10,905 bases of DNA from Chloroflexota bacterium (GTDB taxonomy: Bacteria > Chloroflexota > Dehalococcoidia > SHYB01). Shown piece by piece: positions 1-10,905 of this stretch; positions within the stretch are counted from its first letter, which is position 1, and each line of letters opens with the position of its first letter. The position numbers were made by a program, and so were the translations under genes. The DNA is taken from assembly GCA_016200725.1 (NCBI GenBank), contig JACQEE010000280.1:1-10905 (forward strand), in the 5' to 3' direction. The notes under the pieces are model-generated. The model searched no databases and had not been told where the DNA came from. It saw only the letters and a list, made by a program, of their open reading frames with translations.

Positions 1-971
1 CAGCGTCGAGTGCGGCCGCGTGTCCGAGCTGGCAGCGCGCCGCGGCGACGGGCAACGGCGGTGTCGTCAAGCCCCTGACCGGCTCGTTCCTGCGGCCTAC
101 CTCCCAGGCCGTTTCGGCGCCGGACACCGGATTCCCAGAAGTCACCTTCGAGTTCAACGGCGAGGGCGCGAGCATGTTCGAGCAGATCACCCGGCGCGAC
201 CTCCAGAAGCCCCTCGGTATCTTTCTCGACAACCAGTTGATTTCCGCGCCGATCATTCAAGCGGTGATCACGAGCACGGGTCGCATCACCGGCCTGGCCA
301 GCGCCGAGGCGAAGCGGCTCGCCATCCAGCTGAACGCTGGTGCCCTGCCCGTGAGCATCAAGGTGGTGCGCGAGCAAGACGTCTCGTCTACGCTCGGCGA
401 CGACTCGCTGCACAAGAGCCTGGTCGCGGGAGCGATCGGCGTCGCACTGGTGGCAGCATTCGTGCTGCTGTATTACCGGTTCCTTGGCCTTGTTTCGATT
501 GTGTCGTTTAGCATCTATGCCTTGCTCGTGCTCGCCATCTTTAAAATGACGAACGTCACGCTCACGCTGTCGGGCATCGCCGCCTTCATCATCTCCATTG
601 GTTTCGCGGTGGACTCGAACATCATCATCTTCGAGCGTATGCGGGAAGAGCTGCGGTCGGGCCGGTCGCTCGGCGGTTCCATCGAGACGGGCTTCGATCG
701 CGCGTGGAGCGCCATCCGCGATAGCAACGTCGCGATGGTCATCGTGATGTGCATCCTGTGGTGGTTCGGCGATCAGTTGGGCGAGCCGCGGGTCATCGGC
801 TTCGCGATAATCATGCTCATCTCGGTGCTCGTCAGCATGTTCACCGCGATCACGATCAGCCGGACGCTGCTGCGGCAACTCGTCGGCACCGGCATCAGCA
901 AGCGCACCGAGTTATTCGTGGACACCAAATCGGAAACCAAGCCAGGGGCCCCGCAGCCCCAAAGTTCATAG
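1..971 (+). CDS. secD: SecD, protein-export membrane subunit (3' part only)
   Basis: C-terminal part of SecD; the gene enters from the left edge and the reading frame is open from base 3, giving about 322 residues. With SecF it forms a membrane complex that uses the proton gradient to help complete export through SecYEG. The end of the periplasmic P1/P3 region is visible: LTGxFLRPTSQAV, a substrate-pocket-like LDNQLISAP, and NAGALP. Several membrane segments follow. The signature GFAVDSNIIIFER matches the family GMAVDANVLIFER, and the Asp at bases 612-614 corresponds to the essential SecD Asp (E. coli D519, Thermus D340). The ATG at 174 lies inside conserved sequence and is not the true start. 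The tail after the last membrane segment is short and Lys/Pro/Gln-rich. SecF starts 15 bases after the stop, so the two are very probably one operon. Confidence 0.96.
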   Translation, partial: ASSAAACPSWQRAAATGNGGVVKPLTGSFLRPTSQAVSAPDTGFPEVTFEFNGEGASMFEQITRRDLQKPLGIFLDNQLISAPIIQAVITSTGRITGLASAEAKRLAIQLNAGALPVSIKVVREQDVSSTLGDDSLHKSLVAGAIGVALVAAFVLLYYRFLGLVSIVSFSIYALLVLAIFKMTNVTLTLSGIAAFIISIGFAVDSNIIIFERMREELRSGRSLGGSIETGFDRAWSAIRDSNVAMVIVMCILWWFGDQLGEPRVIGFAIIMLISVLVSMFTAITISRTLLRQLVGTGISKRTELFVDTKSETKPGAPQPQSS

Positions 972-976
972 GCCCC

Positions 977-980
977 GGAG
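977..980 (+). promoter_or_regulatory. Ribosome binding site of secF
   Basis: GGAG lies six bases before a GTG at 987. It fixes a GTG rather than an ATG as the secF start, because the protein from this GTG begins with a typical SecF N-terminus (FDIVRWRKWFY followed by membrane segment 1). Confidence 0.7.
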
Positions 981-986
981 CCCCTC

Positions 987-3683
987 GTGTTTGATATCGT
1001 CCGCTGGCGCAAATGGTTCTACCTGTTCACTGGCCTTCTCGTGCTGGGGGCCATCGTGGCGCTGATCGTGCCGCCGCACCTGCCGTTCGGCCTCGAGTTC
1101 TCGAGCGGCAGCTCGATCGACGCCACGTTCAAGGAATCGGTAAGTCTCCAGGACGTGCGGGGGAAGCTCGACGCGATCGGTCTGAAAGAGGCCACGATTC
1201 AGCAATCTGGCGATAAGAGCTTCCTCATCCGGACGAAGGTGATCGAAGAAGGACTGCTGCCTATTCTGGAGAAACAATTCGGCAAGGTAACGACCGTCAA
1301 CTTCGATGGGCCGACAGACCTCGCGGCGAGCGTGACGTTCGCGAACGCTGTAAACACAGGAACACTGTTCGCCTATTTCGGACAGACGCCGCCAGCATCG
1401 GTGCAGTTGGGCAACCCCGATGCGAATCGCATCCTCGTCGTGGCGCCCGGCACAGGGGACGACGTGCTCAACCCTGTGCTGCAGAAATGGCAGCAGGCCT
1501 ACGGGGCCTTCGATCGCGTCGACTTCAACGGCCAGGGTGATGTAGCGACACAGATCCAGTTCAAGAATGCCGTGGCCGCGAAGGACGTCGCTGACGAATT
1601 GACTAAACAAGGCGCGCCGACGGTTATCACGACGCAGATTACGAGCGACGCCCTCCTCCTCTCCGGGAAGGACATCGCCTTTGACCTGCGCGACAAGGCG
1701 CTCGGGGCGCTGGACACGCGCTTCGGCGAGAACACGAAGACGCCGTTCGACTTCTCCAATGGACGGCTCTTTACCGTGCGCTTCACCGCGCCGGTGACGC
1801 TGTCGAAAGTCCAGGCTGAGATTTTGTCCACGCTGGCGACGGAGAACGTTGCCGCGAATGCGACGGTGCGCCGCAACGGCCCGGGGACGTTCCTGCTCCG
1901 CGGCCTTACGCCGGACAAGGTCGAATCGGTCGTCGCCAATCTGCAGCAAGCGCTCGGCCCGGCGGACGTGACGCGCTTCCAAGCGGACAAGGACCTAGCG
2001 CTCGTCATCGACTTTGGGCCAGACGTAACCCTTCCCCAGTTCACGCAGCAGGCGCAGCAGCTGGGCATCGGCTTGATCACCGACACGGCCGGCGGCGCAA
2101 ACACCTTCGCAGTGCTCGGCGACGCGATCACGCCGCAGCAGCGCGATGATCTGCTCGCGAGACTTGACGTCCAGTTCGGCAAGGCCACCCTGACGCAGTT
2201 CGACCAGAGCAACGACCTTCGGCTGATCATGAAGTTCGACACTCCGCCTACTCTGGCGGATGCTAAGGATGAATTGACCAAGCAAGGCATCGCGGCTTCG
2301 TTGGTGCTGAAATTGGACGTGAGCCGCCTCTTTGTCGGCGCGAAGGCGGCACCGGACGGCACGCGGCAGAAGATTATCGATGCGCTTACCGCTCGCTTCG
2401 GAAACAACGTCCCTGCAGACCTGCCGGCCGAGAACACCATCGCAATGACGCTGAACTACGGCGCCCCTGTAGACCTGGCTACGATGCGCCGCGAACTCAT
2501 CTCCTTCGGAAATCCGGCGATCTCGGTTTCAGTCGATGACGGCACAGGACTGTTGCTGACCGGCGTCAATACCGCGCCGGGCGTGCGGCAATCGCTGATC
2601 AACTACCTCGAGCAGAAATATGGACCGGCGAAACAGACGCCAATCGACGCGGCAGCCACGCCACTCATTCAAGGGCACTTCAACGATCAAGAGAAGGTCG
2701 CAGAAGCGATCAATAACCGGATGATCTTGCGAGATAACGGCAATGGCTCGTTCTTCATCGCCGGGCACAAGTTCGATGCGAACCTCAACCAAGCGTTCTT
2801 TAGCAATCTGGCAGAAGCCTTCTCGGGCGTGCAGCAACAGCCGTTCAACTTCACGGAAGGCGTGGCGACGACGCTGATATTCAACCCGCCGGTGGCGCCT
2901 GACACCGTCAAGACGGCGCTGCAACCCTTTGGCTACACGGACCTGAGCATCGAACAGCGGACGGACGGCCTGTTCATCAAAGGCAGCCGCCCGGCGAGCG
3001 ATCAGCGCAGCACCATCGTGCGCGCACTCAAAGAGGCGGGGCCGCTCGATGAGAAGACGGTGCAGTTCGCTACGGTGGACTCGCAGATCGCGAAGCGAAG
3101 CATCACGCACACGATCTACGCGGTTATCGCAGGAACGGTCGGTATCCTGCTCTACATCTGGTACGCGTTCCGCAAGGTCAACCGGCCGTTCCGTTACGGC
3201 GCGACGGCCGTGGTGACGCTCGTGCACGACATCCTGATCATTGTGGGCATGTTCGCGCTGCTGGCGAAGTTCACGAACGTGGAGATCGACTCGCTCATGA
3301 TCGTCGGCGTGCTGGCGATCATCGGGCACAGCATCAACAACACCATCGTGGTGTTCGACCGGGTGCGCGAGAATGTCGCCCGTTTCCCGGCCCGAGACTT
3401 CGCGACGTCGGTGAATGTGAGCCTGAACGAGACCTTGGCGCGCAATCTGAACCTCAGCATCACGACGCTCGTGGCCATCCTCGCCATCTATCTCTTCGGC
3501 GGCGAGACGATCCGCAATTTCATGCTCGTGCTGCTCATCGGCGTCGTGGCGGCGACGTATGGGGGACTGTTCCTCGCGGGGAACATCCTGGTGTCGTGGG
3601 AAAAGGGCGAACTACGATTGCGATTGCCCTGGCGACGCCGCCCATCGACTGCCCAGACACAGGCGCCCGCCGCGCGAACCTAG
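987..3683 (+). CDS. secF: SecF with a giant repeat-built extracytoplasmic domain (898 aa)
   Basis: SecF, partner of SecD in the proton-driven export motor. Usual SecF proteins have about 300 residues; this one has 898. Membrane segment 1 is at about 10-28 and five more at about 707-868. Family motifs are clear: VTLVHDILIIVG (743-754), GHSINNTIVVFDRVREN (780-796), NETLARNLNLSITT (814-827) and LFGGETIRNF (836-845). Residues 42-700 are about nine tandem copies of a 74-residue beta-alpha-beta unit, where normal SecF has one P1 domain. Two further oddities stand out. The proton-relay Asp of GYSxND (E. coli D213) is Asn785 with a preceding His781, although the partner Arg is kept at 819. The canonical DFxGG motif after segment 1 reads EFSSG. 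The start is GTG with GGAG six bases upstream. The reading frame is intact and the C-terminal membrane half is conventional, so this is a real gene and not a fusion artefact. Confidence 0.95.
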   Translation: MFDIVRWRKWFYLFTGLLVLGAIVALIVPPHLPFGLEFSSGSSIDATFKESVSLQDVRGKLDAIGLKEATIQQSGDKSFLIRTKVIEEGLLPILEKQFGKVTTVNFDGPTDLAASVTFANAVNTGTLFAYFGQTPPASVQLGNPDANRILVVAPGTGDDVLNPVLQKWQQAYGAFDRVDFNGQGDVATQIQFKNAVAAKDVADELTKQGAPTVITTQITSDALLLSGKDIAFDLRDKALGALDTRFGENTKTPFDFSNGRLFTVRFTAPVTLSKVQAEILSTLATENVAANATVRRNGPGTFLLRGLTPDKVESVVANLQQALGPADVTRFQADKDLALVIDFGPDVTLPQFTQQAQQLGIGLITDTAGGANTFAVLGDAITPQQRDDLLARLDVQFGKATLTQFDQSNDLRLIMKFDTPPTLADAKDELTKQGIAASLVLKLDVSRLFVGAKAAPDGTRQKIIDALTARFGNNVPADLPAENTIAMTLNYGAPVDLATMRRELISFGNPAISVSVDDGTGLLLTGVNTAPGVRQSLINYLEQKYGPAKQTPIDAAATPLIQGHFNDQEKVAEAINNRMILRDNGNGSFFIAGHKFDANLNQAFFSNLAEAFSGVQQQPFNFTEGVATTLIFNPPVAPDTVKTALQPFGYTDLSIEQRTDGLFIKGSRPASDQRSTIVRALKEAGPLDEKTVQFATVDSQIAKRSITHTIYAVIAGTVGILLYIWYAFRKVNRPFRYGATAVVTLVHDILIIVGMFALLAKFTNVEIDSLMIVGVLAIIGHSINNTIVVFDRVRENVARFPARDFATSVNVSLNETLARNLNLSITTLVAILAIYLFGGETIRNFMLVLLIGVVAATYGGLFLAGNILVSWEKGELRLRLPWRRRPSTAQTQAPAART
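1110..3086 (+). repeat. Nine tandem P1-like modules inside SecF (protein-level repeat)
   Basis: Residues 42-700 divide into units starting near 42, 112, 186, 260, 337, 411, 484, 559 and 627 (bases 1110, 1320, 1542, 1764, 1995, 2217, 2436, 2661, 2865). Each unit has a strand ending in an aromatic residue (F48, F118, F192, F266, F343, F417, Y491, F565, F632), a helix, a central strand such as SFLIR, TFLLRG, LLLTG or LFIKG, a second helix, and an FG-x6-FD-like end (F98, Y172, F246, L323, F397, F471, Y545, F612, A684). Spacings between markers are 70, 74, 74, 77, 74, 74, 74 and 67 residues, a nearly constant period. The units are strongly diverged; units 3 and 6 still share DELTKQG with near-identical codons (1593-1613 and 2268-2288). 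The fold is inferred to be ferredoxin-like, as in the normal P1 domain. Confidence 0.85.
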
Positions 3684-4558
3684 CCGTCGCTCAGCCCCAG
3701 TTCTCGAGCCACCAACCGCTGGTATTCGTTCGCCATTTGGCGTGTCACCGGCCCCGGTGTGCCATCACCGATGCGCTTGCCATCGATCGCGGTAACCGGC
3801 TCTACCTCAACAATCGAGTTGGTGACGAACACTTCATCCGCTGCGACCAGCTGTTTCATAGTCACGCGCTCTTCCGATGCGTTGACCCTGCACTCAGCCG
3901 CGACCTCTAGCACAGCAGCGCGCGTGATGCCGGGCAGCAGGCCGCAGTCTAGCGATGGAGTTACCACACGCTTGTCCCGGACGATGAAAAGATTCGAGAG
4001 GCAGCACTCGGTGACGTCGTCGCGCTCGTTGAGCAGGATCGCATCGTCCGCGCTTTGACGCACCGCCTCCGCATGCGCGAGCAGATTCTCGAGATAATTC
4101 GTGGCCTTGATGCGCGCCAGCGGCGAGGCGCTGTGGCGTCGCGTGCTGGCGAGGCAGAGACGATAGCCGCGCTCCCATGCTGTTGTGTCGAGAGTCGCGA
4201 GCGGCGACCATGTGATCAAAATGGTCGGTGGTCCCGGCGCAGGGACGATGGGTCGCGCAGGCCCTTCGCCAGCGGTAACGGTCAGACGTATGCGCGCATC
4301 GCTCAAGCGATTCGCCTCGAGAACGGAGGCAACCGCGCGTTCGAGAGTGTCGTGTGGCGGCAACGAAATCTCCAGAATGCGCGCGCCGTCGGCAAGACGA
4401 TCGAGATGCGAGCGCAGGCGGAAGACGCGGCCGCGATAGACGCGCATCGTCTCGAACACGCCGTGTCCGTAGAGGAGCCCATGATCGAACGCGGAGACGC
4501 GCGCCTCCGCAGCAAGCACCAAACGCCCGTTCAGCCAGATGTGGGATGAGGCAGACAT
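3680..4558 (-). CDS. Class IV PLP-dependent aminotransferase / aminodeoxychorismate lyase family
   Basis: A 292-residue fold-type IV PLP enzyme, the family of branched-chain aminotransferase, D-alanine aminotransferase and aminodeoxychorismate lyase (PabC). Visible motifs: FDHGLLYGHGVFETMRVY (24-41), SHLDRL (50-55), the probable PLP Lys151 in ARIKATNYLEN, Glu184 in TECCLSNLF for the cofactor ring nitrogen, LLPGITR (207-213) and ADEVFVTNSIVEVEPV (240-255). FET rather than FEG in the first motif and TNSIVEVEPV lean towards PabC or D-amino-acid aminotransferase over IlvE, but the substrate cannot be fixed from sequence. I chose the ATG at 4558 (MSASSHIWLNG) because homology starts there; an in-frame extension to 4756 looks random. 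There is no clear Shine-Dalgarno; TACAAT ends eight bases before the ATG. It converges on secF with a 4-base overlap and has no operon partner in the window. Confidence 0.9.
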   Translation of the reverse strand: MSASSHIWLNGRLVLAAEARVSAFDHGLLYGHGVFETMRVYRGRVFRLRSHLDRLADGARILEISLPPHDTLERAVASVLEANRLSDARIRLTVTAGEGPARPIVPAPGPPTILITWSPLATLDTTAWERGYRLCLASTRRHSASPLARIKATNYLENLLAHAEAVRQSADDAILLNERDDVTECCLSNLFIVRDKRVVTPSLDCGLLPGITRAAVLEVAAECRVNASEERVTMKQLVAADEVFVTNSIVEVEPVTAIDGKRIGDGTPGPVTRQMANEYQRLVARELGLSDG

Positions 4559-4566
4559 ACGGGCGC

Positions 4567-4572
4567 ATTGTA
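4567..4572 (-). promoter_or_regulatory. Start-proximal -10 box of the class IV aminotransferase (leaderless-type)
   Basis: Read on the minus strand, TACAAT is followed by eight bases and then the ATG at 4558. A -10 here predicts a transcription start about two bases before the ATG, leaving no room for a ribosome binding site. I find no good -35. The same arrangement is seen before two other genes in the window. Confidence 0.5.
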
Positions 4573-4659
4573 GGCGAAAACGAAATCGCGAGGTGGCGGG
4601 CACACGCCGCATGATGTGAATGAATTGAGATACTCGCGTAAATTTTGCGGCACGGGCTA

Positions 4660-4689
4660 TTGACAGTAGGTCACCACACATGACATTAT
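4660..4689 (+). promoter_or_regulatory. Sigma70-like promoter for the 12-codon ORF unit
   Basis: A perfect -35 TTGACA (4660-4665) is followed after 18 bases by CATTAT (4684-4689, four of six matches to TATAAT). The stretch around it is visibly more AT-rich than its surroundings. The predicted start near 4696 gives a leader of about 80 bases before the small ORF at 4779. No other plus-strand gene lies downstream before the terminator at 4956. Confidence 0.6.
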
Positions 4690-4713
4690 TTTCAGGACTC
4701 AAACGACATGATG

Positions 4714-4742
4714 CGGTTGTGGGGCGATAACCAGCACAACCG
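4714..4742 (+). promoter_or_regulatory. Leader hairpin upstream of the 12-codon ORF
   Basis: CGGTTGTG (4714-4721) pairs perfectly with CACAACCG (4735-4742) around a 13-base loop, inside the predicted 5' leader and about 25 bases before the Shine-Dalgarno. It may be only an RNA-stabilising stem. No known riboswitch class is recognised. Confidence 0.45.
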
Positions 4743-4766
4743 ATCCTCAAGGTCAAACCTCAGCGG

Positions 4767-4773
4767 AAGGAGG
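4767..4773 (+). promoter_or_regulatory. Consensus Shine-Dalgarno of the 12-codon ORF
   Basis: AAGGAGG, five bases before the ATG at 4779. It is the strongest ribosome binding site in the window and the main reason to take this very short ORF seriously. Confidence 0.75.
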
Positions 4774-4778
4774 AAACC

Positions 4779-4817
4779 ATGGCGAAGAAGAAACCCAAGA
4801 AGAAATCCAAGAAGTAG
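4779..4817 (+). CDS. 12-residue Lys-rich micro-peptide
   Basis: The ORF encodes MAKKKPKKKSKK: eight Lys in twelve residues and no acidic or hydrophobic stretch. The context is that of a deliberate gene: TTGACA promoter about 90 bases upstream, leader hairpin, AAGGAGG five bases before the ATG, TAG stop, and a strong terminator 140 bases downstream. The transcript would be about 300 bases. The function is unknown. I see three options: a free basic peptide binding nucleic acid or ribosomes; a regulatory ORF whose Lys run slows ribosomes; or a dual-function small RNA in which bases 4818-4955 matter most. I know no named family that matches. It is too short for similarity searches to be informative alone, so conservation of position and Shine-Dalgarno in relatives would be the test. 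Confidence 0.6.
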   Translation: MAKKKPKKKSKK

Positions 4818-4955
4818 GACTCTACTATCGGAGGAACGGCGTCATCGCTAGTAGGCAAGTGCCGCAGAGCGAGGACGCAGTCCCGGGTACCGATCCGCGA
4901 GTCGCGGCGACGGTGGCGCGGGAAAGTTCTCACCGGTCTATATGACCAGACGCGA
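4818..4955 (+). other. Transcribed non-coding tail between micro-ORF and terminator
   Basis: These 138 bases are presumably transcribed together with the micro-ORF. Visible small inverted repeats are CTACTA/TAGTAG (4822-4827 with 4849-4854), CCGCG/CGCGG (4895-4899 with 4903-4907) and GGTC/GACC around TATAT. There is no start codon with a usable Shine-Dalgarno and no known RNA family that I recognise. It could be an untranslated tail or the body of a small RNA. Confidence 0.4.
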
Positions 4956-4995
4956 ATCGAGGGAGGCCGAAAGGGCCTCCCTCGATCTTTGTTAT
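4956..4995 (+). terminator. Hairpin terminator of the micro-ORF transcript
   Basis: ATCGAGGGAGGCC (4956-4968) pairs over 13 of 13 bases with 4974-4986 around a 5-base GAAAG loop. It is followed by CTTTGTTAT, a weak T-rich tail on the plus strand. The minus-strand side has no T-run, so it works for plus-strand transcription. Confidence 0.75.
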
Positions 4996-4997
4996 CT

Positions 4998-5037
4998 TCC
5001 CCTCTCCCGTAGTCGGGAGAGGGTGCAGGGTGAGGGT
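4998..5037 (-). repeat. REP-like palindromic element, intergenic copy
   Basis: CCCTCTCCCG (5000-5009) pairs with CGGGAGAGGG (5014-5023) around TAGT, followed by GCAGGGTGAGGG. Read on the minus strand the order is CCCTCACCCT, CCCTCTCCCG, hairpin. This is the same pattern (CTCACCCT, then CCCTCTCC, hairpin, GGAGAGGG) as the copy inside the class III aminotransferase at 9752-9812, in opposite orientation. Such dispersed palindromes are known in many GC-rich bacterial genomes. It sits between the terminator and the 3' end of the aldo/keto reductase. Confidence 0.6.
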
Positions 5038-5060
5038 TGACGCGACGGCCCGTCGCGTCA
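5038..5060 (-). terminator. Hairpin overlapping the aldo/keto reductase stop codon
   Basis: TGACGCGACG (5038-5047) pairs perfectly with CGTCGCGTCA (5051-5060) around GCC. Bases 5058-5060 are the reductase TGA stop on the minus strand. No T-run follows on either strand, so it is not a classical intrinsic terminator. It may stabilise the 3' end of the reductase mRNA or act with the adjacent REP-like hairpin. Confidence 0.5.
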
Positions 5061-6059
5061 CGCCGAGTGCGCGGCCTGCGCGGGCTCGAGGCAGAAGTCG
5101 TTGTCGAAGAGTGCGTAGAGGCGTTGCACGTCGGCCTTGGCGATCGGCGACTTCGCTGTCGCGGCGCAGAACTCGATGAGCTGCGGCTCATTCGTGAGGT
5201 TGGGCAGGATCGAGATGATGTTGGGCTCGGCGAGCACGAACTGCAACGCCGCCTGACCGATGGTCATCTCGTAGTTCTCGCGGAGGAACTGGATCTGCTT
5301 CACTTTGTTGAGGCTGCTGTCGAGCCACTCGCGCTTGCGATGGGCACGGTGGTCGCTCTCGGGGAAAACCGTGTGCTCGTTGACCGTGCCGTCGAGCAGG
5401 CCGCTGGCGTGCGGCACGCGCGAGAGCATGCCGGTGTTGGTAGCCTTTGCGATGGGGAAGAACTTTCGCGACGGGTCTTGCTCGAGGATGCTGTGGATGA
5501 TCTGCACCGAGTGCACGTGGCGCGACTCCATCGAGGCCTTGCCTTCGTCGAACCAGCCGATGTCGGGGCCAATCGCGCTGCCGTAGTAGCGGATCTTCCC
5601 CTCGCGATGCAGTTGCTCGAGCGTGTCGAAGATGGCGTCGTCGTTGATCGCGGCGATGCGCGGGTTGTGCAGTTGATAGAGATCGATGTGGTCGGTGCCT
5701 AAGCGGCGCAGGCTCTCCTCGCACGCCTTGCGGATGAATTTCGGCGACCAGTCTTGCGGCAGTTCCTTGTGACCGGTGCGCGCGCCGGCGTGCGTGTACC
5801 AGTCGTAGCCGAACTTGGTGCCGATGACGATCTCGTTGCGCTTGCCCTTGAACGCCTTGGCGAGGATCGTCTCGCCGATGCCGTTGCCGTAGGTGTCGGC
5901 GGTGTCGTAGAAGTTGACGCCGAGGTCGAGCGCCTTCTGCAGCAACTTGACGCCGCTCGCCTCGTCGATGACGCCCCACCAGTTCGTGGCGACGGTCCAG
6001 ACGCCGAAGCCGATCTCGGAGAGCGAAAGGTCAGTGCGATTCAGTTTGCGATACTTCAT
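5058..6059 (-). CDS. Aldo/keto reductase
   Basis: A 333-residue NAD(P)H-dependent oxidoreductase of the aldo/keto reductase superfamily: cytosolic TIM barrels that reduce carbonyls to alcohols. The full catalytic tetrad is visible: Asp52 and Tyr57 in [12 protein letters not shown], Lys82 in IGTKFGYD and His131 in DLYQLHNP. [13 protein letters not shown] near the N-terminus and [14 protein letters not shown] (283-296) near the cofactor region fit the family. The substrate is unknown. The ATG at 6059 ([19 protein letters not shown]) is chosen because homology starts there and GGGAG lies six bases upstream; an in-frame extension to 6221 has no family sequence. The gap to the DUF1326 gene upstream is 88 bases and contains a possible promoter, so it may be transcribed alone as well as from the operon. 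Confidence 0.93.
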
Positions 6060-6092
6060 GCGAAACTCCCGAAGGAAAGTGGGCCGCCGACT

Positions 6093-6098
6093 ACTATA
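6093..6098 (-). promoter_or_regulatory. Possible -10 box of the aldo/keto reductase
   Basis: On the minus strand TATAGT (five of six matches to TATAAT) lies 33 bases before the ATG, leaving room for the GGGAG ribosome binding site (bases 6066-6070). No convincing -35 is found at the usual spacing. Confidence 0.4.
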
Positions 6099-6147
6099 CG
6101 ACAGGCGATGTTGCGATTCTAGGACAAGTTGGGCTGCTCGATAGCAC

Positions 6148-6765
6148 CTACTTGTCCGAGCGATAGGCGAAGTCAGTAGCGAAGGCGGCGCGGCCGTTGA
6201 ACTCCCAGCAGAGCGGAGCATCGTCTACCTTGAGCAGCGAGGCGCGGAGTTCGTGGCCGGGATGGTCATAACCGGGGATGCCGCAGGCGACAGCACCGCT
6301 CGCGTCCACGACAGCCTCTTCCCGGACAGTCACCCAGGCCCCGGCCTTGATGCTGCGGCGCCCTGGGGTGTGATCGAGCGCAATATGCGCTGGACGCACC
6401 GCATGAACTTCGGCGATGGCGCCGGCGAAGTTCTGGCGTGTCGTGCCGCCCGCGCGACCGAGGAAGATGGCCGCGAGGGCGTCGCGCTGCGCTGAGTTCG
6501 CCTGCTCGTCTACGTAGAGCGTGGCGCGCCACGGCGTGCCGGGCTCGGCCTCTGAATACCAAGCGGCTAGCACTACGCCGAAGCCGGAGAGGTTGATGTC
6601 GGCGGCGCGGCCTTCTTTGATAAGCCAGGAAAGAGCGAAATCGCATACGCCGTAGGTCGAGGGGTTGCCGGGCCGCCCATTTTGAATCCGACAGGGACAG
6701 ATCGCCTCGCAGTTGCATGCCTCGAAGTATGAGCCGGACACGTTCCAGGGCAGATAGGTGGACAA
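6148..6765 (-). CDS. DUF1326 domain protein
   Basis: A 205-residue protein of the DUF1326 family, whose function is not established. It opens with the family hallmark [19 protein letters not shown]: Cys17, Cys19, Cys23 and Cys25, with Cys41 in GVCDF, suggesting metal binding or a redox site. Other family-like stretches are [39 protein letters not shown] and an FxGAI segment. No membrane segment or signal peptide is seen. There is no in-frame ATG in the proper place. The TTG at 6765 gives [11 protein letters not shown], and GAGGAG four bases upstream supports it. It starts 14 bases after the deacylase stop, so the two are almost certainly cotranscribed. As far as I recall DUF1326 genes are often beside a DUF2182 membrane protein; none is present here. 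Confidence 0.85.
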
Positions 6766-6769
6766 GAGT

Positions 6770-6775
6770 CTCCTC
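6770..6775 (-). promoter_or_regulatory. Ribosome binding site deciding the TTG start of the DUF1326 gene
   Basis: GAGGAG on the minus strand lies four bases before TTG (6763-6765), within the 14-base gap after the deacylase stop. Confidence 0.55.
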
Positions 6776-6779
6776 GAGG

Positions 6780-8489
6780 CTACGACGTAGAGTAGTCGCC
6801 GCTGCGGAGCAACGCGCCGGGTGTCGCGCCGGTGTGGACGCCGTGCTCTAGCAGCACCTGGCCGTTGACGACGGTGTAGTGGATGCCCTGCGCTTTGTGG
6901 TACATGCGTGGATTGTTCCCCGGTAGGTCGAAGACCTTCTCGCGGGCGCAGGGGGCGACAGTGTCGGGGTCGAAGACGACGATGTCGGCGGCCTTGCCTG
7001 CGGCGATGAGACCGCGGTCGGTGAGTCCCATCACGAGCGCGGGCATGTGGCTGAGGCGGCGCACGGCGTCCTCGAGCGTGAGGCGCTTGCGCTCGCGCAC
7101 CCACTTGCTGAGCAGCACCGTCGAGTAGTCAGTGCCGGGGTCGAATTCGAGGTGCGCGCCGGCATCGGAGACGCCCACGATGGTCTGCGGGTGGCGCAGG
7201 ATCTCGGTCACCGCGTCGTCGTCGGCGTTGAGGATGCCCTCGTAGGCGAAGCCGGTCGCGAGGTTTTCCTCGACGGCGAGATCGAGCATCGCGTCGAAGG
7301 GATGCTTGTGCTGTTCGGCGGCGATCTCGGCGATGTACCGACCTTCGAGGCGCTTGTTCTTCGGCAGCGACGCCTCGCGGACGACGACGGTCTTGAGGTC
7401 GCGGCGCGGCAGCGTCGTGGCGACGAGGTAGTCGAACTCCTGGCGCAGCGCTGGTCGCAGCGAGGGATCGCCGAGTAGACGTCGTCGCTCGGCGAGGTCC
7501 GGCGTCTCGACCACATTGCCGAACTTGGAGAAGTGCTGAAAGAGGATCGTGTAGGTGAACGAGAAGTCGAAGTCGATCGAGCGGCAGGAGCCCATCGCGT
7601 ACACGCGGCCGCCTTGCCAGTTGGCGTCCTCCATCGCGTTGAGGATGTCGCGGTAGCCGTGCGGCCGCTCGGGCTTGTAGAAGAGCGCGTTCCAGACGAC
7701 GGGGCGACCGCTGGCCTTGGAGATGGCGGCGAAGAAGGGCCAGTTGTCGGGCGTCTGCATCGTGCCGTCGTTCTTGGGGTTGTAGGCGAGGATGCCGCGC
7801 CCGAACTCCTTGAGCACGCAGCCGAGGGCCATCAACTCGGCGTCGCTGGCGAGGCGGCTGGGCACCGGCTTGCCGTTCATCGCGTAGTCGAAGATCTGGC
7901 GCGACGTCGAGAAGCCCCACGCGCCCGCGGCCATCGCCTCGCGGACGAGCGCCTGCATGCGCGCGACCTCGTCGGGCTTCGCCTCGCGCTCATAGGCGTC
8001 GCCGCCCATGACGTTGTAGCGCACGGCGGAGTGGCCGATCTGCGCCATGACGTTCACGCCGAGGCTTCGCCCGACGCGGTCGAGGTACTGCGGGAAGGTG
8101 CTCCACTCCCAGCCGAGGCCCTTGTTGAGCACGTCCATCCTGATGCCTTCGACGCGCGCGAGGATGCCCATGAGATAGTCGCGGTCGGTGGCGGTCGGTT
8201 TGCACGGGGCGAGGGTGAAGCCGCAGTTGCCCATGAGGATGGTGGTGATGCCGTGCCAGCAGGAGGAGGTGGCGAGCGGGTCCCACATGAGTTGCGCGTC
8301 GTAGTGGGTGTGCAGGTCGATGAAACCGGGGGAGACGGCGAGGCCATCGGCGTCGATGACGCGTCGCGCTGAGCCGTCGATGTCGCCGACGCCGGCGATC
8401 GTGCCGCCCTGCACGGCCACGCTACCGTGGAATGACGGCGCGCCGCTGCCGTCGACGATGCGCGCGTTCTTGATCAAGAGGTCGTACAT
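6780..8489 (-). CDS. Amidohydrolase family 3, N-acyl-D-amino-acid deacylase-like
   Basis: A 569-residue metal-dependent amidohydrolase of the D-aminoacylase/N-acyl-D-amino-acid deacylase group (family 3), expected to hydrolyse an amide or related bond in the cytosol. Order: N-terminal small beta domain (MYDLLIKNARIVDGSG), metal motif FIDLHTHYDAQ with His60 and His62, GNCGFTLAP with Cys89 (a zinc ligand in D-aminoacylase), GHSAVR with His153, GVSDAGAH with Asp442 (catalytic Asp position), then C-terminal beta domain GKAADIVVFDPDTV. The two later His ligands of characterised D-aminoacylase are not apparent: the matching places read GILAYNPKN and VVWNALFY. It therefore probably belongs to a different subgroup whose substrate is unknown. 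ATG at 8489 with GGAGGT five bases upstream. First gene of an operon with the DUF1326 gene; divergent from the class III aminotransferase. Confidence 0.88.
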   Translation of the reverse strand: MYDLLIKNARIVDGSGAPSFHGSVAVQGGTIAGVGDIDGSARRVIDADGLAVSPGFIDLHTHYDAQLMWDPLATSSCWHGITTILMGNCGFTLAPCKPTATDRDYLMGILARVEGIRMDVLNKGLGWEWSTFPQYLDRVGRSLGVNVMAQIGHSAVRYNVMGGDAYEREAKPDEVARMQALVREAMAAGAWGFSTSRQIFDYAMNGKPVPSRLASDAELMALGCVLKEFGRGILAYNPKNDGTMQTPDNWPFFAAISKASGRPVVWNALFYKPERPHGYRDILNAMEDANWQGGRVYAMGSCRSIDFDFSFTYTILFQHFSKFGNVVETPDLAERRRLLGDPSLRPALRQEFDYLVATTLPRRDLKTVVVREASLPKNKRLEGRYIAEIAAEQHKHPFDAMLDLAVEENLATGFAYEGILNADDDAVTEILRHPQTIVGVSDAGAHLEFDPGTDYSTVLLSKWVRERKRLTLEDAVRRLSHMPALVMGLTDRGLIAAGKAADIVVFDPDTVAPCAREKVFDLPGNNPRMYHKAQGIHYTVVNGQVLLEHGVHTGATPGALLRSGDYSTS

Positions 8490-8516
8490 GGCCCACCTCC
8501 GCCCCGTGAGGGGATG

Positions 8517-8522
8517 ATACTA
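8517..8522 (-). promoter_or_regulatory. Possible -10 box of the deacylase operon
   Basis: TAGTAT on the minus strand, 27 bases before the ATG at 8489, leaves room for the GGAGGT ribosome binding site (bases 8495-8500). It matches TATAAT in four of six positions and has no clear -35. Confidence 0.3.
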
Positions 8523-8549
8523 CGCGCCGGTGAGGCCGTGTTTCCTAGG

Positions 8550-8555
8550 TATACT
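8550..8555 (+). promoter_or_regulatory. Start-proximal -10 box of the class III aminotransferase (leaderless-type)
   Basis: TATACT (five of six matches to TATAAT) followed by eight bases and the ATG at 8564. The predicted transcription start is about two bases before the ATG, matching the lack of a Shine-Dalgarno. It shares the 74-base divergent region with the deacylase promoter. Confidence 0.5.
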
Positions 8556-8563
8556 TGAGCGCC

Positions 8564-9994
<1,431 letters not shown>

Positions 9995-10006
9995 GAGGCA
10001 CGCCGC

Positions 10007-10012
10007 TACAAT
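10007..10012 (+). promoter_or_regulatory. Start-proximal -10 box of the zinc-ribbon/RDD gene (leaderless-type)
   Basis: TACAAT followed by six bases and the ATG at 10019. Standard -10 spacing puts the transcription start exactly on the A of the ATG. There is no credible Shine-Dalgarno. It lies in the 24-base gap after the class III aminotransferase. Confidence 0.5.
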
Positions 10013-10018
10013 AGGCGC

Positions 10019-10594
10019 ATGGCCGCAACAAGCCCCGCCGTCCGGTGCATCAACTGCTCGCTGGAGAACCTGTCGAGCGCGACTTTCTGCCAGCGTTGCG
10101 GGTCGCTGCTGGGTACGCTGGCCGAAGGGGACATCGCCTCGACGAAGCGGCGCGCGCTGACGTGGGTCGTTGACCTCATCTCGGTGTTCATTCCATATGT
10201 GAACGTGGCGTTCATCGTCGGCGACCTGTTTGGCTTTCGACGGGGCAAGACCTTCGGCGGCTACGTGGCGAAGACGCGGGTCGTGCGTGAGAATGCTGAG
10301 GTCGCCGGCTTCTATCATTCGATGGTGCGGGCCGCCGCGGCGACTTTGAGTCTCATACCGCTCGGTGCCGGCTTCTTCTGGTCGCTGTGGGACGAGCGGC
10401 GGCAGACATGGCACGATAAAATCATGGGGACGTACGTCGTGAACGACACGCCGCAGTTTGCCACACGGCGCGCATCGAGTTCACGCGCGGCCGTAGCCTT
10501 CTTCTGGCTGGCTCTGGTGGTGTACCTTGGGGTGGGCACGGCAATGATTACCCTGTTCATCTGGGCCTGGAGCAGAGGGCCAAACTTACACTGA
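10019..10594 (+). CDS. Zinc-ribbon plus RDD-family membrane protein
   Basis: 191 residues. The N-terminus holds a zinc ribbon (Cys10 and Cys13 in CINC; Cys24 and Cys27 in CQRC), probably cytoplasmic. An RDD-like domain follows: KRRALTWVVDLISVFIP (43-59) with a first membrane segment at about 47-68, GKTFGGYVAKTRVVREN (76-92), a hydrophobic stretch near 104-122, and the diagnostic end SLWDERRQTWHDKIMGTYVV (122-141). A last membrane segment is at about 157-183, then a short tail. RDD proteins have no single known role; some are proposed to be transporters. The zinc ribbon suggests a regulatory or protein-binding part. Its stop overlaps the start of the ThyX-like gene by one base (TGATG), so the two are cotranscribed and probably translationally coupled, although no shared function is known. 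Confidence 0.85.
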   Translation: MAATSPAVRCINCSLENLSSATFCQRCGSLLGTLAEGDIASTKRRALTWVVDLISVFIPYVNVAFIVGDLFGFRRGKTFGGYVAKTRVVRENAEVAGFYHSMVRAAAATLSLIPLGAGFFWSLWDERRQTWHDKIMGTYVVNDTPQFATRRASSSRAAVAFFWLALVVYLGVGTAMITLFIWAWSRGPNLH

Positions 10595-10905
10595 TGACCA
10601 CAACGCAAACAAACCAACAACTCCGCGTTTACCCGCTCGACCCGCGCGCGATGAGCCAGGAGCAGATTGCGGTGGTGTTCGCGATGACATCGCGGAACCC
10701 GCAGTCGTTCGACGAGATTGCGAAGGTGGTGACCGAGTCCAAGGCGGCGGACTTCAACGAGAAATGGGTCGTGGGCTATGGGCACGCCTCGGTGGCCGAG
10801 CACGCCGTCCTGCACATGGCCGTGGAGAACCTCTCGCGCCTGGCCTGCGACGTGCTGGAGGATAACCGGCTGGCGTCGTACACCGAGAAGTCGTCGCGCT
10901 ACCAG
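10594..10905 (+). CDS. ThyX-like (FAD-dependent thymidylate synthase family) protein, 5' part
   Basis: The first 104 residues of a protein leaving the right edge. It resembles the N-terminal half of ThyX, the flavin enzyme making dTMP from dUMP: GYGHASVAEHAVLHMAVENLSR (61-82) corresponds to the ThyX GHxSxxEH and SR segment, and NRLASYTEKSSRYQ (91-104) to the region that normally holds RHRxxSxNxxSxRY. The diagnostic Arg-His-Arg is Asp90-Asn91-Arg92, so canonical thymidylate synthase activity is uncertain. I recall similar EDNRLASYTEK-type proteins in Dehalococcoidia annotated as ThyX, but this is memory, not a search. The ATG at 10594 overlaps the stop of the RDD gene by one base. No separate promoter or strong Shine-Dalgarno is seen, which fits translational coupling. 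Confidence 0.8.
   Translation, partial: MTTTQTNQQLRVYPLDPRAMSQEQIAVVFAMTSRNPQSFDEIAKVVTESKAADFNEKWVVGYGHASVAEHAVLHMAVENLSRLACDVLEDNRLASYTEKSSRYQ

Follow-up and report, generated by a model that had tools for sequence, protein, structure and literature searches.

A SecF protein with nine tandem P4 modules between its first two membrane helices in a Chloroflexota bacterium

The stretch of DNA analyzed here (the window; 10,905 nucleotides of contig JACQEE010000280.1 from a Chloroflexota bacterium) encodes on its forward strand, at positions 987-3683, an 898-residue SecF protein in a single open reading frame with a GTG start. Residues 43-699, which lie between predicted membrane helices 1 and 2, consist of nine consecutive modules, 69-76 residues in length. 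Every module is a homolog of the P4 domain that an ordinary SecF has once, with module 8 the weakest case. The nine modules are best explained by internal duplication. With respect to function, the reading which we tentatively favor is that the P4 copies form an arch which is held in the membrane at both ends and binds proteins under export when they emerge from the Sec channel.

The secF gene lies directly downstream of secD, whose TAG stop codon occupies positions 969-971, and a GGAG sequence is found at 977-980 ahead of the secF start. The window begins inside secD and holds the 3' part of this gene (3-971, forward strand), which encodes an ordinary SecD C-terminal half (TIGR01129, 268 bits; Pfam SecDF_P1_head and SecD_SecF_C) with the proton-site Asp kept in the motif VDSN. 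As secD is a separate upstream gene, a SecD-SecF fusion was ruled out as the cause of the protein's length. The two genes also adjoin at three further loci (L001, L002 and L106), where SecD is of ordinary length (frames of 451-469 residues) and retains the same Asp. One P4 domain is the usual feature of SecF, and the window protein with its nine nevertheless scored 240.2 bits against the curated SecF family TIGR00966 (cut-off 160), in agreement with the assignment to SecF made in the first-pass annotation. It scored 155.8 bits against PF02355 (cut-off 20.5, E 1.1e-45), and its C-terminal part could be aligned with solved SecDF structures. Six membrane helices, with a large soluble loop following helix 1, were predicted by hydropathy and were present as six model helices, most of them with pLDDT under 50. 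Helix 1 comprises residues 8-27 (1008-1067, forward strand; model helix pLDDT under 50), and helices 2-6, which form the SecD_SecF_C domain identified by PF02355 and by the alignment to solved SecDF, comprise residues 700-872 (3084-3602, forward strand). The GG motif expected after helix 1 (PF07549) scored 17.6 bits against a cut-off of 20.3, the corresponding stretch in the window being EFSSGSS. The loop between predicted helices 1 and 2 is about 660 residues long, versus 60-93 residues in 59 single-module SecFs.

The modules start at residues 43, 112, 186, 260, 334, 410, 482, 556 and 626, with spacings of 69, 74, 74, 74, 76, 72, 74 and 70 residues. Ungapped comparison of the loop with itself at offsets of 30-329 residues produced four sharp peaks at 74, 151, 225 and 299 residues, with best segment scores of 115-141 versus 59 at the next offset. 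The nine units were cut at the peak spacings, six-sequence profiles were made, and all profiles were compared with one another using hhalign. A probability of at least 60% in at least one direction was obtained for 31 of 36 module pairs; the pairs below this value were module 8 with modules 1, 2, 5 and 9, and module 5 with module 9. When an ordinary P4 profile was used as the query, modules 1 to 9 gave 97.7, 84.7, 93.4, 95.6, 62.8, 96.8, 63.0, 24.1 and 94.6%, respectively, while none of 75 shuffled or reversed controls, for which only modules 3 and 6 and the ordinary P4 profile served as targets, exceeded 1.3%. Module 8 was therefore weak against ordinary P4, and its assignment rests on modules 4 (96%) and 7 (95%). 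With an HMM built from the 59 ordinary single-P4 SecFs, nine stretches at regular spacing were recognized in the relative L001, and the window protein, L002 and L061 had seven apiece, several of them weak; the best score of this HMM on 102 shuffled or reversed sequences was 2.2 bits. In the window protein this HMM missed modules 2 and 8, and its match to module 5 was partial and weak.

All modules are read on the forward strand. Module 1 comprises residues 43-111 (1113-1319), module 2 residues 112-185 (1320-1541), module 3 residues 186-259 (1542-1763), module 4 residues 260-333 (1764-1985) and module 5 residues 334-409 (1986-2213). These are followed by module 6 at residues 410-481 (2214-2429), module 7 at residues 482-555 (2430-2651), module 8 at residues 556-625 (2652-2861) and module 9 at residues 626-699 (2862-3083), the last of which runs into membrane helix 2. 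Every module was placed by profile comparison and by the structure model, and modules 1, 3 to 7 and 9 were placed by the HMM as well. About nine tandem units had been described in the first-pass annotation at 1110-3086 (residues 42-700), which corresponds to the array, the open reading frame itself being 987-3683. The self-alignment which it had named as a check gave sharp repeat peaks, and its proposal that a soluble domain of SecF had been duplicated internally is supported. The name given to the domain has to be corrected, as what had been called P1 is the P4 domain of SecF in SecDF nomenclature and not the moving P1 head of SecD.

AlphaFold models of the whole protein (mean pLDDT 60.5, pTM 0.40) and of the array alone (mean pLDDT 74.3, pTM 0.53) both contained nine successive E-H-E-E-H-E units, and not one non-repetitive domain. 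This strand-helix-strand-strand-helix-strand arrangement is the ferredoxin-like order of P4. In the array model, 54 elements in beta-alpha-beta-beta-alpha-beta order were followed by one short helix, and in the whole-protein model the last unit was closed by a short strand at 693-695. At these pTM values the placement of the modules is unreliable, so that an arch, a ring and a compact cluster are not distinguishable in the models. The nearest folds of the array model included side-by-side ferredoxin-like pairs and SecDF itself, with no convincing match to the array as a whole in the PDB and viral libraries. The resemblance to the tandem ACT domains of aspartate kinase was at the level of fold only, where Z may reflect a mere common arrangement, and no ACT family match to the window SecF was obtained at E values up to 0.1.

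Six distinct nine-module proteins were identified: the window protein, P0002, P0003 (L061, genome G009), P0004, L001 (G001) and L002 (G002). The relatives are 38-47% identical to the window protein, and their records are Chloroflexi and Dehalococcoidia metagenome-assembled genomes. Genome G010 carries a cut near-copy of P0004 (679 of 682 residues identical). A search of 5.8 billion proteins, in which the 7993 candidates sharing most words were scored (L001 and L002 were not among them), returned 45 proteins, namely the window protein, three other P entries with 98-99% coverage, and 41 proteins covering 15-37% of the query; a second search with query A2 returned the same 45. In a survey of the phylum a SecF match was found in 378 of 400 genomes, and among the best-scoring matches, which were those listed, five frames exceeded 600 residues: three nine-module proteins (G001, G002 and G009) and two SecD-SecF fusions (L161 and L132). 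A further genome set gave matches in 139 of 148 genomes, where 15 frames of 817-950 residues were not of the nine-module form; all five inspected were fusions. The array was present in all four genomes analyzed from the family of G001 (the copy in G010 being cut by the contig end) and in four of five analyzed at the level of the order, the fifth (G011, L078) having an ordinary SecF with one module. In a quick tree of 122 rows based on SecF membrane domains, the nine-module rows formed one clade with an SH-aLRT value of 100. Since the records are metagenome-derived, an assembly or frame artefact was considered. It is refuted by the six distinct proteins from separate records, each with the frame open throughout and with nine modules, and by the codon constraint described below, so that its probability is negligible. 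The frame and the repeat number are thus kept among relatives, as the first-pass annotation had anticipated.

Module counts were obtained for 166 rows with a model trained partly on the nine-module proteins, independent support being provided by the ordinary-P4 HMM, hhalign and the array model. Among 332 control sequences, a single stretch exceeded the 5-bit threshold of this model, with a score of 5.4. One module was counted in 124 rows, two in 20, none in 12, nine in 6, five in 2, seven in 1 (L062, a copy cut by a contig end) and three in 1 (L194). These counts are minima, as L193 and L197 have space for a third, degenerate module, and L091, L093, L100 and L101 count one module yet have loops of two-module length. 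Among the rows with two, L103-L105 (SecD-SecF fusions with the second match inside SecD) and L089 (a split P4) were discounted, and L102, a fusion with two matches inside the SecF loop not classed as tandem or split, was also set aside, which left 15 two-module rows. Five modules were found in P0047 and P0048 (661 residues, from another Dehalococcoidia lineage) and in L032 (Phototrophicales by its record). P0047 is annotated simply as SecF, and L063 is identical to it over the array. The five-module proteins resemble the window protein in carrying tandem P4 modules in the loop that joins membrane helices 1 and 2, and differ from it in module number, in keeping an Asp at the proton site, and in their separate places in the tree. 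The modules of L063 and L032 most resembled single P4s or the other copies in the same protein, and not the nine-module array; module 5 of L063 was a narrow exception (57 versus a nine-module copy, 54 versus its own copies and 114 versus a single P4). Strongly supported branches of the tree require two or more origins for the rows with three to five modules. The smaller arrays of two, three and five modules arose separately in other Chloroflexota, and amplification of P4 is thus recurrent within the phylum.

Two other groups of SecF were examined as candidates and rejected. SecFs of about 480-586 residues in another branch carry a Thr/Pro-rich insert and no tandem modules, as seen in the eight loops inspected (L143, L148, L149, L154, L156, L157, L158 and L161). 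In L089, L092, L094, L095 and L097 an insert splits the P4 domain, in place of a tandem arrangement, and in the three of these five which were scanned there was no other Pfam match.

Comparison of the nine-module proteins with one another showed that module N was the best match of module N in 236 of 270 cross-protein comparisons (30 expected at random), and the array was therefore most likely complete before these species diverged. Mean identity among the six relatives was 49% for module 1, 55% for module 9, 30-36% for modules 2-8 and 65% for the membrane part. The earlier suggestion that the first unit is the original domain oversimplifies matters, since module 9 shares with module 1 both the highest conservation and the likeness to P4; besides module 1, modules 9, 6 and 4 are close to ordinary P4. 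For L061 versus L107, dN/dS was 0.16 over modules 3-8 (418 codons) and 0.11 in the membrane part, and for the window protein versus L001 the values were 0.52 (modules 2-8) and 0.22 (membrane part); these ratios are rough, synonymous sites being near saturation in both pairs (pS 0.61 and 0.63 over the array). In the L061-L107 pair the array is under purifying selection. The low identity of modules 2-8 and the value of 0.52 speak against tight constraint and for a surface looser than would be expected of a precise binding site. A neutral ratchet, in which slippage multiplied P4 and the extra copies have been retained with no additional function, would be in keeping with this low conservation of modules 2-8, with the separate smaller expansions, which show that P4 duplicates readily, and with the tolerance of unrelated inserts in the same loop of other SecFs. 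However, the number is nine in all six distinct proteins, the modules correspond by index, and dN/dS was below 1 in both pairs and lowest in the closer one. We consider a neutral origin very unlikely.

The proton site is altered in the same proteins. Asn785 (codon 3339-3341, forward strand) aligned with Asp637 of the solved Thermus SecDF, which we take to be an important proton-site residue with D213 as its E. coli counterpart, and Arg819, followed by Asn820 (codons 3441-3446, forward strand), aligned with Thermus Arg671, so that the Arg at the Thermus R671 / E. coli R247 position is kept (the Thermus numbers D637 and R671 were counted along the alignment). At the Asp637 column Asn was present in all seven nine-module rows (six distinct proteins and the cut near-copy), versus Asp in 151 of 156 rows with up to two modules, the other five having Asn (L065, L076, L087, L088 and L099). 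The residue after Arg671 was Asn in 7/7 nine-module rows versus Ser in 155/156 rows with up to two modules. At the Asp637 column, L032, L063 and L194, whose arrays have three to five modules, keep Asp, and with the five Asn-bearing rows of one or two modules this makes the link between Asn785 and array size a loose one. The Asp of SecD at the E. coli D519 position is kept beside the nine-module SecF in the window and at L001, L002 and L106; the frame pattern used for SecD allowed only Asp or Gly at this site and loci repeat, so that the 156/156 Asp obtained is not usable as a count. Published work (PMC8669966) links the proton channel (SecD D519 and SecF R247) to conformational change in the extracytoplasmic domains of SecDF. 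In view of the altered site, a retuning of the SecF half of the motor is suggested. A further step would be to suppose that the array and the Asp-to-Asn change go together and that SecDF here is a passive holding machine without the standard proton cycle. Both Asn substitutions, uniform among the nine-module rows, speak for this, but the SecD Asp and the SecF Arg are retained and the exceptions to the Asn785 association run in both directions. We regard it as distinctly unlikely.

From established SecF topology, the array would lie outside the membrane; the absence of cysteine from the array in all six nine-module proteins is compatible with such a location. In the favored reading of the array as a membrane-held arch, a preprotein emerging from the Sec channel would meet the P4 copies there. 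Conservation suggests that the membrane-adjacent modules 1 and 9 do the ordinary P4 job, docking on the P1-base of SecD, and that modules 2-8 are added surface. In the Super-F form of SecDF, a single barrel arises by rearrangement of the P1-base and P4 sheets (PMC8669966), from which it would follow that P4 sheets can pair by their edges; neighboring modules could then form a continuous sheet platform. This platform, of modules 2-8 paired edge to edge, would catch the unfolded chain and stop it from sliding back, with the SecF half of the motor retuned through the altered proton site. A fuller version, a built-in export chaperone in which nine P4 sheets join outside the membrane into a single continuous platform where preprotein is captured and ratcheted, alongside a re-engineered proton site, a trick invented several times with other copy numbers, is in our view rather unlikely.

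A long free arm, which the first-pass annotation had offered, fits less well than an arch (or ring or cluster), since a membrane helix flanks the array on either side and both of its ends return to the membrane. As for its suggestion of a reach through a thick envelope, contact with an outer-membrane Omp85 partner looks improbable, as Omp85 was found in none of six genomes (four with the array, their completeness not stated, and two others), with the control positive in 7 of 14 genomes. Absence of Omp85 is not proof of a single membrane; given this absence, the clients of the proposed platform would most likely be proteins destined for release to the cell surface or wall. The array could instead be a spacer or docking arch that positions SecDF relative to a surface layer, or holds a foldase, signal peptidase or YidC, without binding preprotein. 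The fixed number of nine and the steady length of middle modules of low identity would suit this role, and a SecF interaction site has been mapped on E. coli YidC (PMC8669966). No candidate partner gene other than secD is shared beside secF in the immediate neighborhood at four loci, and the return of both array ends to the membrane limits its reach; this alternative to a preprotein-binding arch seems somewhat unlikely.

The window protein shares with ordinary SecF (TIGR00966) membrane helices 2-6, the secD-secF gene order, P4 homology and the Arg at R247/R671. It differs in having nine P4 domains and not one, Asn and not Asp at the Thermus D637 column, and 898 residues, ordinary SecFs having mostly 300-350. 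RND exporters such as AcrB are structural relatives of its membrane part, and the large outside loops of AcrB are built from small alpha/beta subdomains (PN1, PN2, PC1 and PC2); no RND exporter is known to carry nine homologous copies arrayed in a single loop. The POTRA arms of Omp85 are likewise chains of small alpha/beta modules which hand over exported chains, but they differ in fold order and family, and the SecF array has a membrane anchor at each end. No description of a SecF with several P4 domains was found in the open-access literature searched, including PMC8669966, PMC9508474, PMC7695460 and PMC4139356, with subscription papers mostly outside its scope; within that literature, the earlier statement that no such SecF has been described holds. 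The nine-module protein remains a SecF by score and context.

SecDF is widespread in bacteria, and the role of P4 is much less clear than that of the SecD P1 head. Nature offers a series of SecFs with one, two, three, five and nine P4 copies, in which the nine-copy form has an unchanged SecD as its neighbor, and this series amounts to an experiment on the domain already set up. If P4 holds preprotein, the effect against backsliding should scale with copy number. The coupling between the motor and its outside domains can also be approached from a second side, through the change at the SecF proton site.

Just past the nine-module secF, on the opposite strand, the window carries a class IV aminotransferase (3680-4756, minus strand; Pfam match), and look-alike frames were present in L106, L107, L001 and L002. 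This frame directly followed the nine-module secF in three loci (window, L106 and L107), and in L001 and L002 it lay at least one gene away. The secF frame of L107, from genome G010, terminated in LVSWERAN while the near-identical protein P0004 ran on normally, which perhaps represents a base-level assembly difference. Further downstream in the window, a reading frame on the minus strand (6148-6780) contained a CNCEAICPC motif, typical of DUF1326, a candidate family for this frame.

Substitution of Asp by Asn at the SecF proton site (window codon 3339-3341) was also observed outside the nine-module proteins, in L065, L076, L087, L088 and L099. These SecFs have one or two modules each and were scattered over several branches of the membrane-domain tree. 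With respect to P4 itself, the domain was interrupted by an insert of approximately 100-150 residues in L089, L092, L094, L095 and L097, all five of which fell on a single tree branch; no Pfam match to the insert was obtained in the three of them that were scanned (L092, L094 and L097). A Thr/Pro/Ala-rich low-complexity insert was observed in the SecF loop of L143, L148, L149, L154, L156, L157, L158 and L161, whose frames are approximately 480-586 aa in length, L161 being a fusion. One supported branch consisted of eight SecFs of this insert-bearing kind, those retained in the tree.
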